Assembly (NCBI RefSeq): GCF_001428385.1
Contig: NZ_LMSK01000003.1
Location: 124,001 to 188,000 of the forward strand
DNA: 64,000 nt
Direction: 5' to 3'
Origin: Rhodanobacter sp. Soil772
GTDB lineage: Bacteria > Pseudomonadota > Gammaproteobacteria > Xanthomonadales > Rhodanobacteraceae
A program made the position numbers and the translations under genes. Position 1 is the stretch's first letter; the number at the start of each line of letters is the position of its first letter. The notes below the pieces were generated by a model, which did not search any database, was not told the DNA's origin, and saw only the letters and a program-made list of their open reading frames with translations. Positions 1-64,000 of the stretch are shown here, piece after piece.

Positions 1-1626
1 GGAGAACACCACGCCCGAGCCCGGTTCGCCCGGCTCGAAGATCATCGTCACTTCGGCGAACTGGCCGGAGCCGCCGGTCTGCTTCTTGTGCGTGTAAGTG
101 TGCTCGACGGTCTTGCCGAACGCCTCGCGGAAGCTGACCCGGGGCTTGCCCATGTTCGCTTCCACGCCCAGCTCGGTGCGCATTCGGTCGATGGTCACCT
201 CCAGGTGCAGCTCGCCCATGCCCTTGAGCACGGTCTGGCCGGTTTCCTGGTCCACCTCGAGCTTCAGCGACGGGTCGGCCTTGACCATCTTGTAGAGCGC
301 GCTGGACAGCTTGTCGACGTCGTTGCGGTTCTTCGGCTCCACCGACACGCTGATCACCGGGTCGGGGAAGCGCATGCGTTCGAGCAGCGCCGGATGCGCC
401 GGGTCGGCCAGCGAATCGCCGGTCTCGGTGTCCTTCATCGAGACGAAGGCGCAGATGTCGCCGGCGCGTACTTCGTCGATTTCCCGGGTGTCGTCGGCCT
501 GCACCTCGACGATGCGGCCCACGCGCTCCTTCTTGCCGCGGGTGACGTTGAGCAGGGTGTCGCCCTTCTTGATCACGCCGGAATAGATGCGGCAGAAGGT
601 GAGCGTGCCGAACTGGTCGTTGATCACCTTGAACGCCAGCGCGCGCGCCGGCGCGTCGTCGGTGACGACCTGCTCGCCGATGACATGGCCGTCCTCGTCG
701 ACCATCGCGATGCCGCCGTTCTCGCCCGGGTAGGGCAGATAGTCGACCACGGCGTCCAGCAGCTGTTGCACGCCCTTGTTCTTGTACGACGAGCCGCACA
801 GCACCGGCACCAGTTCACCGGTGACGGTGCCGCGGCGGATGCACTGCTTGAGCACCGCCGGGTCGAACTCGCCGGTGTTGAGCAGGCGCTCGAACGCGTC
901 GTCGTCCAGCGCCAGCGCGGTTTCCAGCAGGTTCTGGCGCAGCTTGGGCAGGTCGGCGATCCACGCGGTGTCGGCGCTGGCGCCGAACGTCAGGCGGGCC
1001 TTGATCTCGTCCAGCGGCACGGTTTCCCACACGCTGTCCTTGTCGTCGGAGGCCCACAGGTAGCCCACGCCGGCGACCAGGTCGGCCATGCCGACGAACT
1101 CGTCGCTGCTGCCCAGCGGCACCTGGCACAGCAGCGCGTTGGCGCCCAGGCGCTCGCGGATACCCTTCACGCAATGCGCGAAGCTGGCGCCGATGCGGTC
1201 CATCTTGTTGACGTAGCAGATCCGCGGCACCTTGTACTGGTCGGCCAGGCGCCAGTTGGTCTCGGTCTGCGGCTCCACCCCGGCGACGCCATCGAACACC
1301 ACCACCGCGCCGTCGAGCACGCGCAGCGAGCGGTTCACCTCGATGGTGAAGTCGACGTGTCCCGGGGTGTCGATCACGTTGATCTGGTGGCCCTTCCACT
1401 CGGCGGTCACCGCCGCCGACTGGATCGTGATGCCGCGCTTGCGCTCCTGCTCCATGTAGTCGGTGGTGGTGGAACCCCTGCCGTCCTTGGTGTCGTGCAC
1501 GTCGACGATCTGGTGCTTGCGCCCGGTGTAATAGAGGATGCGCTCGGTGGTCGTGGTCTTGCCCGCGTCGATGTGCGCGATGATGCCGATGTTGCGGTAG
1601 AGGGTCAGGGATTTCTTGCGGGCCAC
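1..1626 (-). CDS. fusA: Elongation factor G, C-terminal part cut by window edge
   Basis: Translational GTPase that moves tRNA and mRNA through the ribosome after each peptide bond. The 542 visible codons begin with GTG at 1626, preceded by GGAG eight bases upstream, and run off the left edge without a stop. The G domain is complete: P-loop AHIDAGKTTTTE near residue 17, DTPGHVDFT for G3 and NKMD for G4. Domains II and III follow, and the start of domain IV is present (TYTHKKQTGGSGQF). No rpsL, rpsG or tuf gene lies upstream, so this is not the usual str-operon copy and may be a second EF-G paralogue (EF-G2 type). Family assignment is certain; the paralogue status is inferred from context only. 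Confidence 0.95.
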   Translation of the reverse strand, partial: MARKKSLTLYRNIGIIAHIDAGKTTTTERILYYTGRKHQIVDVHDTKDGRGSTTTDYMEQERKRGITIQSAAVTAEWKGHQINVIDTPGHVDFTIEVNRSLRVLDGAVVVFDGVAGVEPQTETNWRLADQYKVPRICYVNKMDRIGASFAHCVKGIRERLGANALLCQVPLGSSDEFVGMADLVAGVGYLWASDDKDSVWETVPLDEIKARLTFGASADTAWIADLPKLRQNLLETALALDDDAFERLLNTGEFDPAVLKQCIRRGTVTGELVPVLCGSSYKNKGVQQLLDAVVDYLPYPGENGGIAMVDEDGHVIGEQVVTDDAPARALAFKVINDQFGTLTFCRIYSGVIKKGDTLLNVTRGKKERVGRIVEVQADDTREIDEVRAGDICAFVSMKDTETGDSLADPAHPALLERMRFPDPVISVSVEPKNRNDVDKLSSALYKMVKADPSLKLEVDQETGQTVLKGMGELHLEVTIDRMRTELGVEANMGKPRVSFREAFGKTVEHTYTHKKQTGGSGQFAEVTMIFEPGEPGSGVVFS

Positions 1627-1645
1627 GGGCTGGACTCCGGAAAGG

Positions 1646-1685
1646 GGCTGCACGAACGCAGCCAAGTGACAGCTCAAATGCTGTC
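1646..1685 (-). promoter_or_regulatory. Two consecutive hairpins in the fusA leader
   Basis: Two perfect six-base-pair inverted repeats lie just upstream of the GTG start of fusA: GGCTGC/GCAGCC (1646-1663) and GACAGC/GCTGTC (1668-1685), each with a six-base loop. They would fold in the 5' leader of the mRNA, about 20 bases from the start codon. Whether they regulate anything is unknown. Confidence 0.3.
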
Positions 1686-1801
1686 TGTGGCGGACTTTTT
1701 CAATGCGCGAATGGCCGTGCCGGTTCGACATGGCGGGTCGGGGCAGCGCAACGGTGCCCGGCAGCGCGCGCGACGGCACGTTCCGCCATCGGCGAAGGCG
1801 C

Positions 1802-2164
1802 TTAGGCGGCGCGCAGGGCGGTCAGCGCCGCGGCCAGCTGCCGGGTGTCGTAGGGTTTCTGCAGGACGGTTTCGTTGCGCCATATCTCCGGGATGTCCTC
1901 GCCGCCGTAGCCGGAGGAAAACACGAAGGGTATGCCGCGACGGCGCAACACCACGGCCACGGGGAAACTCTGTTCGCCGGCCAGGTTGATGTCGAGGATC
2001 GCCAGGTCGATCGATGCGAACTCGGCCAGTTCCATGCATTTGGCCAGCCGCGCGCCCTTGATCACGTGGTAGCCCGAGGCGCTGAGGCGATCTTCCAGCA
2101 TCATCGCCAGCATCATCTCGTCTTCGGCGAGCAGGATGCAGGGCAGGTTGCTGTGGATGGTCAT
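1802..2164 (-). CDS. Single-domain response regulator (receiver only)
   Basis: A 120-residue protein made only of a CheY-like receiver domain with no output domain. It has the acidic pair (AEDE, near residue 14), the phospho-acceptor Asp in LAILDINL near residue 60, and the conserved Lys in LQKPY near residue 103. Its ATG overlaps the TGA of the large HWE histidine kinase upstream (ATGA at 2161-2164), so the two are translationally coupled and the kinase is the obvious phosphodonor. Stand-alone receivers next to HWE kinases commonly act as phosphate sinks or partners in general stress or light signalling. The output here is not visible. Confidence 0.9.
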   Translation of the reverse strand: MTIHSNLPCILLAEDEMMLAMMLEDRLSASGYHVIKGARLAKCMELAEFASIDLAILDINLAGEQSFPVAVVLRRRGIPFVFSSGYGGEDIPEIWRNETVLQKPYDTRQLAAALTALRAA

Positions 2165-5100
2165 CGGGAAACTGCCTCGTCCAGTGGTACATCGATGGTG
2201 CAGGTGACGCCGTCGGGCGGAAAGGCGAGCGATACCTCACCATCCAGTTCATACGGAATGCCTTCGTCGATCAGGCGTGAACCGAAACCGCGGCGGGTGG
2301 GCGGTTCAACCAGGGGGCCTCCGGTTTCCGTCCACTGCAGCAGCAGCCACGGACGGTGGTCCTTCACGCGTGTCGCCCAGGTGACGGTGACCTGGCCTTC
2401 GGGCACCGACAGCGAGCCGTACTTGCCGGCATTGGTGGCCAGCTCGTGCAGGGCCATGCTCAGCGCCAGCGCCTGCTTCGGCGGTAGATTGAGTCCGTTG
2501 CCCTGCAGGCGCACCCGCGCATCGTTCACGCGCGTGTCGCTGTCCTGCCGGTATGGCGCCAGTTCGTTGTTGATGATGCCGGCCAGCGGCGCGCCGAGCC
2601 ATGCGTCCTGCGCCAGCAGGTTGTGCGTATGCGACAGCGCCAGCAGCCGCGACAGGAAGCTTTCCGTGAAGGCCGGCAGATCCGCCGCGTTGGCGATGGT
2701 CTGGTGGGCGATCGCCTGCACCGTGGCCAGGGTGTTCTTCACCCGATGGTTGAGTTCGGCCATCATCATTTCCGTATGCCGCGCCGCGCGCACGCGCTCG
2801 GTCACGTCGCGCGCGATCAGCTTGCCGGCGAACATCGCGCCGTCGTGGTCGCACACCGGCGAGTAGCTGATCGCCAACGGCACCGACTCGCCGTCCGGGC
2901 GCACCCAGGTCATGTCGAATTCGGCCAGCCGAGTGGGCCGCTCGTGGCTGACGAAGAACTTCCTGGTCTCCTCGGATGGCTCGGGCGGCAGCAACATGTT
3001 CAACGGCTGGCCGACCACCTGCTCGGCGGACAGGCCGAAGATGCGTTCGGCACTGGCGTTCCAGCTGGTGATCCGCTCATCCAGCGCAAAGCCGAAGATG
3101 GCGTCGCGCGAAGAGTTCACGATCGCCGCCAGGCGGGCGTGCTCGTTGTTCAACTGCTGGCTCTCGGTGATGTCGACGAAGGTCAGCACCACGCCGTCGA
3201 CGACATTGTCGAACGTCAGGTAGGGGCGCATGCGCAGCAGGAAGGTCGGCGCGTCGCCGGTCCCGCGCAACATGCGCTCGGTGACCGTCATGTCGTGCAG
3301 CACCTGCGCCACGTCATTTTCCAGTTCCGGGTAGTTGATGCGCGGCGAGATCTCGGTGATCGGGCGGCCCTTGTCGCCGTCACGCAGGTGGAACAGCTCG
3401 GTCATCATCGGCGTGTAGCTGCGGATGTACAGCTCGCGGTCGAGGAAGATGGTCGCGATATGCGTGCTGTCGAGCAGGTTGCGGATGTCGTTGTTGAGCC
3501 GGTTCAGCGCTTCGTTCTTGCTGTTGAGCTCGGCGTTGACGATCTGCAGCTCCTCGTTGATCGACTGCATTTCCTCGGTGGAGGTTTCCAGCTCCTCGTT
3601 GGCGGATTGCAATTCCTCGTTGACCGACTGGTATTCCTCATTCGCCGATTTCAGCTCCTCGCTGGCCGTTTCGTGCAGGTCGATCGCGGCATGCAGCTGC
3701 ACGCGGGTTTCCCGCAGCTCGTCCTCCAGCGTATGGACGCGCGCGAGCTTGCTGCCGGGTTTGCCATCGGCGGCCGTTTCGGCCGGGCGCGGCGCGAGTT
3801 CGAGCTCATGGAAGGCGATCACGCACATCTCGACCTTGCCACTGTCATCAGCCAGCGGCTCCGCGATCAGCCGCAACGACCGCTCCTGTCCGTTGAGCAG
3901 GAAGGTCAGCTCCTCGCGGATCACCCGCCCGCCGCTGGCGAAGGCCTGCAGCGCGGCGGCGCGCACGACGCCACGCAGGGGTTTGTCGAGCAGCTGGAAC
4001 AGGTTGAGGCTGGCTGCGCCGGTCGATGGCGCCAGGTAACGCCCGGTGTCGCCGCCGAAGCGCAGCACGTCGTGGCTGGCGTTGATCACCACGTAGGCCG
4101 GCGACCATGGCTCCAGCGCCTGGCGCGCACGCTGGTCGATCGGGTCCTCGGCCTGCCGCGGCGTGGCGTATTCGGCACTGTTGAAAGGGCGAAGCTGCAT
4201 GCTGACGAAATCCCGTGGGCGTGTGTGTGCATCGTCGCGGCGCACGTACAGCCGCTGCTTCTTGTCCAGTTCGGTGAACAGGCGCGCGTTGCGGGCCAGT
4301 CGTTCCGATGGGCCCAGCAGCAGGAAGCCGCCGGGTCGCAACGCGTAGTGGAACGACTGCACCAGCCGTTCCTGCAGGTCGTTGTCGAGGTAGATCAGCA
4401 GATTGCGGCAGGAGACCAGATCCATCCGCGAAAACGGCGGGTCCTTGATCACGCTGTGCGGCGAGAAGACGCACATCTCGCGGATCTGCTTGACCACGCA
4501 CCAGTCGTCGCGATCCTTGCTGAACCAGCGCTCCAGGCGCTCGGGCGAAATGCCGTTCAACGGCGCGCGGTAACGCCCGGCGCGGGCACGGGCGATCGCC
4601 TGGTCGTCGATGTCGGTGGCGAAGATCTTCACCTTCAGGCCGCGTTGCGAACCCATCGCCTCGCGCAGCAGGATCGCGATGGAATAGGCCTCCTCGCCGG
4701 TGGCGCAGCCGGGCACCCAGACCCGCAGCACGTCGTCGCTGGCCCGGTCGGCCAGCAGCGACGGGATCGCGATGGTGCGCAGTGCCTCGAACGCGACCGG
4801 GTCGCGGAAGAACTCGGTGACTCCGATCAGGAACTCGCGGAACAGCAACTCGTGTTCGTTCGGATACTGGCGCAGGTGGTCGATGTAATCCGCGACGGTC
4901 TCGGCCTGCACCACCAGCATGCGCCGCTGGATCCGCCGCATCAGGGTCTTTTCCTTGTACTGGCTGAAGTCGTGGCCGACTTCGGCATGCAGCAGTTCGC
5001 AGATGGTTTTCAGGTGCGCCGCCACGTCGCCGCGCACGCCATCGGAACCCTTCTTCTGCTGCGCGGCGTGCATCTGCTTCTGGTAGGCGAGCAGCCGTGC

Positions 5101-5724
5101 CGGCATGTCGGACACCGGCATGACGGCGTCGACCAGCCCGGTGGCCACCGCATTGGCCGGCATGCCGGTCATCGCTTCGTGGTCGAAACCGGATTGCGCC
5201 AGCGCCAGCCCGCCGTGATCCTTTACCGCGCGCAGGCCTTGCGCACCGTCGTTGCCGGTGCCGGCCAGCACCACGCATACCGCGCAGTCGCCCTGGTCCT
5301 CGGCCAGCGACGTGAAGAACGTATTGATCGGCCAGCGATGCTCGCGCGGCGGCGCCGGCTTGCATACCTGCAGCACGCCGTCGGCGATGGTCAGGGTGGT
5401 ATTCGGCGGAATCACATAGACATGCCGCGCTTCGACGCGCATGCCATGGGTCGCCTCGAGCACCGGCATGCTGGTGCTGCGGCCAACCAGCTCGGCCAGC
5501 AGGCTGTTGTGATCGGGCGCCAGATGCTGCACCAGCACGAAGGCCAGCTCGCCATCCACCGGCATGTGCGCGAAGAACGCCTTGAACGCTTCCAGCCCGC
5601 CGGCCGAGGCGCCGATGCCGACGATCATGGTGCTGACTGGTGGCGGCTTGCGAAGCTTTGCCGATGAGCCACCCTTGCCGGCGGTCGCGGCGGGGGTGGG
5701 CACGGGCTTCAGATACGAGGGCAT
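2161..5724 (-). CDS. CheB-CheR-PAS-HWE histidine kinase fusion
   Basis: A 1187-residue cytoplasmic signalling protein without membrane segments. Domains in order: CheB-type methylesterase (about 33-215) with an intact triad Ser40 (GASAGG), His67 (LVQHL) and Asp159 (GTGNDGA); CheR-type SAM methyltransferase (about 230-490, motif VPGCATGEEAYS); a Glu-rich coiled coil (about 640-740); two PAS domains (about 750-980); and an HWE-family kinase. The kinase has phospho-His near 993 (ELNHRVKNTLATVQ), the N-box His near 1093 (LHELATNAGKYG) and the WxE motif (WTE, near 1131), the marks of the HWE class. The ATG at 5724 was chosen because longer readings overlap the neighbouring peptidase gene. There is no MCP receptor or che operon nearby, so its methylation substrate is unknown. 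Confidence 0.92.
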   Translation of the reverse strand: MPSYLKPVPTPAATAGKGGSSAKLRKPPPVSTMIVGIGASAGGLEAFKAFFAHMPVDGELAFVLVQHLAPDHNSLLAELVGRSTSMPVLEATHGMRVEARHVYVIPPNTTLTIADGVLQVCKPAPPREHRWPINTFFTSLAEDQGDCAVCVVLAGTGNDGAQGLRAVKDHGGLALAQSGFDHEAMTGMPANAVATGLVDAVMPVSDMPARLLAYQKQMHAAQQKKGSDGVRGDVAAHLKTICELLHAEVGHDFSQYKEKTLMRRIQRRMLVVQAETVADYIDHLRQYPNEHELLFREFLIGVTEFFRDPVAFEALRTIAIPSLLADRASDDVLRVWVPGCATGEEAYSIAILLREAMGSQRGLKVKIFATDIDDQAIARARAGRYRAPLNGISPERLERWFSKDRDDWCVVKQIREMCVFSPHSVIKDPPFSRMDLVSCRNLLIYLDNDLQERLVQSFHYALRPGGFLLLGPSERLARNARLFTELDKKQRLYVRRDDAHTRPRDFVSMQLRPFNSAEYATPRQAEDPIDQRARQALEPWSPAYVVINASHDVLRFGGDTGRYLAPSTGAASLNLFQLLDKPLRGVVRAAALQAFASGGRVIREELTFLLNGQERSLRLIAEPLADDSGKVEMCVIAFHELELAPRPAETAADGKPGSKLARVHTLEDELRETRVQLHAAIDLHETASEELKSANEEYQSVNEELQSANEELETSTEEMQSINEELQIVNAELNSKNEALNRLNNDIRNLLDSTHIATIFLDRELYIRSYTPMMTELFHLRDGDKGRPITEISPRINYPELENDVAQVLHDMTVTERMLRGTGDAPTFLLRMRPYLTFDNVVDGVVLTFVDITESQQLNNEHARLAAIVNSSRDAIFGFALDERITSWNASAERIFGLSAEQVVGQPLNMLLPPEPSEETRKFFVSHERPTRLAEFDMTWVRPDGESVPLAISYSPVCDHDGAMFAGKLIARDVTERVRAARHTEMMMAELNHRVKNTLATVQAIAHQTIANAADLPAFTESFLSRLLALSHTHNLLAQDAWLGAPLAGIINNELAPYRQDSDTRVNDARVRLQGNGLNLPPKQALALSMALHELATNAGKYGSLSVPEGQVTVTWATRVKDHRPWLLLQWTETGGPLVEPPTRRGFGSRLIDEGIPYELDGEVSLAFPPDGVTCTIDVPLDEAVSR

Positions 5725-5812
5725 GCGGGGCAGCCTGAAATCCAGGCAGAACCCGGATAAGGCGGCAGCATAGCGTGCCTGCCGTTCACCTCGGGTGATT
5801 GCCCGCAGGCAA

Positions 5813-6475
5813 TCAGCGCGCCAGCAGATCCTCGTGGAACGCGCCGAACGGTTCCGTCGGATGCGCAATCTGGATTTCCAGTATCCACAACCCGCTCGAC
5901 GGCGACGCTTCCAGGTTGCCGAGGTCGCCGCCCTGGTGGATCGAGTGCGGGAAGTCGCTGACCCGGTGCCCCTTGATCGCGTGATTGAAGCGCCAGCCCA
6001 TCGCCTCGGCGCGTTCGCCGGCAAACGCATACAGCGCCTGGCCGCTCAGTCCTTGCGAACGCCATGCCGCGGCCACTTCGCCGAACAGCGCGCGTGCGGC
6101 GTCCGCGCAGGCCTGCCGCTGCGGCGCGTGACCGACCACGAAGGTGTCGCCCACATCGCCTTCGTGGCCGTCGAACACCAGGCCGAGGTCGACGAAGTAG
6201 CTGTCGTTCTCGCCCAGCCGCACGTTCGGATCGGAGCGTTGCCGATACGTCTTGAGGGTATTCGCGCCGATGCGGATCAGCACCGGATGCCACAGCCGCT
6301 CGTAGCCCAGCTCGCGGAACACGTCCAGCGCCGCGGCCTTCGCCTCGTCTTCGCTGATGCCCGGGAGCATGCACGCGCGGATGCCGTGCAGCGCGGCCCA
6401 GGTTTTTTCGCGGGCGTGTTGCATCCGCGCAGGATCGAAACGTTGTCCGACAGCTTCGCGCGGGGGAGGCGTCAT
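5813..6475 (-). CDS. M24 family metallopeptidase-like protein
   Basis: A 220-residue protein with the pita-bread fold signature of methionine aminopeptidase/prolidase-like M24 proteins. Candidate metal ligands are present in order: Asp in FVDLGLVFDG, Asp in GDVGDTF, His in FPHSIHQGG, Glu in ILEIQIA and Glu in FHEDLL. It is shorter than typical aminopeptidase P and has no N-terminal extra domain. The ATG at 6475 lies 14 bases after the stop of the DUF1304 gene, so the two may be co-transcribed. Longer readings to 6802 only cover that gene out of frame. The substrate is unknown. Confidence 0.8.
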   Translation of the reverse strand: MTPPPREAVGQRFDPARMQHAREKTWAALHGIRACMLPGISEDEAKAAALDVFRELGYERLWHPVLIRIGANTLKTYRQRSDPNVRLGENDSYFVDLGLVFDGHEGDVGDTFVVGHAPQRQACADAARALFGEVAAAWRSQGLSGQALYAFAGERAEAMGWRFNHAIKGHRVSDFPHSIHQGGDLGNLEASPSSGLWILEIQIAHPTEPFGAFHEDLLAR

Positions 6476-6489
6476 GGGTGTCTGTGCTA

Positions 6490-6852
6490 TCAGGTCAGAT
6501 GGATGAGCACCAGTGCGACCAGCGCCGGCAGCGCCTGGATCCACAGGATCTTCCGGCTTGCGGTCAGCCCGCCGAAAATCCCGGCGATCAAGACACAGGC
6601 GAGGAAGAACACCTTCACGCTGAAACCGGCGCCGCCGGAGCCGAGACAGAGGCCCCAGACCAGGCCGGCGGCGAGGAAGCCGTTGTAGAGCCCCTGGTTC
6701 GCGGCAAGCGCCTTCGACTGCTCGGCGAATTCCGCCGTGGTGCCGAACGCGCGGCGACCGGAGGGGCGGGTCCACAGGAACATTTCCAGGATCAGGAACC
6801 ACAGGTGCAGCAGCGCGATGACGGCAATCACGACATTGGCGGCGATCGACAT
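6490..6852 (-). CDS. DUF1304 family small integral membrane protein
   Basis: A 120-residue protein with four hydrophobic segments (about 5-25, 50-68, 75-95 and 100-118). Its pattern matches the DUF1304 family: an N-terminal HLWFLILEMFLW segment followed by the NQGLYNGFLAAGL motif. It would sit in the inner membrane. The function of the family is not established. It lies 14 bases upstream of the M24-like gene on the same strand, which suggests a two-gene unit. Confidence 0.85.
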   Translation of the reverse strand: MSIAANVVIAVIALLHLWFLILEMFLWTRPSGRRAFGTTAEFAEQSKALAANQGLYNGFLAAGLVWGLCLGSGGAGFSVKVFFLACVLIAGIFGGLTASRKILWIQALPALVALVLIHLT

Positions 6853-6956
6853 GGCAACTCCCCTTGAATGGCGCCGGGCGACGCCTCAGCGGCGGAGTGT
6901 CGCAGCCGCCCTGGCCGATCGCAATGCGGGAGCGCCGGCGCCGGTTCGCGCCCTGC

Positions 6957-8114
6957 TCATGCCGGCGTCAGTGCGGGCACGCTGGCGGCCGCCGATTGGC
7001 CCAGCCGCCGCAGCAGGCGATAGTGCGAGGCGATGCCGGCGCCGAATGTGCGATGTTCGCGATAGGTCACGCCGAACTCGCGGCAGGTGTCCTCCACCAC
7101 GCGGGCGACCAGCGGGTAGTGCACGTGCGAGATGCGCGGGAACAGGTGGTGCTCGACCTGGAAGTTCAGGCCGCCGATCAGCCAGCCGAGCACCCGGTTG
7201 CCGCGGGCGAAATCCACCGTGGTCTGCAGCTGATGGATCGCCCACGGCGCCTCCATCTGCCTGCCGCTTGCGTCCGGCAGCGGGAACGCCGCTTCCTCGA
7301 CCACGTGCGCCATCTGGAACACCAGCGCCAGCAGCACGCCGGCGACCGCCGAGACCAGCGCGTAGAACAACAGCACGGTGCCGAGCGGATGAAAGGCCAG
7401 CGGCAGGCCGAACGCGAGGGTGAAGAACACCAGTTTGCCGATCACGAACCCGGCCAGGTCCCAGCCTTTCGGGCGGTCGAACGGGCGCTCGCCGACGGTG
7501 CCGGTGAGCATGTCGCGGAAGTCGCCGTACAGGTGCCAGCGGATCGCGGTGACGCCGTACAGCGGCCACAGGTACAGGTGCTGCCAGCGATGCCACGGCC
7601 GCCGCGGTTGCTGCGGCGACAGCCGGCCGAGCACGCCGAGGTCGATGTCGCTGTCGTGCCCGGCCACGTTGACCCAGGTGTGGTGGAAACGCGCGTGCTT
7701 CCACTGCCAGATGTACGAACTGCCGCCGACCAGGTCCAGCGCCAGCGCCATCAGCCGGTTCACCCAGCGCCGCTCCGAATACGCTTGGTGGCCGCCGTCA
7801 TGCATGATGTTGAAGCCGATCGCCGCCGTCGCGATGCCCAGCACGAGGCCGAGCAGCAGGCCTTGCCACCAGGTGTTGGCGAGGAACACCAGCGCGACGT
7901 AGGCGAGCGCGAACACGCCGAGGATGATGGCCGTCTTCAGGTACATCTGCGCGCTGTCGCGCTGGCGGGTGCCGCTGCGCTTGAACTCGGCATCGACGCG
8001 GCGACGCAGTTCGCGATGGAAGCTGTTGTCGCCGTTGAACTTCAGCCGGTCGGCGTGGGCATCCGGCGGCGGCGCGGCCGCAGGGATCCCGCGATGTGTT
8101 GAATCGAGGGACAT
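6957..8114 (-). CDS. Fatty acid desaturase, membrane-bound di-iron type
   Basis: A 385-residue integral membrane desaturase that introduces a double bond into acyl chains. All three histidine boxes are present: HDGGH near residue 140, HARFHH near 175 and the C-terminal QVEHHLFP box near 335. The QxxHH form of the last box is typical of front-end and linoleoyl-CoA-type desaturases. Several hydrophobic segments lie between the boxes. I chose the ATG at 8114 (MSLDSTHRG); an upstream in-frame reading would add about 30 atypical residues. The electron donor is not encoded nearby, and no cytochrome b5 domain is fused. Confidence 0.92.
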   Translation of the reverse strand: MSLDSTHRGIPAAAPPPDAHADRLKFNGDNSFHRELRRRVDAEFKRSGTRQRDSAQMYLKTAIILGVFALAYVALVFLANTWWQGLLLGLVLGIATAAIGFNIMHDGGHQAYSERRWVNRLMALALDLVGGSSYIWQWKHARFHHTWVNVAGHDSDIDLGVLGRLSPQQPRRPWHRWQHLYLWPLYGVTAIRWHLYGDFRDMLTGTVGERPFDRPKGWDLAGFVIGKLVFFTLAFGLPLAFHPLGTVLLFYALVSAVAGVLLALVFQMAHVVEEAAFPLPDASGRQMEAPWAIHQLQTTVDFARGNRVLGWLIGGLNFQVEHHLFPRISHVHYPLVARVVEDTCREFGVTYREHRTFGAGIASHYRLLRRLGQSAAASVPALTPA

Positions 8115-8189
8115 GGTAGCGCCTGCGAAAGATGAGGTCGCCATCTTACGCGATGCGAAGTAAGGCGAATGTTGCGCTGGTCGTGGAAA

Positions 8190-8204
8190 GTGCCGAACCG
8201 GCAC
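8190..8204 (-). terminator. Possible terminator after the dioxygenase gene
   Basis: Perfect hairpin GTGCCG/CGGCAC with a three-base loop, seven bases past the stop of the dioxygenase gene. On the minus strand it is followed only by TTT, so it is a weak intrinsic terminator at best. Confidence 0.4.
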
Positions 8205-8210
8205 GCCGCG

Positions 8211-8936
8211 CTACGTGGTGGCCTTGAACGTCACCACCAGCACGTCGCGGTGCGCCGGTTTCGACGGGTCGAGCGGCGTGACCGCGGTGACGCCGTGGAA
8301 CACGCGGGCGTCGTCGACCAGCGCCGCATCCAGCGCATGGGTCAGCGTGAAGCTGCCCAGCAGGCTGCGGTCGGCAGCGTGGATGGTGGTGGTGCCGCGC
8401 TCGATGTTCTCGCGGTCGATCAGCAGCACCAGCACGTAGTCGACGCCGTCGCGGTGCACGCCTTCGGGCGTGGGCTCGCCGGCTTCGTCGGCGCGTGCCT
8501 CGATGCGGAACTGGTGTACCTCGACGTGCCAGTGGCGGGTGGCCGGCGCCAGCGCGCCGAAGCAGTCGTGGCAGAAGCCGAGGATGCGACGCAGGCTGGC
8601 GCCATCGGCGATCGCCGGCAGCACCGGTTCGAACCAGCGCTGGAGGTCGCCCTGCAGCGGGTTGTACTTGAGGCTCTGGTAATGCGGCTGATGCGCCTCG
8701 CGGCGAATGCCGCCGTCGGCATCGGCGGAGAACGTGGCGTGCCGGCGGCGGCGATGGCGGCCGCTGGCGGCGAGGTAAGTGTCCAGTGCCAGGTCGTTCC
8801 AGCTGGCGGCGAACGCGGACCAGTCGGTCAGGGCCTGCGCCTGCAGCAGGCCGCGCATGGTGTCGGCGGTGACGAAGGCAAAGCCGTCGCGCTGCAACCG
8901 GTCGTGCAGCGCGGACGTATCGGGGAGGGGAGTCAT
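8211..8936 (-). CDS. 2OG-Fe(II) dioxygenase family protein (PF10014-like)
   Basis: A 241-residue soluble protein resembling the 2OG-Fe dioxygenase family that includes bacterial free L-isoleucine 4-hydroxylase. The Fe-binding facial triad is visible: His and Asp in EGVHRDGVDY near residue 165, and the distal His in RVFHGVTAV near residue 215. The Arg in HRDVLVVTF is a candidate 2-oxoglutarate ligand. It therefore probably hydroxylates a small molecule, possibly an amino acid, using oxygen and 2-oxoglutarate. The substrate cannot be told from the sequence. It is followed on the same strand by the desaturase gene about 100 bases away. Confidence 0.85.
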   Translation of the reverse strand: MTPLPDTSALHDRLQRDGFAFVTADTMRGLLQAQALTDWSAFAASWNDLALDTYLAASGRHRRRRHATFSADADGGIRREAHQPHYQSLKYNPLQGDLQRWFEPVLPAIADGASLRRILGFCHDCFGALAPATRHWHVEVHQFRIEARADEAGEPTPEGVHRDGVDYVLVLLIDRENIERGTTTIHAADRSLLGSFTLTHALDAALVDDARVFHGVTAVTPLDPSKPAHRDVLVVTFKATT

Positions 8937-9380
8937 CCGATTACGTTAGCAGGACCGGCATGAAGCGGCGATGGCTGCGATGTGGTGGGGCGGCGGCGCT
9001 GAGGCCGCCTTTCTCCCTCCCTGATTGCAGGGGAGGTTTCGATTTGCTGCCGATGGCGCCTTGCAAGTTCAGCCAGGAAACGCCCGCGCCAGCCAGTCCG
9101 GCACCGGGATGCCTTTCCCGCGCAGGAAGGCCGGGTTGAACGGCTTGACCTGGTGGCGCGTGCCGGCGCGAAGTTCCCGGGGGCGAGCAGAACAGCTCCT
9201 GCTGCTCGCCGGCGTCGCGGTGGAAGCGGGTCGGGCCTTCGACGGAGTCGAGGGTGAAGTCGGGGCGTCGTTGCCCGGTTGCAGGCTCGTGGCAGTCTCC
9301 GTGGCGAATGCCTTGATGCGTCAAGCTTGGCTCCATGCCACTTGGCGACAAATGACTTGATCGAATAACCATATATACGC
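8937..9380. other. Intergenic stretch with no confident gene
   Basis: No convincing gene here. On the minus strand one reading frame ends with a protein-like tail (QVKPFNPAFLRGKG, stop near 9071), but it cannot be extended upstream without changing frame, so it could be a decayed gene end or chance. A small inverted repeat of the CCTCCCTG/CAGGGGAGG kind sits at 9016-9036 and has a relative at 26927-26949. Confidence 0.4.
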
Positions 9381-9381
9381 C

Positions 9382-9399
9382 TAGACGTTTAGACGTCTA
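9382..9399 (+). promoter_or_regulatory. MetJ-like operator (two tandem met boxes)
   Basis: Two adjacent eight-base units, AGACGTTT (9383-9390) and AGACGTCT (9391-9398), match the AGACGTCT met box bound by the MetJ repressor with SAM in enteric bacteria. MetJ operators need at least two tandem boxes, as seen here. The site abuts the -35 hexamer of the metX promoter. No metJ gene is in the window, so another methionine repressor may use the same motif. Confidence 0.65.
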
Positions 9400-9428
9400 T
9401 TGACAGGATGTCGTGAAGCATTCACTAT
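9400..9428 (+). promoter_or_regulatory. Promoter of the metX-metB-hom operon
   Basis: A perfect TTGACA -35 hexamer (9400-9405) is followed after 17 bases by CACTAT (9423-9428), a weak -10. Transcription would then start near 9435, exactly where the riboswitch begins. The MetJ-like boxes touch the -35 element, which fits repression by promoter occlusion. Confidence 0.6.
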
Positions 9429-9436
9429 CCGCTCCA

Positions 9437-9548
9437 CTCATCGAGACCGGCTGAGGGACAGGCCCTTTGAAGCCGGGGCAACCTGCGGAGCGTTTCCGCC
9501 ACGGTGCCAACTCCTGCGGAGGTGCTTCGGCATCCACCGGAAGATGGG
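9437..9548 (+). promoter_or_regulatory. SAM-I (S-box) type riboswitch
   Basis: The leader carries the S-box core in order. P1 is closed by CTCATC (9437-9442) and GATGGG (9543-9548). The GAGGGA, GGCCC and TGA elements follow (about 9452-9470). P2 is CCGGC/GCCGG and is followed by GGGCAACC. P3 is a GCGGA/TCCGC hairpin, the GGTGCCAACTCC signature follows, and P4 is a GGTGC-TTCG-GCATC hairpin. The aptamer binds S-adenosylmethionine and reports methionine sufficiency. Its position between the promoter and the metX start, ahead of three methionine genes, supports the call. A GC-rich hairpin at about 9564-9579 lies downstream but has no U-run, so control by translation initiation is more likely than by intrinsic termination. 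Confidence 0.88.
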
Positions 9549-9595
9549 CGTCATCCGGCTTGCGGCGGTCTGCCGCCGAATCCGGGGTTGGCGAC

Positions 9596-9632
9596 CTTTC
9601 CGGTCCTTCGCAGGGCGATGCCGACCGGAGAG
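9596..9632 (+). promoter_or_regulatory. Hairpin sequestering the metX ribosome binding site
   Basis: CTTTCCGGTC (9596-9605) can pair over ten positions (one G-U) with GACCGGAGAG (9623-9632), which contains the GGAG Shine-Dalgarno of metX. When formed, the start at 9639 would be masked. This is a plausible expression platform for the SAM riboswitch just upstream. The coupling between the two is inferred and was not folded computationally. Confidence 0.6.
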
Positions 9633-9638
9633 AGTTGC

Positions 9639-10661
9639 ATGACGTTCCTGCCCGAAACCCGTTGCACCGAAGCCAGCCAGGCCGCCTTCGCCGTTCTTCC
9701 CGAACCGCGCGTGCGGCTTACCGCCCAGCGCAGCACACGCCGGCTGCAGCTCAACCCGAAGTACGGCAGCGGCCCGCGCGAGGTCGAGGTGAGCTACCTG
9801 TGGTGCGGCGCGGCGGGCGCGCCCACCGTGATCGTGCAGGGCGGCATCTCGGCCGATCGCGACGTCACCGCGCTGGACGGCGATGCCGCGCCGGGCTGGT
9901 GGCAGGCGCTGGTCGGCAGCGGCGCGGCGGTCGACCTGGAGCGCTGGCGCGTGCTGGCGATCGACTGGCTGACCCCGGACCGGCTCGGCGCCGGCTCGGT
10001 CTCCAGCGAGGACCAGGCCGACGCGCTGGCCGCGCTGCTGGGCGCGCTGGGCATCGCGCAGGTGCATGCCTTCATCGGTTCGTCCTACGGCGCGATGGTG
10101 GCGCTGGCGTTCGCCGCGCGGCATCCGCGCAGCGTCGAGCGCCTGCTGCTGCTGGCCGGCGCGCACCGGCCGCACCCGCTCAGCACCGCGCAGCGCAGCG
10201 TGCAGCGCGGCATCGTGCGGCTGGGCCAGGCCAGCGGCCGGGCCGACGAGGCGTTGGCATTGGCGCGCCAGCTGGCGATCACCACCTATCGCGGCAGCGC
10301 CGAGTTCGGCCGGCGTTTCGCCGGCGGCCCGGAGTGGCGCGAGGAACGCTTCCATTTCCCGGTCGAGGACTACCTGGCGCACCAGGGCCGCCGCTTCGTC
10401 GAGCGCTTCGATGCGGATCGCTTCCTCGCGCTGTCCGAGTCGATCGACCTGCATGACGTGCAGCCCGAGCGGATTCCCACCCCGACCACGCTGATCGGTT
10501 TCCCCTCCGACCGGCTGGTACCGCTGGCCGACCTGTGCGAGCTGCAGCGCCGCCTGCATGGCCCGGCCACGCTGGAAGTGGTCGAGTCGCCGTACGGCCA
10601 CGACGCTTTCCTGAAAGAACCCGAACAGCTCGCGCCGTTGCTGCGCGAAGCGCTGGCCTGA
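9639..10661 (+). CDS. metX: Homoserine O-acyltransferase, MetX-type alpha/beta hydrolase
   Basis: A 340-residue alpha/beta-hydrolase-fold enzyme that acylates homoserine, the first committed methionine step. The nucleophile elbow GSSYGAM lies near residue 150. The catalytic Asp is in GFPSDRLVP near 292 and the His in YGHDAF near 324. Whether the donor is acetyl-CoA or succinyl-CoA cannot be read with certainty; the adjacent metB suggests O-succinylhomoserine. The ATG at 9639 follows a GGAG site; the in-frame reading from 9504 would translate the riboswitch and is rejected. It is first in the metX-metB-hom operon, and its leader carries the SAM-responsive elements. Confidence 0.88.
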   Translation: MTFLPETRCTEASQAAFAVLPEPRVRLTAQRSTRRLQLNPKYGSGPREVEVSYLWCGAAGAPTVIVQGGISADRDVTALDGDAAPGWWQALVGSGAAVDLERWRVLAIDWLTPDRLGAGSVSSEDQADALAALLGALGIAQVHAFIGSSYGAMVALAFAARHPRSVERLLLLAGAHRPHPLSTAQRSVQRGIVRLGQASGRADEALALARQLAITTYRGSAEFGRRFAGGPEWREERFHFPVEDYLAHQGRRFVERFDADRFLALSESIDLHDVQPERIPTPTTLIGFPSDRLVPLADLCELQRRLHGPATLEVVESPYGHDAFLKEPEQLAPLLREALA

Positions 10662-10699
10662 TTCCCCGTCCCCGCACAACAAGAACCGGAGATCTCCCG

Positions 10700-11887
10700 A
10701 TGACCGAGCCCGCCCCCTGTACCCGCGCCGTGCGCGCCGGGATCGAGAGCGACACCCAGCACGGCGCCGTGGTGCCCGCGCTGCACCTGTCGACCAACTA
10801 CAGCTTCGCGGGTTTCGGCCGCAAGCGCGCGTACGACTACTCGCGCAGCGGCAACCCCACCCGCGACCTGCTCGGCGATGCACTGGCGGAACTGGAGCAG
10901 GGCGCCGGCGCGGTGGTGACCTCCAGCGGCATGTCGGCGGTGGCGCTGGCCTTGGAGCTGGTGCCGGCCGGCGCCACCGTGCTGGCGGCGCACGACTGCT
11001 ACGGCGGCACCTGGCGGCTGCTCGACGCATGGGCGAAGAAGGGCCGCTTCCAGGTCGAGTTCGCCGACCTCACCGATAGCGTGGCGCTGGCCGCCGGCCT
11101 GGCGAAGAAGCCGGCGCTGGTGTGGGTGGAAACGCCGTCGAACCCGCTGCTGCGGATCACCGATATCCGCCACGTGGCGCAGGCTGCGCATGCGGTGGGC
11201 GCCTTGCTGGTGGTCGACAACACCTTCCTGTCGCCGGCGCTGCAGCAGCCGTTGCTGCTCGGCGCGGATGTGGTGGTGCACTCCACCACCAAGTACATCA
11301 ACGGCCACAGCGACGTGGTCGGCGGCGCGGCGGTGGCGCGCGACGCCGCGGTATTCGATCAGCTGAAATGGTGGGCCAACTGCAACGGCCTCACCGGCGC
11401 ACCGTTCGACAGCTACCTTACCCTGCGCGGCCTGCGCACGCTCAGCGTGCGGCTGCGCCAGCACCAGGAAAACGCCGCGCGTATCGCCGAACAACTCGAC
11501 GCGCATGCGGCCGTGCGCAAGGTGTATTACCCCGGCTTGGCCAGCCATCCTGGCCATGCGCTGGCGGCGCGGCAGCAGCAGGGTTTCGGCGCGATGTTGA
11601 GCTTCGAGCTGGACGGCGACGTGGCGCAGATCGAGGCATTCGTCGACGGCCTTCAATACTTCTCGCTGGCCGAGTCGCTGGGCGGGGTGGAAAGCCTGAT
11701 TGCGCACCCGGCGAGCATGACCCACGCCTCGATGGCACCGGAGGCGCGCCGCACCGCTGGCATCGCCGACAGCCTGCTGCGCGTGTCGGTAGGCATCGAG
11801 GACGGCGACGACCTGCTGCGCGATCTCGACGCGGCGCTGGTCCGTGCCGCGGCCGCAGGGACGTCCAAACGCCGGGTGCTCGCATGA
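10700..11887 (+). CDS. metB: Cystathionine gamma-synthase / O-acylhomoserine sulfhydrylase
   Basis: A 395-residue PLP-dependent transsulfuration enzyme that condenses activated homoserine with cysteine (or sulfide). Family marks are YDYSRSGNPTRD near residue 50, the TSSGMSA phosphate-binding loop near 75, VVDNTFLSP near 172 and the PLP lysine in HSTTKYINGHSD near 198. The C-terminal SLGGVESLIAHPASMTH motif is also typical. A GGAGATC site precedes the ATG at 10700. Its TGA overlaps the ATG of the homoserine dehydrogenase gene. Choosing between MetB and MetZ activity needs biochemistry. Confidence 0.92.
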   Translation: MTEPAPCTRAVRAGIESDTQHGAVVPALHLSTNYSFAGFGRKRAYDYSRSGNPTRDLLGDALAELEQGAGAVVTSSGMSAVALALELVPAGATVLAAHDCYGGTWRLLDAWAKKGRFQVEFADLTDSVALAAGLAKKPALVWVETPSNPLLRITDIRHVAQAAHAVGALLVVDNTFLSPALQQPLLLGADVVVHSTTKYINGHSDVVGGAAVARDAAVFDQLKWWANCNGLTGAPFDSYLTLRGLRTLSVRLRQHQENAARIAEQLDAHAAVRKVYYPGLASHPGHALAARQQQGFGAMLSFELDGDVAQIEAFVDGLQYFSLAESLGGVESLIAHPASMTHASMAPEARRTAGIADSLLRVSVGIEDGDDLLRDLDAALVRAAAAGTSKRRVLA

Positions 11888-12966
11888 GCGCGGTGCTGGC
11901 CGAGCGCGCGGCGAGCGCCAGGAGCGAAGCCTCCACCACCATCGCGATCGTGCTGCTCGGCACCGGCGTGGTCGGTGGTGCGCTGCTGAAATTGCTCAAC
12001 ACCTCTGCCGCAGGTTCGCTGCGGCTGGTCGGCGCGGCGAACTCGCGCCGCCAGCAGACCGATCCGGTCAGCCTGTCCCAGCGTAACCTGCGCGAGCAGC
12101 TGAACCAGCACGGTGCCCCGCGCGACAACGCCAGCCTGCTCGCGGCGCTGGACGCCAGCGCAGCGACGGCGAAGGTGATCATCGACGCCACCGCCAGCGC
12201 GGCCTTGGCGTCGCGCCACGCCGAGTGGCTGGCGCGCGGCTACCACGTGGTCACCGCGAACAAGGCGCTGGCCGGCGGCGACTTGTCCGGCTGGCGTGCG
12301 TTGCAGGCCGCGCTGGCGCATGGTGCGCGCTACGGCGACTCGGCCACCGTCGGCGCCGGCTTGCCGGTACTGTCCACGCTGCGCCGCCTGCGCACTTGCG
12401 GCGACGGCCTGCTTACCCTGGAAGGCGTGTTTTCCGGTTCGCTGTCGTGGCTGTTCAACCAGTACGACGGCGGCCGCCCGTTCTCCGAGCTGCTGCGCGA
12501 GGCGCGCCAGTTCGGCTATACCGAACCCGACCCGCGCTCGGACCTGTCCGGCGAGGACGTGGCGCGCAAGCTGCTGATCATCGCCCGCAACGCCGGTTTC
12601 GCCTTGGGCACTGACGAGGTGCAGGTGGACGGCCTGGTGCCCGAGGCGCTGCGCGGGCTGAGCACCGAAGCGTTCCTGGCGCGGCTGGAGGAACTCGACG
12701 CGCCGCTGGCCGCCCGCCATGCGCAGGCCAGCTCGCGTGGCTGCGTGCTGCGCTTCCTGGCGCGGCTCAACCAGCGCGGACATGCCCGCGTCGGCCTGGT
12801 CGAAGTGCCGCTCACCCATCCCGCCGCGCGGCTGTACGGCACCGACAACCAGTTCGCGCTCACCACCACCCGTTACCACGCCCAGCCGCTGGTGATCCAG
12901 GGGCCGGGCGCGGGGCCGGAGGTGACCGCGCAGGCGCTGCTGGGGGATGTGCTGGCGCTGGCTTGA
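11884..12966 (+). CDS. hom: Homoserine dehydrogenase lacking an ACT domain
   Basis: A 360-residue NAD(P)-dependent enzyme that reduces aspartate semialdehyde to homoserine. The nucleotide loop GTGVVGG is near residue 27, the catalytic-site Lys is in VVTANKALAGG near 125, and the substrate region GVFSGSLSWLFNQYDGG is near 180. TEPDPRSDLSGEDVARKLL follows. These motifs match the dehydrogenase half of bifunctional aspartokinase-homoserine dehydrogenases (ThrA/MetL) rather than the ACT-bearing monofunctional Hom. With no ACT domain, threonine feedback is unlikely. Control would come from the SAM leader of this operon. It starts inside the metB stop (ATGA). Confidence 0.92.
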   Translation: MSAVLAERAASARSEASTTIAIVLLGTGVVGGALLKLLNTSAAGSLRLVGAANSRRQQTDPVSLSQRNLREQLNQHGAPRDNASLLAALDASAATAKVIIDATASAALASRHAEWLARGYHVVTANKALAGGDLSGWRALQAALAHGARYGDSATVGAGLPVLSTLRRLRTCGDGLLTLEGVFSGSLSWLFNQYDGGRPFSELLREARQFGYTEPDPRSDLSGEDVARKLLIIARNAGFALGTDEVQVDGLVPEALRGLSTEAFLARLEELDAPLAARHAQASSRGCVLRFLARLNQRGHARVGLVEVPLTHPAARLYGTDNQFALTTTRYHAQPLVIQGPGAGPEVTAQALLGDVLALA

Positions 12967-12969
12967 GCT

Positions 12970-13263
12970 TCAGGGTTTCGCGTCGATGGCGGTCGGCGGC
13001 GTGCGTGACACGATGCCCACGCGCATGCCGAACGGTGCGAACACCGCGTTGAGCGTGCGCACGGTCGGGTTGCCCTGGTCGTGCTCGAGCTGTTGCAAGG
13101 TGTTGAGCGAGATCCGGCACATGCGGGCGAACTGCTCCTGGTGCAGGCCGGTCAGTTCGGTGCGCAATCGGCGCACGGCCGCGCCGATGCTGGTGCGACC
13201 GTCCAGCAGTTCCGCCTGCAATTGGGCCAGCAGTGCCTGGCGATCGGCGAGGGCGGCGCTCAT
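12970..13263 (-). CDS. hipB: HipB-like XRE-family antitoxin/regulator
   Basis: A 97-residue protein with an XRE helix-turn-helix (about 40-92: LHQEQFARMCRISLNTLQQL, then GNPTVRTLNAVFAPFG). Proteins of this type bind and inhibit the HipA kinase and repress their own operon. The ATG at 13263 overlaps the hipA stop, so hipB is the second gene. In the classic E. coli order the antitoxin gene comes first. It converges on the methionine operon with a three-base gap. Confidence 0.85.
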   Translation of the reverse strand: MSAALADRQALLAQLQAELLDGRTSIGAAVRRLRTELTGLHQEQFARMCRISLNTLQQLEHDQGNPTVRTLNAVFAPFGMRVGIVSRTPPTAIDAKP

Positions 13264-14588
13264 GCCAGCAGCCCCCAACGGCGCAGGCGCGCATCCAGCC
13301 CGCCTAGCGCGATGCGCGGGTGATCGAACACTGCCTCCGGCAGGCCGAGGTCGCGCAGCAGGTCCGGCACCGCGCACAGTGCCGAGGCGTCCGCGCGCAA
13401 GTCGTCGAACAGCCGCTGCGGGTCGCCCCATGGCTGCAGCGTCGCGCAGGCGGCGCGCCAGTCCACCTCGCCGGCGACTTCCACCGGCGCAGGCCACTTG
13501 GTGGTGCGCGAGATGCCTTCCTCGTCCATCACCATCGGCGCCAGGTCGTAGATCGGCGCCAGCTCCAGCCGGTCGGCGTGGCGCAGCACCGCGGTGTTGC
13601 GGCCGTGGTTGTCGCTGTTGCCCAGCACCAGGTTGAGCAGGTCGCGGCGCAGATACTCGCGCAGCAGCGCCGACACGTCGCCGGCCTGGCCGGCGGCGAT
13701 CCAGGCCGAAGCCAGTGCGGCAACCGCCTGCGGATGGGTCATGTAGCTGCCGGGGCGGGTCACACCGGCCAATGAGTAGACCGATTCCACCGCGATGCGC
13801 CGCACGGCGCCGGCGACGATGGCGCGATCGAAGCGCGGCAGCCACAGGCTGGGGCGGGCCGCTTCCTCCAGCCGCATCGCGTCGCCGCCGACCGCGGCGA
13901 TGTGCAGCTTCGCCAGGGCGCGGTAATAGCAGTATTCCGCGCGCAGGATCGCCTGGTCGGTCGGCCCGCCGTTGCCGCGCGGGAACTTCACGAACCAGTG
14001 CCGGTGTGCCCGTGTGTCGTCCAGCGTCGCGTCCGGGTGCAGCAGGCCGCCGGCATCCTCGGTGAGCAGCAGCTTGGGCGCCTCGCCGCCGGCGCCGGTG
14101 GCGCCGCCGATCGCCGCGCCCTGTTCGTAGGCGTACTCCAGGAAGCGCGCGTCACGGGCCACCACTTCGGCCATCGGGAAACCGATCGATGGCCCAGGCA
14201 GTGCCTCGAACGCGGATTTGATGCGCAGGTGCCCGACCGGCGCCGGCGTGCATTGCGCCAGCAACTGCAGGTCGGTGGCGCCGGTGTCGGCCCGCACCGG
14301 CATAGCCAGGCGTTGCAGCAGGAAGCGCCGCGCCGCGCCGCTCGGTTCGATGTCGAACAGGAACGCCGGCCACTGCGGCTCGGTGCGGATGGTCCAGTCC
14401 AGCGGCAGCGTCGCGCTGACAGCTGCCGCGGTGGTCACCCCGAGCCGCTCCATGTGCGCCACGACGTAGGCGTCCAGGTAGCCCAGCGTGCAGGGGCTGG
14501 CGTGGCCGTCGGCCGGGCGCAGAAACGCCAGCTCCATGGCGTCGTGCCACTGGCCGTCCAGGTGAAGCTGCACGATGAGAGGGATCAC
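13260..14588 (-). CDS. hipA: HipA-like serine/threonine kinase toxin
   Basis: About 442 residues if started at GTG 14588. It has the HipA kinase fold: an N-terminal domain with LRIKSAFEALPG near residue 165, the nucleotide Lys in HWFVKFPRG near 217, the catalytic loop GNSDNHGRNTA near 330 and the metal-binding Asp in APIYDLAPM near 350. E. coli HipA phosphorylates glutamyl-tRNA synthetase and causes growth arrest; the target here is unknown. An ATG at 14630 is in frame, but it lies within the likely promoter and operator, so the GTG is preferred; neither start has a strong ribosome binding site. Translation runs straight into hipB. Confidence 0.85.
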   Translation of the reverse strand: MIPLIVQLHLDGQWHDAMELAFLRPADGHASPCTLGYLDAYVVAHMERLGVTTAAAVSATLPLDWTIRTEPQWPAFLFDIEPSGAARRFLLQRLAMPVRADTGATDLQLLAQCTPAPVGHLRIKSAFEALPGPSIGFPMAEVVARDARFLEYAYEQGAAIGGATGAGGEAPKLLLTEDAGGLLHPDATLDDTRAHRHWFVKFPRGNGGPTDQAILRAEYCYYRALAKLHIAAVGGDAMRLEEAARPSLWLPRFDRAIVAGAVRRIAVESVYSLAGVTRPGSYMTHPQAVAALASAWIAAGQAGDVSALLREYLRRDLLNLVLGNSDNHGRNTAVLRHADRLELAPIYDLAPMVMDEEGISRTTKWPAPVEVAGEVDWRAACATLQPWGDPQRLFDDLRADASALCAVPDLLRDLGLPEAVFDHPRIALGGLDARLRRWGLLA

Positions 14589-14600
14589 GCCAGTTTCTGC

Positions 14601-14630
14601 TACCCAATGAAATGGGTGCAGTATACCCAT
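14601..14630 (-). promoter_or_regulatory. Operator-like repeats and promoter of hipAB
   Basis: Three half-sites of TACCCA/TGGGTA type are packed here: TACCCA (14601-14606), TGGGTG (14613-14618) and TACCCAT (14624-14630), the first two forming an inverted repeat. On the minus strand TATACT within 14619-14626 could serve as a -10 with TTGTCT upstream as -35. Binding of HipB to such repeats would give autoregulation; this is inferred. Confidence 0.5.
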
Positions 14631-14663
14631 TGCTGGCCAATAAAGACAATATAATAGGTTTAT

Positions 14664-14679
14664 CGACCATAATTGGTCG
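14664..14679. promoter_or_regulatory. Perfect 16-base palindrome in AT-rich spacer
   Basis: CGACCA-TAAT-TGGTCG is a perfect inverted repeat in the AT-rich gap between hipA and the yceI gene. It looks like a dimeric repressor site. It could serve hipA, whose promoter is nearby. The binding protein is unknown. Confidence 0.4.
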
Positions 14680-14716
14680 TAAAGCCCTAATATAAAGTGT
14701 ATTCAACGGCCTGCGA

Positions 14717-15325
14717 TCAGCGTCGCGCGATATCCGCCTCGGCGATCGCCTCGACCTGGATGCGCAGCGTCACCGCCATGTCGAAACCGTAGGGCTTGCC
14801 GGCGTCCATGCCGAACGCGTCGCGCTGGAACGTGGCCAGCGCGTCGGCGCCGCACACTTCGCGTTTCAGCAGCGGGTGCGGCATGCACTTGAAGCTGTCG
14901 ATCTTCAGTTCCAGCGGACGAGTCACGCCGTGCAGGGTGAGCGTGCCGATCACCCGGGTCGGTTTGCCGTCGACGAAGCCGGCGAGTTGGCCCTTGTAGA
15001 TGGCCTGTGGGTAGTTCGCCGTGTCGAACAGCTCCTTGCCCTGCGCCTTCTCATTGAGCTGGTCCTGGCCGAAGTCGGCGCTCTTCATGTCCACCACGAC
15101 ATTCACCGTGCCGCTGCCGGCCGCCTTGTCCAGCGTCACCGTGCCGCTGCTGTGGTTGAACTTGCCGCGCCACACCGACAGCCCGCCGAGATGGTCGGCT
15201 TCGAAGCTGGGGTAGGTGTGGTCCGGGTCGATGCGGTATTCGACCGTGGCGGCGCTGGCGGTGGTCAGCGACAACCAGGCGAGCAGGCCGAGTGCGTGCG
15301 TCGTGGAGCGGGTCTTGGGCGACAT
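14717..15325 (-). CDS. YceI-family periplasmic protein
   Basis: A 202-residue exported protein: the signal peptide runs to about residue 26 (hydrophobic GLLAWLSL, then TASAA). The mature part is the YceI lipocalin-like barrel that binds polyisoprenoid-type lipids. Typical motifs are [36 protein letters not shown] and [16 protein letters not shown]. Two cysteines ([13 protein letters not shown]) may form a disulfide, as in other long YceI members. The ATG at 15325 follows a GAGG-rich site. It stands alone, unlike the two other yceI genes of the window at 28365-30102. Confidence 0.92.
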
Positions 15326-15587
15326 GGGCGATTTCCTTTCGTGACGTGAGGAGCAGGGCGTTTGCAGGAACGACGAACCGGGCGGCGCGATTTCGACAAT
15401 GCAGCAACGCCGGGTGATCGCTGCCATCCCGTGTTGCGCCGCGGCGTGGTTGCCGCCAATACTCCCGTTCGCGCCCCACGTCTGGAAGTCCGAATGCACA
15501 AGAAGATGATTCGATGAATTCCCGTTCGCCGGCCATACCGGCACTCCCGCACGGCGGCTGCGCGAGCCGTCCAGACAGATCCCGCCC

Positions 15588-17174
15588 ATGAACACTTCAG
15601 GCAATCGCTGGTTCGCCCCCGGCGACCTCAATGGCTTCCTCGGCCTGGTGGTGGACAACCTGTCCATCATGGGCTTCCTCGCCGCGGCGCTGATCGGCCT
15701 GTTCGGCTTTCCCGCGGACATCGTGTTTTTGCGCATGTTCCCGGGCACCGCGCTGGGCGTGCTGCTGGGCAACCTCGCGTATACCGCGATGGCGCGCCGG
15801 CTGGCGCGGCGCAGCGGCAGCGACAACGTGACCGCGATGCCGCTGGGGCTGGATGCGCCGACCAGCATCGGCATGGCGCTGCTGGTGCTCGGCCCGGCCT
15901 TCCTCGGCTTCAGGCAGGGCGGCATGGACGAACACGCCGCGGCGATCGCCACCTGGCAGCTGGGCATGGCCTCGCTGGTGGTGATGGGCGTGCTGAAGTT
16001 CGTGCTGTCGTTCTTCGGCGCGATGGTGCAGCGGCACGTGCCGCGCGCCGGCCTGCTCGGTTCGATCGCCGGCATCGCGCTGGTGCTGATGGGCTTCCTG
16101 CCGCTGGTGGAGATCCTCAAGCTGCCGGTGGTGGGCTTTGCCGGCCTCGGCGTGGTGCTGTACGCGCTGGTGGCGCACGCGCGGATGCCGTTCGGACTGC
16201 CCGGCGTGCTGGTGGCGTTCGTGCTCGGCGCGCTGCTGTACTACGGGCTCGGCCCGCTGGGCTGGCTGGGCGCGGGCTACCACGCGCCGGCGGCGTGGCA
16301 ATGGCGTTTCGCGTTGCCGTGGCCGACCCTGCAGTGGGTGGAAGGGCTTGCGTACATCGTGCCGTACCTGCCGCTGATCCTGCCGTTCGGCCTGTTGATG
16401 GTGGTGGGCGGCATCAACGTCACCGAGAGCGCGCGTGCCGCCGGCGATGACTATTCCACCCGCGACATCCTGCTGGTCGAGGCGCTGGCGACGCTGGCGG
16501 CCGGCTTCTGCGGCGGCGTGGCGCAGACCACGCCGTACATCGGCCAGCCGTCGTACAAGGCGATGGGCGCGCGCAGCGGCTACACCCTGCTCACCGGCAT
16601 CGTGATCGGGCTGGGCGGCGTGTTCGGTTATCTGTCGAACCTGGTCGAGCTGGTGCCGCTGCCGGTGCTGGCGCCGATCCTGGTGTTCGTGGCGATCGGC
16701 ATCACCGTGCAGGCGTTCGAGGCGACGCCGATGCGCTACGCGGCCGCGGTGGTGTTCAGTTTTTTCCCGGCGATCGCGCGGATGCTCACGATCAAGCTGA
16801 GCGATCCCGCCTACGTCTCGCCCGAACACTTCGCCCAGTTGTTCAACGACGGCACGCACGGCATCTCCGAGCTGGCGGTGATCACCGTGCTGGGCAACGG
16901 CTTCATCATCACCGCGATGGTCTGGGCCAGCTTCGTGGTGGCGCTGATCGACCGGCGCCCGCTGCGCGCCGCGCTGATCCTGCTGCTCGGTGGGGCGCTC
17001 AGCCTGTTCGGGGTGATCCACTCGGTGGAGCTGTCCGGCGGCATCTACCTGCCGTGGCTGCTCGATGCCGCCTCGCGCGGCATCGTGTGGCAGTTCGCCG
17101 GCGCCTACCTCGTGCTGGCGATCGTGCTGGTGCTGCTGTCGCTGGGCAGCCGCGAGCGGACGGCCGTTCGCTGA
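15588..17174 (+). CDS. NCS2-like permease (xanthine/uracil transporter fold)
   Basis: A 528-residue inner-membrane protein with about 12-14 hydrophobic segments. Its layout resembles nucleobase-cation symporters of the NCS2/AzgA side: [19 protein letters not shown] near residue 40, and [16 protein letters not shown] near 277 followed by [23 protein letters not shown] in the substrate-site region. The substrate is not identifiable, and no purine catabolic genes are nearby. The ATG at 15588 has only a weak ribosome site. The gene converges on the APC permease across a shared terminator. Confidence 0.75.
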
Positions 17175-17181
17175 AAACAAA

Positions 17182-17206
17182 AACGCGCGGCTCGTCGCCG
17201 CGCGTT
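17182..17206 (-). terminator. Intrinsic terminator of the APC permease gene
   Basis: A perfect ten-base-pair stem AACGCGCGGC/GCCGCGCGTT with a TCGTC loop. Read on the minus strand it is followed by a T-rich run (TTTTTGTTTT), so it ends the APC permease transcript. The same stem may also slow transcripts from the convergent NCS2 gene. Confidence 0.85.
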
Positions 17207-17228
17207 CCGGTCGAACGGATGGCCGGGT

Positions 17229-18893
17229 TCAGTGCCCGGTGATGCGTTCCGCGGTTTCCTCGTCCGGCGGCACCAGGGGCGCGTTCGGATCGACCTTCGC
17301 CTCCAGCTCCGCCGCTTCCACCGACGGCGTGCGCCAGCCGGACTTCACGCCCCACAGGTAGAACACCAGGCCGATCACGGCGACCACGGCCAGGTCCATG
17401 CCGTAGGACAGGTAACCCTTGCCACCGAAGGTGGTGCTGCCGGCCCAGGAGACCAGCGCCAGCGTGGGCAGGTAGAACACCAGCCACCAGGCGCCCTTCA
17501 TCTGTCGCCCGAAATCGTGCCAGCCGGACTTGGCCTGGTAGTAAAAATACACCGGCAACGCGACCACCATCAGCAGGATGATTTCGCCGGTCAGCGGCCA
17601 CTTCGCCCAGTACAGCAACTCGGTGGACATGATGAAGGCGACCCCGGCGAGCACCGACAGGCCGCTCAGCCGCAGCGGCCGGTGCAGCCCCGGCGCGGTA
17701 CGGCGCAGCGTCATCACGCTGACCGGACCGGTGAGGTAGGAAATGATCGTGGCGACCGAGATCACCGCCGCCAGCGAACCCCAGCCGCGGAAGAAGAACA
17801 GGAACAGGAACGACACCGCCAGGTTCACCCACATCGCCGGGCGCGGAATGCCCCACTTCGGGTGCACGCGGCCGAGGATCTTCGGCAGCGTGCCGTTGCG
17901 CTCCATGCCGTAAAGCATGCGCGCGGTGGTGGCGGTATAGGTCATGCCGGTGCCGCTGGGGCTGATCACCGCATCGATGAACAGCAGCGTCGCCAGCCAC
18001 TGGAGGCCCAGGATGATCGCCAGGTCGGCGAACGGCGAGCTGAAGTTGATCCCGTGCCAGCCGACATTGGCCAGCATTTCCCGCGGCACCGCGCCAATGA
18101 ACGCCACCTGCAGCAACACATAGACCACCGTGGCCAGCAAGATCGAGCAGACGATCGCGAACGGGATGCTCTTGCCCGGGTTGCGCGCTTCGCCGGCCAG
18201 GTTCACCGGGCTCTGGAATCCGTTGAAGCTGAACACGATGCCGGCGATCGCCACGGCCGTGAGGATCGAGGGGAAGTCGGTCTTGTGCAGTTCACCGTGG
18301 ATGCCGACGCTGAAATTCTCGGCATGGAAACCACTGGCGATCAGCAGCACCGCGGTGAGCGCGGGGATCACCAGCTTGAACAGGGTGATCGCGGTATTCG
18401 AGCGCGCGAACAGCTTGACGCTCCAGAAATTGAACAGGAAATACATCACCACCAGCACTGCGGCAATCAGCAGGCCGTTGGTGCTCAGCTCGCCGTGCCC
18501 GCCGGGCATCTGGTGATACAGATCCTTCGCCCACTGCCACTTCCACGACGACATGTACTGCGCCGAGGCCTCGGCTTCCACCGAGATCACCGAGACGATC
18601 GCGATCCAGTTCGCCCACGCCGCGATGAAACCGACCAGCGAGCCATGCGAGTAGTGACCGTAACGAACCATGCCGCCGGATTCGGGAAACATCGCCCCCA
18701 GTTCGGCGTAGGTCAGCGCCACCGTCATGATGATCGCCGCACCGATCACCCAGGCCCAGATCGCCCCCGGACCGGCGATCTGCGCCGCGCGCCACGCGCC
18801 GAACAGCCAGCCCGAACCGATGATCGAACCCAGGCCGGTGAGCATCAGGGCGAACGGGCCGACGTCGCGGCGGATCTGGCTGGCTTGGGACAT
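17229..18893 (-). CDS. APC-superfamily amino acid permease
   Basis: A 554-residue inner-membrane transporter with about 12-14 segments. The N-terminal motif LGSIIGSGWLFG near residue 20 is the unwound TM1 region of APC transporters, where the amino group of the substrate binds. Conserved FNGFQSPVNLAGEARNPGKS (near 210) is TM6 and its following loop. The long C-terminal soluble tail after the last segment is rich in Glu and Pro. The substrate is unknown. It is transcribed alone, with a clear terminator after the stop. Confidence 0.9.
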   Translation of the reverse strand: MSQASQIRRDVGPFALMLTGLGSIIGSGWLFGAWRAAQIAGPGAIWAWVIGAAIIMTVALTYAELGAMFPESGGMVRYGHYSHGSLVGFIAAWANWIAIVSVISVEAEASAQYMSSWKWQWAKDLYHQMPGGHGELSTNGLLIAAVLVVMYFLFNFWSVKLFARSNTAITLFKLVIPALTAVLLIASGFHAENFSVGIHGELHKTDFPSILTAVAIAGIVFSFNGFQSPVNLAGEARNPGKSIPFAIVCSILLATVVYVLLQVAFIGAVPREMLANVGWHGINFSSPFADLAIILGLQWLATLLFIDAVISPSGTGMTYTATTARMLYGMERNGTLPKILGRVHPKWGIPRPAMWVNLAVSFLFLFFFRGWGSLAAVISVATIISYLTGPVSVMTLRRTAPGLHRPLRLSGLSVLAGVAFIMSTELLYWAKWPLTGEIILLMVVALPVYFYYQAKSGWHDFGRQMKGAWWLVFYLPTLALVSWAGSTTFGGKGYLSYGMDLAVVAVIGLVFYLWGVKSGWRTPSVEAAELEAKVDPNAPLVPPDEETAERITGH

Positions 18894-18951
18894 CGACGTT
18901 CCTGCGGGGCGCCACGACGGCGCGGAAGAGGGCGATATTTGCAGAGTTTGT

Positions 18952-18985
18952 GGCCCGCTGTCACCCGGCAGAGGTCATGCGGGCC
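18952..18985 (-). terminator. Possible hairpin after res
   Basis: GGCCCGC/GCGGGCC stem of seven pairs with a 20-base loop, 14 bases beyond the res stop. There is no T-run, so its role as a terminator is doubtful. Confidence 0.3.
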
Positions 18986-18998
18986 ACTGGCGGGCGCG

Positions 18999-21953
18999 TC
19001 AGTCGCCCAGGGCCAAGCCACCTTGCGACTGCGCCGTCGGCACCGCGCGGGCGCGCGAGAACGCCAGCAATTCTCCCAATCGCGCACCCTTCTCCCGCCA
19101 GTCGTGAAACAGCGATTCGCCAACCAGCGCGTAGTGCCAGGCCCGTCCGCCACGCAGCTCCGGTTCCAGCGCGTTGATCCGCTCGCACCAGGTCGTCGCC
19201 GCTTTCAGCTTGCGCTGCACGTTCGGGTGACCGACCTGTTGCTGCGCCTTGGTCTCGACCAGGTAGATGGCATCGGCCGTGCGCACCAGGAAGTCCGGGA
19301 TGTAGAACGCGGGCATGCCGTCGTCCTTCACGTAGCGCAGGCGCACGAAGTCGTGGCGGTTCTCGCTGATCTTGCAGAACGCCTCCACGCCGGCGTCCAG
19401 TTGCGCCCACTCGATGAACGCACGCTCCAGCCCGCCGCTGCGGGTCGGGTAGGGCAGCCGTGTGTAGATGCATTTGGCCACTTCCAGCGAGGCGCTTTCG
19501 CGCACCATCAGCTTCGTCACCTCGGACAACCGACGATGGCGCACTTCGGTGACGCCGCTGACGGTGTGTTCTTCGGCGCGCACCAGCGCCAGCCCGAAGA
19601 TCTTCACGATATGGTCGATCACCGGCTGCAGCAGCAACAGCCGCCAGCCCTCATCCTCGAATGGCTCGAATGGCTCGTCGAACAGCCGCTCGCGGATGTA
19701 TTCGTCCAGTGCCGTAGCCAACGCCACCGTATTCATCTGCAGATATGGCGTGGTCAGGTGATAAGCGATCCGGTTGCCCTTCGGCAACGGCTGGTTCAGG
19801 GCCTGGCTGATCCGCCGGGTCAGCCGCGACAGCAGCTCGTTGTAACCGCTGACGTTCATTGCCACGCCGTCGACGCGGTAGTCGCCGAACAGGGTGCTGC
19901 TTTGCAGGTCCTGCGACGTGAAGGTGTCGCCCTTGCCCAGCAGTTCGGCCAGTTTCGCGCGGCTCATCGCGCTGAAGGTCGGCAAAGCGGCGATGTCAAT
20001 CGGCAGGTGTTCGACGTTCTCGTCGGCCTCGCGCAGGATGAACGGGATGGCGAAATCGTACTTCTCGAAACCCTCGCGCAGTTCGGCGGCGATCAGGTCG
20101 CCGGTGCTGCTGTCTTCATCGTCGCCGGTAGTGCCGACCAGGCCTTCGGCCATCAGTTCGTCGTAGTAGCTCTGAAATGCCGGGTGTTCGACGATCGAGA
20201 GGATGTCGATCATGGAGCCTGGCTCTTCGCCACGGTTGATCCGCTCGCGGTTTTCACGCTTGATGTCGACAAACTCCGGGTCGCGCCACATCAGCCGCAG
20301 GCCACGGCCTATCAGTTGCTCGACCAGGATAGGTGCTTGGCTTGCACGCAGCGGCACGATCACGCAGATATTGTTGACGTCGAAGCCCTCGCGCAGCATC
20401 AGCACGTTGACGATCACCCGCGGCTGCGCGTGCTTGTCCACATTGAACAGGCGCTGGCGCAGCGGTGCCCAATCCTTTTCACCAAGGTCTTTCTTTTTTC
20501 CCGAGTCGACGGTGATCACATCTCCCGCGTGCAGCCCTTCATCGCGCAGGAACTCTTCGACCAGGGGCGATACGGTAGTGTCCTCGCACACCACCAGCAT
20601 CTTCGGGTGGCGGGTGGCGTCGACACGGGCGAAATCGGCCTCCAGCTTGCGCAGCTTCTGCAGGCCCGCGCGCAGCATCACGCGCTGACCCTCGGCAAGC
20701 GCGGCGTTGCCGTCGGCATCGCGCTCGGCCTTGAACTCCAGTGACTCCAGCGGCAGCGCGCCCAGCTCCTTGCGCTTGTCCAGCACCAGCGACTTCACCA
20801 GCCCCAGCCGCATCGCCGCCTTCAGGTCGAAATCCACCACGATGTGCGGGAAGTAGATCTTGCGCTTGTTCCTGCCGCCGCCCACGTCGTTGTATGGCGT
20901 GGCGGAAAAATCCATCTGCACGAAGCGGCGGCCCTTGCCCGCGGCGATGATCGACAGGCTCTTCTGCCACTCGACCTCGGTAGTTTCGCCTTCCTTCTTC
21001 AGCTCATGGATATGGTGCGCCTCGTCGTTGAACACCATCAGGTCGGGCAGGTCGGCGAGATAGGAGAGCACGTTGCCGCGCGCCCAGCGCCGGTCCAGCA
21101 CGTCGAGACTGTTGCCGGTGGCGCGGCCGGGCGTCAGCGGCAGCACGGCATAGGCCACGCGCGCCGCGTCGGCGACCATGCCGGGCGTATCGACCCATTC
21201 GGCTTCTTCCTGCTCGGCTTCCTCCTCGGCTTCGCTGAGCAGGTGCCAGTTGGTGATCGCGATCATGCCGTTGCCGGTGGCCTTCAGGCCGATCTCCTGC
21301 TTCTGGCAGACGTTGCCGCGCACGAATTGCTCGATCCGTTCGCGCCGCGCCGGCGGCGTGAACAACTCGGCGTAGCTGGCGATGTCGGAGCTGGCGAAGT
21401 CGCGGCTCTTGTCCTCGTTCTCCTTGCCCAGGAACGCATCCAACAGGCGCTCGTACACGATCAGCCCCGGTGCCACGATCAGGAAGCGGCGGGTAAAGCG
21501 TGGATCGTCGCGGCCTTCGTCCAGCGCCGCGGTCTTGTTCAACAGCTGCCACACCAGGAGTGCCTGCAGCACCCAGGTCTTGCCGGTGCCGGTGGCCATC
21601 TTCAGGCAGTACTTCGGGTGGCCGTGCTTGCCTTGCGCCACGTCGGCGAGCCGCGTGCCTTCCAGCAGCGCATCGGCGCAGACCTGCGCGTACAGGTCCT
21701 TCAGGTTTGGACTGTCCAGCACCTCGTGCGCCACGATCACGTTGAGGATCGCCTGGCGCTGGCCGGGATGGAAATTGAACGTACGCGACTGGCAGGCATC
21801 GTCGCCAAACCACCAGTGCAGCAGCTCGGCCGTCACCGGCGTCACCAGTTCGTACAGGTCGGCGATGCCCTGTTCCAAGCCGATGCACAGTTGTTCAGTA
21901 CGACGGGTGAGTGCGGCGGCCAGCGCCAGTGGCTGCTCGGTGGGGTGGCTCAT
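18999..21953 (-). CDS. res: Type III restriction endonuclease, Res subunit
   Basis: A 984-residue superfamily 2 helicase-nuclease that, with Mod, translocates on or switches along DNA and cuts unmodified sites. Motifs: Walker [11 protein letters not shown] near residue 117, DEAH-type [10 protein letters not shown] near 318, DFSATPYND near 353, [11 protein letters not shown] near 515 and QLIGRGLRL near 543. Near residue 900 lies the PD-(D/E)xK nuclease core, [19 protein letters not shown]. All catalytic residues appear intact. The ATG at 21953 overlaps the mod stop (ATGA); the longer in-frame reading inside mod is rejected. Confidence 0.94.
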
Positions 21954-23896
21954 GCGCGTGGCCCCGCCACCACCTGCACCACCTCGGCCTCGAAGCCGAA
22001 CACGTCGACCACGCGCACGCAGACGCGGCGCTCGCCGGGCTTGTGCGGCACGTTGAAGTTCGCGGCGGTCACCACGCGCAGCGGGTCGTCGTCGTTGGCG
22101 GTATTGCCGCGATAGTCCTGCCATACCGAGCGGAACACTGCACCGTCGTAGTCCGGGTCCACCGCCCAGTACTCGATCAGCGCCAGCGGCTCGGCGTTGG
22201 CCACCTTGAGCAGCTTTTTGCGGTTGTCCTCGTCGAGGTTGATCGCCTCGGGCGAGAGCAGCACGTAATTGTCCAGCACGACCTGCAACTGTTCCTCATC
22301 GCCGCTGCGCTGGCGGTGCACCGGCTTGATCGTGAGGTACTGCAGGCTGGAGAAACGCACCTGGCCGCGCAGCTTCTCGATGCCGCCCTTCTTGCGCAGG
22401 CGGTCGAGCAGGTCGGGCGGGATCACCAGCACTTCCAGCCGCGGGTCGTTCAACGCAGTGATGCTCTGGCCGATCGACGGCTCGAAATTCCAGCCCAGCA
22501 CCACCACCCGGTCCCAGCCGCCGAGCAGGTGCTCGCGCTGCGCGATCGCCTTGCGCAAGGTGGCGTCGCCGGTGAGCTTGTTCGGCGAATCCACCAGCAC
22601 CAGCGTCTTCTTTCCACCGAACACCACCGCACCGAGATTGCGCAGCGGGTTGTCTTCCGGCTGCAGCGGCAGCGCGCCATACAGCGACAACACGATCCCC
22701 GACAGGTCGCCCACGCGGAAGCTGCGCCCCAGCGAACTCTTCGCCGCCTCGACCTGGTAGTCACCGATCGCCTGGTACAGGAATGGCTTGGCACCCTGGT
22801 CGATCAGCCGCTTGCGCATGATCATGCAGGCGGGCTTGCCAAGGTCGGTGGTGATCCAGCGGCGACCGAGTTTTTCGGCGACGGCGGCGGTGGTGCCGGA
22901 GCCGCCGTTGAAGTCGGCGACGAGATCATTCGGCTTCGAGGCAGCTAGGAGAATTCGTTCGAGTATCGATTCAGGCTTTTGGGTCAGGTATCCGGAGTTT
23001 TGAGTTTTGTCGGCAGGTTGAAGCATGGAGAGACGCCAAACAGAGTCCACCGTTCGGACATCTCGCTCGACATATTGGACGTTGCCATGTTCGTCGCGCG
23101 CATTAACCATGCGTCCGTCCACCTTCTTGCGGACAAGCTGCTTAACCGCTTTCGCTCTGCGCTCCTCCTGATGCTCAAAGAAGTATTCGGATTTTTCGTT
23201 CTTTGCGTACCAATAGATGACATCGTGTGATCGAGGAAAGAGTTTATTTCGCGTGTCTGGCATTTTGTTGTAGTAGTACCAGATGAGTTCGTTTCGAAAT
23301 TGCTTCTTCCCAAACAACTCATCAAGGACGATCTTGACGTAGTGCCCGATGTGCCAGTCCAAGTGGACAAAGATTTGTCCGGTATCGGCAAGTAGTTCGT
23401 GCATCAGCACCAATCGCGGCGTAATCATCGCCAGATACGACGCCGTCCCATCCGACCACGTATCCGAATACGCGAACTGCTCGATCACCGTCGGTTTCTG
23501 CTCCAACTCGACGCCGGGCAGCGACACCTTGGTGCGATAGTCGGCCTTGGAATCGAATGGCGGATCGATGTAGATCAGGTCGACCTTGCCGCGCAGGCTG
23601 GGTGTGTGTTCGTCGCCGGCCAGCAGCGCGGCCATCGCCAGCAGGTTGTCGCCGTAGATCAGCCGGTTGGTCCAGTCGGCGCTGCCTTCGTCGCCCAGAT
23701 GCGCCTGCCGGTTCGCCGCGGTGATCCAGTCGCTGTCGCGCGTGTCCTTCGACGGCAGCACCCACTCTCGCGTCTGCAGGCTGACCCGGTGGCGTCCTTC
23801 CAGGCTCTCCAGAATCTTCTCGGCCTGTTTGCGGCCTTCCCTGACGATTTCCGGCAGCTGTTCCAGCAGTGAATTGGTCACGCGGCCGTTCCCCAT
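21950..23896 (-). CDS. mod: Type III DNA methyltransferase, Mod subunit
   Basis: A 648-residue beta-class adenine-N6 methyltransferase that also supplies sequence specificity for Res. The catalytic motif [18 protein letters not shown] is near residue 110. The SAM-binding motif [20 protein letters not shown] is near 322, with the target-recognition region between them, the order expected for the beta class. Motif I has Asn-Gly where Phe-Ala is common. The DNA between about 22930 and 23400 is clearly poorer in GC than the rest of the gene and its neighbours, which suggests the specificity segment was exchanged. The gene is divergent from a small regulator and leads directly into res. Confidence 0.93.
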
Positions 23897-23898
23897 GA

Positions 23899-23932
23899 AT
23901 TAACTACAAACGTTAATCATAGTGAACTCTAT
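23899..23932. promoter_or_regulatory. Operator-like inverted repeats between mod and regulator
   Basis: ATTAAC-N7-GTTAAT (23899-23917) begins two bases from the mod start codon and is followed by ATAG-N6-CTAT (23919-23932). The spacer is AT-rich in a GC-rich genome. Such sites could be used by the divergent HTH regulator to control the restriction-modification genes; that link is inferred. Confidence 0.45.
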
Positions 23933-23973
23933 ACGTGAACCGGTAGGCCGGACGGCCGCTAAGTTGCCAAGGG

Positions 23974-24420
23974 ATGAGCAATGAACGCGCCGAATTCTCG
24001 AAACGTCTGGCTGCCGCGATGCTCGCGCAGGGCCATGAGCCGCGCCCGGGAGTGCTGGTCACGCAGTTCAACCTGCGTTTTCCGGGTACCTCGGTGGTGT
24101 TCCAGACGGCTTCGCGCTGGTTGAACGGCAAGGGGATTCCCGAGCAGGACAAGCTGGTCGTGCTGGCCGACTGGCTGAAGGAAAGCCCGGACTTCCTGCG
24201 GTTCGGCGATCGGGCCGCGCGCGGAAAGCGTGGCGTCAGGCAGGTCAAGGAAGAGGCGCCGGCGTACGACGACCAAAAGATTTTCGATGTCTACCGGACA
24301 CTGCCGGCTGCACAGCAGAAAGTCGTATGCGACGTGATTCTTGCCTTGGCAGTACCGCCTTCGAGGCGGTCGGCGTCAGCCAAGCCACGCGCCGGCGTGA
24401 AAGCGAACAGCCGCCGATAG
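23974..24420 (+). CDS. Small HTH transcriptional regulator next to mod
   Basis: A 148-residue protein with an N-terminal lambda-repressor-like helix-turn-helix (about 5-68). The motif VVFQTASRWLNGKGIPEQDKL is typical of regulators found with prophage and mobile genes. The remainder is charged, with a basic C-terminal tail (residues 130-148), and has no recognisable catalytic domain. It is transcribed away from mod across an AT-rich spacer with inverted repeats, so it may be the controller of the restriction-modification unit. No controller-protein (C protein) signature beyond the fold is visible. Confidence 0.7.
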   Translation: MSNERAEFSKRLAAAMLAQGHEPRPGVLVTQFNLRFPGTSVVFQTASRWLNGKGIPEQDKLVVLADWLKESPDFLRFGDRAARGKRGVRQVKEEAPAYDDQKIFDVYRTLPAAQQKVVCDVILALAVPPSRRSASAKPRAGVKANSRR

Positions 24421-24445
24421 CGGCGTGGGGCGGGCAGTATCAGTC

Positions 24446-24796
24446 CTACGAAGCTGCTTTTGACCGGCGCGATGTCCTGGGCTTTGGTGCCAGCGTGATA
24501 TGCAGCTCGCAGCCCACCGCATCGGCATAGCGGCGTAGCGTTGCGATCGAGGGCGCGTGCTTGCGGCTGCCGGCGCTGGATTCCAGCCGTGCCACGGAGG
24601 CCTGCGCGATGCCCATGCTCGCGGCGACATCCGCCTGGGTCATCTCGGCAAGCTGGCGCGCGCGCACCAGTTCGCCCAATGCGGCGAACTCGTCGGCAAG
24701 TGCGTCGTAGGCTTCGGCGAACGCGGGGTCTTTCGACCAGCGTTTTTTCGTGGCCGCGACGTTCAGGGGCACCGGGTTGTAGCGTTCAGGGGTCAT
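24446..24796 (-). CDS. HigA-like XRE antitoxin
   Basis: A 116-residue protein with a C-terminal XRE helix-turn-helix (about 45-100: EMTQADVAASMGIAQASVARLE, then SIATLRRYADAVGCELHITL). It follows the toxin gene with a four-base overlap, the usual toxin-first arrangement of higBA modules. The longer N-terminal part (1-40) probably wraps the toxin. It would also repress its own promoter. Confidence 0.85.
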   Translation of the reverse strand: MTPERYNPVPLNVAATKKRWSKDPAFAEAYDALADEFAALGELVRARQLAEMTQADVAASMGIAQASVARLESSAGSRKHAPSIATLRRYADAVGCELHITLAPKPRTSRRSKAAS

Positions 24797-25116
24797 GCCT
24801 GTACCTCTTTTTGCCGCGCCCGCGCTTTGGCCAGCTCACGCGCAGGGGTCTTGTCTGTTTTCTTGATGATGGCGTGCAGGATCACGATGCGCTCGCCGAC
24901 CAGGGTGCAGTAGAACGCCCTGCCAATGCCTTCGCGGCCCTTGGCGCGCACCTCGAACAGGCCCGCGCCCATGGCCCTGGTGTGCGGCATGCCGATATCC
25001 GGCCCGTACGTCTGCATCAGTTCGGTGATGCGCACGAATCCGGCACGGATGCCGGCAGGCCATGTTTCCAGCTGTTCGGCCACCTTCGCGTTGTAGTAGC
25101 TCAGCTGCCATGCCAT
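24793..25116 (-). CDS. HigB-like toxin (phage Gp49/RelE superfamily)
   Basis: A 107-residue protein of the Gp49-like HigB group, which act as ribosome-dependent mRNA interferases. Typical features are the start WQLSYYNAKVAEQLETWP, the central MGAGLFEVRAKGREGIGRAFYC strand pair, and the C-terminal HAIIKKTDKTPARELAKAR basic helix. It overlaps the antitoxin start by four bases. Together with mod-res it forms a defence island between the APC permease and sdaA. Confidence 0.85.
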   Translation of the reverse strand: MAWQLSYYNAKVAEQLETWPAGIRAGFVRITELMQTYGPDIGMPHTRAMGAGLFEVRAKGREGIGRAFYCTLVGERIVILHAIIKKTDKTPARELAKARARQKEVQA

Positions 25117-25121
25117 GACTA

Positions 25122-25139
25122 TATCATCCTTGTTATCAT
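25122..25139 (-). promoter_or_regulatory. Direct repeats upstream of the toxin-antitoxin operon
   Basis: Two ATGATA copies (minus strand, 25139-25134 and 25127-25122) spaced 12 bases apart, immediately before the toxin start, in a short AT-rich stretch. They may be the autoregulatory operator and overlap the promoter. Confidence 0.4.
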
Positions 25140-25202
25140 GAGTACGGTCGCGCGGGGCGGCCGGCGGACGGTTCCTTCCTTGAGTGTCCTGCGTGAAGTA
25201 TC

Positions 25203-25216
25203 GCCCGCGAGCGGGC
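25203..25216. repeat. Short palindrome GCCCGC-GA-GCGGGC
   Basis: A perfect six-base-pair inverted repeat with a two-base loop, flanked by TATC and TCCT, downstream of sdaA. It resembles the small dispersed palindromes common between genes of Xanthomonadales and may also stop the sdaA transcript. No second copy was seen in this window. Confidence 0.45.
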
Positions 25217-25240
25217 TCCTCTACATGGAGCGGCGTGGTT

Positions 25241-26623
25241 TCAGCACTCGATGACGTTGACCGCGAGGCCGCCGCGGCTGGTTTCCTTGTACTTGTCCTT
25301 CATGTCGCGGCCGGTGTCGCGCATGGTCTTGATCACCTTGTCGAGGCTGACGCGGTGCTTGCCGTCGCTCTTCAGGGCCATGCGGCTGGCGTTGATGGCT
25401 TTCACCGAGCCCATCGCGTTGCGTTCGATGCAGGGAATTTGCACCAGGCCGCCGATCGGGTCGCAGGTGAGGCCGAGGTTGTGTTCCATGCCGATCTCGG
25501 CGGCGTTCTCGACCTGCATCACGTTGCCGCCGAGGGCAGCGGTGAGGCCGCCAGCGGCCATCGAGCAGGCCACGCCGACTTCGCCCTGGCAGCCCACTTC
25601 GGCGCCGGAGATCGAGGCGTTTTCCTTGTACAGGATGCCGATCGCGGCGGCGGTGAGCAGGTAATTGATGATGCCTTCGTCGTCCGCTTTCGGGCAGAAG
25701 CGCAGGTAGTAATGGCCGACCGCGGGCACGATGCCGGCGGCGCCGTTGGTCGGCGCGGTGACGACGCGGCCGCCGGCGGCGTTTTCCTCGTTTACTGCCA
25801 GCGCATAGAGGTTCACCCAGTCGAGGATGGTCAGCGGATCCTTCAGCGCGGCTTCGGGCTGGTCGCGCAGGTCGGCCAGCATTGCCGGCGCGCGACGGGT
25901 CACTTTCAGGCCGCCGGGCAACACGCCGGGCGAACGCAGGCCGCGTTCGACGCAGTCCTGCATCGCCTTCCAGATGGTCAGCAGGCCGACGCGGGTCTCC
26001 GCCTCGGGGCGCCACACGCTCTCGTTCGCCATCATCAGCTGGGCGATGGTCAGCTTGTGCTGTTTGCACAGCGCCAGCATTTCGTCGCCGCTGCTGAACG
26101 GGTAGGGCTGGGCAGTGGTGTCGGCGACGATGCGGTCTTCGGCCGCTTCGTCGGTGTTGACCACGAAGCCGCCGCCGACCGAGTAGTAGTCGCGGCTGGC
26201 CAGTTCGTTGCCGTCGGCGTCGTACGCACTGAAACGCATGCCGTTGGTGTGGAACGGCAGTTTCTGGCGCTTGTTGAAGACCAGGTCGGCTTTCTCGTCG
26301 AAGGCGACTTCGTGCTTGCCGAGCAGGCGGATGCGGCCCGTGCCGCGGATGCGTTCGAGCGTGGCGGGGATCTGGTCGGGATCGACCGTATCCGGGTGCT
26401 GGCCCTCGAAGCCGAGCAGCACCGCCTTGTCGGTACCGTGGCCGCGGCCGGTCATCGCCAACGAGCCGTACAGCTCGGCGCGCACGCGGGTCACGCGGTC
26501 GAGTACGCCCTTTTCTTCCAGCCAGCGTTCGGCGAAACGCGCGGCGGCGCGCATCGGCCCCACCGTGTGTGACGACGAAGGTCCGATGCCGATCTTGAAC
26601 AGGTCGAATACGCTGACGGCCAT
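25241..26623 (-). CDS. sdaA: L-serine ammonia-lyase, iron-sulfur type
   Basis: A 460-residue enzyme that deaminates L-serine to pyruvate with a 4Fe-4S cluster. The N-terminal domain has the signature [20 protein letters not shown] (residues 4-23). The catalytic C-terminal domain includes [17 protein letters not shown] near 270, [20 protein letters not shown] near 345 and [16 protein letters not shown] near 385, which carry the cluster cysteines. The protein ends in a cysteine (VNVIEC), as in the tail-in-mouth enzymes where the C-terminal residue occupies the active site until serine displaces it. Start ATG at 26623. It is monocistronic. Confidence 0.95.
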
Positions 26624-26691
26624 GGGCTCTGCTGCTGGTTATGTGGGTTGAGCGGCTATTCTACGCGGCACCCCCGCCCATTCGCAGCCGC

Positions 26692-26922
26692 ATGCCCGAC
26701 CTGATCCTGTACCAGCGCGACTACTGTCACCTGTGCGACCTCGCACTGGCCGTGCTGGCCGAGGCGCGCGCGCCGGATTTCGACAGCGTGTGGGTGGATG
26801 ACAGCGCTGCGCTGGAACAGCTTTACGGCACCCGCGTGCCGGTATTGCGTGATGGGCGGGACGGGCGTGAACTGGATTGGCCATTCGATGCGGCCGCGGT
26901 GCGCGCATTTCTGGCGAAGTGA
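26692..26922 (+). CDS. Glutaredoxin-like small thioredoxin-fold protein
   Basis: A 76-residue protein of the glutaredoxin/DUF836 type. It begins LILYQRDYCHLCDLAL with a CxxC redox motif at residues 10-13 and contains the cis-proline loop TRVPVLRDG near residue 47. It is expected to be a cytoplasmic thiol-disulfide protein. I chose the ATG at 26692 (MPDLILYQ); an earlier in-frame start would add residues unlike the family. It is divergent from sdaA and convergent with the GTPase gene. Confidence 0.85.
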   Translation: MPDLILYQRDYCHLCDLALAVLAEARAPDFDSVWVDDSAALEQLYGTRVPVLRDGRDGRELDWPFDAAAVRAFLAK

Positions 26923-26926
26923 ACTC

Positions 26927-26949
26927 CCTCCCCTGCCAGCAGGGGGAGG
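26927..26949. terminator. Hairpin between convergent genes, dispersed-repeat type
   Basis: CCTCCCCTGC/GCAGGGGGAGG forms a stem of about ten pairs with a two-base loop, between the glutaredoxin-like gene and the end of the GTPase gene. A shorter relative lies at 9016-9036. It could act as a bidirectional stop, though no T-run follows. Confidence 0.5.
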
Positions 26950-26959
26950 TTAGGAGGGG

Positions 26960-28354
26960 CTAAGCGCGGCGGGCTTTCAACCGCTTGAGGATTTCCTCGC
27001 GCGCCTCGCGCAGGATCGAGTCGCGGTCGAGGCTGGCGACGATGTCGGCGACGGCGCGTTTGGCGCCGGCTTCGCCCCAGGACTTGCCGGCGATCAGGTA
27101 GCGTTCGGCGGCGCGGCCGATCAGCACGGTGGCGTACCAGCCCAGCGCGCCTTGCGCCGCGGCGGTGACCACGACCGACAGGCCGGCGCTCATGCCTTTC
27201 AATGCCGAGGCGACCAGTTGCATGCCCCAGATCGCACCCATCAGCGCGGCCAGTTGCGCCGAGATCACCGCCACCAGCCGGCCGGATTCGGCACGGGTCA
27301 GCGGCAGGCCGTAGACCCGCGACAGCTGCACCACCATCGCCGCGTCCAGCCCGGCGGCGGCGAGCAGGTCGGCCACCGGGATCGGGTTCAGCGCCACCGC
27401 CACGCCCTTGGCGAGGCAGTATTGGCGGATCAGTTTCGCGGCCACGGCCTGACGCGTCTGCGCAATGCGTGCGCTGACCTGATCGGTGAGCCGGCCGGCG
27501 TACAAGCCGGCGTTGATCGCCGACAGCGTCTTGCCTTCGCGCGCGGCGATCGCCAGCAGGCGCTCGCGCAGGGCGGCGACGTCGGGAAGACGTGGTTGCT
27601 CGCGCACCTGTTCGTGCCCGCGCGCGTCGACCTCGACCACGCGTTGCGCGGCAGGATGCGCCGCCACCGCAAGCACGTCTTCCGCGCGCACCAGGCCGGC
27701 CACGCGCAGGCGCAGGTGCTGCAGCAGGCTGTCCAGTTCGTCGCGGCCGTAGCGGTCGGCCTTGTTCAGCGCCAGCAGCAGCGGGCGCTGGGTGGCGGCG
27801 AGCGTCTTCAGCGCGTCGAGTTCCTCGCGGGTAAGGTCGCCATCGCAGACGAACACCACCAGGTCGCTGACCTCGGCCACCTCGAACGCCAGGCGCTCGC
27901 GCGCCTCGCCGTCGAGTTCGTTGATGCCAGGCGTGTCGATCAGCACCAGGCCGTCGTGCTGCGCCTCGTCCAGCATCGCGTGTTCGGCATCGGTGGTGGT
28001 GCCGTGCAGGACGCCCACCGTGAACGCCTCGCGGCCGAGCAGGGCATTGCCCAGCGCCGACTTGCCGGCGGAGACGCGGCCGAACACGGCGACGTGCAAT
28101 TCGCCGCGCTCGAGCTTGTGCAGCATGGCCTCGATGCGCGCGAAGTCGCTGGCCAGCTCGCTGCGCAGCGCGGCCGGGATGGTCGGATCGTCCAGCAGCG
28201 CACGCAGACTGTCGGCGACCCGCGTCGAACCGACCGTGTCGCGGGGTGGCGGCGTGGCCACGGGGCGGCCCGGATCAGGCCTGATCCGGTCGGGCCTGAT
28301 CGAGCCGGGCCTGATCAGGCCGCGCAGGCGTTGCCACAACGTGTCGCTCGCCAT
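26960..28354 (-). CDS. Dynamin/Era-like GTPase with DUF697-type membrane tail
   Basis: A 464-residue protein. An N-terminal Arg/Pro-rich stretch (residues 12-40) contains repeated IRP units. The GTPase domain follows (about 85-230) with G1 GRVSAGKSAL, G3 DTPG and G4 NKAD. The C-terminal half has two or three hydrophobic segments (about 315-400) of the DUF697 kind, so it probably associates with the inner membrane. Its role is unknown; related proteins are linked to envelope stress. It starts 10 bases after the yceI stop and so looks like the last gene of the yceI-cytochrome-yceI operon. Confidence 0.82.
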   Translation of the reverse strand: MASDTLWQRLRGLIRPGSIRPDRIRPDPGRPVATPPPRDTVGSTRVADSLRALLDDPTIPAALRSELASDFARIEAMLHKLERGELHVAVFGRVSAGKSALGNALLGREAFTVGVLHGTTTDAEHAMLDEAQHDGLVLIDTPGINELDGEARERLAFEVAEVSDLVVFVCDGDLTREELDALKTLAATQRPLLLALNKADRYGRDELDSLLQHLRLRVAGLVRAEDVLAVAAHPAAQRVVEVDARGHEQVREQPRLPDVAALRERLLAIAAREGKTLSAINAGLYAGRLTDQVSARIAQTRQAVAAKLIRQYCLAKGVAVALNPIPVADLLAAAGLDAAMVVQLSRVYGLPLTRAESGRLVAVISAQLAALMGAIWGMQLVASALKGMSAGLSVVVTAAAQGALGWYATVLIGRAAERYLIAGKSWGEAGAKRAVADIVASLDRDSILREAREEILKRLKARRA

Positions 28355-28364
28355 CGCGGCGGGG

Positions 28365-28913
28365 TTACTTCGGTGCCAGCTGCAGGTGCGCGGTGACCTT
28401 CACGTCGCCGCCGATCACCGAGGTGTCGGCGTAGTCGCCGGTGCCCACGCCGAAGTCCAGCCGCTTCACCATGCCGGCCACGTCCAGCGTGGCGCCGCCG
28501 GCCCGCGGCTTGAACGTCACCTCGAGGCTCACCGGTTTGGTCACGCCGCGCAAGGTGAGCGTGCCGTCGGCGATCACCTTGCCGCCGCTCTGGCGGAAGC
28601 CGGTGGTGACGAAATGGGCTTTCGGGAATTTCGCCGTGTCGAAGAAATCCGCGCCGGGCAGCGCGCCGTCGCGATCGGCGTCGCCGGTCTTCACGCTGGA
28701 CAGGGTCACTTCCACGTCGAACTTCGAGTTGGCGAGGTTCGCCGCGTCGTAGCGGATCGCCGCGGTCCACTGGCCGAACCGGCCGTTGAACGATTCACCC
28801 TGGAAGGTGTTGCTGAAGCCGAGCGTGCTGCCCGCCGGCTGCACGGCGTAATCGGTGGCAGCCGCGGCGCAAGGCAGGGCGAGCGCCAGCAGCAGGATGG
28901 CGAGACGTTTCAT
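28365..28913 (-). CDS. YceI-family periplasmic protein (second of pair)
   Basis: A 182-residue exported protein with a signal peptide (residues 1-19, LAILLLALALPCAAA). The mature YceI barrel begins YAVQPAGSTLGFSNTFQG and has the expected SKFDVEVTLSSVKTGDADRD and GTLTLRGVTKPVSLEV motifs. It binds a hydrophobic isoprenoid or fatty ligand in known family members. Its ATG overlaps the stop of the cytochrome b561 gene (ATGA at 28910-28913). It differs clearly from the other yceI gene of the operon, so it is not a recent duplicate. Confidence 0.92.
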   Translation of the reverse strand: MKRLAILLLALALPCAAAATDYAVQPAGSTLGFSNTFQGESFNGRFGQWTAAIRYDAANLANSKFDVEVTLSSVKTGDADRDGALPGADFFDTAKFPKAHFVTTGFRQSGGKVIADGTLTLRGVTKPVSLEVTFKPRAGGATLDVAGMVKRLDFGVGTGDYADTSVIGGDVKVTAHLQLAPK

Positions 28914-29485
28914 CGGTGGTCTCCTTCGGAAGGGGGGCGCAGACGGCCGAACGGCAGCATCCGGCGCAGCACGTTGTCGTTGTCGAACACATGATGTTTC
29001 AGTGCACCGCCGACATGCGCCACCAACACCAGCAGCAGGAACCAGAACAGGTACTCGTGCACGCCGTGCGCAAAATCGCGCAGCGCGTCGTTCTTCGCCA
29101 CCAGCGCCGGCAGGTTGAACTGCTTGAACCACTGCAGCGGTTTGCCGGTGACCGAATTGAACCACCAGCCGCTGAGCGGCAGCAGCACGATCAGCACGTA
29201 CAGCACGCCATGCGCCGCTTGCGCGGTGAGTCGCTGCCAGCGTGGCATGGGCTCGTCGGGCGGACGGCGGTCGGCCCAGCGCCACGCGATGCGCAGCAGC
29301 ACCAGCGCCAGCACGGTCAGGCCGATCGACTTGTGCAGGGCCAGCCAGTTGATCTTCTGCATCGGTGAATGCGCCAGGTCCATCAGCAAGCCGAACAAGC
29401 CGTTGCCGAGGATGCCCAGCGCGATGACCCAGTGGAAGAATTTGGCGACCGAACCCCACTGGCGGTCGTTGCTGCGCAAACTCAT
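28910..29485 (-). CDS. Cytochrome b561 family protein
   Basis: A 191-residue four-helix inner-membrane di-heme protein that moves electrons between quinol and periplasmic partners. Candidate heme ligands are the His in KFFHWVIALG (helix 1), ALHKSIGLT (helix 2), AAHGVLYVLI (helix 3) and HGVHEYLFW (helix 4). It sits between two yceI genes with ATGA overlaps at both ends. The pairing of cytochrome b561 with YceI is common and suggests joint work on isoprenoid quinone chemistry in the envelope. Confidence 0.92.
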   Translation of the reverse strand: MSLRSNDRQWGSVAKFFHWVIALGILGNGLFGLLMDLAHSPMQKINWLALHKSIGLTVLALVLLRIAWRWADRRPPDEPMPRWQRLTAQAAHGVLYVLIVLLPLSGWWFNSVTGKPLQWFKQFNLPALVAKNDALRDFAHGVHEYLFWFLLLVLVAHVGGALKHHVFDNDNVLRRMLPFGRLRPPSEGDHR

Positions 29486-30102
29486 GGTTGCTCCTTCATG
29501 GGTGGAACGGCGTGCTCGTCGCTGGTCGCCTCCAGTTCCAGCCACACGCTGACCTGCGCGCCGATCGAGTTGGGGTTGGCGGTGATGCCGAAGCTGTTGC
29601 GGTCCAGGCTGGCGGTGGCCGAGAAGCCGGCCACCTTGTGCGATTCGTAGATGGTCTTGGCGGCGCGGTTGAAAGTGAACGCCAGATCCAGCGGACGGGT
29701 GACGCCGCGCAGGGTCAACTGGCCGTGCAACACGCCGTGCTGGTCGTCCGTGCGCTCGACACCGGTGCTGCGGAAATGCGCGTAGCGGTGGTTCGCGCAG
29801 TCGAGCAGGGCCGGCTTGCACACCGCCTTGTTCCAGTCGGCGTCGCCCATGTCCAGGCTGGCCAGGTCGATGTCCAGTTCGGTGGCTGCCGTGCTCCAGT
29901 CGCCCGGGTCGAAACGCAGCCAGCCGCGCGCGATGTGCAGCCGCCCGAACGGTCGCGAATAGCCGTTGTGGCTGATGCTGAAGACGACCTGGCTGTGCAC
30001 CGTGTCGTAGCGCCAGCCGTCCCCGGCGGCATGCGCCGCCGCCAGCGGTAGCAGGGTCGCCGCGAGACACCACAGCCAGCGGATTGAGTGCAAACGGAAC
30101 AT
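29482..30102 (-). CDS. YceI-family periplasmic protein (first of pair)
   Basis: A 206-residue exported protein. The signal peptide ends near residue 27 (WCLAATLLPLAAAHAA), and the mature part is a YceI barrel (WRYDTVHSQVVFSISHNGYS, then GQLTLRGVTRPLDLAFTFNR). Two cysteines in VCKPALLDCANH may pair. The ATG at 30102 starts a four-gene operon: yceI, cytochrome b561, yceI, GTPase. Longer in-frame readings upstream add residues that precede the signal peptide and are rejected. Confidence 0.9.
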   Translation of the reverse strand: MFRLHSIRWLWCLAATLLPLAAAHAAGDGWRYDTVHSQVVFSISHNGYSRPFGRLHIARGWLRFDPGDWSTAATELDIDLASLDMGDADWNKAVCKPALLDCANHRYAHFRSTGVERTDDQHGVLHGQLTLRGVTRPLDLAFTFNRAAKTIYESHKVAGFSATASLDRNSFGITANPNSIGAQVSVWLELEATSDEHAVPPMKEQP

Positions 30103-30408
30103 GCGGTGAAGTCTGGCCGATTGACGCCGAGGCTGCCAGCGCCGGTGGCTGAACAATGGGTTTCCGGGGGCGAGCCAATCGGCGAGGCTCGCCGAAAAAA
30201 CCCGTTCGCCCCCGGATCAAGTCCGGGGCAGGCTCTGAGCTTGTCGAAGGGCGTTGCGTGACGCTGGGCCATCAGATCCTTCCGTTCGTCCTTCGACAGG
30301 CTCAGGACGAACGGAAGGGGGCAGGCTCGGGACAAATGGAAGGAGCGACAGGCGAGGGCGAACGGAAGGCTTCGGCAGGCAGAGTTTGCTGTCGAAGCCG
30401 CCACGTCT
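30103..30408. repeat. Intergenic region filled with palindromic repeats
   Basis: No gene is seen here. It holds at least two strong palindromes: CCCCGGA/TCCGGGG (30210-30228) and a perfect 13-base-arm repeat, TTCCGTTCGTCCT / AGGACGAACGGAA with an 11-base loop (30280-30316). A further fragment of the same family (GAGCTTGTCGAAGG) lies at about 30237-30250. These look like REP-type dispersed elements between the ends of two transcription units. Confidence 0.65.
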
Positions 30409-31410
30409 TCAGAACGTGCGCTGCACCGAGTAGTCGGCCAGGGTGGCCAGCGCGTCGCGGTGGGCTGAGGGGGGCAGGGTGGCGAGGGCGGCGCGGGCGG
30501 CACGGGCGTGCAGCAGGGCACGCTCGCGGGTGCGTTCCAGCGCGCCGGAGTCGCGGATCGAGGCGATGATGCGATCCAGCGAGTCGAGGCCGCCGTGCTC
30601 GATCGCGTGGCGCAGCGACTGCGCCTGCTCCGGGTTGGCCTTTTCCAGCGCGTAGATCAGCGGCAGGGTCGGCTTGCCCTCGGCGAGGTCGTCGCCGATG
30701 TTCTTGCCCAGCGTGCCGGCGTCGCTGGTGTAGTCGAGCAGGTCGTCGGCGATCTGGAACGCGTAGCCCAGTTCCATGCCGTAGCGGCGCAGCGCATCCA
30801 CCTGCTCTTCGGGCAGGCCGCCGAGGATGCCGCCCAGTTCGGTGGCGGCGGCGAACAGCACGGCGGTCTTGCGTTCGATCACGGCGAGATAAGCAGCCTC
30901 GCTCACGTCGGCGTTGCCGATGTTGAGCAACTGCAGCACCTCGCCTTCGGCGATGGTGTTGGTGGTGTCGGCGAGGATGCGCATGATGCGCATGTCGTCC
31001 AGTTCCACCATCAGCTGGAATGAGCGCGAATACAGGAAGTCGCCGACCAGCACGCTGGCGGCATTGCCCCACAGCGCGTTGGCGGTCTTGCGGCCGCGGC
31101 GCAGGTCGGATTCGTCGACCACGTCGTCGTGCAGCAGGGTCGAGGTGTGGATGAACTCGATGATCGCGGCGAGCTTGGTGTGGTGTTCGCCGTGGTAGCC
31201 GGCGGCACCGGCGGCCAGCACGTGCAACATCGGGCGCAGCCGCTTGCCGCCGCCGGCGATGATGTGGTCGGCGATCTGGTTGATCAGCACCACGTCGGAA
31301 GACAGCCGCTGGCGGATCAGCGCGTCGACACGCTGCATGTCGGCGGCGGCGAGGTCGCGCACCTGGGCGAAGTCGGCGGGGCGGGTGGCGTCGGCGGGCA
31401 TCGAATTCAT
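30409..31410 (-). CDS. ispB: Octaprenyl diphosphate synthase
   Basis: A 333-residue trans-polyprenyl synthase that extends farnesyl diphosphate with isopentenyl units to make the side chain of ubiquinone. The first aspartate-rich motif LLHDDVVDESD is near residue 93 and the second, IADDLLDYTSD, near 220. GGGKRLRPML near 56 binds the diphosphate. Chain length (octaprenyl) is inferred from family similarity. The start at 31410 is the first plausible ATG, with MPADATRP nine bases on as an alternative; neither has a strong ribosome site. It is divergent from the MFS gene. Confidence 0.93.
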   Translation of the reverse strand: MNSMPADATRPADFAQVRDLAAADMQRVDALIRQRLSSDVVLINQIADHIIAGGGKRLRPMLHVLAAGAAGYHGEHHTKLAAIIEFIHTSTLLHDDVVDESDLRRGRKTANALWGNAASVLVGDFLYSRSFQLMVELDDMRIMRILADTTNTIAEGEVLQLLNIGNADVSEAAYLAVIERKTAVLFAAATELGGILGGLPEEQVDALRRYGMELGYAFQIADDLLDYTSDAGTLGKNIGDDLAEGKPTLPLIYALEKANPEQAQSLRHAIEHGGLDSLDRIIASIRDSGALERTRERALLHARAARAALATLPPSAHRDALATLADYSVQRTF

Positions 31411-31503
31411 GGAGGCATCACAGCGGCGTAGGACGTGATTATAGAGGGTGCAGGAAGTTGCGCCGCGACATGTCGCCACAAACCGCTGCGCGGGGCGCGA
31501 CCC

Positions 31504-31509
31504 TATAAT
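31504..31509 (+). promoter_or_regulatory. -10 hexamer TATAAT upstream of the MFS gene
   Basis: A consensus TATAAT lies 34 bases upstream of the GTG start at 31543, predicting transcription from about 31516 and a leader of about 27 bases. A matching -35 is not clear. It supports the GTG start over earlier in-frame starts. Confidence 0.6.
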
Positions 31510-31542
31510 GCCGGCAATGCCCCTATCGACACCTCTCCCCCG

Positions 31543-32745
31543 GTGAGCAAACTCACGAGCCTGGAACTGCGCAGCGCGCTGACGCTGGCCTGCGTGATCA
31601 GCCTGCGCCTGTTCGGCCTGTTCCTGATCATGCCGGTGTTCTCGCTGTACGCGAAGACGATGCCCGGCTCCACCGGCTTCATGATCGGGCTGGCGCTGGG
31701 CGTCTACGGCATCGGCCAGGTACTGCTGCAGATCCCGCTGGGGCTGCTGTCCGACCGCGTCGGGCGCAAGCCGGCGATCACCCTGGGATTGATCCTGTTT
31801 GCCATCGGCGGGCTGATCGCGGCGATGTCGCATACGCTGACCGGCATCGTGATCGGCCGCGCGGTGCAGGGCATGGGCGCGGTGGCCGGCGCGGGCATCG
31901 CGCTGGCGGCGGATCTCACCGCCGAGGAAAACCGCGGCAAGGTGATGGGCATCATCGGCGTGTCGATCGGCCTGGCGTTCCTGCTGGCGCTGATCCTGGG
32001 ACCGCCGCTGGAGGCGATCGCCGGGCTGCCCGGCCTGTTTGCCGCCACCTCGATCCTGGCGCTGGTTTCATTGCTGCTGCTGTGGCTGATCGTGCCTACG
32101 CCGGAGCGCCCGCGCGCACCGGCCGCGGCGGGTTTCGGCCCGGTACTGGCGATGCTGCGCGACAGCCGCATGCTGGTGCTGAACGGCTCGGTGTTCTTCC
32201 TGCATGCGCTGCTCACCGCCAGCTTCGTCGGCCTGCCGTTGCTGCTGGCGGACACGTTGCACCTGCCGGTGAACCGGCATTGGGAGCTGTACCTGCCGGT
32301 GATGACGGTGGCCGCGTTCGTGATGGGCGCGACCATGCACCACATGCGCGAGATCGCGCAGAGCCTGCGCATCGTTATGGTGTGCGTGGTGGCGATCGGG
32401 CTGGCCCTGCTCGGTTTCGCGCTGTCCGGCAGCCACCTGGCCGCGTTCGGCGTGGCCGCGGCGGTGTTCTTCTCCGCGTTCAACCTGCTGGAGGCAGCAC
32501 TGCCCAGCCTGGTCTCGCGGCTGGCGCCGGCGCACCTGCGCGGTGCCGCGATGGGCGCGTATTCGACCAGCCAGTTCCTCGGCGCCTTCGTGGGTGGCAC
32601 GCTGGGCGGCATCGCGCTGGGCCGGCTCGGCCCCGACGGCGTGTTCGTCTGCGCCGCGGCGCTGACCCTGCTGTGGCTGCCGCTGGTGATCGCCGGCTCG
32701 CGGCGGATCGGTCGCGCGGCCGTCGCACAGGCACTGCCCGTTTAG
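31543..32745 (+). CDS. MFS transporter (YajR-like drug/metabolite exporter)
   Basis: A 400-residue major facilitator protein with 12 predicted segments. MFS motif A is GLLSDRVGRKPA near residue 65. Motif B/C-like RAVQGMGAVAGAGIALAAD lies near 105, and GPPLEAIAG ends the fifth segment. It is closest in layout to YajR/AraJ-type exporters but lacks the C-terminal YAM domain of E. coli YajR. The GTG at 31543 is chosen because a TATAAT promoter sits just upstream. The substrate is unknown. Confidence 0.85.
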   Translation: MSKLTSLELRSALTLACVISLRLFGLFLIMPVFSLYAKTMPGSTGFMIGLALGVYGIGQVLLQIPLGLLSDRVGRKPAITLGLILFAIGGLIAAMSHTLTGIVIGRAVQGMGAVAGAGIALAADLTAEENRGKVMGIIGVSIGLAFLLALILGPPLEAIAGLPGLFAATSILALVSLLLLWLIVPTPERPRAPAAAGFGPVLAMLRDSRMLVLNGSVFFLHALLTASFVGLPLLLADTLHLPVNRHWELYLPVMTVAAFVMGATMHHMREIAQSLRIVMVCVVAIGLALLGFALSGSHLAAFGVAAAVFFSAFNLLEAALPSLVSRLAPAHLRGAAMGAYSTSQFLGAFVGGTLGGIALGRLGPDGVFVCAAALTLLWLPLVIAGSRRIGRAAVAQALPV

Positions 32746-32831
32746 GAACCCGAGGGGTTTGCAATAGCCGCCCGGCGGCCCAATCATGGGTGCGCGCGGC
32801 GTGGCCGCATCGTGCACCGGGTACCGCTCCG

Positions 32832-33815
32832 ATGGCTCATGAAATCATCGCGCTGATCGCGCAGTACGGCGTGCTGCTGGTGTTCCTCAACGTGCTGGTG
32901 ACCCAGCTCGGTGCGCCGGTGCCGGCGGTGCCGACGCTGGTGGTGGCCGGTGCGTTGGCGGCGGGCGGGCAGGTGCCGGTGGTCGGCGTGCTGCTGGTCA
33001 CCGTGATCGCCTGCTTGCTCAGCGACGCACTGTGGTACGCGGCCGGCCGGCGCTACGGCGCGGGCGTGATGCGCCTGCTGTGCCGCATCTCGCTGTCACC
33101 GGATTCGTGCGTGCAGCGCTCCGAACTGCAGTTCCAGCGCTGGCGCGGACAGGTCCTGCTGATCGCCAAGTTCGTGCCCGGGCTGGCCACGGTGGCGCCG
33201 CCGCTGGTGGGCGCGATGGGCCTGGCACCGTCCGCGTTCGTGCTGTTCGACGGACTGGGCTCGCTGCTATGGGCGGTCGTGGCGATCGGGCTGGGCTATG
33301 CCTTCGCCGCGCAAATCGACGACCTGCTGGCCGCCATCGCGAATGCCGGCACGCTCGCGCTGGAGGTGCTGCTGGGCCTGCTGGCGCTGTATGTCGTCGC
33401 GCGCTGGTGGCAGCGCCGGCACCTGCTGCGCACGCTGCGGATGGCGCGCATCACGGTCGAGGAGCTGGAGCGCGCGTTGAAGTCGGAGCCGGCACCGGTG
33501 GTGCTCGACGTGCGGGCGGAAGGATCGCGGCTGCTCGATGCGCGGGTGCTTCCCGGCGCACTGCTGCTCGACAACCGCGGCATCGACCGCAGCGTGCACG
33601 ACATTTCGTTCGATCGCGAGCTGGTGGTCTACTGCAACTGCCCGAACGAGGTGTCCGCGGCCAGGGTCGCCAAGGTCCTGATCGCCCAGGGATACCGCCG
33701 GGTGCGCCCATTGCTGGGCGGGCTGGAGGCGTGGGACGCGGCCGGCTATCCGGTCGACCGGCTGCCTTCGCCGGTGGGCGTTGCGGATGACGGGGTCGCA
33801 CGCGCTACCGGCTGA
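32832..33815 (+). CDS. DedA-family membrane protein fused to a rhodanese domain
   Basis: A 327-residue fusion. Residues 1-200 are a DedA/SNARE-associated domain with several membrane segments; DedA proteins help recycle lipid carriers across the membrane. The marker region LIAKFVPGLATVAPPLVGAMG near 117 is the conserved DedA re-entrant motif. Residues 215-315 form a rhodanese domain with the active-site Cys in VVYCNCPNEVSAARVA near 270, which would face the cytoplasm. The pairing suggests sulfur- or redox-linked control of the membrane part, but no substrate is known. Confidence 0.88.
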   Translation: MAHEIIALIAQYGVLLVFLNVLVTQLGAPVPAVPTLVVAGALAAGGQVPVVGVLLVTVIACLLSDALWYAAGRRYGAGVMRLLCRISLSPDSCVQRSELQFQRWRGQVLLIAKFVPGLATVAPPLVGAMGLAPSAFVLFDGLGSLLWAVVAIGLGYAFAAQIDDLLAAIANAGTLALEVLLGLLALYVVARWWQRRHLLRTLRMARITVEELERALKSEPAPVVLDVRAEGSRLLDARVLPGALLLDNRGIDRSVHDISFDRELVVYCNCPNEVSAARVAKVLIAQGYRRVRPLLGGLEAWDAAGYPVDRLPSPVGVADDGVARATG

Positions 33816-33900
33816 TCGCTACGCGCCGAAAATTTACGCGTTGCATACGCGGATCGGCCGAATCGCTACCCCTTTCTTATGCGGCGCTTCCTACAGTGCC

Positions 33901-33919
33901 CGCCTCATCCCGTGAGGCG
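33901..33919 (+). promoter_or_regulatory. Leader hairpin overlapping the first kdp ribosome site
   Basis: CGCCTCA/TGAGGCG, seven perfect pairs with a five-base loop, lies just before the ATG at 33926. Its right arm contains the only Shine-Dalgarno-like GAGG for the small first gene of the kdp operon, so folding could limit translation. Confidence 0.4.
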
Positions 33920-33925
33920 ACCCCG

Positions 33926-34018
33926 ATGGATTTCGTCTACCTGTTGTTCCTGCTCGTGCTGTGCGCGGCCGCGCTCGGCTTCCTGCTGCTCTGCGACCGG
34001 CTCAGCCCGCGCAAGTGA
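33926..34018 (+). CDS. 30-residue membrane microprotein at the head of the kdp operon
   Basis: A 30-codon reading frame too short for standard gene callers. It begins MDFVYLLFLLVLCAAA, forms a single hydrophobic helix (residues 3-22) and ends with a charged CDRLSPRK tail. It lies 51 bases upstream of kdpF in the same direction. Size and topology resemble KdpF, but the sequence differs. I think short ORFs with a similar helix plus Cys-acidic-Arg-Leu tail occur at this position in other kdp operons; that is from memory and unverified. It may be an additional small subunit or regulator of the KdpFABC pump. Confidence 0.65.
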   Translation: MDFVYLLFLLVLCAAALGFLLLCDRLSPRK

Positions 34019-34069
34019 GCCGCGCCTGCCGCTCTCCTCATCCGCCTTCCCAAGCGTGAGTTCCCTGCC

Positions 34070-34162
34070 ATGAATGTCCTTTATGTCCTCGCCACGCTGA
34101 TCGCGGTGGCGTTGACCGGCTACCTGTGCGTGGCCCTGCTCAAACCGGAGTGGTTCGAATGA
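34070..34162 (+). CDS. kdpF: KdpF, small stabilising subunit of the potassium ATPase
   Basis: A 30-residue protein with one membrane helix (VLYVLATLIAVALTGYLCVALL), ending KPEWFE. The GYL...ALL(K/R)PE(W/R)F pattern is typical of KdpF, which packs against KdpA and stabilises the complex. The ATG at 34070 is followed by a stop that overlaps the kdpA start (ATGA at 34159-34162). Too short for routine gene prediction. Confidence 0.9.
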   Translation: MNVLYVLATLIAVALTGYLCVALLKPEWFE

Positions 34163-35937
34163 CCACCAACGATTTCCTGCAGACCGGCCTGTTCCTGCTC
34201 GTCTTGCTGCTGCTGGTGAAGCCGGTCGGCAGCTACATGGCGCTGGTGTTCGCCGATGCGCCGAACCGCATCACCCGCTTCGGCGGCCGCATGGAGCGCG
34301 GCATCTATCGCTTGTGCGGCATCCGCAGCAGCGAGGAGATGAGCTGGAAGCGCTATGCGCTGGCCATGCTGCTGTTCAGTGTGCTCGGTCTGCTGGTGGT
34401 GTATGCGCTGCAACGCCTGCAGGGGTGGTTGCCGCTCAATCCACAGCATTTCGGCGCAGTGTCGGCCGAGTCGTCGATGAACACGGCGATCAGTTTCATC
34501 ACCAATACCAACTGGCAGGGTTACGGCGGCGAGTCGACGATGAGCTACCTGACCCAGATGCTGGGACTGGCGGTGCAGAACTTCCTGTCCGCAGCGACCG
34601 GCATCGCGGTGCTGGTGGCGGTGGTGCGCGGCTTCAGCCGGCGCAGCGCGCTCACCATCGGTAATTTCTGGATCGATCTCACGCGCAGCGCGCTGTATGT
34701 GCTGCTGCCGCTGTCGCTGCTGCTGACCTTGCTGCTGGTATCGCAGGGTGTGGTGCAGAACTTCAGGCCCTATGCGGACGTGCCGGTGGTACAGGCCACC
34801 AGCTACACGGAGACGGTAAAGGACGCCGCCGGCAATAGCGTGACGCGCGACGTTCCGGTCACCACGCAGACCCTGCCGATGGGCCCGGCGGCCTCGCAGA
34901 TTGCGATCAAGCAGCTGGGCACCAATGGCGGCGGGTTCTTCAACGTGAACTCGGCACATCCGTACGAGAACCCCACGCCGTTCAGCAATTTTCTCGAGCT
35001 GCTCTCGATCCTGCTGATTCCCGCGGCGCTCTGCTACACCTTCGGCATGATGGTCGGCGACCGCCGCCAGGGCTGGGCGCTGCTGCTGGCGATGCTGCTG
35101 ATCTTCGTGCCGCTGCTGCTGGCCTGCACGGCGGCGGAGCAGGCTGGCAATCCCGCGCTGGCACCGCTGGGTGTCGACCAGCACGCCTCGGCGTTGCAGG
35201 CCGGCGGCAACATGGAAGGCAAGGAGACGCGCTTCGGCATCGTCAACTCCACGTTGTGGGCCACCGCGACCACGGCCGCGTCGAATGGCTCGGTGAACGC
35301 GATGCACGACTCGTTCACCCCACTCGGCGGCCTGGTACCGATGTGGCTGATCCAGCTGGGTGAGGTGATTTTCGGCGGCGTCGGCTCGGGCCTGTACGGC
35401 ATGCTTGCCTTTGCTGTCGTCGCGGTGTTCATCGCCGGGCTGATGGTGGGCCGCACGCCGGAATACCTCGGCAAGAAGATCGAAGCCTACGAGATGAAGA
35501 TGGCTAGCCTCGCGGTGCTGCTGCCGTGTGCACTGGTGGTGATCGGCACGGCGATCGCGGTGATGGTGCCGGCCGGCGTGGCAGGCATCGCCAACCCCGG
35601 CGCGCACGGCTTCAGCGAGATCCTTTACTCGGTCAGCTCGGCGTCGAACAACAACGGCAGTGCGTTCGGTGGTCTCTCGGCGAACACGCCGTTCTGGAAC
35701 GTGCTGCTGGGCATCTGCATGTTCTTCGCGCGCTTCCCGCTCGCCATCGCGATGCTGGCCATGGCCGGCTCGCTCGCCGCCAAGCGTCACGTGCCCGAAT
35801 CCGCCGGCACGCTGCCGACGCATACGCCGTTGTTCGTCACGCTGCTGGCCTGCGTGGTGATCGTGGTCGGCGCACTCACCTTCCTGCCGGCACTGGCCCT
35901 GGGGCCGATCGCCGAATCCCTGATGTCGGGACACTGA
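34159..35937 (+). CDS. kdpA: KdpA, potassium-channel-like subunit of Kdp ATPase
   Basis: A 592-residue inner-membrane protein of the SKT superfamily that selects potassium for the pump. Four selectivity-filter loops are visible: ISFITNTNWQGYGGES near 110, KQLGTNGGGFFNVNSAHP near 250, the NSTLWATATTAASNGSVNA loop near 370 and YSVSSASNNNGSAFGGL near 490. The true start is ATG 34159, overlapping the kdpF stop; an earlier in-frame start would lie inside kdpF. kdpB follows after three bases. Confidence 0.97.
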   Translation: MTTNDFLQTGLFLLVLLLLVKPVGSYMALVFADAPNRITRFGGRMERGIYRLCGIRSSEEMSWKRYALAMLLFSVLGLLVVYALQRLQGWLPLNPQHFGAVSAESSMNTAISFITNTNWQGYGGESTMSYLTQMLGLAVQNFLSAATGIAVLVAVVRGFSRRSALTIGNFWIDLTRSALYVLLPLSLLLTLLLVSQGVVQNFRPYADVPVVQATSYTETVKDAAGNSVTRDVPVTTQTLPMGPAASQIAIKQLGTNGGGFFNVNSAHPYENPTPFSNFLELLSILLIPAALCYTFGMMVGDRRQGWALLLAMLLIFVPLLLACTAAEQAGNPALAPLGVDQHASALQAGGNMEGKETRFGIVNSTLWATATTAASNGSVNAMHDSFTPLGGLVPMWLIQLGEVIFGGVGSGLYGMLAFAVVAVFIAGLMVGRTPEYLGKKIEAYEMKMASLAVLLPCALVVIGTAIAVMVPAGVAGIANPGAHGFSEILYSVSSASNNNGSAFGGLSANTPFWNVLLGICMFFARFPLAIAMLAMAGSLAAKRHVPESAGTLPTHTPLFVTLLACVVIVVGALTFLPALALGPIAESLMSGH

Positions 35938-35940
35938 ACC

Positions 35941-38012
<2,072 letters not shown>

Positions 38013-38013
<1 letters not shown>

Positions 38014-38810
38014 TGCGCATCCTTGTCATCGCCACGCTCGCCGCGGCACTCGTCCCTGGCCTCGCCGACGGCATGCTGGCAAGCAACATCACCGGCAATA
38101 TCGCGCTGACCTCCGACTACATGTTCCGCGGCCTCACCCAGAGCTGGGGTCGCCCGGCGATCCAGGGTGGTGCCGACTACGCCAACCCGAACGGTTTCGC
38201 CGCCGGCTTCTGGGGTTCCAGCATCAGCGAGCGCAGCTATCCGGGCGGCGCGATGGAGCTGGATCTGTATGCCAGCTACGGTCAGGCGATCAACAGCGAC
38301 TGGTCGTGGCGCGCCGGCATCTATGGCTATGTCTATCCCGGTGCCAGCCTCGATCAGGCCGGGTTGGCGTCGCGCTCGCTCAACACGGTCGAGGCCAATG
38401 CCGCGTTGACCTGGAAGCAGTTCACGCTGAAGTACAACCATGCGTTCACCGACTACTTCGGCGTGGACACCGAGCAGGGCTATCGTGGCGATTCGAAAGG
38501 CACCGGTTACCTGCAGCTGGACGCCGCGTTCCCGTTGAACGACGCATGGAGTCTGGCGCTGCACGCCGGCCACACGCACTACACCACCACCCTGGTCACA
38601 CCGCTGGCCAGTAGTGCGCGCGACCCCAGCTACAGCGATTTCGGTGCCACGCTGAAGTACCAGCTCGCCACGCACTGGTCGCTGAGTGCGGGCCTCACCT
38701 ATGCCACCCATGCGGATTTCTACCGCCGCACTTCCAGCTTCCTCGACGCCAGTGACACACGCAATGTCGGCGGTTCGCGCGGCTTCGTGATGCTGCAAGG
38801 AAATTTCTGA
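38013..38810 (+). CDS. TorF-like outer-membrane protein inside the kdp operon
   Basis: A 265-residue exported protein: signal peptide to about residue 24, then a beta-barrel pattern of alternating aromatic strands ending in aromatic Phe (MLQGNF), as outer-membrane proteins do. The start [20 protein letters not shown] is the hallmark of the TorF/TIGR02001 putative porin family. It overlaps kdpB by one base and precedes kdpC by 10 bases, so it is a built-in member of this operon. A role in letting potassium across the outer membrane is plausible but unproven. Confidence 0.88.
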
Positions 38811-38820
38811 GGAACATCCC

Positions 38821-39405
38821 ATGAGCAAACTGTTACGACAATCCTTCGTCCTGCTGTTGCTGATGACCGTGATCACCGGCGTGCTCTATCCGCTGGCCAC
38901 CACCGGGCTGGCCCAGCTGATCTTCCCGCACCAGGCCAACGGCAGCCTGATCGTGAAGGATGGCGGGCCGATCGGCTCCGTGCTGATCGGCCAGTCGTTC
39001 AGCGACCCGAAGTACTTCTGGGGCCGGCCGTCGGCGACCTCGCCGAATGCGTACAACGCCAGCGCTTCGTCGGGTTCCAACCAGGGTCCGACCAATCCGG
39101 CGCTGACCGAGGCGGTGAAGCAGCGCATCGCCGCGCTACACGCGGCCGATCCGGGCAACAGCGCGCCGGTGCCGGTGGACCTGGTCACCGCCTCGGGCAG
39201 CGGACTCGATCCGGAGATCAGTCCCGCCGCGGCGCAGTACCAACTGGCGCGGGTGGCAAGGGCGCGTGGACTGAGTCCTGCGCGGGTGCAGGCGCTGGTG
39301 AACGCATGCACCCGCGGCCGCCAGTTCGGCCTGCTCGGTGAGCCGCGGGTGAATGTGCTGCAGCTCAACCTGGCGCTGGATGCGGCGCAGACGCATGGCA
39401 GCTGA
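38821..39405 (+). CDS. kdpC: KdpC, subunit of the potassium ATPase
   Basis: A 194-residue protein with one N-terminal membrane helix (residues 8-30, [20 protein letters not shown]) and a periplasmic domain. Conserved motifs are [18 protein letters not shown] near 58, the Asn/Ser-rich [12 protein letters not shown] near 84 and the [18 protein letters not shown] region near 135. The C-terminus carries [12 protein letters not shown]. It stabilises the complex and helps couple ATP hydrolysis to transport. It starts 10 bases after the porin gene with AGGAA upstream. Confidence 0.96.
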
Positions 39406-39444
39406 TCGCGCTACCGTAACGCCATTTCCCGGACCGACCCTGGC

Positions 39445-42108
39445 ATGAGCGAACCCTCCCGCGAAGCACGCGCCGATGCCCTGCTCGGCACGGCGCACGA
39501 CGACAGCCGGCGGCTGAAGGTGTTCCTCGGCGCCGCGGCGGGCGTCGGCAAGACCTACGCCATGCTGTCGGCCGCGCGCGAGTTGAAGCGGCAGGGCGTG
39601 GACGTGGTGGTCGGCCTGGTCGAGACGCACGGCCGCGCCGAGACGGCGGCGCTGCTGGAAGGGCTGGAGGTGCTGTCGCGCCGGAAGGTGAACTATCAGG
39701 GCCGCGATTTCACGGAGTTCGATCTGGATGCCGCGCTGGAGCGCCGGCCGGCCGTGCTGCTGGTGGACGAGCTGGCCCACAGCAACCTGCCCGGCGGGCG
39801 GCACGAGCGGCGCTGGCAGGACATCGCCGAGCTGCTCGACGCCGGCATCGAGGTATACACCGCGCTGAACGTGCAGCATCTGGAGAGCCTCGCCGACCAG
39901 GTGCGGCGGATCACCGGGGTCAACGTGCGCGAGCGGGTGCCGGATGCGTTCCTCGACCGCGCCCGCGACATCGTGCTGGTCGACCTGCCGCCGCGCGAAC
40001 TGATCGGGCGGCTGAAGCAGGGCAAGGTCTACGTGCCGGAGACTGCAGCGGCGGCGCTGGATGCGTTCTTCTCGCCGACCAACCTGGGCGCGCTGCGCGA
40101 GCTGGCGATGGACACCATGGCCGGCCACGTCGACAGCGACCTGCGCGAGTCGATGCTGGCGCGCGGCGGCACGATGCCGGTGCGCCGGCGCGTGCTGGCG
40201 GCGATCGACGGCCATGCGCAGAGCGAATACCTGGTGCGCGTGGCGCGGCGCATCGCCGAGCGCCGCGGCGCGCCGTGGAGCGTAGCCTTCGTCGACACCG
40301 GCGCACGGCTGGAGCCGGCCCGGCGTGAACGGCTGGAAGCGGCGCTGCGGCTGGCGCGCCGGCTCGGCGGCGACACCGTGGTGCTGCGCGGCGCGACCAT
40401 CGCCGACGAACTGCTGGCGCATGCCGACCGCGAGGGCGTGGGCCAGATCCTGCTGGGGCGTACCCGCGAGCGCCTGCTGGCGCGCATGGTCGGCCGCTCG
40501 CTGACCCAGCAGCTGCTGCGCCGCGGCGCGCACCTGGAGCTGACCATCATCGCCACGCCGAGCGAGCGGGCGGCGTCGCGGCGACGGCTGCGTTTTCCCG
40601 GCGGGCGGGGTTCGCGCGGCGAATACGTCTACGCCACACTCGCCGCGCTGGTCGCGTTGGGCCTGTCGTTTGTCGCCGATCGCTACCTGTCGGTGGCCAA
40701 TCTGTCGCTGATCTTCCTCACCGCGGTGCTGGCGGTGGCGGTACGCACGCGCATGATGGTGGCCGTCTATACCGCCATGCTGTGTTTTCTCGGCGACAAC
40801 TTCTTCTTCGCGCCGCCACGCTACACGCTGGCGATCGCGAATTTCGACGACGTGCTGGCGGTCAGCCTGTTCCTGATCGTGGCGCTGGTGTGCAGCCACC
40901 TGGCGACGCGGCTGGCCAGCCAGGTGGAATCGCTGCGCGGTGCCCAGGTGCAGTCGCGCGCGCGGCTGGTGCTGGGCCAGCGGCTGGCCGCCAGCACCGA
41001 CGCCGAGGGCATCCGCAAAGCGGGCGCCATCGCCCTGGCGCAGGCCTTGCGCGGCGAGGCGACGATCCTCGTCCGCGATGCCGGCGGCCGGTTGCAGGTA
41101 GCTGCCTGCGCGCCGCATGAATTCGCCTTGTCGACGCAGGACCTGGCCGCCGCCGACTGGAGCGAACGGCACGCGGCACAGGCCGGGCGGCATACCGATA
41201 CGCTCAACGCCGCGCCGTGCTGGATGCTGCCGTTCGGCGGCGAGGAAAACCGGCTTGGCGTGGCCGCATTGCGTTTTGCCGCGGACAGCAGCGCGCCCGA
41301 CCAGGACCAGCGCAGCCTGGCGCTGGCGATGGTGCAGGACATCGGCCAGGCACTGGAACGCGCGCGCCTGGCCGACGAACTGGAGGGCGCCCGCGTGCAG
41401 GGCGAGACCGAGCGTCTGCGCAACGCGCTGCTGTCGTCCGTATCGCACGACCTGCGCTCGCCGCTGGCCTCGATGATCGGCGCGGCCGACACGCTGGCCA
41501 GCTACGGCGAACAGCTGCCGCCGGGCGAGCGCCGCGAGTTGCTGGAGGCGATCCTGGGCGAGGGCCAGCGGCTGGACCGCTACATCCAGAACCTGCTCGA
41601 CATGACCCGGCTCGGCCACGGCACGCTCAAGCTCAACCGCGACTGGACCGATGTCGCCGAGATCGTCGCCGCCGCGGTCGGTCGCCTGTGCAAGCTGTTC
41701 CCGACCCTGCGGGTGGAGACCATGCTGCCGCCCGACACGCTGCTGCTGTTCGTGCATCCGGCGCTGATCGAACAGGCGCTGTTCAACATCCTGGAGAACG
41801 CCGCGCGCTTCTCGCCCGCCGACGAAGCGGTGCAACTGGTGGTGCGCGGCGAGGGCGACCGGCTGCTGATCGACGTCAGCGATCGCGGCCCCGGCATCCC
41901 GGAGGCGGAGCGGGCGCTGATCTTCGACATGTTCTATTCGGTGTCGCGTGGCGACCGCGCCAGCCAGGGCACCGGCCTCGGCCTGGCGATCTGCCGCGGC
42001 ATGATCGGCGCCCATGGCGGCAGCGTGGAAGCGTTGCCGCGCGACGGCGGCGGCAGCACGATCCGTATTACCCTGCCGCTGCCTCCACCCCCCGACCGTG
42101 CGCCATGA
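39445..42108 (+). CDS. kdpD: KdpD, potassium/turgor sensor histidine kinase
   Basis: An 887-residue sensor. Domains: KdpD N-terminal domain (about 25-235) with Walker A GAAAGVGKTYAML near residue 33 and VDELAHSNLPGGRHERRWQD near 109; a universal-stress-like domain (about 250-370); four membrane segments (about 395-490); a GAF-like region (about 520-650); then HisKA with SVSHDLRSPLASMIG near 672; and a complete ATPase domain ending TGLGLAICRGMIGAHGG. It phosphorylates KdpE when potassium is scarce. It follows kdpC after 39 bases, and its stop overlaps the kdpE start. Confidence 0.97.
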   Translation: MSEPSREARADALLGTAHDDSRRLKVFLGAAAGVGKTYAMLSAARELKRQGVDVVVGLVETHGRAETAALLEGLEVLSRRKVNYQGRDFTEFDLDAALERRPAVLLVDELAHSNLPGGRHERRWQDIAELLDAGIEVYTALNVQHLESLADQVRRITGVNVRERVPDAFLDRARDIVLVDLPPRELIGRLKQGKVYVPETAAAALDAFFSPTNLGALRELAMDTMAGHVDSDLRESMLARGGTMPVRRRVLAAIDGHAQSEYLVRVARRIAERRGAPWSVAFVDTGARLEPARRERLEAALRLARRLGGDTVVLRGATIADELLAHADREGVGQILLGRTRERLLARMVGRSLTQQLLRRGAHLELTIIATPSERAASRRRLRFPGGRGSRGEYVYATLAALVALGLSFVADRYLSVANLSLIFLTAVLAVAVRTRMMVAVYTAMLCFLGDNFFFAPPRYTLAIANFDDVLAVSLFLIVALVCSHLATRLASQVESLRGAQVQSRARLVLGQRLAASTDAEGIRKAGAIALAQALRGEATILVRDAGGRLQVAACAPHEFALSTQDLAAADWSERHAAQAGRHTDTLNAAPCWMLPFGGEENRLGVAALRFAADSSAPDQDQRSLALAMVQDIGQALERARLADELEGARVQGETERLRNALLSSVSHDLRSPLASMIGAADTLASYGEQLPPGERRELLEAILGEGQRLDRYIQNLLDMTRLGHGTLKLNRDWTDVAEIVAAAVGRLCKLFPTLRVETMLPPDTLLLFVHPALIEQALFNILENAARFSPADEAVQLVVRGEGDRLLIDVSDRGPGIPEAERALIFDMFYSVSRGDRASQGTGLGLAICRGMIGAHGGSVEALPRDGGGSTIRITLPLPPPPDRAP

Positions 42109-42794
42109 ATGCCTCGCCCCGCGTGCTGGTGATCGACGACGAACCGCAGATTCGCCGCTTCCTCGACATCGGCCTGCGCGCCGAAGGCTACGAGGTACTG
42201 CTGGCCGCCACCGGTGAGGAAGGCCTGGCGCTGGCGGCCACGCAGTCGCCGGACCTGGTGATCCTCGACCTCGGTCTGCCCGACATGGAGGGTCACGCGG
42301 TACTGGTCGAGCTGCGCCAGTGGAGCCAGCTGCCGGTGCTGATGCTGTCGGTGCGCAACGCCGAGAGCGAGAAGGTGAGTACGCTGGACCACGGCGCCAA
42401 CGACTACATGACCAAGCCGTTCGGCATCCAGGAACTGATGGCGCGGCTGCGCGCACTGCTGCGCAACCGGCCGGGCGAGCCGGAACATCCGCCGCGTTAC
42501 GACGACGGCCATCTGGCCGTCGACCTGGCGCGCCGCGAGGTGAGCCTGGACGGTGCGCCGCTGGCACTGACCCGCAAGGAATACGCCGTGCTGGCGCTGT
42601 TGCTGCAGCACGCCGGTCGCGTGGTCACCCAGCAACAGCTGCTGCGCGAGGTGTGGGGACCAACCCACACCAGTGACAGCCAGTATCTGCGTATCGTGAT
42701 CGGCAAGCTGCGGCAGAAACTGGGCGACGACCCGGCCAACCCGCGCTGGCTGAAGACCGAGCCCGGCGTGGGCCACCGCTTCATCGTGAACTGA
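42105..42794 (+). CDS. kdpE: KdpE, response regulator of the kdp operon
   Basis: A 229-residue OmpR-type regulator. The receiver has VIDDEPQIRRFL, the phospho-Asp in LVILDLGLPDMEG near residue 56, LMLSVRN and the Lys in MTKPFGIQEL. The winged-helix DNA-binding domain (about 130-225) includes LTRKEYAVLALLLQHAG and the C-terminal VGHRFIVN. It starts within the kdpD stop (ATGA) and closes the operon before a large hairpin. Confidence 0.97.
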   Translation: MNASPRVLVIDDEPQIRRFLDIGLRAEGYEVLLAATGEEGLALAATQSPDLVILDLGLPDMEGHAVLVELRQWSQLPVLMLSVRNAESEKVSTLDHGANDYMTKPFGIQELMARLRALLRNRPGEPEHPPRYDDGHLAVDLARREVSLDGAPLALTRKEYAVLALLLQHAGRVVTQQQLLREVWGPTHTSDSQYLRIVIGKLRQKLGDDPANPRWLKTEPGVGHRFIVN

Positions 42795-42806
42795 ACGCCC
42801 CGGCAT

Positions 42807-42862
42807 CCGCGGGTCGGTGCCGACCGCCGGCAGCGGACGGCGCCGACCCGCGGTTCAGGTTT
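42807..42862 (+). terminator. Terminator-like hairpin after kdpE
   Basis: A 16-base-arm inverted repeat with one G-U pair, CCGCGGGTCGGTGCCG (42807-42822) against CGGCGCCGACCCGCGG (42838-42853), loop of 15 bases, followed by TTCAGGTTTT. Very stable and placed right after the last kdp gene; the short T-run makes it an imperfect intrinsic terminator. Confidence 0.65.
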
Positions 42863-42870
42863 TCCGCGTC

Positions 42871-42898
42871 TGGACTCGGCCCTTCCCGCGGTTATGAT
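42871..42898 (+). promoter_or_regulatory. Likely ssb promoter
   Basis: TGGACT (42871-42876) and TATGAT (42893-42898) are separated by 16 bases and lie 70 bases upstream of the ssb start, right after the kdp terminator hairpin. Confidence 0.5.
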
Positions 42899-42968
42899 AG
42901 CCAGCCTGATTCACCACTCCGGCCGCAACCCATCGCATACTTGCGGCCGGCTCAACGAGGACATTCCC

Positions 42969-43472
42969 ATGGCACGTGGCGTCAACAAAGTCATCTTGAT
43001 CGGCAACCTGGGCTCGGATCCGGAGCTGCGCAGCACCGGCGGTGGCACCAGCATCTGCAGCTTCAGTCTGGCCACCTCCGAATCCTGGACCGACAAGCAG
43101 TCCGGAGAGAAGCAGGAACGTACCGAGTGGCACCGTATCAAGATTTTCGGTCGTCTCGGCGAGATCGCCGGCGAGTACCTGAAGAAGGGGCGTCAGGTCT
43201 ACATCGAAGGTTCCATCCGCACCGACAAGTTCACCGGCAAGGACGGCGTCGAAAAGTACTTCACCGACATCATCGCCAGCGAGATGCAGATGCTCGGCGG
43301 CGGCAGTGAAGGCGGCGCGGGCGGTGGCGGCTTCCAGCGCGAACGCCCGCAGAGCGGCGGCGGCCAGCGCCAGGGCGGCGGTCAATCGCGCGGCGGCGAC
43401 GACTACGGCAGCCAGCGCCAAGCCCCGGCTCCGGCCGACAGCGGCTTCGCGGACGACGAGATCCCGTTCTAG
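42969..43472 (+). CDS. ssb: Single-stranded DNA-binding protein
   Basis: A 167-residue SSB. The OB-fold occupies residues 1-112 (start [20 protein letters not shown], then [20 protein letters not shown]). A Gly/Gln/Arg-rich linker follows (113-158), and the acidic tip DDEIPF recruits replication and repair partners. The ATG at 42969 is the start; the upstream in-frame reading begins in the promoter. A strong terminator follows. Confidence 0.97.
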
Positions 43473-43507
43473 AGGACACCTATCTAGAAGTGTTGATTTA
43501 AGTTTGA

Positions 43508-43535
43508 AAAGCCCTTGCTCTTGCAGGGGCTTTTT
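43508..43535 (+). terminator. Intrinsic terminator after ssb
   Basis: AAAGCCCTTGC and GCAGGGGCTTT pair over 11 positions (one G-U) around a TCTT loop, followed by a T-run (TTCTTT). It is a textbook terminator 35 bases past the ssb stop; it may also serve the convergent LysR gene. Confidence 0.9.
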
Positions 43536-43555
43536 CTTTCCCGCTTTGTTTTCGA

Positions 43556-44413
43556 CTAGGTAGCTTTAGACAGATTTTTGAATGCCATCGCCAGCGTATG
43601 CAGCGCATTGCGCGATCGGCGGTCATGCAGCGCCGAATACAGCACCACCTCGTGCGTGGGTAGCGGAGGCAATGAAAGCGCGTGGCCAATATCGATGGTG
43701 CCAGACGGCGCAGCACGCTTCGGCAGCACGGCAACTGCCAATCCAATCGTCGCTGCAGCCCCCACCACGGCGGCGCCCTTGCCGATAAACACCTCCGTCC
43801 AGGCGATGCCGGCACTATCAAGCGCACGGACCGCTGCCGCACGGATGCTGCATGTTTCCCCCTGGGTCGCTAGCGGCAACGGTTGACCTGCACGCGGCTG
43901 CCAGTGCGGGGCGGCGATCCAGGCGAACGATTCGGCGAACAGCACTTCGCCGTTGCGACGACGATCTTCCGGCTGCAATACCAGGGCAGCATCCAGCGCG
44001 CCATCGTCATAGGCCTTGAGCACTTCGTTCGAGCCGGCCACGCGTAGCTCGATCAGCAGATTCGGATCGTGCTCGTTCATCCAACGCAACAAGCCGGGCA
44101 ACTCGCTGCCCACCAGTTGGTGGCTGATGCCGATAACCAGTCGGCGCTGCTTCACTTCAAATGAGGCGATGGCGCGTTCATGCGCCCCAACCAACTCGCG
44201 CGCGGCCTCCATGAAAGCGGCCCCCTCGGCAGATAGCCGCACTTGGCGCGGCGTTCGCTCCAGCAGCCGTCGGCCCAACTGGTCTTCCAGCCGGCGCAAT
44301 TTCAGGCTGATCGCCGATTGCGTGCTGTCCAGCGCGTCTGCGGCGCGGGTGAAGCTCTGTAGTTCGGCGGTCAGGACAAAAGCCTTGACGGCATCCAGGT
44401 CGAGGGATTTCAT
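43556..44413 (-). CDS. LysR-family transcriptional regulator
   Basis: A 285-residue regulator. The N-terminal winged helix-turn-helix (1-62: AVKAFVLTAELQSFTRAADAL, then STQSAISLKLRRLEDQLGRRL) is followed by a periplasmic-binding-protein-like effector domain (about 88-280) with the expected LVIGISHQLVGSELPGLL start. The effector is unknown. It is divergent from the lipocalin-like gene across an AT-rich spacer with a 16-base palindrome, so that gene is the likely target. Confidence 0.92.
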   Translation of the reverse strand: MKSLDLDAVKAFVLTAELQSFTRAADALDSTQSAISLKLRRLEDQLGRRLLERTPRQVRLSAEGAAFMEAARELVGAHERAIASFEVKQRRLVIGISHQLVGSELPGLLRWMNEHDPNLLIELRVAGSNEVLKAYDDGALDAALVLQPEDRRRNGEVLFAESFAWIAAPHWQPRAGQPLPLATQGETCSIRAAAVRALDSAGIAWTEVFIGKGAAVVGAAATIGLAVAVLPKRAAPSGTIDIGHALSLPPLPTHEVVLYSALHDRRSRNALHTLAMAFKNLSKAT

Positions 44414-44737
44414 GGCTTATCCATGTCATTTTTAAATGACTGAAATACGTATTCATATGTTTTCTAAATGGATGATAGCGCACACACTGCGCCGCACATC
44501 GTCCATCGAAGCGGCAAATCTTTCGTTGGCCGGCTTCCAGTCATCACCTAAACAGGTACGTGCTCATGCGCTCGCTCTGGCGCGGTCTGCTGACGCTGCA
44601 CGGCCATGTCGTCGATTCGCGTCGCACGCTCCGATGGGCCGATCCGTCCGCATGGAAAGCACAACAGAACACCGAAAGGACGAATGCATCAGGCAACCAC
44701 ACCGCCGATTTGGCAGAACCTTGCAGGATATCCAGTC
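44414..44737. promoter_or_regulatory. AT-rich spacer with palindrome GTCATTT-TT-AAATGAC
   Basis: No gene is supported here. Next to the LysR start is a perfect 16-base inverted repeat at 44425-44440, and a TACGTA-centred repeat (GAA...TTC) follows at about 44442-44455. These sites and the low GC of 44420-44480 suggest a LysR-controlled divergent promoter region. The rest (44480-44737) shows nothing recognisable. Confidence 0.5.
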
Positions 44738-45253
44738 ATGAAATCAGCAAAGACATTTCTATTCGCCCTTCTGACCCTTCTCCCGATCCACGCGGTCACC
44801 GCCTCGGAGCCCGATAAAATGAATACAGTGGCTGCCATCGAAGGCACCTGGACGCTTGCCTTTGCCGACGTCAAACATCCGGATGGAACGCGCACACATG
44901 ACTACGGCGATGCTCCCAAGGGCAGGCTGCAGATCGATCATGCCGGGCACTACTCGCTGTTTGTCCTCGACAACTCGCGCCCCAGGTTCGCCGCCAATGA
45001 CAAGAAGGCAGGGACGCCAGGTGAATTCCGGGCTGCCACGCTGGGAGCAAGCGCTCATTTCGGCACCGTCGATATCGACCCCGTGAAGGGCACGCTTACC
45101 TTCCGTATCGAGGGAGCGACGTATCCGAATTGGGAGGGAGCTACCCAGGTGCGCAGTTATGTGCTGAGCGGTGACGTGCTGAGCTACGAGGTGCCGCCGC
45201 GACCGAATGGCGATATCCCGATGACGGGGTGGAAGAAACTACGCGTTGATTGA
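44738..45253 (+). CDS. Exported lipocalin-like domain protein
   Basis: A 171-residue protein with a signal peptide (residues 1-22: KTFLFALLTLLPIHAVTAS). The mature part resembles the lipocalin-like (Lipocalin_5) domain: IEGTWTLAFADVKHPDGTR at the start, the GHYSLFVLDNSRPRF strand pair and a C-terminal VLSGDVLSYEV followed by GWKKL. Such proteins are small periplasmic barrels of unknown ligand. Its position divergent from the LysR regulator suggests regulated expression. The ATG at 44738 follows an AGGA-type site. Confidence 0.75.
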   Translation: MKSAKTFLFALLTLLPIHAVTASEPDKMNTVAAIEGTWTLAFADVKHPDGTRTHDYGDAPKGRLQIDHAGHYSLFVLDNSRPRFAANDKKAGTPGEFRAATLGASAHFGTVDIDPVKGTLTFRIEGATYPNWEGATQVRSYVLSGDVLSYEVPPRPNGDIPMTGWKKLRVD

Positions 45254-45339
45254 GGCGCGTGGATATACGCTTTCGAGATCCCGTCGTGGACATCTATTGA
45301 TACGGATCCCTGCGTTTCAGAGTCGTTCGCCTCTCTTTG

Positions 45340-45411
45340 CCGTCATCCCTGCGAAGGCAGGGATCGCACTTCACTGTTGTAGAGCGATTTCTGCCTTCGC
45401 AGGAATGACGG
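45340..45411. repeat. Large imperfect palindrome, dispersed-repeat type
   Basis: Left arm 45340-45365 (CCGTCATCCCTGCGAAGGCA, then GGGATC) and right arm 45386-45411 pair over about 26 positions with few mismatches, around a 20-base loop. The CCGTCATTCCTGCGAAGGCAGG theme is typical of small non-coding repeats that lie between convergent genes in many proteobacteria. Here it separates the lipocalin-like gene from the M1 peptidase gene. Confidence 0.75.
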
Positions 45412-45451
45412 CCGTGGAGAACGAGCCTGTAACAGAGTGTTTCGCAGCGGC

Positions 45452-47419
45452 TTACTTCAGCTGCACCGTGTTGTTGCCACGGTCGACGTCGGGTAGCGCA
45501 TGCGTCGGATCGATACTGACGGACTTCGCCTTGCGCGTGCCGTCCACGTGCACGACGTAGCTGCGGTGTTGCTGCCAGGTTTCCCACGGCACACGCACGT
45601 CCTGCTTGCTGCCGTCGTCGTAGGTCACTTCGAGGGTGGCGGGGAGAACGAGCTGGTCGAGGTTGGCGACGGTGACGTCGAGGCCCTTGCGGTAGTCGCC
45701 GTCGGTGTAGGCGGCTTTTTGCACGGCGATGTCGAATTGCCAGTTGTGTTGGAACCAGCCGCGCCAGAACCAGCCCAGGTCTTCGCCGGTGTCGCTTTCC
45801 ATGAAGCGGAAGAAGTCCGACGGGCTCGGGTGCTTGTACGCCCAGGTGGCGATGTAGCGGCGGAACGCCGGGTCGAAGCGTTCCGGCCCGATGATCTGTT
45901 CGCGCAGCAGCACGAGGCCGAACGCGCCCTTGAAGTAGCTGATCGGGTGGCGGTACTTCTCCGGCGTCATGTCGGCGCCGTTGAGCAGGGCGGGTGCGGC
46001 GGGATCGGCCAGCACGGCGGCGATCTCGTCGGCCGGGTTGCCGCCGCCGGGCGCGTATTCGCTGTCGCGCTTGGGCGCGTATTCGCCGTGGTTGAAGGCG
46101 TCGTCTTCGTAGACGTCGATGAAGGTGTTGAAGCCCTCGTCCATCCACGCGTCGCGGCGCTCGTTGCTGCCCACGATCATCGGGAACCAGCTGTGGCCGA
46201 TCTCGTGCGCGATCACCATGTGCAGCTTGCTGCCCTTGGCCAGTTTGTGGTCGAAGGTGATGCCCGGGTATTCCATGCCGCCAGCGGTGCCGGCCTCGTT
46301 GATCGCCACCGGCCACGGGTAGGGATACCACTGCTTCGAGAAGTGTTCGGTGGAAGCCTTGAGGTATTCGGTGGCGCGGCCCCAGGCGGCGTTGCCGCCG
46401 CTTTCGGCGGGATAGACCGACATCGCCAGCGCGGTCTTGCCCTCGGGCAGGTTGATCCGCGCGGCGTCCCACACGAACGCCTTCGAGGCGCCAAACGCCA
46501 CGTCGCGGGTGTTCTGCATGCGGAAGTGCCAGGTCAGCGTGCCGCTCTGTTTTGGACGGCTGGACGGCTGGGTGACTTCTTCCGGCGTGCGGATCATCAC
46601 CGTGGCGTCGCTGTGGCGGGCCTGCTCCAGCCGCTGCCGTTCGGTCTTCGTCAGCACCTCGTCGGGGTTCACCAGCTCGCCGGAGCCGGCCACGACCATG
46701 TCCCACGGCACGGTGATCGCGTAGTCGAAGTCGCCGTATTCCAGGTAGAACTCGCTATTGAGGTAGGGCGCGGTGTCCCACCCGCGCAGGTCGTCGTACA
46801 CGGCCATGCGCGGGTACCACTGCGCGATCTCGAAGATCTCGCCGTTCTTGCTGGGATTGACGTCGGTGCGCCCGCCGAATTCGCCGGGCACGGTGTAGCT
46901 CCACGCGATGTGCAGGCGCAGGCTGCCGCCGTTGCCCTTCAGCGCCGCGGGCAGTTGCACCTGCATGCGCGTGTCGGAAACCAGCCATTTCACTGGCTGC
47001 CTGCGACCGTGCGCGTCGTCCACTTCGACCGAGGCAATCTGGTAGCCGTCGGTGAACTCGGTGGGGAACTTGCTGGTGAACGCGCCGCGGGCGTCGTGGC
47101 GATAGCGGTTCTGGTCCAGCTGCAGCCACAGCACGTCGAGCGCGTCGGGGCTGTGGTTGGTGTAGCTGATCACCTCGCTGCCGCGCAGCTGCCGCGTGGC
47201 CGGATCGAGCGTGGCGGTGATCGTGTAGTCGGCGCGGTTCTGCCAGAACAGCGGGCCGGGCTTGCCGCTGGCCGAGCGATAGGCGGTGGCCGGCTGCGGG
47301 TAGCTGTACGGGGCGAAGGTCTGCAGCGGGTCGAAGCGCGCCGTGGCGCCGTCGGCGGCGAACGCAGGCGCGGCCAGCAGGGTGGCGGCCGTGATGGCGA
47401 GGGAAATCGCTAACTTCAT
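45452..47419 (-). CDS. Exported M1-family metallopeptidase
   Basis: A 655-residue zinc aminopeptidase with a signal peptide (residues 1-22, LAISLAITAATLLAAPAFA). The zinc motif HEIGHSWFP is near residue 405, and the third ligand Glu is in WMDEGFNTFIDVY about 19 residues later. The exopeptidase-type motif AGGMEYPGITF near 383 corresponds to GxMEN of M1 enzymes with the last Asn replaced by Tyr, which may change its specificity. It starts 29 bases after the AGE-family isomerase gene and may be read through from that operon. Confidence 0.92.
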   Translation of the reverse strand: MKLAISLAITAATLLAAPAFAADGATARFDPLQTFAPYSYPQPATAYRSASGKPGPLFWQNRADYTITATLDPATRQLRGSEVISYTNHSPDALDVLWLQLDQNRYRHDARGAFTSKFPTEFTDGYQIASVEVDDAHGRRQPVKWLVSDTRMQVQLPAALKGNGGSLRLHIAWSYTVPGEFGGRTDVNPSKNGEIFEIAQWYPRMAVYDDLRGWDTAPYLNSEFYLEYGDFDYAITVPWDMVVAGSGELVNPDEVLTKTERQRLEQARHSDATVMIRTPEEVTQPSSRPKQSGTLTWHFRMQNTRDVAFGASKAFVWDAARINLPEGKTALAMSVYPAESGGNAAWGRATEYLKASTEHFSKQWYPYPWPVAINEAGTAGGMEYPGITFDHKLAKGSKLHMVIAHEIGHSWFPMIVGSNERRDAWMDEGFNTFIDVYEDDAFNHGEYAPKRDSEYAPGGGNPADEIAAVLADPAAPALLNGADMTPEKYRHPISYFKGAFGLVLLREQIIGPERFDPAFRRYIATWAYKHPSPSDFFRFMESDTGEDLGWFWRGWFQHNWQFDIAVQKAAYTDGDYRKGLDVTVANLDQLVLPATLEVTYDDGSKQDVRVPWETWQQHRSYVVHVDGTRKAKSVSIDPTHALPDVDRGNNTVQLK

Positions 47420-47448
47420 CGTGCAGTGCCTTGAGGGAGAGTGGTGGA

Positions 47449-48675
47449 TCACGGCTGGCCGCCGGCGCGCAACAGCGCCAGCACTTCGTGGCAGGCGCCC
47501 ATGGTGTGGTAGTCGGTCTTGCCGGCCGGGCTTTTCTCGTCGTCGTACTTGCGGTTGTCGCGGGTGAGGATGCGGTACCAGGCGCCGTAACGGTGGTCGA
47601 CGAAATGCTGCCACGCGTACGCCCACAACTTCCCGTACCAATCGTCATAGGCGGGCTCGCCGGTGCGCGCGTGCAACCGTGCGGCGGCGGCCAGCGATTC
47701 GGCCTGCACCCAGAAGTACTTGTCGTCATCGCAGACGCTGCCGTCGGGCGCGAAGCCGTAGCAGATGCCGCCGTACTCGCTGTCCCAGGCGCGCGCCAGC
47801 GCGGTGTCGAACAGCTGCCGCGCGGTGGGCAGCAGCCAGTCCTCGTCGTAGCCGCGTGCGCGCAGCAGCGGCTCCATGATCAGCAGCAGCTTGGCCCACT
47901 CGGTCTGGTGGCCGGGCTGGAAGCCCCACGGGCGGAACAGGTGCTTAGGATCGTCGCGGTGGTAGTTCCAGTCGATGGCCCAGTCGCGGTCGTAGTGCTC
48001 CCATACCAGCCCGCCGGCCAGCGCGGCTTGGCGGCGGGTCATGTGGTCGGCGAGGGTGTACGCGCGGTCGAGATAGCGCGGCTCGCTGCTGGCCTGGTAG
48101 GCGGCCAGCATCGCCTCGCACATGTGCATGTTGGCGTTCTGGCCGCGGTAGTCGCTGAAGTGCCAGTTCGCATCGGCCTCGTCGCGGTACAGGCCGGCGT
48201 CGGCGTCCCAGTAGTGCTGTTCCAGCAGGTGCCAGGTTTCGTCCATCCACGCGGCGGCTTCGCCGATGCCGGCCTTGCGCGCGCTGGCATAGGCGAGCAG
48301 CACGAAGGCCACGCCGTAGGCATGGTTGGTGCGGTCTTCCGGCTGCTCGTCGCGGATCGTCCAGGCGTAGCCGCCGGTGTACGGGTCGCGATGCACTTCG
48401 CGCAGGTAGCGCAGGCCATGGCGGGCCGCTTCGAGGTATTCACTGCTGGAAGCCGCGGCGTTGTCGAACTCGATCGCCGCCATCGCGTAGTTGAAGACGA
48501 AGCGGGTACTGCTGACCAGGTGCCGGTGGGTGCGGTCGTAGATCGTGCCGTCGTCGCGGAAGTAGTGGAAGAAGCCGCCTTCCGGGTCGATCGCGCGCGG
48601 GTGGTAGAACGCCATCGTCTGCGCGATGTGCTCGCGCAGGAAATCGGCGGAGCGGAAGTCGGGAGTGGCGTTCAT
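47449..48675 (-). CDS. AGE-family sugar isomerase, probably mannose to fructose
   Basis: A 408-residue alpha/alpha-barrel enzyme of the N-acylglucosamine 2-epimerase family. Conserved active-site stretches are STRFVFNYA near residue 57, RTNHAYGVAFVL near 117, NANMHMCEAMLAAY near 180, GFQPGHQTEWAKLLL near 245 and KYFWVQAESLAAA near 320. This pattern fits mannose isomerase (ManI/YihS side) better than renin-binding GlcNAc epimerase. Context supports it: fructokinase-like gene upstream with ATGA overlap, a sugar transporter and an alpha-mannosidase. It would turn imported mannose into fructose. Confidence 0.85.
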   Translation of the reverse strand: MNATPDFRSADFLREHIAQTMAFYHPRAIDPEGGFFHYFRDDGTIYDRTHRHLVSSTRFVFNYAMAAIEFDNAAASSSEYLEAARHGLRYLREVHRDPYTGGYAWTIRDEQPEDRTNHAYGVAFVLLAYASARKAGIGEAAAWMDETWHLLEQHYWDADAGLYRDEADANWHFSDYRGQNANMHMCEAMLAAYQASSEPRYLDRAYTLADHMTRRQAALAGGLVWEHYDRDWAIDWNYHRDDPKHLFRPWGFQPGHQTEWAKLLLIMEPLLRARGYDEDWLLPTARQLFDTALARAWDSEYGGICYGFAPDGSVCDDDKYFWVQAESLAAAARLHARTGEPAYDDWYGKLWAYAWQHFVDHRYGAWYRILTRDNRKYDDEKSPAGKTDYHTMGACHEVLALLRAGGQP

Positions 48676-49652
48676 GCCTGTTGCTCCATGAAGGCCAGCA
48701 CCTCGTCGCCGCGCGGCATCGCGGCGAACGAGCCCTGGCGGGTAACGGTGAGGGCGCCGCAGGCGGCGGCGAAGCGCAGCATCGCGTGCAGGCGCGGCAG
48801 TTCGGTGACCAGCCGGTCGAGCCGTTCGGCGCCGGCGTCGAGGTCGGCCAGGCAGCACAGCAGGCCGCCCATGAAGGCATCGCCGGCGGCGGTGGAGTCG
48901 ACCACGGCGACCGCGTAACCGGGCAGCTCGCCTTCGGCGTCGGGGTGGAACCAGCGCAGCGGCCTGGCGCCGTCGGTCACCACCATCAGCCGGGTGCGGC
49001 CCAGCCACAGGCGGTCCAGCGCAGCCTGCTCGCCGTCCGGCGCCAGCCAGGCGAATTCCTCGGCGCTCAGCTTCACCACGTCGGCCAGGTGCAATGCCGG
49101 CCACAGCAGCGGGTGCGGATCGACATCGGCCGGCCACAGCGCGGGGCGCAGGTTGAGGTCGAAGCTGACCAGCGCACCGACGCCGTGCGCGCGCTGCATG
49201 CCTTCGCGGGTGGTGGCGGCGAGCGTCGGGTCGGTCATGCTGTTCGAGCAGACGTGGAACACGGCGACGTCGCAGAAGGTGTCGGCGCGGAAGTCGGCCG
49301 GCTGGAACAGCAGGTCGGCGGTGTTGTCGCGGTAGAAGCTGAAGCTGCGTTCGCCGTGTGCATCCAGGGTGACGAAGGCCAGCGCACTGTTTGCCGTATC
49401 GGTGCGCACGACGTCGGCGGTGCCGACGCCGGCCTGCTGCAGGCTGTCGAGCAGGAAGTCGCCGAAGCGGTCGCGCGCGAGCATGCCGGCGAAGCGCGCG
49501 TGTCCGCCGAGCCGCGCGGCGGCGACCGCCACGTTGGCCGGCGCGCCGCCGGCGAACGGCGTGAAGCGCGCAGCGAAGCCGCGCGCGTCGAGGCCGTCGG
49601 CGTGCAGGTCGATCAGTGCCTCGCCGAAGCACAGGATGGGTCGCATGGCCAT
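48672..49652 (-). CDS. PfkB-family sugar kinase, likely fructokinase
   Basis: A 326-residue ribokinase-fold enzyme. The PfkB N-terminal signature GGAPANVAVAAARLGG is near residue 36, and the C-terminal motif VVDSTAAGDAFMGGLL is near 255; its catalytic Asp is in AAGDAF. In this operon it probably phosphorylates fructose made by the adjacent mannose isomerase. The start could be ATG 49652 or 49646; the first leaves a two-base gap to the transporter stop. Its stop overlaps the isomerase start. Confidence 0.9.
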   Translation of the reverse strand: MAMRPILCFGEALIDLHADGLDARGFAARFTPFAGGAPANVAVAAARLGGHARFAGMLARDRFGDFLLDSLQQAGVGTADVVRTDTANSALAFVTLDAHGERSFSFYRDNTADLLFQPADFRADTFCDVAVFHVCSNSMTDPTLAATTREGMQRAHGVGALVSFDLNLRPALWPADVDPHPLLWPALHLADVVKLSAEEFAWLAPDGEQAALDRLWLGRTRLMVVTDGARPLRWFHPDAEGELPGYAVAVVDSTAAGDAFMGGLLCCLADLDAGAERLDRLVTELPRLHAMLRFAAACGALTVTRQGSFAAMPRGDEVLAFMEQQA

Positions 49653-49654
49653 CG

Positions 49655-50983
49655 TCAATGATTTTCGTCGGTGGCCGGCGGCGGGGTGCTGCGGATCTTC
49701 GAGCCGCTGACGCCGTAGAACACGATGTACAGGTAGCACAGCAGCGGCAGGAAGAACGCGTGCTGCAGGCCGATGTGATCGGCGAACACACCCTGCACGT
49801 AGGGAATGATCGCGCCGCCCACGATCGCCATGATCAGCAGACTGGACGCCTTGCTGGTCATCGGCCCCAGCCGCTCGATGCCGAGCGCGAAGATGGTCGG
49901 GAACATGATCGAGTTGAACAGGCCGATCGCGATGATGCTGTACATCGCCACGTTGCCGCTGCTCAGCATGGTGGTCAGCACCAGCAGCGCGTTGATCGCG
50001 GCGAACAGGGCAAGCAGCTTGCGCGGCGAGAACTTCGCCATCAGCGCCGAACCGACGAAGCGGCCGACCATCGCGCCGCCCCAATACCACGATACGTAGT
50101 GCGCGGCCTGCTGCTCGCTGATGTGGCCGATCTCCGGCATCGACAGGTAGTTGACCATGAAGCTGCCGATCGACACTTCCGCGCCGACGTAGAAGAAGAT
50201 GCCGAGCACGCCGAACAGCACGTGCGGATGGCGCAGCACCTCGACGAAGCCGTGGCGGTCGTGGTCGCCCCTGTCGGTGGCCTCGGTCAGCGCCGGCAGG
50301 CGGAACAGCCACACGAAGATCGCCAGCAGGAACAGCACCACGGCCAGCCCGATGTACGGGAACTGCACCGCCTGCGCCTGCTGGGTGTCGTAGAGCAGGC
50401 GCTGCGCCGGTTCCAGCGCGGTCAGTTCGGCCGGGCTCTTCACCACGTTGGACAGGATCAGCAGGCCGCCGAACAGCGGCGCCAGCGTGGTGCCCAGCGA
50501 ATTCAGCGCCTGCGCCAGGGTCAGCCGGCTGGAACTGGTTTTTTCCGGACCCAGCAGCGCCACGTACGGGTTGGCCGCCACCTGCAGCACGGTGATGCCG
50601 GTGGCCAGCACGAACAGCGCGCCGAGGAACGCCGGGTACAGGTGCAAGCTGGCCGCCGGCCAGAAGCCGAGTGCGCCGACACCGGCGATCGCCAGCCCGG
50701 CCACGATGCCCTTCTTGTAGCCAAGCGCGGCGATCAGCCGGCCGGCCGGCATCGCCATCAGGAAGTACGCGCCGAAGAAGGTGAACTGCACCAGGATCGC
50801 CTGGGCGTAGTTGAGCTGGAAGATCGACTTCAGGTGCGGGATCAGGATGTCGTTGAGGCAGGTCAGGAAGCCCCACATGAAGAAGATGGTGGTGAGCACG
50901 CCCATCGCCATCGGGTAGTCGGTATAGCGCTCGCCATGTGCGGGCGAGTCGGGCGTCGGTGACGGAACTTGGGCGAAGGCCAT
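49655..50983 (-). CDS. FucP-type sugar:proton MFS symporter
   Basis: A 442-residue transporter with 12 membrane segments. FucP-subfamily motifs include IFFMWGFLTCLNDILIPHLK near residue 33, VQFTFFGAYFLMAMPAGRL near 65, ANPYVALLGP near 140 and the QALNSLGTTLAPLFGG stretch near 160. In this locus the cargo is probably mannose or a mannoside released by the GH92 enzyme. It follows the LacI gene by 27 bases and heads the transporter-kinase-isomerase run. Confidence 0.9.
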   Translation of the reverse strand: MAFAQVPSPTPDSPAHGERYTDYPMAMGVLTTIFFMWGFLTCLNDILIPHLKSIFQLNYAQAILVQFTFFGAYFLMAMPAGRLIAALGYKKGIVAGLAIAGVGALGFWPAASLHLYPAFLGALFVLATGITVLQVAANPYVALLGPEKTSSSRLTLAQALNSLGTTLAPLFGGLLILSNVVKSPAELTALEPAQRLLYDTQQAQAVQFPYIGLAVVLFLLAIFVWLFRLPALTEATDRGDHDRHGFVEVLRHPHVLFGVLGIFFYVGAEVSIGSFMVNYLSMPEIGHISEQQAAHYVSWYWGGAMVGRFVGSALMAKFSPRKLLALFAAINALLVLTTMLSSGNVAMYSIIAIGLFNSIMFPTIFALGIERLGPMTSKASSLLIMAIVGGAIIPYVQGVFADHIGLQHAFFLPLLCYLYIVFYGVSGSKIRSTPPPATDENH

Positions 50984-51010
50984 GTGGATTCCCCGGAAAG
51001 TGTGGTGTGG

Positions 51011-52063
51011 TCAGGCGGTGAGTGGTGGGCAGCTGCTTTCGCGAACGATCAGTTGTACCGGTGCCACGGTCTGGTGGCTGGCGGCCTGCGGTTGCTGCAG
51101 GCGCTGCAGTACCAGTTGTGCCGCCTGCTGGCCGCGCTCGCGCGGCGCAACCGACAAGGTGGTCAGCGGCGGCGTGCCGAGCGCCGCTTCGGCGATGTCG
51201 TCGAAGCCGGTCAGCGCGAAGTCCCGGCCGGGGTGCAACCCGCGCTGGTTGAGGCCGAGCACCAGGCCCAGCGCGACCGCGTCGTTGTAGCAGACCGCCG
51301 CGGTCGGGGCGAGTGCGCCGGCGAACAGGGCGGGCGCGTGGTGGGCGGCATCCAGTCGGGTCGGTGCGCATTCGATACGCCAGTACGGTTCGGTGCGCAG
51401 CCCGGCCGTGTGCATCGCCTCGACGTAACCGGCGTGGCGCTGCCGGCACGAGCTGGAATCGTGATGGCCGCCGAAGAACGCGATGTGCCGGTGGCCGCGG
51501 GCGATCAGGTGTTCAGTAGCCAGGCGGGCGCCATGCTGGTTGTCCAGCATCAGCTGGTCCCAGTGCGCGAATTCGGGCAGCGCGCCGCCCAGCTCGCGGT
51601 TGAACAGCAGCAGCGGCACGCGCCGACCGACCACGGCCAGCACGTCGTGCGCCTTGCTGTGTTCGGCCGGCGACAGGATGATCCCGGCCGGGCCGTGTTC
51701 CAGTAGCGAGCCGAGCACCGCCTGCTCGCGTGCGGGCGACTCGCCGGTGCAGCCGAGCAGGGTGACGAAGCCGGCGGCGGCCAGCGTCTCGTCCACGCCG
51801 GCGGCGAACTCGGCGAAGAACGGATTGGCCAGGTCGTTCAGCACCAGTGCGATGCTGGTCGAGGTGCGCCGGCGCAGGTTCGCCGCGGCGCGGTTGTAGA
51901 CGTAACCCTGCCGGCGCAGTTCCTCCTCGACCCGGACGCGGGTGAGCTTGTTCACCAGCGGACTGTCGCGCAGCACCAGCGACACCGTGGCGCGCGACAC
52001 GCCGCAGCCCGCGGCGATGTCGTTCAAGGTCACCTTGCGCCCGATCGGAGTTTGACTCGGCAT
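51011..52063 (-). CDS. LacI-family repressor of the mannose locus
   Basis: A 350-residue regulator. The helix-turn-helix and hinge (1-60) read VTLNDIAAGCGVSRATVSLV and then VRVEEELRRQGYVYNRAAANL. The sugar-binding core has TSIALVLNDLANPFFAEF and a C-terminal FDDIAEAALGTPPLTTL. The effector is probably mannose or its isomerisation/phosphorylation product. Two closely similar 14-base sites lie in the divergent spacer, one before this gene and one before the GH92 gene, so it likely represses both directions. It is probably co-transcribed with the transporter. Confidence 0.9.
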   Translation of the reverse strand: MPSQTPIGRKVTLNDIAAGCGVSRATVSLVLRDSPLVNKLTRVRVEEELRRQGYVYNRAAANLRRRTSTSIALVLNDLANPFFAEFAAGVDETLAAAGFVTLLGCTGESPAREQAVLGSLLEHGPAGIILSPAEHSKAHDVLAVVGRRVPLLLFNRELGGALPEFAHWDQLMLDNQHGARLATEHLIARGHRHIAFFGGHHDSSSCRQRHAGYVEAMHTAGLRTEPYWRIECAPTRLDAAHHAPALFAGALAPTAAVCYNDAVALGLVLGLNQRGLHPGRDFALTGFDDIAEAALGTPPLTTLSVAPRERGQQAAQLVLQRLQQPQAASHQTVAPVQLIVRESSCPPLTA

Positions 52064-52077
52064 GCAGTTTCACCGGA

Positions 52078-52091
52078 TTAGAACGATCCAA
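52078..52091 (-). promoter_or_regulatory. LacI-type operator, regulator side
   Basis: TTGGATCGTTCTAA (read on the minus strand) lies 15 bases upstream of the LacI gene. It matches TTGAATCGTTCCAG at 52167-52180 at 11 of 14 positions, with the GATCGTTC/AATCGTTC core shared. Likely autoregulatory site. Confidence 0.65.
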
Positions 52092-52166
52092 ATGTAACTT
52101 ATCGCTGCCGTTGCGCACGTCGCGGCGCAGCATGCCTTGACCGGCAGCGAGTGTTAGCGTGCCGCT

Positions 52167-52180
52167 TTGAATCGTTCCAG
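52167..52180 (+). promoter_or_regulatory. LacI-type operator, mannosidase side
   Basis: TTGAATCGTTCCAG, 16 bases before the GH92 start at 52196 and the counterpart of the site at 52078-52091. Binding here would block the GH92 gene. The reading frame opening at 52151 would place the operator in coding sequence, so it is rejected as a start. Confidence 0.65.
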
Positions 52181-52195
52181 CAAACGAGATCGACG

Positions 52196-54535
52196 ATGAC
52201 CATCCGGCTGCATGGCGTACTCCCCTGTCTGCTCGGTGCCGCGGTCGGCATCGCGGCGATGACACCTGTCGCCGCGCGTGCCGACGGCCACGCTGCGGCG
52301 GTCGACCCGCGCATCGGCAGCGGCGGCGACGGCCACACCCTTCCCGGCGCCACCGTGCCGTTTGGGATGATCCAGCTGTCGCCGGACACCGCGATGCCGG
52401 ACTTCAAGCACGCCTACAAGTGGGCTGCCGGCTACCAGTACGGCGACAGCAGCATCCTGGGTTTTTCGCACACGCACTTCTCCGGCTCCGGCCATTCGGA
52501 CCTGGGCGACGTACTGGTGATGCCGATTGCCGGCGACGTGCGGCTGGAGCCGGGCGACCCGACCAGGCCGGGCAGCGGCTACCGCTCGCGCTTCTCGCAC
52601 GCCAGTGAAGTAGCGCAGGCCGGCTACTACGCGGTGACACTGAGCGACTACGGCGTGCGCGCCGAACTCACCGCCGGGCGGCGGATCGGCTGGCACCGCT
52701 ACACCTTCCCGGCCGGCAAGCCGGCGCACGTGTTGCTGGACCTGCGCCCGAGCATCTACGACTACGCCGGCAAGGTGCTGTGGTCGAGCCTGCGCGTGCG
52801 CGGCGACGGCACCGTCACCGGTTGCCGCACCACCCGCGGCTGGGCGCCGGGGCGCGAGCTGTGCTTTGCCATGCGTTTCTCGCAGCCGATGACTTCGCGC
52901 GAGCTGCTCAATCGCGAGGCCGACATCGCCTACAAGGGGTTCAAGGGGCCGGGCAACCAGGCCGAGGATCGCGATGCGCAGGACGGCCGCGCACTGGTCG
53001 GCGTGTTCGACTTCGGCAAGCTGAAGAAGCCGCTGGAGGTGAAGGTGGCGATCTCGCCGGTGAGCGAGGCGAATGCGCTCGCCAACCTGGACAAGGATGG
53101 CGCGGGCTGGGATTTCGACGCGCGCCGCGCCGAGGCGAAAGCCGCCTGGGATGAGGCGCTGGCGGTGGTCGACATCGACGCGCCGAAGACCGCGAAGACA
53201 CAGTTCTACACCGCGCTCTACCACGCCATGCTGTCGCCCACGCTGAGCATGGACGTCAACGGCGAGTACCGCGGGCCCGACCACGCGGTGCATCGCGCCG
53301 ATGGCTTCGAGTTCCACTCGACCTGGTCGCTGTGGGACGTCTACCGTGCGCAGCAGCCGTTGATGGTGTTGCTGAATCCCGCGCGCAGCACCGATTTCAT
53401 CCGCTCGCTGATCGCCGCGCGCGAGGCCAGCCCGTTCGGCATCCTGCCGGTGTGGGCGTACCAGGGGCTGGAGACCTGGTGCATGATCGGCTACCACGCA
53501 GTGCCGGTGATCGCCGACGCGTACATCAAGGGCGTGCGTGGCTTCGACGCGGACAAGGCGTTGGCGGCGATGGTGGCCAGCGCCACCTACGCGCCGTACG
53601 GTGACCTCGCCGACTACATGAAGCTCGGCTACGTGCCGATCGACAAGGAACCCGAAGGCGCCTCGAAGACGCTGGAATACGCCTACGACGACTGGTCGCT
53701 GGCGCAGATGGCGAAGGCGATGGGCAAGACCGACGTCGCCGCCACGTTCGCCAAGCGGGCGGCGAACTGGCGTCATGCATGGGATCCGAAAACCGGTTTC
53801 ATGCGCGCGCGGCTGAGCGACGGCACGTTCCGCGAGCCGTTCGACCCGACCGCCGCCGGCTACGGCAGCGACTTCACCGAAGGCAACGCATGGCAGTACT
53901 CGTGGTACGTGCCGCAGGACGTGGCCGGGTTGATCGGCGCGATGGGCGGCGATGCGAAGTTTGTCGCGAAACTCGATGCCTTGTTCGACGCGAAGGTCGA
54001 CCCCTCGCACTTCAAGCACGTCGAGGACATCACCGGGCTGATCGGCTGGTACGCGCACGGCAACGAGCCCAGCCATCACATCGCCTATCTCTACGACTAC
54101 GCCGGCGCGCCGTGGAAGACGCAAGCCAGGCTGAAGCAGATCATGGACAGCCAGTACGCACCGCGCCCCGACGGCCTGAGCGGCAACGACGACCTCGGCC
54201 AGATGTCGGCCTGGTACGTGTTCACCGCGCTGGGCTTCTACCCGGTGACGCCGGGCAGCGACGAGTACGCGATCGGCCGGCCGTTCGTGTCGCGCGCCGC
54301 GATCCATGTGGGCAGCGGCCGCACGTTCACGGTCACTGCATCGCCGCTGGATGATGCGCATCCGTACGTCGGTGCGGTGACGCTCAACGGCAAGCCGCTC
54401 GATCGCACGTACCTGCGCCACGGCGAGATCGTGGCCGGCGGCGAGTTGCACTTCACCATGCAGGCCGGGCCGAATCGCGAATGGGGCCGCGCGGCGACAG
54501 CCCGGCCGGCGGCGATGAGTCGCTACGATGAATAA
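52196..54535 (+). CDS. Secreted GH92 alpha-mannosidase
   Basis: A 779-residue exported glycosidase. The signal peptide ends near residue 30 (GVLPCLLGAAVGIAAMTPVAARA). The mature enzyme has the GH92 layout: N-terminal PRIGSGGDGHTLPGATVPFG, then FHSTWSLWDVYRAQQPL near 375 and the strongly conserved catalytic region GNDDLGQMSAWYVFTALGFY near 660, followed by PGSDEYAIGRP. GH92 enzymes are calcium-dependent exo-alpha-mannosidases acting on mannans and N-glycans. The bond type (1,2; 1,3; 1,6) is not readable. It is divergent from, and shares a LacI operator with, the mannose uptake genes. Confidence 0.94.
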   Translation: MTIRLHGVLPCLLGAAVGIAAMTPVAARADGHAAAVDPRIGSGGDGHTLPGATVPFGMIQLSPDTAMPDFKHAYKWAAGYQYGDSSILGFSHTHFSGSGHSDLGDVLVMPIAGDVRLEPGDPTRPGSGYRSRFSHASEVAQAGYYAVTLSDYGVRAELTAGRRIGWHRYTFPAGKPAHVLLDLRPSIYDYAGKVLWSSLRVRGDGTVTGCRTTRGWAPGRELCFAMRFSQPMTSRELLNREADIAYKGFKGPGNQAEDRDAQDGRALVGVFDFGKLKKPLEVKVAISPVSEANALANLDKDGAGWDFDARRAEAKAAWDEALAVVDIDAPKTAKTQFYTALYHAMLSPTLSMDVNGEYRGPDHAVHRADGFEFHSTWSLWDVYRAQQPLMVLLNPARSTDFIRSLIAAREASPFGILPVWAYQGLETWCMIGYHAVPVIADAYIKGVRGFDADKALAAMVASATYAPYGDLADYMKLGYVPIDKEPEGASKTLEYAYDDWSLAQMAKAMGKTDVAATFAKRAANWRHAWDPKTGFMRARLSDGTFREPFDPTAAGYGSDFTEGNAWQYSWYVPQDVAGLIGAMGGDAKFVAKLDALFDAKVDPSHFKHVEDITGLIGWYAHGNEPSHHIAYLYDYAGAPWKTQARLKQIMDSQYAPRPDGLSGNDDLGQMSAWYVFTALGFYPVTPGSDEYAIGRPFVSRAAIHVGSGRTFTVTASPLDDAHPYVGAVTLNGKPLDRTYLRHGEIVAGGELHFTMQAGPNREWGRAATARPAAMSRYDE

Positions 54536-54629
54536 GTCGCGCCCGCGTGGCTTGGGTGAGGCATGGATGAAACATGCCAGAATGCGGCAGGAACCCTTTG
54601 ACCGTAGGTCGGCCGATGCAGCGGGCGGG

Positions 54630-56411
54630 ATGAAAACCAGGGGAGTCATGCGCTGGCGTACCGTTGGCCTGTTGCTGGCGATGCTGATCATCGTCGGCCT
54701 GCCGTATATCGTCACGCTGCAGGGAGCGCGCGATACCGAGCAGGCCACCGAGTGGGTGGTCCGTTCGACCGAGGTGAAGTCGCTGGCCTATCGGGTCGCT
54801 TATGTCGTGCACGACAGCGAGGCGGCCACCTATCGTCTGCTGGCAGGCGACGTGAACGAGGCCACGCATGCGCGTGCGGCGCGGGTCGGCAAGGAGGTGC
54901 CGCCGCTGCTGCAGGAACTGCGCAAGATGACCCGCGACAATCCCGATCAGCAGGCGCTGATGGGTGCCCTGGCCGGCGGCGTCAATGGCCGCCTGACCCT
55001 GATGAACCAGGCGCTGGCCCGGCTGCAGCAGGGCAATCCGGAGGGTGCCCGGCAGTCGCTGCGTGACGCCGACGACCTGTTCGGCATGAATGCGCAGATT
55101 GCCGGCATCGTGCAGATCGAGGACGGCCTGCTGAAGCAACGCCGGGAGGAGGCCACGCGGCAGTCCCTCGATGGGCGCATCGTGCTTTCGATCACCGCGC
55201 TGGCGCAGATCCTGCTGCTGGCCATCATCGTGATCGCCTCCGAGCGGCAGATCGGCCGGCGTCTGCTGGCCGAGACCCGCGAGGGCCGCGCGGTGCTGCG
55301 TTCGCAGCTGATCTTCCAGGCGGTGCGCGAACCGATCGCGCTGTTCGACGAAAACCTGAACAGCCTGCTGGTGAACAACGCCTTCAGCGAGCTGTACGGG
55401 ATGGACTCGGGGCAGCGCTCGCAGCCGCTGGTGCAGATCGGCGAAGGCGCCTGGAGCGACAACGTGCTGCTGCAACGCCTGAACGACGTGCTGCTGCGCG
55501 ATCGCGAGCTGTGGGACCACGAGCTGGTCCAGCGCACCGTCGACGGGATCGATCGGCACCTGGTGATCAATGCACGCCGGCTGCAGCAGCACGACGGCGG
55601 CGCGCCGGCGCTGCTGCTGACGGTCAGCGACGTCACCACGCGCGCGCTGGCCGAGCAGCAGGTGAACGAGCTCAATCGCCAGTTGGAAGGCAAGGTCACG
55701 CAGATCTCCGACGTCAACCGCGAACTGGAGGCGTTCAGTTATTCGGTGTCGCACGACCTGCGCGCGCCGCTGCGCCATATCGCCGGGTTCGCGCGCAAGC
55801 TGGAGCAGCACCTGGGCGACCACGTCGACGAAAAATCCGGCCACTACATCGAGGTGATCGCCAGCTCGGCGCAGCGCATGGCCGTGCTGATCGACGACCT
55901 GCTGGTGTTCTCGCGGCTCGGCCGCGGCGCGCTGCGGCTGCAGGCGGTGGACATGCAGTCGCTGGTCGACGAGGCCCGCGCGCTGGCCGAATCGGGTGTG
56001 CCGGATCGGCGTATGGTGTGGACCATCGCGCCGTTGCCGATGGTGATCGGCGATGAGAACATGCTGCGCACGGTCTGGCAGAACCTGCTCGGCAACGCGG
56101 TGAAGTACACCGGGCATTGCGAGGTGGCGCGCATCGCGGTGAGCGTGCAGCAGGGGCGCAATGGCGACTACGAATTCACGGTAAGCGACAACGGTGCGGG
56201 GTTCGACATGCAGTATGCGGACAAGTTGTTCGGCGTGTTCCAGCGCCTGCACCGCGCTTCGGAATTCCCGGGCAACGGGATCGGGCTGGCCAACGTGCGA
56301 CGGATCGTGGCGCGCCACGGCGGTCGCGTCTGGGCCGAGGCCGAGCCGGGGCAGGGTGCCCATTTCCATTTCTCGCTGCCGGCCACCGACGCGGCCGGCA
56401 CACGCACCTGA
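54630..56411 (+). CDS. CHASE3-PAS sensor histidine kinase
   Basis: About 593 residues from the chosen ATG 54630. Membrane helix 1 (about 8-27), a periplasmic CHASE3-type helical sensor (about 30-185), helix 2 (about 190-210), a PAS domain (about 235-345), HisKA with phospho-His in FSYSVSHDLRAPLRHIAGF near 375, and an ATPase domain with WQNLLGNAVKYTG and NGIGLANVRRIVARHGG. The kinase resembles those that pair with Rcp1-like receivers, and such a receiver follows after nine bases. Starts at 54528 (overlapping the mannosidase stop) or 54648 are also possible. Confidence 0.9.
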   Translation: MKTRGVMRWRTVGLLLAMLIIVGLPYIVTLQGARDTEQATEWVVRSTEVKSLAYRVAYVVHDSEAATYRLLAGDVNEATHARAARVGKEVPPLLQELRKMTRDNPDQQALMGALAGGVNGRLTLMNQALARLQQGNPEGARQSLRDADDLFGMNAQIAGIVQIEDGLLKQRREEATRQSLDGRIVLSITALAQILLLAIIVIASERQIGRRLLAETREGRAVLRSQLIFQAVREPIALFDENLNSLLVNNAFSELYGMDSGQRSQPLVQIGEGAWSDNVLLQRLNDVLLRDRELWDHELVQRTVDGIDRHLVINARRLQQHDGGAPALLLTVSDVTTRALAEQQVNELNRQLEGKVTQISDVNRELEAFSYSVSHDLRAPLRHIAGFARKLEQHLGDHVDEKSGHYIEVIASSAQRMAVLIDDLLVFSRLGRGALRLQAVDMQSLVDEARALAESGVPDRRMVWTIAPLPMVIGDENMLRTVWQNLLGNAVKYTGHCEVARIAVSVQQGRNGDYEFTVSDNGAGFDMQYADKLFGVFQRLHRASEFPGNGIGLANVRRIVARHGGRVWAEAEPGQGAHFHFSLPATDAAGTRT

Positions 56412-56420
56412 GAGCGAAGC

Positions 56421-56867
56421 ATGAACAAGAAAGACCTGCGCACCATCCTGCTGGTCGAAGACAGCCTGGCCGACGCCGAAATGGCGATGGACGCGCTCGG
56501 CGAAGCGCACCTGGCCAACCCGGTGGTGCACGTGGAAGACGGCGTGGAGTGCATGGACTATCTCTACTGCCGCGGTGCGTGGGCCGCACGCGATCCGGGC
56601 GATCCGGCGGTGGTGTTGCTGGACATCAAGATGCCGCGCATGAACGGGCTGGACGTGCTGACCGCGATGCGTGCCGATGAGCGGCTGCGGCGGATTCCGG
56701 TGGTGATCCTGTCGTCCTCGCGCGAGGAAAGCGACCTGGCGCGCAGCTGGGACCTGGGCGCCAATGCCTACGTGATCAAGCCGGTCGACGTGGACCAGTT
56801 CTTCGACGCGGTGCGCACGTTGGGGCAGTTCTGGGCGGTGCTCAACCAGGCGCCCGAGCACGAATGA
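56421..56867 (+). CDS. Rcp1-like single-domain response regulator
   Basis: A 148-residue receiver of the Rcp1/phytochrome-partner type. It has LLVEDSLADAEMAMDAL at the start, the phospho-Asp in VVLLDIKMPRMNGLD near residue 67, VVILSSSREESD with the switch Ser, and the Lys in YVIKPVDVDQFFDAV. The longer loop before the phospho-Asp (CRGAWAARDPGDPA) is typical of the group. There is no DNA-binding domain. It sits between two kinases and may shuttle phosphate between them. Confidence 0.93.
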   Translation: MNKKDLRTILLVEDSLADAEMAMDALGEAHLANPVVHVEDGVECMDYLYCRGAWAARDPGDPAVVLLDIKMPRMNGLDVLTAMRADERLRRIPVVILSSSREESDLARSWDLGANAYVIKPVDVDQFFDAVRTLGQFWAVLNQAPEHE

Positions 56868-56945
56868 GCGAATGGAACGCGGCGACTCGCATCGGCCCCA
56901 GGCTGCATGCGGCGCCGGAAACGGGCGGGGGCAGCAGGGAACCAT

Positions 56946-58514
56946 ATGCCAAACCGGCAACTTCGGGCGATACCGGCCATCCGGGTGCTGCAAGTCGAGG
57001 ACAGCCAGCTCGATGCCGAGCTGGTGCTGGCCGAGCTTGATGCCGATCACATCGGCTACGAGGTGCGCCTGGTCGACGACGAGGCGAGCTTCCTCGCCGC
57101 GCTGATCGGCTTCAGGCCGCACATCGTTTTGTCGGACCTCAGCATGCCCGGGTTTTCCGGTCAGCATGCGCTCGACCTGCTGCGCCGGCGCGACGAGGAC
57201 CTGCCTTTCATCTTCGTCTCCGCCACGCTGGGCGAGGAGGCGGCGATCGAGGCGCTGCGCAACGGCGCCACCGACTACATCCTGAAGCAGAACCCGGCCC
57301 GGCTGGCCAGCGCGGTGCGCCGCGCGCTAAGCGAGGCCGAAGCGCGCCGGGCCAGCCGCCGCTCCGAGGCGGAGCTGATCCGCGCGCAGCGTTTCGAGAG
57401 CCTGGCGATGCTCGCCGGCGGCCTCAGCCACGACTTGCGCAATTTGCTGCAGCCGCTGCTGCTGGCCGGCGACAGCCTGCAGGATTACCAGGACGACCCG
57501 CGCCTGGCGCGGCTGGGCAAGCTGGTGCGCGACTGCGGCAAGCGCGGCCTGGACATGGTGCACTCGATGCTGTCGTTCGCGCGCGGCGCGCGCCGCGCGG
57601 AGCAGGTGCGGCTGGGCGCGCTGTTCAGTGCGTTCGATCTGCTGATGCAGGGCAGCGTGCCGCGTACGGTATCGATGGAACTGGTCATCGACGATCCCGA
57701 ACTGTCGTTCGAGGGCAACCACACCGAACTGCAGCAATGCCTGCTCAACCTGTGCCTGAACGCGATCCAGGCCATGCCGGACGGCGGCCATCTGCGCGTC
57801 GAGGCCACGCAGACGTCATTGTCGGCGGATTTCTTCCTGCCGGAAGAACAGCCGCGACTGGGCCGTTACCTGTGCATCAGCGTGATCGACGATGGCCCCG
57901 GCATGGACCAGTCGGTGCTCGAGCATCTGTTCGAACCGTTCTTCACCACCAAGGAAGCCGGCACCGGACTCGGCCTGCTTTCATGCCAGCGGATCGTCGA
58001 CAGCCACGGTGGCGTGATGCGGGTGGACAGCGAACCGGGCCGCGGCACCCGCTTCGACCTGTATTTCCCGCTGGAGGAGCCGGTCGTCGACGGCGGCCAG
58101 CCGGAGGGCGAAGACGACCTGGAAGGCGCCGCCGAACGCGTGCTGGTGGTGGTGGAGGAGGCCGGCCAGCTGTCGCTGCTGGCCGATACACTCGATGCCT
58201 ACGGCTATCAGGCGCATGCCAGTCAGAGCGGTACCGCCGCGCTGCAATGGATCGAAGCCGGCGGCCTGCCCGACCTGGTGGTGCTGGATGCGGACATGAA
58301 CCTGTTCACCGGCGTGCGCACGCTGGCCGCGCTGATCGAGCATGGCTACAGTGGCGCGGTGATCCTGCTGGCGCGCCCCGGCGCCACGCCGGACCTGCGC
58401 GAACTGCCCCTGCTGGAACACCTCTACGTGATCGACAAGCCGGTCACCACCCAGGCGTTGCTGCGCGCCTTGCGCAAGGCGCTGAATGCGGCCGGCAACG
58501 CGGCCGATGCGTGA
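56946..58514 (+). CDS. Receiver-kinase-receiver hybrid histidine kinase
   Basis: A 522-residue soluble protein. Domains: receiver (about 10-125) with phospho-Asp in IVLSDLSMPGFSG; a HisKA region with LAGGLSHDLRNLLQPLLLAG near 165; an ATPase domain with NLCLNAIQAMPDGGHLRVEA and a GTGLGLLSCQRI G2 box; and a C-terminal receiver (about 400-518) with VVLDADMN and IDKPVT. In the last receiver the usual switch Thr/Ser position reads LLARPG, so it may be locked or signal atypically. An AGGGA site precedes ATG 56946. It probably takes phosphate from the preceding sensor and receiver. Confidence 0.9.
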   Translation: MPNRQLRAIPAIRVLQVEDSQLDAELVLAELDADHIGYEVRLVDDEASFLAALIGFRPHIVLSDLSMPGFSGQHALDLLRRRDEDLPFIFVSATLGEEAAIEALRNGATDYILKQNPARLASAVRRALSEAEARRASRRSEAELIRAQRFESLAMLAGGLSHDLRNLLQPLLLAGDSLQDYQDDPRLARLGKLVRDCGKRGLDMVHSMLSFARGARRAEQVRLGALFSAFDLLMQGSVPRTVSMELVIDDPELSFEGNHTELQQCLLNLCLNAIQAMPDGGHLRVEATQTSLSADFFLPEEQPRLGRYLCISVIDDGPGMDQSVLEHLFEPFFTTKEAGTGLGLLSCQRIVDSHGGVMRVDSEPGRGTRFDLYFPLEEPVVDGGQPEGEDDLEGAAERVLVVVEEAGQLSLLADTLDAYGYQAHASQSGTAALQWIEAGGLPDLVVLDADMNLFTGVRTLAALIEHGYSGAVILLARPGATPDLRELPLLEHLYVIDKPVTTQALLRALRKALNAAGNAADA

Positions 58515-58546
58515 GCCGCGCGGGTACGACGACCACGAGGACAAGG

Positions 58547-59872
58547 ATGTTTGCGGACTACCTTGATCTGGCCCTGCGCAGCTTCCGCCGCAGCAAGGCG
58601 CTGACCGCGCTTGTCGTGCTGTTGATGGGCTGTGGCGTGGCCACCTGCATGGTCACCTTCGCGGTGTTTCGCGCCACCGCAGCCGATCCGATTCCTTGGA
58701 AGTCGAACCAGCTGTTCGTGCCGCAGATCGACAACTTCGGGCCGGCGCAGAACTGGAAGGGCGAGCCGCCGAACCTGCTCAGCTACACCGACGCCACGGT
58801 ATTGCTGCATGCGCGACAGGCGCGGCGGCAGGTGCTGATCTACGGCAGCAAGTGGACGGTAATGCCGGGTGACGCGCAGCACCTGCCGTCTTCACAGGAG
58901 GGCGATGCGGTCAGCCATGACTTCTTCGCGATGTTCGACGTGCCGTTCCGTTACGGCGGCGGCTGGTCGGCCAGCGACGACGATCAGCGCGCGGCGGTGG
59001 TGGTGATCAGTAGCGCGCTTAACCAGAAACTGTTCGGCGGCGCCGACAGCGTGGGCCGCGAGATCAATCTGGATACGCACGCCTACCGCATCGTGGGCGT
59101 GCTGGACAACTGGAATCCCAGCCCGCGCTTCTTCGATGTGAGCAGCACGTGGTATCCCTTCAGTCATCCCCGCCAGCTGTATCTCCCGTTCAGCCGTGCC
59201 ATCGATCTGCAGAAAGCCGCCAGCACCAACTTCTATTGCAGCACAAACTCGGTCGATCCCTACCTGCCGAACTGGGACAGCATCCTGCACAGCGAATGCG
59301 CGTGGATCGCCGCGTGGGTGGAGCTGCCCACGCGCGCTGACGTGGAGCGCTACCGCGGCTGGCTGCACAACTACGCGGCTGAACAGCAGCGCGTCGGCCG
59401 CTTTGCGTGGCCGCCCAACGTGCGCCTGTCCGATGTCGGGCAGTGGCTGGACGTGATGAAAGTGGTGCCGAAGGCATCGGCGCTGTCGATGATCGTCTCG
59501 GCGAGTTTTCTGCTGATCTGTCTGGTCAACGTGGTCGGCCTGATGCTGGCCCGCTTCATGCGCCGCGCGCCGGAGATCGGCGTGCGCCGCGCGCTGGGCG
59601 CGTCGCGCGGCGCGATCTATCGCCAGTTTCTGGTCGAGGCGGCGGCGATTGGATTGGCCGGTGGCGTGCTGGGCCTGCTGCTGACGGCGCTGGGCATGGC
59701 CGGCATCGGTCACGTGTTCGAGCCGGAAATCGCCCGGCTGGCGACGCTGGATGCATCGCTGTTGCTGCTGACCGTGCTGGTCGCGGTGGCGGCCAGCTTG
59801 GTCGCCGCGCTGTATCCCACCTGGCGCGCCGCCCAGGTGCAGCCGGCGTGGCAGCTGAAGTCGAACGGATGA
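58547..59872 (+). CDS. MacB/FtsX-type ABC transporter permease, first of two
   Basis: A 441-residue membrane protein: one N-terminal helix (about 18-40), a MacB-like periplasmic core (about 45-300) and three C-terminal helices (about 325-345, 370-395, 405-430) forming an FtsX domain. The signature EIGVRRALGASRGAIYRQFL is near residue 345, and the tail PTWRAAQVQPAWQLK is typical. It overlaps the second permease gene by four bases. No ATPase or HlyD-like gene of the set is in the window. Confidence 0.88.
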   Translation: MFADYLDLALRSFRRSKALTALVVLLMGCGVATCMVTFAVFRATAADPIPWKSNQLFVPQIDNFGPAQNWKGEPPNLLSYTDATVLLHARQARRQVLIYGSKWTVMPGDAQHLPSSQEGDAVSHDFFAMFDVPFRYGGGWSASDDDQRAAVVVISSALNQKLFGGADSVGREINLDTHAYRIVGVLDNWNPSPRFFDVSSTWYPFSHPRQLYLPFSRAIDLQKAASTNFYCSTNSVDPYLPNWDSILHSECAWIAAWVELPTRADVERYRGWLHNYAAEQQRVGRFAWPPNVRLSDVGQWLDVMKVVPKASALSMIVSASFLLICLVNVVGLMLARFMRRAPEIGVRRALGASRGAIYRQFLVEAAAIGLAGGVLGLLLTALGMAGIGHVFEPEIARLATLDASLLLLTVLVAVAASLVAALYPTWRAAQVQPAWQLKSNG

Positions 59873-61137
59873 ACATGACGATGCAGATACGACCGATCCT
59901 GGCCGCGTTGCGTCGGCACAAGATGGCCACGCTGCTGATCGTGCTGCAGATCGCGCTGACCCTGGCGGTGGTCAGCAACGCGCTGTTCATCGTCAAGACG
60001 CGGGTGCTGCATCTGTCGCGCCCGACCGGCACCGACGAGGCGCATCTGTTCGTCATCAAGAACGGGTGGATCGGCCAGCCGGACGTACCGCACATCGACG
60101 CGCAGATGCGCGCCGATCTGGTGACGTTGCGCAGCCTGCCGGGCGTGCACAACGCGTTTGCCAGCGAAGCCTATCCGATGCAAGAGGGCGGTGGCGGGCT
60201 GGTGCGCATCAAGCATCAGGTCGCGCAGACGACGAAGGCGCAGCTCGCCCTTTCCTATTTCGCCGACGAGCACGCACTCGACACGTTCGGCACCGCGCTC
60301 GTGGCTGGCCGCAATTTCCGCGCCGACGAGATCGTGAGCCTCGGTCCGTACGATGCGTCGAGACCGGCGGTGATCATCATTACGCGCGACCTGGCGCACA
60401 AGCTTTTCCCTGACGGCGCGGCGGTGGGCCAGCGCGTCTATCTCAGCGACGACGGCCCGAGCACGATCATCGGCATGGTCGATCGACTGCAAGGCAGTTA
60501 CGCGGGCAGCAGCACGCGTTCGATCGACGAGGACACCGTCCTGGTGCCGGCGCGTTACGCCAGCTCCGACGACGGGGCGAGCTATGCCGGCGGTACGGTC
60601 TATCTGGTGCGCGCGCAACCGGGCCAGCTCGCGGCGGTACTGCGCGCGGCGCCGGCTGCACTGGTCGCGCAGAACCGCATGCGCGTGATCAGCCCGGAAG
60701 ACGGCGTGGTTACTCTGGAACAGGCGCGCACAAAGGCCTACGCCACCGATCGCGGCGTGGCGATCATGATGGGCGCGGTGTGCGTGTTGCTGCTGCTGGC
60801 GACGGCCGGTGGCATCGTGGGCTTGAGCAGCTTCTGGGTCGGCCAGCGCCGTCGCTCGATCGGCGTGCGGCGTGCATTGGGCGCGACGCGCGGCGACATC
60901 CTGCGTTATTTCCAGACCGAAAATGCCCTGATCGTCGGTATCGGCGTGGTGCTGGGCGTGGCACTCGGCATCGCCGCGAACCTGTCGCTGATGACGCACT
61001 ACGAACTGCCGCGGATGCCGCTGTGGGTGCTGGGTGTCGGCGCGCTGTTGCTGTGGCTGCTTGGCCAGCTGGCTGTGTTCGGCCCGGCGCGGAGCGCCGC
61101 TGCGGTGCCGCCGGTGGAGGCGACGCGCTCGGTGTGA
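59869..61137 (+). CDS. MacB/FtsX-type ABC transporter permease, second of two
   Basis: A 422-residue companion permease with the same layout: N-terminal helix (about 15-40), periplasmic core (about 45-280), FtsX helices (about 295-320, 345-370, 380-405). The RSIGVRRALGATRGDILRYF motif is near residue 325 and the C-terminal PPVEATRSV near the end. The ATGA start overlap implies a stoichiometric pair, so they may form a heterodimer with an ATPase encoded elsewhere. It converges on pilR. Confidence 0.88.
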   Translation: MNMTMQIRPILAALRRHKMATLLIVLQIALTLAVVSNALFIVKTRVLHLSRPTGTDEAHLFVIKNGWIGQPDVPHIDAQMRADLVTLRSLPGVHNAFASEAYPMQEGGGGLVRIKHQVAQTTKAQLALSYFADEHALDTFGTALVAGRNFRADEIVSLGPYDASRPAVIIITRDLAHKLFPDGAAVGQRVYLSDDGPSTIIGMVDRLQGSYAGSSTRSIDEDTVLVPARYASSDDGASYAGGTVYLVRAQPGQLAAVLRAAPAALVAQNRMRVISPEDGVVTLEQARTKAYATDRGVAIMMGAVCVLLLLATAGGIVGLSSFWVGQRRRSIGVRRALGATRGDILRYFQTENALIVGIGVVLGVALGIAANLSLMTHYELPRMPLWVLGVGALLLWLLGQLAVFGPARSAAAVPPVEATRSV

Positions 61138-61149
61138 GCGTGCTCTGCC

Positions 61150-62538
61150 TCAGTCGATGCCGAGCTTCTTCAGCTTGTAGCGCAGCGCGCGGAAGGTGAT
61201 GCCGAGTTTGCGGGCGGCGGCGGTCTTGTTGTAGCGCGATTCTTCCAGTGCCTTGACGATGGCGGTGCGCTCGAGGTTGCTGATGTAGTCGTCGAGACCG
61301 CCGTTGGCGCTGGCGGCCGCTGGTGCCGGCGCTGCCTGCTGGCCTGGTGTCGCCGCCTCCTGGCTGGGCCGCGCGCTGCGTTGGGGCAGCATCAGGTCGA
61401 CGGCTTCGATGGTGCTGCCGTCGCACATCGCCATCGCGCGTTCGAGGACGTTTTCCAGTTCGCGCACGTTGCCGGGGAAGTCGTACGCGTCCAGCGCGTC
61501 GCGGGCGGACGGCGACAACTGACCGATGCTTTCGCCGCTCTTGCCGGCCAGCGCCTTGAGGATGAACGCGGACAGCTGCGGCACGTCGCCGCGGCGCTCG
61601 CGCAACGGCGGCACGCGCAGCTCGATCACGTTGATGCGGTAGAACAGATCCTGGCGGAACTGGCCCTGCTCGACCAGCTGGCCGAGGTTCTTGTGGGTAG
61701 CCGAGAGGATGCGCACGTCCACCGGGATTTCGTCGCGGCCGCCGATCGGGCGCACCGCCTTTTCCTGGATCGCGCGCAGCAGCTTCACCTGCATGTGCAG
61801 CGGCAGTTCGGCTACTTCGTCGAGGAACAGGGTGCCGCCCTGGGCGGCCTGGAACAAGCCTTCCTTGTCCACGCTGGCGCCGGTGAAACTGCCCTTGCGG
61901 TGACCGAAGAACTCGCTCTCCATCAGCTCGGACGGGATCGCGCCGCAGTTGACCGGCACGAACGGGCCGCTGGCGCGCGGGCCCTGCTCGTGGATCAGCC
62001 GCGCCACCAGCTCCTTGCCCACGCCGGATTCGCCGGCGATGTAGACCGGCGCCTGGTTGCGCGCCAGCTTGCCGATGGTGGAGCGCACCTGCTGCATCGC
62101 CGCGGAGTCGCCGATCAGGCGGTCGCCGGAATCGCCGGTTTTCGCGGCGGCGGCACCGGTGCGCCTTTCCTCGGCCAGGCGCAGCGCGGTACGCACCAGG
62201 CCGCGCAGCATCTGGATGTCGACCGGCTTGGAGACGAAGTCGAATGCGCCGGCCTTCAGCGCGTTCACCGCGGCGTCGACGTTGCCGTAGGCGGTGATCA
62301 TCGCCACCGGCATGTCGGGATGGTTCGCGGCGATCAGCTCGATGATCTCGTGGCCGGTGCCGTCAGGCAGCCGCATGTCGGTGAAGCACAGGTCGTAGCT
62401 GCGTTCGGCCAGCGCGCGGCGTGCCTCGGCGACGGTGCCGACGGCGTCGACCTGCAGGTCCATCCGCCCCAGCGTGATGGTCAGCAGTTCGCGGATGTCG
62501 CGTTCGTCGTCAATGACCAGGACGGTCTGTGGGTTCAT
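61150..62538 (-). CDS. pilR: PilR-like sigma-54-dependent response regulator
   Basis: A 462-residue NtrC-family activator. The receiver (1-120) has VIDDERDIRELLTITLGRM, the phospho-Asp in CFTDMRLPDGTGHE and the Lys in SKPVDIQMLR. The AAA+ domain has Walker A GESGVGKE, the sigma-54 loop in the form GSFTGA, Walker B GTLFLDEVAELP and FRQDLFYRINVIELRVPPLRER. The C-terminal Fis-type helix-turn-helix reads YNKTAAARKLGITFRALRYK. The whole is very close to PilR, which activates type IV pilin transcription with sigma-54. No pilS sensor gene is adjacent. Confidence 0.9.
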   Translation of the reverse strand: MNPQTVLVIDDERDIRELLTITLGRMDLQVDAVGTVAEARRALAERSYDLCFTDMRLPDGTGHEIIELIAANHPDMPVAMITAYGNVDAAVNALKAGAFDFVSKPVDIQMLRGLVRTALRLAEERRTGAAAAKTGDSGDRLIGDSAAMQQVRSTIGKLARNQAPVYIAGESGVGKELVARLIHEQGPRASGPFVPVNCGAIPSELMESEFFGHRKGSFTGASVDKEGLFQAAQGGTLFLDEVAELPLHMQVKLLRAIQEKAVRPIGGRDEIPVDVRILSATHKNLGQLVEQGQFRQDLFYRINVIELRVPPLRERRGDVPQLSAFILKALAGKSGESIGQLSPSARDALDAYDFPGNVRELENVLERAMAMCDGSTIEAVDLMLPQRSARPSQEAATPGQQAAPAPAAASANGGLDDYISNLERTAIVKALEESRYNKTAAARKLGITFRALRYKLKKLGID

Positions 62539-62602
62539 GGCACGGCGCGTGGCTATCGATGCAGCAGAGAATACCCGGCCCCGAGCTGCGGGGCAAAGAC
62601 TG

Positions 62603-63703
62603 TTAGTGCCCCAGCCGGCGGTCGAAGAAGCGCACCATCACCGCGTATGCCTCGCGCGATTCGGGCATGTCCGGGTCGGAGAAGAACGAATGCCACATGC
62701 CGTCCCAGACGTGCAGCTCGGTATCCACCCCGGCCGCGGTCAGCAGGGCCTGGCTGTGCAGGACCGAGCTCAGGGTGAAATCGCGGCTGCCGGTGATCAG
62801 CAGGGTCGGCGGGAATTTCGCCGGCAGCGCGGGCGAATTGGCCGGGAACACCAGCGGATCGCTGGCGCTGGCGCCCTTGAAGTACGGCAGGTCGGCCAGC
62901 TTGAGCGGCCCGGCGGGCGGCGAGTCGCCGCTCAGCACGGGCGCCACGTAGGCGGAATCGCCGCCGAGGTCGCTGATCGAGCCGCAGAAGGTGCCGATCG
63001 CTCCCGGCACCGGCAGCTTGTGGGTGATGATCCGCGCCACCGCCTCGCCGGTGAGCACGCCGCCGGCGGAGCAGCCGTAGATGCCGATGTTCCGCGCCGG
63101 GTACTGCTTGAGCAGGGCACGGTAGACCGCCTCGACGTCCTCGCTGGCGGTCGGGAACACATGTTCCGGCCCCTGCCGGTAGTCGACGCTGACGACCTTG
63201 ATCCGGCCCAGGCTGGCCAGCGGAATCGACTCCACCAGCCCGCCGCTGTGTGCACCCCACAGGAAGGCGCCGCCGTGCAGGTTGATCAGCACGCGGTGCC
63301 GCTGCTTCGCGGCGATGCCTTGCGCCGGCAGCACCACGTCGGTGGGCACGCCGCCGGCGGTCTCGGCGTGGATCTTCACCGGATAGAGTTTCTGCATGCG
63401 CTTGGCGCGATCGGTGTTGATCCTGTCGTAGTAGGCGCGACTGGCGGCGATCGAGCCGATGCCCGGCGCGTGCCGGCTTTGTTCGAGCATCCGCTGGAAC
63501 TGCTGCTGCGCCTCGGGCGACGCATACGCCGAGTACGGCACGACGAAGGCGGGCACGCTCACGTTGCCGCGGCTGTCGACGCCGGGCCGCTGCGCTTGCG
63601 CGAACGCCGCGGTGCTGAACATACTGATGTAGAGCAGGCCGATGTAGAGCAGGCCGGTGCAGAACGCGGTTTGCATCAGCCGGTGGGTGCGTAGTGCAGG
63701 CAT
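62603..63703 (-). CDS. Alpha/beta-hydrolase esterase, HSL-like, exported
   Basis: A 366-residue esterase/lipase. A hydrophobic N-terminus (residues 10-34, ending STAAFAQA) looks like a signal peptide. The oxyanion motif NLHGGAFLWG is near residue 148, the nucleophile GCSAGG near 215, the Asp in GSRDFTLSS near 305 and the His in GMWHSFFSD near 335. These match the hormone-sensitive lipase family. The start ATG 63703 has a strong AGGAGAAAGG site. It follows the GH65-like gene by 38 bases and is probably co-transcribed. Confidence 0.88.
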   Translation of the reverse strand: MPALRTHRLMQTAFCTGLLYIGLLYISMFSTAAFAQAQRPGVDSRGNVSVPAFVVPYSAYASPEAQQQFQRMLEQSRHAPGIGSIAASRAYYDRINTDRAKRMQKLYPVKIHAETAGGVPTDVVLPAQGIAAKQRHRVLINLHGGAFLWGAHSGGLVESIPLASLGRIKVVSVDYRQGPEHVFPTASEDVEAVYRALLKQYPARNIGIYGCSAGGVLTGEAVARIITHKLPVPGAIGTFCGSISDLGGDSAYVAPVLSGDSPPAGPLKLADLPYFKGASASDPLVFPANSPALPAKFPPTLLITGSRDFTLSSVLHSQALLTAAGVDTELHVWDGMWHSFFSDPDMPESREAYAVMVRFFDRRLGH

Positions 63704-63741
63704 GGCCTTTCTCCTCGTCGATGCGGGGGGCGCTGGCGGTT

Positions 63742-64000
63742 CTAAAGTGCGTGGCGGACCAGTTCCGGCTTGCCGTCGGCCGCGCGGCGGACCGTGATGT
63801 CGTAGTAGTGGCCGCGCAAGCTGACGTGCTTCAGCGTGAACGACTTCCACGGCGGCGGCAGCACCGGCGCATACGCCTCAACCAGTCCGTCCTGTTCGAG
63901 GCGCAGGCCGGTGAAGCCGTAGAGGATGTTCTGCAGCAGGCCGCCCGAGGCGGTCAGGAAATAGCCGGTGTTGTTGGTGGCGGTCTCGGTGCGCACGTTG
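63742..64000 (-). CDS. C-terminal end of a GH65-like glycoside hydrolase
   Basis: Only the last 85 or so residues are inside the window; the gene continues past the right edge. The visible part reads TATNNTGYFLTASGGLLQNI and ends with a small beta-rich tail (SFTLKHVSLRGHYYDITVRR). The F-L-T-G/A-x-G-G-L-L-Q-x-I-L-Y-G-F pattern is typical of the end of the GH65 catalytic barrel followed by its C-terminal domain. Members are phosphorylases or hydrolases of alpha-glucosides. Assignment rests on this short segment. Confidence 0.5.
   Translation of the reverse strand, partial: NVRTETATNNTGYFLTASGGLLQNILYGFTGLRLEQDGLVEAYAPVLPPPWKSFTLKHVSLRGHYYDITVRRAADGKPELVRHAL

Follow-up and report, generated by a model that had tools for sequence, protein, structure and literature searches.

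Can a single gammaproteobacterial promoter answer to S-adenosylmethionine (SAM) through both a repressor protein and an RNA switch? A SAM-sensing DNA-binding protein and an RNA switch usually occur in different kinds of bacteria. In the 64,000-nucleotide stretch of Rhodanobacter sp. Soil772 analyzed here (hereafter the window), however, the methionine operon metX–metB–hom is preceded by predicted met boxes of the MetJ type, a SAM-I (S-box) aptamer and a hairpin that sequesters the metX Shine–Dalgarno (SD) sequence (Table 1), which an earlier note, made from the letters alone, had read as three stacked SAM-responsive layers. Our analysis points to two: we consider it likely that MetJ acting on transcription and the SAM-I element acting on translation together form a two-level SAM feedback brake on this operon, and that this arrangement is characteristic of Rhodanobacteraceae.

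Much of the structural description in that note was borne out. Pfam and NCBIfam matches confirmed the identity of the operon, and a search of the leader with the Rfam covariance model recovered the full SAM-I aptamer that had been claimed, which is also the sole S-box found in the genome by covariance-model search. The ten-pair hairpin said to hide the metX SD is present just ahead of the start codon, and no terminator-like site was found in the metX leader; an SD held inside a hairpin in a leader without a terminator is also a feature of SAM-I_Xcc, the corresponding switch of Xanthomonas campestris. The stability of the leader as a whole is ordinary for its composition (z −1.41). The tandem met boxes end one base short of a consensus −35, and of 86 Rhodanobacteraceae leaders, 85 have a TTGACR hexamer close to their start. 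The proposal that the aptamer begins at the predicted transcription start held only in part: the spacing would fit a start near 9435, but the −10 is poor, and a consensus promoter scan of the metX leader region reported no promoter, missing CACTAT.

Table 1. Features of the metX–metB–hom promoter, leader and operon, in window coordinates
Feature	Position	Strand	Details
Possible degenerate third met box ATACGCCT	9375..9382	+	ATACGCCTAGACGTTT: 3 mismatches to the tandem pair
Predicted MetJ operator of two met boxes in tandem	9383..9398	+	AGACGTTT (9383–9390) and AGACGTCT (9391–9398); 1 mismatch to the perfect pair AGACGTCTAGACGTCT
−35 element TTGACA	9400..9405	+	exact consensus; one A separates it from the met boxes
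Putative weak −10 CACTAT	9423..9428	+	17-base spacer to the −35, read from the sequence
SAM-I (S-box) riboswitch aptamer	9435..9550	+	RF00162, 81 bits (gathering 44.4), whole model 1–108 aligned
Aptamer strand CCTGCG, 5′ side of P4	9513..9518	+	complementary to loop 9609–9614; the two pair in the unconstrained minimum-energy fold
Anti-SD hairpin arm CTTTCCGGTC	9596..9605	+	ten pairs with 9623–9632, one of them G–U; duplex −17.4 kcal/mol
Conserved hairpin loop	9609..9620	+	CGCAGG (9609–9614) and CGATG (9616–9620), enriched in family leaders over shuffles
SD hairpin arm GACCGGAGAG	9623..9632	+	pairs with 9596–9605
metX	9639..10661	+	NF006449, homoserine O-succinyltransferase MetX, 360.2 bits (cut-off 296)
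metB	10700..11887	+	TIGR02080, cystathionine gamma-synthase, 599.1 bits (cut-off 504.55); PF01053
hom	11884..12966	+	PF00742 and PF03447 above cut-off

Two neighbors of the operon can be recorded in passing. A HipA-like gene (PF07804; 13260–14630) and the adjoining HTH_3 gene (12970–13845), both on the minus strand, converge on the 3′ end of hom and look like a HipBA-type toxin–antitoxin pair. Farther upstream, a single long minus-strand gene (2161–6030) combines CheB, CheR, several PAS domains and an HWE histidine kinase.

The metX promoter carries what is expected of a MetJ operator, namely at least two tandem 8-bp met boxes at a methionine gene. Across the 3.57 Mb genome, a match to the met-box pair with at most one mismatch occurs in two places only, the metX promoter and the region upstream of a TonB-dependent receptor gene, against a chance expectation of about 0.04 by arithmetic for random sequence; at up to three mismatches there are 25 sites, compared with 6 for a reversed control pattern. 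Many of the sites with two or three mismatches are GC-rich, and chance or GC-rich coding matches would account for many of these by composition, but not for the metX and TonB-receptor sites. Moreover, metJ, for which the earlier note had proposed a genome search, was found about 41 kb before the window, its product scoring above both the Pfam (PF01340, 120.7 against 25 bits) and NCBIfam equivalog (NF003622, 124.6 against 110 bits) cut-offs.

This MetJ has a conserved core, which matches E. coli MetJ at 51 of 73 residues; in the family proteins that were read, the core retains 51–56 identical residues out of 72–73. The profile match ends at position 89 of 97, after which the protein continues into a Lys/Ala-rich, histone-H1-like tail with a weak match to HC2 (PF07382) that stays below the cut-off (37.5 against 40 bits). 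Such tails, 41–310 residues long, were present in all 20 Rhodanobacteraceae MetJ proteins that were read, the remaining family genomes being judged by open-frame length only. They are absent from 11 short MetJ proteins of another family in the order and from the 3 other-family proteins sampled in the class (frames of 112–118 aa). In the open-licence literature we found no description of a tailed MetJ, including one of MetJ with a histone H1-like extension, and nothing on MetJ in Luteibacter or Dyella. For one Rhodanobacter strain, PMC12146267, which calls MetJ a putative repressor, reports an increase in MetJ protein alongside a decrease in four methionine enzymes, a correlation only.

To what extent is the combination shared? 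In a sample of 298 genomes of the order, MetJ was detected in 116 and the S-box in 241, the latter count having used stricter filters that may miss weak matches. The two occur together in all 100 sampled Rhodanobacteraceae genomes and in one other, G104. Tandem met boxes with at most three mismatches precede the S-box in 100 of 100 of the same Rhodanobacteraceae genomes, a level reached by 3 of 1720 mononucleotide shuffles of the family upstream regions, and in none of 46 other-family leaders, where the best matches have 6 to 9 mismatches; both G104 leaders are among the 46, and 6 further leaders that could not be oriented by motif were left out. In the class sample of 370 genomes, MetJ was found in 5 and the S-box in 10, with both in just two, each of them Rhodanobacteraceae. 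All 20 loci checked with the composite pattern of met boxes and S-box sit in genomes with MetJ, these 20 having been taken from at least 80 named loci that were all picked for already matching that pattern. The initial expectation that MetJ runs throughout the order was ruled out: it is confined to Rhodanobacteraceae and parts of two other families.

Thus, the comparison of genomes supports the joint presence of MetJ operator and S-box at a single promoter as a family-wide trait of Rhodanobacteraceae. The earlier note had singled out precisely this pairing in a gammaproteobacterium as noteworthy, and in that it is sustained, the trait being family-wide and metJ present. S-boxes on the metX–metB–hom operon have already been characterized in Xanthomonas (PMC7270179, PMC6230763), and the unexpected partner is therefore MetJ. 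We found no description of MetJ and SAM-I on one promoter in the open-licence literature.

Two cases from outside the family are worth recording. In family f9 (e.g., G035, G064 and G104), an untailed MetJ is present in 11 genomes and the S-box in 8, with both in G104 only. A bin labelled Candidatus Eremiobacteraeota bacterium (L250) has the composite met-box and S-box pattern along with a MetJ gene, and is likely mislabelled or mixed.

MetJ probably controls further genes, as judged from the placement of met boxes: its own and that of a TonB-dependent receptor, for which no NCBIfam model scored above cut-off. The near-perfect site at the receptor belongs to a run of met boxes in this genome, and among the corresponding Rhodanobacter loci met boxes with at most 4 mismatches lie about 88–95 bases before the aligned start in 16 of 25, which are the ones whose query match begins at residue 1 or 2; the other 9 have at least 6 mismatches. 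Upstream of metJ, boxes with at most 5 mismatches were found at −172 to −191 in 17 of 20 loci, the three without them all coming from one genus. The site of this genome is itself poor, with 5 mismatches, and 90 of 1720 shuffled regions of similar length reach that level; hence, at metJ the weight lies on the shared position, not on any single score. The same upstream region contains a perfect inverted repeat, TTGATTTCA-TGAC-TGAAATCAA (L001:1416–1440), directly before a TTGACA.

The slot occupied by the met boxes is filled differently next door. In the neighboring family f2, presumably Xanthomonadaceae, all 24 leaders carry a 24-bp palindrome like ATCGCTTTATCCGGATAAAGCGAT (at most 6 mismatches) that runs into the −35, giving GATTGACR in 24 of 24. 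All 86 Rhodanobacteraceae leaders depart from it by at least 10 mismatches, and the 13 remaining other-family leaders divide into three with 5 to 7 mismatches and ten with at least 11; across the genome of our strain, no palindrome of this type was found with at most 3 mismatches. The SamR motif is described as a 24-bp palindrome of the form ATC-10 nt-GAT (PMC4239095), and the f2 palindrome, matched to this verbal description only, fits it well enough to be termed SamR-like.

A fuller reading, which we advance tentatively and judge somewhat short of probable, joins this exchange of operators to a family-specific switch. It holds that the tailed MetJ occupies the exact promoter slot used next door by a SamR-type site, before the same SAM-I element, yielding a fixed transcription-plus-translation SAM gate, and that the SD hairpin has a loop that imitates strands of the aptamer (CGATG that of P1, CGCAGG that of P4) and would capture their partners when SAM is absent. 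Among the 86 family leaders, CGCAGG is present in 60 (2.0 expected from shuffles) and CGATG in 61 (3.1 expected), compared with 3 of 29 other-family leaders for CGCAGG (0.4 expected). In an alignment of 45 of 81 distinct segments, the loop is better conserved than the outer arm of the hairpin. When the window leader is folded without constraints, CGATG (9616–9620) pairs with the P1 strand CATCG (9439–9443) and, nested with this pairing, CTTCGCAGGG (9606–9615) pairs with the P4 strand TCCTGCGGAG (9512–9521); the SD hairpin is then absent, yet the SD arm is base-paired to early codons of metX. The competing duplexes are close in strength (−19.8 against −17.4 kcal/mol), and given this and the pairing of the loop with the P1 and P4 strands, loop capture is to be taken as a testable hypothesis rather than as a result.

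The remaining folding evidence is mixed. Complementarity of the platform to P1, assessed per leader, does not exceed chance within Rhodanobacteraceae (5 of 85 at p<0.05) despite the enrichment of the CGATG 5-mer; that to P4 was seen in 49 of 85 leaders, an approximate figure, as CCTGC of the P3 region was counted as P4 in some genera. The f2 platform carries instead CTCGATGG, complementary to P1, which occurs in 11 of 29 other-family leaders and 0 of 86 from Rhodanobacteraceae. An equilibrium ON/OFF switch, sought by enforcing P1, did not emerge: the SD unpaired fraction over the 86 leaders is 0.20 with P1 enforced and 0.27 without, the SD being mostly paired in both, and in our window 0.00 and 0.01, respectively. 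Enforcing P1 lowers the unpaired fraction by more than 0.2 in 12 of the 86 leaders and raises it in 1; the same folding covered 29 of 37 other-family leaders. SAM-free opening of the SD is thus not well predicted by such models. Covariation of the hairpin is weak: with arms swapped between genera in the 76 of 86 leaders that have a recognizable loop, a leader's own arms were better in 54, four genera showing the opposite, and were better than 95% of shuffles in 39. In the leaders of G141 and G180 (L049 and L084), the P1 strand is CATCCAGA instead of CATCGAGA, and the G180 platform has CTGGA in place of the usual CGATG or TCGAT; this could compensate for the altered P1 strand, although G141 shows no such change.

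For this Rhodanobacter, we infer from its sequence and from homologs that each layer responds to SAM, and on that basis the brake could operate as follows. At high SAM, SAM-loaded tailed MetJ would bind the met-box pair (about −52 to −37) and obstruct RNA polymerase at the adjoining −35, lowering transcription; in transcripts that escape, SAM would bind the aptamer and, going by the Xanthomonas homolog, the SD would be kept closed in the downstream hairpin. At low SAM, MetJ would come off the DNA, and we hypothesize that the freed P1 and P4 strands would pair with the CGATG and CGCAGG of the SD-hairpin loop, dismantling the hairpin.

Several other accounts were weighed against this brake. The riboswitch alone might regulate, with the met boxes a relic or bound weakly or not at all by MetJ, and the promoter constitutive as in Xanthomonas, where it is reported as unresponsive to methionine whereas the 5′UTR responds (PMC6230763, PMC7270179); the weak −10 CACTAT agrees with this. 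However, PMC6230763 reports metJ to be missing from Xanthomonas, which is hence no guide to Rhodanobacteraceae, and its unresponsive promoter speaks neither for nor against a MetJ layer in our strain. As the boxes keep their position in all 100 family genomes and are found again upstream of metJ and of the TonB-receptor gene, we regard regulation by RNA alone as unlikely. It is also conceivable that the tailed MetJ is by now mainly a nucleoid-type DNA-binding protein that has lost SAM-dependent repression and uses the boxes as loading sites, a suggestion prompted by the tail found in every family protein read and by its sub-threshold resemblance to HC2. The well-conserved core, the passing of the MetJ equivalog cut-off and the location of the boxes before methionine and uptake genes all argue against such a loss, which we find quite improbable.

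The three independent layers of the earlier note, with the SD hairpin counted as one of them, are barely credible. The hairpin is admittedly a stable local stem (−17.4 kcal/mol) that forms in silico in the window with P1 enforced; but the tools found no SAM pocket in it, its loop has complements among the strands of the aptamer, and the homologous Xanthomonas hairpin is an expression platform (PMC7270179). The SD hairpin is best read as the output of the riboswitch, which leaves two layers, not three.

Bacteria are usually regarded as relying on either a protein or an RNA to sense SAM; on this two-level reading, a single promoter combines the two in every sampled member of a family. The neighboring family, which keeps the RNA sensor with another operator in the slot, offers a natural experiment on two sensors for one metabolite, and the exchange of operators also bears on how transcription factors replace one another without disturbing the RNA layer. 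The range of MetJ also grows by a family whose order had yielded none in one published survey (4 genomes of that order), and an unusual form of the protein, with a basic tail, is described.

Among known systems, the closest is SAM-I_Xcc, which likewise lies in the long 5′UTR of a homologous metX(metA)–metB–hom operon, with an SD hairpin and no terminator (PMC7270179, PMC6230763). As described in PMC7270179, it is a translational switch, SAM repressing a reporter by about 98%, and it binds SAM but not SAH. It differs in its promoter, unresponsive and in a background reported to lack metJ (PMC6230763); the introduction of PMC7270179 disagrees on the latter point, stating that the E. coli MetR/MetJ system seems conserved in many Gram-negatives including Xanthomonas. 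Other differences are the lack of a MetJ operator in the neighboring-family leaders that we take to represent the Xanthomonas lineage, the different switch strands in the platform, and the sensing of initiator tRNA shown for the Xanthomonas leader, in which the SD is still closed without SAM and is opened by the uncharged tRNA (PMC7270179). The closed SD is a puzzle common to both systems, as folding here leaves most of the SD paired with and without enforced P1.

The MetJ regulon of enteric and related bacteria provides the likeness on the protein side, with a repressor of the same SAM-dependent family, tandem 8-bp met boxes and targets that in some groups include metB, metX and metJ (PMC4239095); it differs in that the MetJ proteins sampled outside Rhodanobacteraceae, 3 in the class and 11 in the order, lack the basic tail. 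In the cited passages of the same survey, MetJ was found in 62 of 199 proteobacterial genomes and in none of 4 Xanthomonadales, and the riboswitch scan did not include SAM-I (PMC4239095). The SamR regulon of Xanthomonadales likewise has a repressor site in this slot, ahead of the shared −35 and S-box, but with an ArsR-type regulator and a 24-bp palindrome there in contrast to MetJ and met boxes here (PMC4239095). Finally, hom-metXC of Oceanicaulis alexandrii also joins a protein and an RNA regulator, SahR and a SAM_alpha riboswitch, on one methionine operon, although both the riboswitch class and the repressor family are different and the case is named for one genome (PMC4239095).
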